A model generated the notes under the pieces. The model was given only the letters and a program-made list of their open reading frames with translations, had not been told where the DNA came from and ran no database searches. From NCBI GenBank assembly GCA_002421565.1, contig DIKC01000129.1:1-7041 (forward strand): a stretch of 7,041 nt of DNA. Direction: 5' to 3'. Source of the stretch: Desulfobulbaceae bacterium UBA5628 (GTDB taxonomy: Bacteria > Desulfobacterota > Desulfobulbia > Desulfobulbales > Desulfurivibrionaceae). A program made the position numbers and the translations under genes. This document shows, piece after piece, positions 1-7,041 of this stretch (its first letter is position 1; the number at the start of each line of letters is the position of its first letter).

Positions 1-1067
1 ACATTGCCCGGCCACTGATACGCCTGCATGGCAGCCAGGGCATCGGGGGCGAATTCCTTGTGGCCCAGCCCCTTATGGCTGTTTTCCGCCATAAAATCCC
101 GCACCAGCAGGGGAATATCGGCCAATCGCTCGCGCAGGGGCGGCATCGTGATCGGCACCACGTTGAGGCGATAAAAAAGATCGGCCCGGAAATTGCCCTG
201 CTCGATCTCCTCTTCCAGGTTTTTGTTGGTGGCGGCCAGAACCCGGACATTGACCCGGATGGTGCGGCTGCCTCCGACCCGCTCGAATTTCCGCTCCTGG
301 AGGATGCGAAGAATCTTGGCCTGGGTCTTGAGGCTCATGTCCCCGATTTCATCAAGGAAGAGAATACCGCCGTCGGCCAGGTCGAACTTGCCCCGGCGGC
401 TGGTGGTGGCGCCGGTAAAGGCCCCTTTTTCGTGACCGAAAAGCTCCGACTCGATCAGTTCCTCGGGGATGGCGGCGCAGTTGACCTCCACCATCGGCTT
501 GTGGGCCACCGGCGAGAGCCGATGAACGGTCTGGGCCGCCAACTCCTTGCCGGTGCCGTGCTCGCCCCGGATCAAAACCCAGGCCTCGGTAGGGGCGACC
601 AGGGTCAGTTGCTGCCGCAACTGCTCCATCACCGGACTTTCGCCGGTCAGGCTGTGGCGGGGAGTTTGCTGGCGGAAGATGAGATTTTCCTGCTCCAGGC
701 GGGCGACCCGCAGGGCGTTGTTAAGCGCCAGGATGACCTTGTCGTAGGAGAGGGGTTTTTCGATGAAATCATAGGCCCCCAGGCGGGTGGCCTGAACCGC
801 GGTTTCGATGGTGCCGTGGCCGGAAATCATGATCACCGGCAAGAGCGGCTGCTGCTCCTTGATCCGTTGCAGCACCTCCATCCCGTCCAACCCCGGCATC
901 CAGATATCGAGCAGCACCAGGTCCACCGCCTCCGCCTCCAGCAGGGCCAGCCCCTCTTCGCCGTTGCCGGCGGCCAGGGGGGCAAAACCCTCGTCGGCCA
1001 AAATCCCGGCCAGGGATTCCCGGATGCCCGCCTCGTCATCGATAATCAAAATCCGTTCCGCCGCCAT
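1..1067 (-). CDS. ntrX: NtrX-type sigma-54 response regulator (C-terminus cut off by window edge)
   Basis: This is a cytoplasmic NtrC-family response regulator that should accept phosphate from the NtrY kinase and activate sigma-54 promoters. The 355 visible residues show a receiver domain (about 1-120) with the acidic pair D10-D11, the phosphoacceptor D54 in LLDIWMPG, a serine in ISGHG and the lysine of EKP. An AAA+ domain follows, with Walker A GEHGTGKE (K174), an intact GAFTGA sigma-54 contact loop at 215-220, and Walker B ILFLDEIGD (D239, E240). The window ends at the WPGN motif, so the Fis-type DNA-binding domain, usually about 100 residues, lies outside. The ATG at 1065-1067 has a GGGGAG ribosome binding site six bases upstream. 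Identification as NtrX rather than another NtrC relative rests on the nearby ntrY and on overall resemblance. Unusually, a two-gene cassette separates it from ntrY. The protein itself looks intact where visible. Confidence 0.93.
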   Translation of the reverse strand, partial: MAAERILIIDDEAGIRESLAGILADEGFAPLAAGNGEEGLALLEAEAVDLVLLDIWMPGLDGMEVLQRIKEQQPLLPVIMISGHGTIETAVQATRLGAYDFIEKPLSYDKVILALNNALRVARLEQENLIFRQQTPRHSLTGESPVMEQLRQQLTLVAPTEAWVLIRGEHGTGKELAAQTVHRLSPVAHKPMVEVNCAAIPEELIESELFGHEKGAFTGATTSRRGKFDLADGGILFLDEIGDMSLKTQAKILRILQERKFERVGGSRTIRVNVRVLAATNKNLEEEIEQGNFRADLFYRLNVVPITMPPLRERLADIPLLVRDFMAENSHKGLGHKEFAPDALAAMQAYQWPGN

Positions 1068-1079
1068 CGCTTGCTCCCC
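1068..1079 (-). promoter_or_regulatory. Ribosome binding site of ntrX
   Basis: On the minus strand GGGGAG (1079-1074) precedes the ATG at 1067 with a six-base spacer. It supports this start. It also shows that ntrX keeps its own initiation signal despite the foreign cassette directly upstream. Confidence 0.65.
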
Positions 1080-1080
1080 G

Positions 1081-1096
1081 GAGTAATGTATAACTC
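1081..1096. repeat. Imperfect 16-base palindrome at the ParA-ntrX junction
   Basis: Read on the minus strand, GAGTTATACATTACTC has two seven-base arms around a central AC, with one mismatched pair. It covers the end of the ParA-like gene and stops just upstream of the ntrX ribosome binding site. It could be an operator or a trace of the insertion junction. The arms are short and chance is a real alternative. It is not followed by a T run, so it is not an intrinsic terminator. Confidence 0.35.
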
Positions 1097-2105
1097 ATGC
1101 TTGGCTCTGCCTTGACTCGAAGGTCTTTATCCGTTCGAGTACCTTCTCCGCCAACTGATGAAAGTCCCGGAATGCTTCCTGAACCGCCTGGGCATGACTA
1201 CCGATGGCACCGTCAGCAGATGTCAGATGAAAGATCGGTTTTCTCGCCTCCTGGCCCATTGGAATCAGGCTGCGATAGTGCTTCAGAGTGGCGAGACATT
1301 CCAGGTCCTCTACCGGTTTCGCCGCATGGGTGGAATCCTGCAGTACACTTTCGTGGTACACGCCGGGCATACGATTCACCCATTTATCATACGCCTTTAC
1401 CGGCCGGCTCAAACGGACACTGTGCTGTTGCACCAGATAACCGAGGGGAAGCATCTTTCCTCCGGGAAGGTCAAATTCTGGTTGATTCCAGTTGTCGATT
1501 CTTTTCTTCCACAAACCCCGCCATGATCTAAGCGTCGGCCCCAGATTTTTGAGGCCTTGCAATGAGAACAGGTCAGCCCCAAGGGGGATGACGACATAAT
1601 CGGATGCGATCAGCGCCGAACGGTTGATCGCGCCAAGGTTAGGCCCCACATCAATCATAATAAGGTCGGCTCCGACTTGTTCCGCCGCCATCTGAGCGAC
1701 CTGCCAGAAGGCGGTGAGGATGCGAAACGGCCGGTACAGGCTGGCATCGGCCATACTTGCCGGCCATGCCTCGGACAGGGTATCCTCGAAGGAGGCGAGA
1801 GCCACATCGCCGGGGATGACATAGAGGCCTTGCGCCGCTTTTTTCACGACCGGTTCCTTGATGTCGCCAACCTGGGTAAGAGGCTCGATGGCCCGATAGA
1901 TCGTGGAAGGATTGCCGTTTTCAGTCCATAAATCTTCCAGTTCCTCCTCATCAAGGTAGGCTGAAGTCAGGTTGGCCTGCGCATCCAGATCAACCGCCAC
2001 AATCGTGCGACCGAGCTCTGAAAACATCCACGCCAGGTGATACACTAAAGATGTTTTGCCGACCCCGCCCTTGTTGTTGAAAAACGTAAGCACCGGAACA
2101 CTCAT
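1095..2105 (-). CDS. ParA/MinD-family ATPase, orphan (no ParB partner)
   Basis: A 336-residue cytoplasmic P-loop ATPase of the ParA/Soj type. The deviant Walker A motif NKGGVGKTS spans 11-19, with signature lysine K12 and catalytic-loop lysine K17. A DLDAQANLT motif follows at 39-47, Walker B LIMIDVGPN at 148-156 (D152), and a ParA-like IPLGADLFSLQGL stretch at 173-185. Family members bind ATP as dimers, usually bind DNA non-specifically and position cargo or regulate partners. It is longer than compact Soj proteins of about 250 residues: the extra length lies between 190 and 260 (rich in Trp and basic residues) and in a helical, charged C-terminal tail. No N-terminal DNA-binding domain is present. 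The ATG overlaps the stop of the upstream AlbA_2 gene as ATGA, with a consensus ribosome binding site, so the two proteins are probably made together. Base composition is lower in GC than ntrY or ntrX. No ParB gene or obvious parS cluster is visible, so plasmid or chromosome partition is unlikely to be its only role; the actual role is unknown. Confidence 0.9.
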   Translation of the reverse strand: MSVPVLTFFNNKGGVGKTSLVYHLAWMFSELGRTIVAVDLDAQANLTSAYLDEEELEDLWTENGNPSTIYRAIEPLTQVGDIKEPVVKKAAQGLYVIPGDVALASFEDTLSEAWPASMADASLYRPFRILTAFWQVAQMAAEQVGADLIMIDVGPNLGAINRSALIASDYVVIPLGADLFSLQGLKNLGPTLRSWRGLWKKRIDNWNQPEFDLPGGKMLPLGYLVQQHSVRLSRPVKAYDKWVNRMPGVYHESVLQDSTHAAKPVEDLECLATLKHYRSLIPMGQEARKPIFHLTSADGAIGSHAQAVQEAFRDFHQLAEKVLERIKTFESRQSQA

Positions 2106-3307
2106 GGGCGCCTCCTGACCGTGGCCAGCACGGTCATTGGTTCAATTTGAAATTCAAGCTCTGGATTGCCGTTTTTTTTCAATTCCGCCCGCGCCGTCTG
2201 GATACCGACCCCGAAGCGCTGGACAAACCCCAAGACCTTCATAGCGTCGGCCAGGTTTGGGTTGCGATAATCGGTAATGCCTGGCCTCCCGAAATTTTCG
2301 CGAGTAACAATACCGAACGGCCCACCCGGATTGCTGATCTCGATACGATCATTGAACCAGGTGACGCGAACCGGGGCATTGGTACTCTCATATGTTCTGT
2401 GCATGATGGCATTACGGATCAATTGCTGCAGGGCGGCCTTAGGATAAGGTATAATTCTGGATTCACGATCTCCTGAAGTTATGTCGACACTGACACGGTT
2501 ATGGGCGTCCATTTTTTCATCGATTCGACGCAAGGTTTGCGCCAGGTCTCCGTCGATGAGGGCTTCATCCTGTATCGGATCGCTCAAATCCGTACCGTCA
2601 ATCCGCAGGAACTGAACATATGCCCCAGGAATCCAATCGGTTGGACTAATACCAATTACCAATATTCCCAATATCGTCGGTCTTGGATCGTCAACCAAGG
2701 CAATCATCCGGCACGCAGCCAGTTTCTGTTCATAGGAGCGCTCGTTGGCGGCAAGAATGTCGGACGCAAAAGCATTCGGAAGGTAGGCCTGTTCGAACAG
2801 AACGCGGCTGAGCGCGGAAAGATTGCAACTCGGCAAGGGTTGAACATCAAAAGGAACGTCCCGATAGCGACGTTTCTCATTTAAAATTCGTTCGTCCTGC
2901 TGGGTAGCAATACCACGCCGCGGGCCGATCCTGACCCAAATTCTTCCTTTGTAGCGGACTGGCGGGGTATCGGAGGGCTGTACCGTGACCACCGCTATCT
3001 CCACGCCTTTGAGGATACGCTTTTCCACAATCACGGAAGGCGGCGGAAGAATATTACCATCGGTTTTGATATCTGAGAGAGCACAAAGCAGTTCGTCCGT
3101 TATCGGCAGTCCCGACGGGCTGCCATCATCTTTTGCTCCGACAAACAGTATCCCCGGTTGACGATGGTCGGGCAAATCATTGGCAAAGGCGCAAACAGCC
3201 TGCCGGCCTTTGTCTGGCGCATCCCCTTTCCAGGATTCCTTGCGCTCGACAAGGTCCGATTCAATATCTTCAAGAAGAGCTTCAATTTTCTGATCAGAAT
3301 AGCTCAT
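2102..3307 (-). CDS. Schlafen AlbA_2 domain protein with C-terminal GHKL ATPase-like domain
   Basis: A 401-residue protein of the family often annotated as AlbA_2/'RecG-like' ATP-binding transcriptional regulator. The N-terminal AlbA_2 (Schlafen AAA_4-like) region covers about 12-135, with an acidic/basic ERKE cluster (E21, K23), an ILFVGAKDDG strand-turn at about 53-62, and the characteristic RIWVRIGPRRGIA segment at about 122-134. A middle linker domain follows. The C-terminus (about 275-380) matches the HATPase_c_4 type: LIRNAIMHRTY with the N-box N289, EISNPGG at 313-319, then RNPNLADAMKVLGF and QRFGVGI up to about 359. It ends soon after and lacks the winged helix that many relatives carry. 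An ATG at 3307 is preferred over a GTG two codons upstream because AAGGAG lies five bases before the ATG and overlaps the GTG. It sits 54 bases after ntrY and overlaps the ParA-like gene by four bases. Composition is nearer 50 % GC than the flanks, suggesting transfer. Relatives include regulators and candidate defence proteins; the activity (RNA/DNA binding, nuclease or ATPase switch) cannot be decided from sequence. Confidence 0.85.
   Translation of the reverse strand: MSYSDQKIEALLEDIESDLVERKESWKGDAPDKGRQAVCAFANDLPDHRQPGILFVGAKDDGSPSGLPITDELLCALSDIKTDGNILPPPSVIVEKRILKGVEIAVVTVQPSDTPPVRYKGRIWVRIGPRRGIATQQDERILNEKRRYRDVPFDVQPLPSCNLSALSRVLFEQAYLPNAFASDILAANERSYEQKLAACRMIALVDDPRPTILGILVIGISPTDWIPGAYVQFLRIDGTDLSDPIQDEALIDGDLAQTLRRIDEKMDAHNRVSVDITSGDRESRIIPYPKAALQQLIRNAIMHRTYESTNAPVRVTWFNDRIEISNPGGPFGIVTRENFGRPGITDYRNPNLADAMKVLGFVQRFGVGIQTARAELKKNGNPELEFQIEPMTVLATVRRRP
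2106..2116 (-). promoter_or_regulatory. Consensus ribosome binding site of the ParA-like gene, inside the AlbA_2 gene
   Basis: A perfect AGGAGG (2116-2111, minus strand) sits five bases before the ATG at 2105. It is read as two arginine codons in the last residues of the upstream protein. Together with the ATGA overlap it points to tight translational coupling with efficient re-initiation. Confidence 0.75.
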
Positions 3308-3318
3308 ATTCACTCCTT
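3308..3318 (-). promoter_or_regulatory. Ribosome binding site that decides the AlbA_2 gene start
   Basis: AAGGAG (3318-3313, minus strand) lies five bases before the ATG at 3307. The alternative GTG at 3313 would begin inside this motif, so the ATG is the better start. Confidence 0.7.
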
Positions 3319-3326
3319 GCTGCTAT

Positions 3327-3360
3327 CAAGTTGTCATCCATTCTCCATTCCTGCAACTTG
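3327..3360. repeat. Inverted repeat enclosing a tandem heptamer, upstream of the cassette
   Basis: CAAGTTG (3327-3333) and CAACTTG (3354-3360) form a perfect seven-base inverted repeat with a 20-base loop. Inside the loop, read on the minus strand, two adjacent heptamers AATGGAG and AATGGAT (3349-3336) form a tandem repeat. The element fills most of the 54-base gap between ntrY and the AlbA_2 gene and ends nine bases before the AAGGAG site. No T run follows, so an intrinsic terminator is unlikely; an operator or an RNA hairpin controlling the cassette is possible. I see no convincing -35/-10 promoter in the gap. Confidence 0.4.
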
Positions 3361-3361
3361 T

Positions 3362-5611
3362 TCAGGCACGATCTTCGGTCATCGGTAACTCTACCACAAA
3401 ACAGGCGCCGGTGGGCTCATGGTCGCGGACCCGGATGGCGCCGCCGTGGTCGGTGACCACCGTCCCGGCAATGGCCAGCCCCAGGCCGGTGCCGGATTTT
3501 TTGGTGGAAAAATAGGGCTCGAACAGGCGCAGTTTGTCCTCGTCCCGCACCCCCGGCCCGTTGTCCAGCACCATCATCAGCGCCATTTGCCGCTGTTGGT
3601 CATGCTCCAGGCGCACCTCGATCTCCCCGCCCTTTTCCGGCACCACCGCCACCGCGTTGTCGAGCAGGTTGATCAATACCCGCTTCAACTGCTTGGGGTC
3701 GAACAAAAACTCCGGCACCGGCCCGCCGCTCATCACCAGCTTCAGGTGGCGGTGGGCCTCCTGATAAAGGGCCAGCACCTCGCGGGTCATCTCCCCCAGG
3801 CTGCTCATGCTCTTGTGGAGGGCCGGCATCCGGGCAAAGCTGGAGAACTCGCCCACCAGCCGCTGCAACTCCTCCACCTGATTGATGATCGTCCGGGTGC
3901 AAAGATCAAAGACCTCCCCTTCTCCGGCCATTTTTTCGAGATATTTTTTCCGCAGCCGCTGGGCCGAGAGCTGGATCGGAGTAAGGGGATTTTTGACCTC
4001 GTGGGCGATGCGGCGGGCCACTTCCCGCCAGGCCGCCATCCGCTGGGCCTTTTCCAGTTCGGTAAGGTTGTCGAAGACCAGCACCACCCCCAATCCCTTG
4101 CCCTCGTCATCGAGCAGGCGGGTGAAGTTGATCCGCAGGGAAAAGGTCTCCTCGCCCACGGTCAGCCGCAGCGGCCGCTGGATGGAGTTCTTGCCCGATT
4201 CCCGCAGCTCCTGGAAAAAACCCTCCAGCACCTGGAGATGTTCCCGCCGCAGGATGGCCCGGTAATGACGGCCGACGATCTCCTGCCGCCGCACCTTGAG
4301 CAGTTCCTCGGCAAAACGGTTGATGGTGATCACCCGCCCCGCCTCATCCAGGGAAATGACCCCGGCCGCCACGTTCTGGAGGATGATTTCGGTGTAGCGC
4401 CGCCGATTGTCCATCTCCTGGGTGGTTTCCTCCAACTGCCGCCGGCCGCTCAACAGATCGCGGGTCATCCGGTTGAAGGAATCGACCAGGGTGCCCATTT
4501 CATCGCCAGAACTTTTCTCCAGGACAAAATCGAGCTCGCCCTCGGCCACCCGCCGGGTCGCCTCGGCCAGTTTCTGGATCGGGCCGGTCAGTCCCTCGGC
4601 CACGTAAAAACCGAACCACACCGCGCAAAAGACAATGAGCAAAGTAACCAACAGGAGGGTAACCAGAAAGCTGGTCTTGATCGGGTTTTTCAGCATCATC
4701 AACTGCCGATACCCTTCCAGTCCGGCGGAAATGGCCTCCATCCGCCGGAGCCGCTCCTGGGGTACCAGCCGAGAGACCACCAGCACCCCCTGCATGCTTC
4801 CGCCGTCTCGGTTAAGCCGCAGCGGCAGCAGTCCCCGCACCAGTTCCCCGGCCGCCACCGGCTGGATCACCTGCCCCGGCTCCCCGGCCAGAGCCAGGCG
4901 CAGGAGTTCGGCCGGCAGTTCCGGCACCGCCTGGGCCGCGATTTCCGGCTGATACACCGCGGCCAGCAGGCTCCGTTCCTCGCTGACGATCTCCAGGGCG
5001 GCAAGACCGTAACCGGCCCGCATGTCCCGCAAAAAAACATCGAGGGCGGTAGCGGTCATCACCCGATAATGCTCCGATTGGAGGCGGCCGGCAATGGCCT
5101 CGCCCTCCCGGCCGACCCCGGCCTGAGCCTCCTGGTAAACCTCCCGGGCAATGGTCAGCGATTCCTCCAGGGATTGCTCGACGTTGATGTTGAACCAGTA
5201 ATCCATGCTGGTGGAGATGAATTGCAGGGACATCAGAAAAAGCAGGGCGGTGGGAATCAGCGACAAAGAGACAAAGGCGATCACCAGCTTGGTGCGCAGG
5301 CGAGTGCCGAGTACCCGGCGGCGGCGCTCGAAGACCAGTTGGGCCAGGTTGCGCAGCACCAGAAAGATCACCACCAGCAGCAGCAGGACGTTGATGTTGA
5401 TCATGATGAAGATCAGGAGATTGCCGGTGATCGGCAGGGGCACTTCCCCCAGATCGAAGAGACGGGTTTCGAGATAGGTAAGGAGGACGAAAAGGGCGAG
5501 ACAACCGCCGATGATCAGCCGCAACCGCCGCCGACGGCGCTGGCGCTCCTCGCGAACGATCTCCTCGCGGATAGCCGCCTCCCGGCGTTGCTGTTCAGTA
5601 GCGGAATTCAA
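3362..5611 (-). CDS. ntrY: NtrY-type transmembrane sensor histidine kinase
   Basis: A 749-residue inner-membrane kinase expected to phosphorylate NtrX. After a very basic N-terminus come three hydrophobic segments (about 32-49, 64-87, 109-129), then an extracytoplasmic sensor region (about 130-309) and a fourth membrane segment (about 314-336). The cytoplasmic part has a HAMP linker (about 337-389), a PAS domain starting near 414 (VAAGVISLDEAG), the HisKA phosphoacceptor motif RRIAHEVKNPLTPIQL with H537, and an HATPase domain: N-box LINLLDNA (N648, N652), G1 DNGPG (683-687), FEPYFSTK, and G2 GTGLGLA (707-713). All catalytic motifs are intact. Two TTG starts are possible. The one at 5611 is chosen because GGAG lies ten bases upstream; the one at 5632 adds seven residues and has a poorer site. 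Either way the gene overlaps the end of the DUF4390 gene, implying coupling. The layout of several membrane helices, HAMP, PAS and kinase is typical of NtrY. The stimulus is unknown, although the family is linked to nitrogen metabolism, redox and envelope signals. Confidence 0.92.
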   Translation of the reverse strand: MNSATEQQRREAAIREEIVREERQRRRRRLRLIIGGCLALFVLLTYLETRLFDLGEVPLPITGNLLIFIMININVLLLLVVIFLVLRNLAQLVFERRRRVLGTRLRTKLVIAFVSLSLIPTALLFLMSLQFISTSMDYWFNINVEQSLEESLTIAREVYQEAQAGVGREGEAIAGRLQSEHYRVMTATALDVFLRDMRAGYGLAALEIVSEERSLLAAVYQPEIAAQAVPELPAELLRLALAGEPGQVIQPVAAGELVRGLLPLRLNRDGGSMQGVLVVSRLVPQERLRRMEAISAGLEGYRQLMMLKNPIKTSFLVTLLLVTLLIVFCAVWFGFYVAEGLTGPIQKLAEATRRVAEGELDFVLEKSSGDEMGTLVDSFNRMTRDLLSGRRQLEETTQEMDNRRRYTEIILQNVAAGVISLDEAGRVITINRFAEELLKVRRQEIVGRHYRAILRREHLQVLEGFFQELRESGKNSIQRPLRLTVGEETFSLRINFTRLLDDEGKGLGVVLVFDNLTELEKAQRMAAWREVARRIAHEVKNPLTPIQLSAQRLRKKYLEKMAGEGEVFDLCTRTIINQVEELQRLVGEFSSFARMPALHKSMSSLGEMTREVLALYQEAHRHLKLVMSGGPVPEFLFDPKQLKRVLINLLDNAVAVVPEKGGEIEVRLEHDQQRQMALMMVLDNGPGVRDEDKLRLFEPYFSTKKSGTGLGLAIAGTVVTDHGGAIRVRDHEPTGACFVVELPMTEDRA

Positions 5612-6164
5612 CCTGATGCCACTCCGTTTCAAAATTCCACAGCCGCCAGAACGGCACGATCCGGTGGAAGGATAAGGGCAGGGTCTTTTCGCTCAGCCGG
5701 GCCTTGATCCGCAGGGTGTAACGTTGCTCCGGGGCCAGGGCGGCAAGCGGCGCCACCGCCAGGCCGTTGACCCGAACCATCAACCGGCGGGCCTCGTCCA
5801 GGCTCTTGACCGTGAAAACCCGGTCGTTCTTCTCGCCGTGGGTCACCCGGTATTCCTCCTTGAGGCTGTCATAAACCAGGAGATGCTCAAAGGAAAAATC
5901 GGCGATCTTCTGGTCGGGCCAACCGGTGCGCCGGCGATGGAGCTCGACAAAAAAAGTGAAGGTCACCGGCAGACCGTTTCTGACCGCTTCTTCCATCTCC
6001 GGGACAAAGGCGTTTTTGACCTGGCCGTAGAGAAGCACCTCGCTGGCGGAATTGGTCACCACCAACTGCTCGATCATGGCCGGCTCGGCGGCCCGCCCCG
6101 GACCGGCCAGGGCCGCTGAAACAAGCAGCGCCAACACCAGATATTTAAAACCGAACTTAATCAC
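5595..6164 (-). CDS. DUF4390 exported protein of unknown function
   Basis: A 189-residue protein predicted to be exported. The first 26 residues form a classical signal peptide: MIKFGFKY, a hydrophobic core [12 protein letters not shown], and a likely cleavage site after GRAA. No lipobox cysteine is present, so it should be soluble in the periplasm or peripherally bound. The mature part resembles DUF4390: a [16 protein letters not shown] strand, [14 protein letters not shown], an [13 protein letters not shown] helix, and a C-terminal [19 protein letters not shown]. The GTG at 6164 is chosen because it overlaps the hflX stop as GTGA and gives a clean signal peptide; a TTG at 6191 would add nine residues but lacks a good ribosome binding site. 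The gene overlaps ntrY downstream. From general knowledge, DUF4390 genes often precede ntrY in proteobacteria, so an accessory role for the NtrY sensor domain is a reasonable inference. No biochemical function is known to me. Confidence 0.85.
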
Positions 6165-7041
6165 TGGATACGTTTTCCTGTTGTTTGCCAATTTTTCAGT
6201 ACCGTCTGCCGAGCCCGCTCCAAGAGCGGGGGCAGGGTGGCGGGGTCGAGGGCGCTAACCGCCACCGCCTGGTAACGGGCCGCCGCTTCCCGGATCACCT
6301 CCGGATCGCTCACCCGATCAATTTTATTAAGTACCATAAGCCGGGGGATATGATCCAGTTCCAGTTCCCGCAACAGGTCCTCCACCACCTTCACCTGGTC
6401 GCTGAAGCGGGGATTGCTCAGGTCCACCACATGCAGGAGCAGATCCGCCTCCCGCAGTTCCTCCAAGGTGGCCTTGAAGGCTTGCAGCAGCTCATCCGGC
6501 AGGTGGCGGATAAAGCCCACCGTGTCGGTGACCAGCACCTCCATCTCTTCCGGAAAACGGAGCCGGCGGCTGGTGGGATCGAGGGTGGCGAAGAGCTTGT
6601 CCTCGGCCAGGATGGCGCTGCCGGTCAGGGCGTTGAGCAGGGTCGATTTACCGGCGTTGGTGTAACCGACCAGGGAAAGCACCGGAATTTCCTGCTTGCG
6701 GCGGCGCTCCCGCCGCTGATGCCGCTCCCGGCCCACCTCTTTGAGTTTGCCGGTCAGTTTGGTCAGACGATCGCGAATCCGGCGGCGGTCGATCTCCAGC
6801 CGGGTTTCCCCCGGCCCCCGGCCGCCGATCCCGCCGGTAAGCCGGGAAAGGGCATCGTCGCGGGCGCCGAGCCGGGGCAGCAGGTATTTGAGCTGGGCCA
6901 TTTCGATCTGAAGCTTGCCCTCCCGGCTCAAGGCCCGGCGGGCAAAGATATCGAGGATCAACTGGGTCCGGTCGATGACCCGCAATTCGGTGTGATCGGT
7001 AATCGAACGCACCTGGGAGGGATTGAGTTCCTGGTCGAAGA
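6161..7041 (-). CDS. hflX: GTPase HflX (N-terminus cut off by window edge)
   Basis: HflX is a cytoplasmic GTPase that binds the 50S ribosomal subunit and splits or rescues stalled ribosomes under stress. The visible 292 residues begin inside the N-terminal HflX domain (FDQELNPSQ, then [16 protein letters not shown] and [18 protein letters not shown]) and include the family hallmark [16 protein letters not shown] (about 72-87 of the fragment). A basic coiled-coil linker leads to the GTPase domain: G1 GYTNAGKST (about 125-133), a FATLDPTSR switch I, G3 DTVGF, G4 NKID and a G5-like SAL. The C-terminus is complete and ends in a TGA that overlaps the start of the DUF4390 gene. The frame stays open to the right edge, so a GTG at 7012 is internal and not the start. 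The upstream 100 or more residues lie outside the window. All GTP-binding motifs are intact. It appears to be the upstream member of the operon running through ntrY. Confidence 0.95.

Follow-up and report, generated by a model that had tools for sequence, protein, structure and literature searches.

A two-gene AlbA_2/GHKL and ParA cassette at the ntrY-ntrX junction of a Desulfobulbaceae genome, a candidate nucleotide-gated Schlafen-type RNase unit

The window, a stretch of 7,041 nucleotides of contig DIKC01000129.1 from Desulfobulbaceae bacterium UBA5628, carries on its minus strand hflX, a DUF4390 gene, ntrY, an AlbA_2/GHKL gene, a parA-like gene and ntrX, in that order (Table 1). The ntrY product exhibits HAMP, PAS, HisKA, HATPase_c and NtrY_N domains in Pfam, and the ntrX product, which starts at position 1067, combines a receiver with a sigma-54 domain. 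The two genes between them are complete and open and overlap by 4 bp, with the AlbA_2/GHKL protein measuring either 403 amino acids from a GTG at 3313 or 401 amino acids from an ATG at 3307, the latter being the more likely start. The GC content is 0.521 for the AlbA_2/GHKL gene and 0.549 for the ParA gene against 0.590–0.630 for ntrX, ntrY, DUF4390 and hflX, and GC3 is 0.537 and 0.623 against 0.764–0.814. Coordinates, GC and GC3 thus confirm the description in an earlier note on this DNA, in which ntrY and ntrX are complete at their facing ends and separated by two coupled genes of lower GC. No additional long gene was found inside the cassette, and the window returned no Rfam match at the gathering score. 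In a consensus scan of positions 1000–3500, no promoter-like site was detected (2.1 expected) and three terminator-like sites were counted (2.5 expected); as no promoter was found and terminators do not exceed chance, the cassette would be part of the ntrYX transcript and transcription of ntrX would pass across it, a co-transcription that we infer from the sequence.

Table 1. Coordinates of the cassette, its domains and the adjoining host genes in the window
Feature	Position	Strand	Description
ntrY sensor kinase	3362..5632	(-)	Complete; host gene upstream of the cassette; stop at 3362-3364
Left-boundary spacer, ntrY stop to AlbA ATG 3307	3308..3361	(-)	54 bp
AlbA_2 (Schlafen) + GHKL gene	2102..3313	(-)	Predicted nucleotide-gated RNase; SLFN_AlbA_2 + HATPase_c_4
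Schlafen-type active-site stretch	3128..3262	(-)	Residues 18-62, including E18, E23 and D62 (403-aa numbering)
GHKL ATP-binding core (HATPase_c_4)	2123..2377	(-)	Residues 313-397
ParA-type ATPase gene	1095..2105	(-)	336 aa; AAA_31 match
Right-boundary spacer, ParA stop to ntrX ATG	1068..1094	(-)	27 bp, from coordinates
ntrX response regulator	3..1067	(-)	5' end intact, 3' part beyond the contig; host gene downstream

The site was compared among 38 genomes searched with ntrY, all of which gave a kinase match, though in a few, namely G004, G007, G012 and G018, the match was only to weaker or broken relatives. The comparison covered 29 loci whose ntrY is 59–71% identical (20 of the same family and 9 of the same order). 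The expectation that ntrY and ntrX are normally adjacent held in 25 of these, where ntrX follows directly at a gap of 0–328 bp, and failed in the other four (L113, L115, L135 and L137), which have a different gene after ntrY, the gene names being read by eye. The comparison with close relatives that had been set as a test showed the 2.3-kb cassette to be absent from this site in all 29, the four deviating loci being judged by eye over about 1.5 kb. Of 27 genomes of the host family, one has the ParA family (E up to 1e-30), namely the genome to which the window belongs. The lower GC and GC3 and the empty site in every relative examined bear out the proposal of a compact foreign module in the junction: a compositionally foreign unit occupies it and neither host gene is damaged, a reading that is supported by these observations, and arrival through horizontal transfer is likely. 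No word common to the two cassette boundaries was found beyond chance. A transposon or integrative element was considered and rejected, as neither a recombinase nor a target-site duplication was found and the ends share no inverted or direct repeats in excess of chance. The source genome is fragmentary (60.7% complete, 197 contigs, metagenome assembly) and no second member of the genus appeared among the searches, which would suit a cassette joined to ntrYX by an assembly error; such a chimera is nevertheless highly improbable, as ntrY and ntrX reach the junctions undamaged, the genes read in a clean order, and both proteins are recorded on two contigs, the longer one of 12,320 bases.

The first cassette protein matches SLFN_AlbA_2 (PF04326) at E 9e-15, with 55.7 bits against a curated cut-off of 25.3, and HATPase_c_4 at E 1.7e-17 in Pfam. 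Conservation was assessed in 83 AlbA_2/GHKL sequences including that of the window, where E18 is kept in 80 of the 80 sequences with a residue at that place, E23 in 81 of 83 and D62 in 76 of 83. The active-site residues of rSLFN13 are E205, E210 and D248 in the accessible text of PMC5862951, a spacing of +5/+38 compared with +5/+39 in the window protein. The Glu-Glu-Asp carboxylate triad of Schlafen RNases is thus kept in the AlbA_2 part, and RNase activity is predicted from it. The GHKL motif residues N301 (just ahead of the core at 313–397), D322, P329, G330, G368 and G370 are each present in 83/83 sequences, and as the GHKL match extends to residue 397 of the 403 in the protein, there is no room for a C-terminal wHTH or HTH. 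The fold matches 3LMM best, with further matches to the SAMD9 tRNase domain and SLFN11; the structural table consists mostly of kinase domains, the AlbA_2-type folds among the 50 matches listed being 3LMM, 2KYY, SAMD9 (two entries) and SLFN11. PADLOC 2.0.0 gave partial matches only, to the Ago SIR2-PNTD and pAgo models.

The second protein matches AAA_31 in Pfam (E 4.8e-30), and its Walker residues K12, G14, K17, D41 and D152 are invariant in 42 chosen sequences. Its fold is closest to 3PG5 and then to Soj/ParA, and PADLOC 2.0.0 gave only a partial match, to an N-terminal stretch of PDC-M28B; no single PADLOC 2.0.0 system matched both window proteins at full length. The protein shares the deviant Walker A motif KGGVGKT and the overall fold with the partition ATPases ParA/Soj, from which it differs in its length (336 residues, about 250 in Soj) and in having a Schlafen gene rather than ParB as its partner. 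A ParABS partition system was rejected as its identity, given the lack of an adjacent ParB gene in the window, where ntrX is the next gene, and the standing Schlafen partner. The best structural matches of the first and second window protein, DIP2311 (3LMM) and DIP2308 (3PG5), are both from Corynebacterium diphtheriae, with locus tags three apart and hence not adjacent by tag number; they are solved structures lacking a named function and are 18–25% identical to the window proteins.

A genome scan confirmed 187 related loci, of which the best 80 (identity of at least 58%) were retained; as labelled in their records, they come from Desulfobacterales, Nitrospinota, Elusimicrobiota, Acidobacteria, Planctomycetota, Verrucomicrobia, Nitrospira, Synergistota, Spirochaetes, Gammaproteobacteria and others. 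In 76 of these best 80 loci, the AlbA gene is immediately followed by a whole or partial ParA gene, and among 69 pairs scored with a simple gene caller the overlap is exactly 4 bp in 44 and 25 bp in 20, the latter probably reflecting start-codon choices. In a phylum survey of 395 genomes, AlbA relatives (counted at E up to 1e-60) were present in 12 genomes, ParA in 11 and both in 10, where they are adjacent in 10/10 (Fisher p 3.2e-17 for co-occurrence); the eleventh ParA (L182) sits behind an AlbA-type gene split over two frames, which places an AlbA-type gene beside 11/11 ParA genes, that of the window included. The family distances of the two proteins also co-vary (Mantel r 0.845, 0/5000 permutations, 73 sequences including the window). 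The two genes therefore do co-occur elsewhere, and the condition named as refuting the cassette, that they are rarely found together, fails. The ParA is the standing partner of the AlbA_2/GHKL clade, and the label of an orphan ParA given to it in the earlier note has to be withdrawn.

The overlapping genes, their constant order, the solitary spread over phyla and the survival of the pair when surrounding Hma genes decay would agree with a toxin-antitoxin or addiction unit, in which ParA is the required antitoxin and maintenance is selfish rather than defensive. Such a unit seems rather improbable, as AlbA genes with E18, E23 and D62 stand without ParA in 4/80 loci (L041, L066, L101 and L108), so that ParA cannot be a strict antitoxin; L163 and L164 (one genus) and L171 (the second AlbA gene of G435) were likewise seen without a neighbouring ParA, and L087 and L090 combine an open AlbA gene with an interrupted ParA, unless these are sequencing errors. 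Interrupted copies, such as L004, L037, L038, L087, L090 and L170, could also be taken as signs of a chance by-stander that is now decaying; with both window genes open and their conserved motifs kept, this is very unlikely.

The flanking genes named by PADLOC, which contains models of Hma-embedded candidates, are HmaA, HmaB, HmaC, BrxC and PglX. Among the best 80 loci, 11 have the pair directly behind hmaA (L036, L042, L049, L067, L076, L096 and L105) or brxC (L046, L060, L086 and L089), some of these genes being partial, and HmaB or PglX directly follows the pair in L036, L049, L076, L105, L046, L086 and L089, with some copies placed between HmaA and HmaB and others between BrxC and PglX. 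Ends of such host genes were matched within 400 bp upstream in 15/89 loci and within 450 bp downstream in 10/86, compared with 0/150 control pieces more than 4 kb away, a contrast that is inflated as the queries derive from the same loci and 9 of the 15 upstream matches are self-matches. The phylum survey, a more independent draw, gave host-gene ends in 3 of 9 loci tested (L161, L165 and L169), and L168 and L171 have HmaB or HmaA/HmaB nearby. Distant AlbA_2/GHKL paralogues showed one HmaA match in 24 loci with short flanks, and the 29 ntrY loci showed none. BREX or BR core genes are absent from the window and present beside some relatives.

Several close relatives of the window cassette (77–80% identical) have no intact Hma gene alongside and keep broken ends, while L036 (76%) is housed in an intact Hma operon. 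An hmaA tail lies upstream in L032 (E 4e-24 to the HmaA of L036) and L033 (E 3e-10); DNA likeness to these tails was observed in L004 and L035, with scores of 42–58 against at most 25 in shuffles, and in L161, with a score of 38 against 25. An hmaB head lies downstream in L161 (29 aa, E 2e-12) and, by eye, in L033. Both host-gene ends are present in L077 (58 aa and 16 aa) and likewise in L169, and in L032, L043 and L067 a piece of one host gene stands on either side of the pair. No relic was found beside the pair in L034 and L166, and neither an hmaA nor an hmaB relic was detected in the window, its 54-bp spacer included; the spacer is weakly like the AlbA start of L033 (5/500 shuffles) and L032 (10/500), in a post hoc comparison to which we give no weight. 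From these remnants, the clade is read as having once been housed in Hma operons, which the pair may have outlived or left. A parallel is provided by the rloC of Geobacillus kaustophilus, which is adjoined by an hsdR relic in the available part of PMC2610378.

For the free-standing copies, 16 loci in or near Hma/BREX were excluded beforehand from both sets, leaving 105 adjacent proteins (one of more than 1300 aa was dropped) and 96 distant proteins (those of up to 600 aa among 108). PADLOC (E 1e-20) found no defence enrichment, with 10 families adjacent and 12 distant, each adjacent family in one protein and one distant family in two proteins. Pfam assigned 133 families to the adjacent proteins, none in more than four, and the 25 listed are mostly housekeeping or broad. 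With no defence excess around its free-standing copies, the pair is bimodal, placed either inside Hma/BREX or alone among ordinary genes; the likeness to a defence system suggested earlier is accordingly backed by the embedding in Hma and BREX operons and not by the flanks of free-standing copies. Matches were obtained in 77 plasmid and 18 phage records, every one below 60% identity. In IMG/VR a single-protein query gave no match and an alignment query gave 19 loci, of which L142 alone has both genes (47% and 57%), next to a DNA methyltransferase and downstream of a tail-terminator-like gene.

The varied, mostly housekeeping neighbours, the source annotation of some close homologues as transcriptional regulators and the absence of D62 in 7/83 sequences would also accord with a regulatory or stress unit, in which AlbA_2/GHKL is an ATP-dependent nucleic-acid-binding regulator positioned or timed by ParA and linked to NtrYX signalling by the place it occupies. 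We consider this unlikely in view of the near invariance of E18 and E23, the missing room for a C-terminal HTH, the repeated embedding in Hma and BREX and the patchy carriage (1/27 and 12/395), and as the recurrent neighbours are only broad superfamilies besides ParA, Hma/BREX and two small same-site host sets (L102/L104/L111 and L088/L099).

Among known systems, the accessible text of PMC12839542 (2026) describes an auxiliary effector of BREX and BR systems, BR being its name for Hma, which is a fusion of a Schlafen-family RNase, a minimal histidine kinase and a wHTH and is found in loci of at least 1017 taxa. The window protein resembles these effectors in its Schlafen domain with GHKL and in having relatives within or next to the core loci of BREX and Hma/BR, and differs in lacking the room for their C-terminal wHTH and in its many free-standing copies, that of the window included. 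The statement that no named system has this composition is therefore superseded for the Schlafen-kinase half, and still stands for the pair insofar as the word ParA is absent from the main text of PMC12839542. PARIS (ariA-ariB), embedded in Salmonella BREX in the available part of PMC11341690, is likewise a two-gene unit inside a BREX locus, as are relatives of the cassette, and differs from its Schlafen-GHKL and ParA composition; identity with PARIS was rejected, as neither window protein has an AriA/AriB PADLOC match at E up to 1 or a TOPRIM in Pfam. The tRNA anticodon nucleases PrrC and RloC, as far as described in the accessible text of PMC2610378 and PMC3874168, are nucleotide-controlled tRNases tied to a restriction-modification locus, an arrangement predicted here, and unlike the cassette they use an ABC-type ATPase and another nuclease, so that the likeness is one of working plan and not of family. 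While the Schlafen-kinase effectors of BREX/BR are already known, nothing in the literature searched described the ParA partner, the relics, the free-standing spread or the ntrYX site, which are apparently unreported there; two preprints, Payne 2024 (embedded defences) and Taboada 2025 (bacterial Schlafens), may already name the pair.

On balance, and by analogy with PrrC and RloC, we slightly favour the view that the cassette is a transferable nucleotide-gated Schlafen-type RNase with a ParA, probably anti-phage and working like these nucleases. The RNase's own GHKL ATP-binding domain and its partner ParA ATPase would keep it silent and then set it free. ParA, binding DNA as an ATP dimer, would sense that the chromosome or a resident modification system is disturbed and pass the signal to the Schlafen protein; once released, this enzyme would cleave tRNA or rRNA and halt phage production. 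Beside BrxC/PglX or HmaA/HmaB, the protein would be silent while the system is whole and released once a phage inhibits it, in the manner of PrrC, which is held by its own restriction enzyme. The free-standing form would have to sense another signal, as RloC does with DNA breaks, for which ParA is the obvious candidate. A more specific version, which is conceivable though we hold it with some doubt, is that a nucleoid-riding ParA alerts a Schlafen tRNase when phages attack DNA, and that the bare pair moves into and out of Hma/BREX operons on fragments of their genes, later coming to rest in housekeeping operons like ntrYX.

If this holds, many proteins annotated as 'RecG-like ATP-binding proteins' and 'orphan ParAs' would gain a joint function, and a DNA-riding ATPase would join the known ways of restraining a tRNase in the cell. 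The hmaA and hmaB ends would then be readable scars of small defence modules that change operons without a visible transposase. In the present organism, expression of ntrX would pass through a defence cassette, which raises a testable question.

The AlbA_2/GHKL protein of the window was observed to match the PADLOC Argonaute SIR2-PNTD models (E 4e-16) through its residues 143-388, which comprise the middle and the GHKL part. The same genome also encodes, on another of its contigs, a helicase with 34% identity to residues 94-676 of HmaA (E 1e-57), the product of a gene of the Hma (BR) defence operon in which some relatives' cassettes sit; this helicase may be of the HmaA, DrmD or BrxH type, or a housekeeping helicase.

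Coordinates of the features discussed
Feature	Locus	Position
AlbA_2/GHKL gene	window	2102-3313
Spacer, ntrY stop to AlbA ATG	window	3308-3361
HmaA-like helicase	L183 (own genome)	C107:5743-7506
Short AlbA_2/GHKL gene version, preceding a ParA gene	L182	643-1450
DNA methyltransferase, then directly the AlbA-ParA pair	L142 (37-kb contig, putative viral)	4887-8147

Among the cassettes of other genomes, both flanks in L032, L043 and L067 hold a piece of one and the same hmaA or hmaB gene, as if cassettes had been exchanged or stacked at a slot through recombination between the ends of the host gene. G435, another genome of the same phylum, carries a full AlbA-ParA pair (L033/L162) and additionally a second AlbA gene (48%) without ParA, located between HmaA-like and HmaB-like genes (L171); in L108, a different small gene, not ParA, lies directly 3' of the AlbA gene and is a possible alternative partner. 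One or both cassette genes are interrupted in L004, L037, L038, L087, L090 and L170, and the short AlbA_2/GHKL gene of L182 is divided between two frames, with its middle region missing.

The window spacer contains a 7-base inverted repeat (CAAGTTG/CAACTTG) and, in a post hoc comparison, bears a weak resemblance to the beginning of the L033 AlbA gene (5 of 500 shuffles). Repeats such as GAAACGGCAGCAGT were found in several ntrY-ntrX gaps of one related genus, and a GGCATGGTATA-like element is likewise common to several gaps of this genus (several among L118, L119, L121, L122, L124-L132 and L140 carry these sequences), where the latter element perhaps represents an ntrX promoter that is missing from the window. 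In L113 and L115, two of the three relatives nearest to the window by ntrY, a receiver-like GGDEF/EAL gene, read by eye, and not ntrX, is located 3' of ntrY, indicating that the junction after ntrY is itself a variable place.
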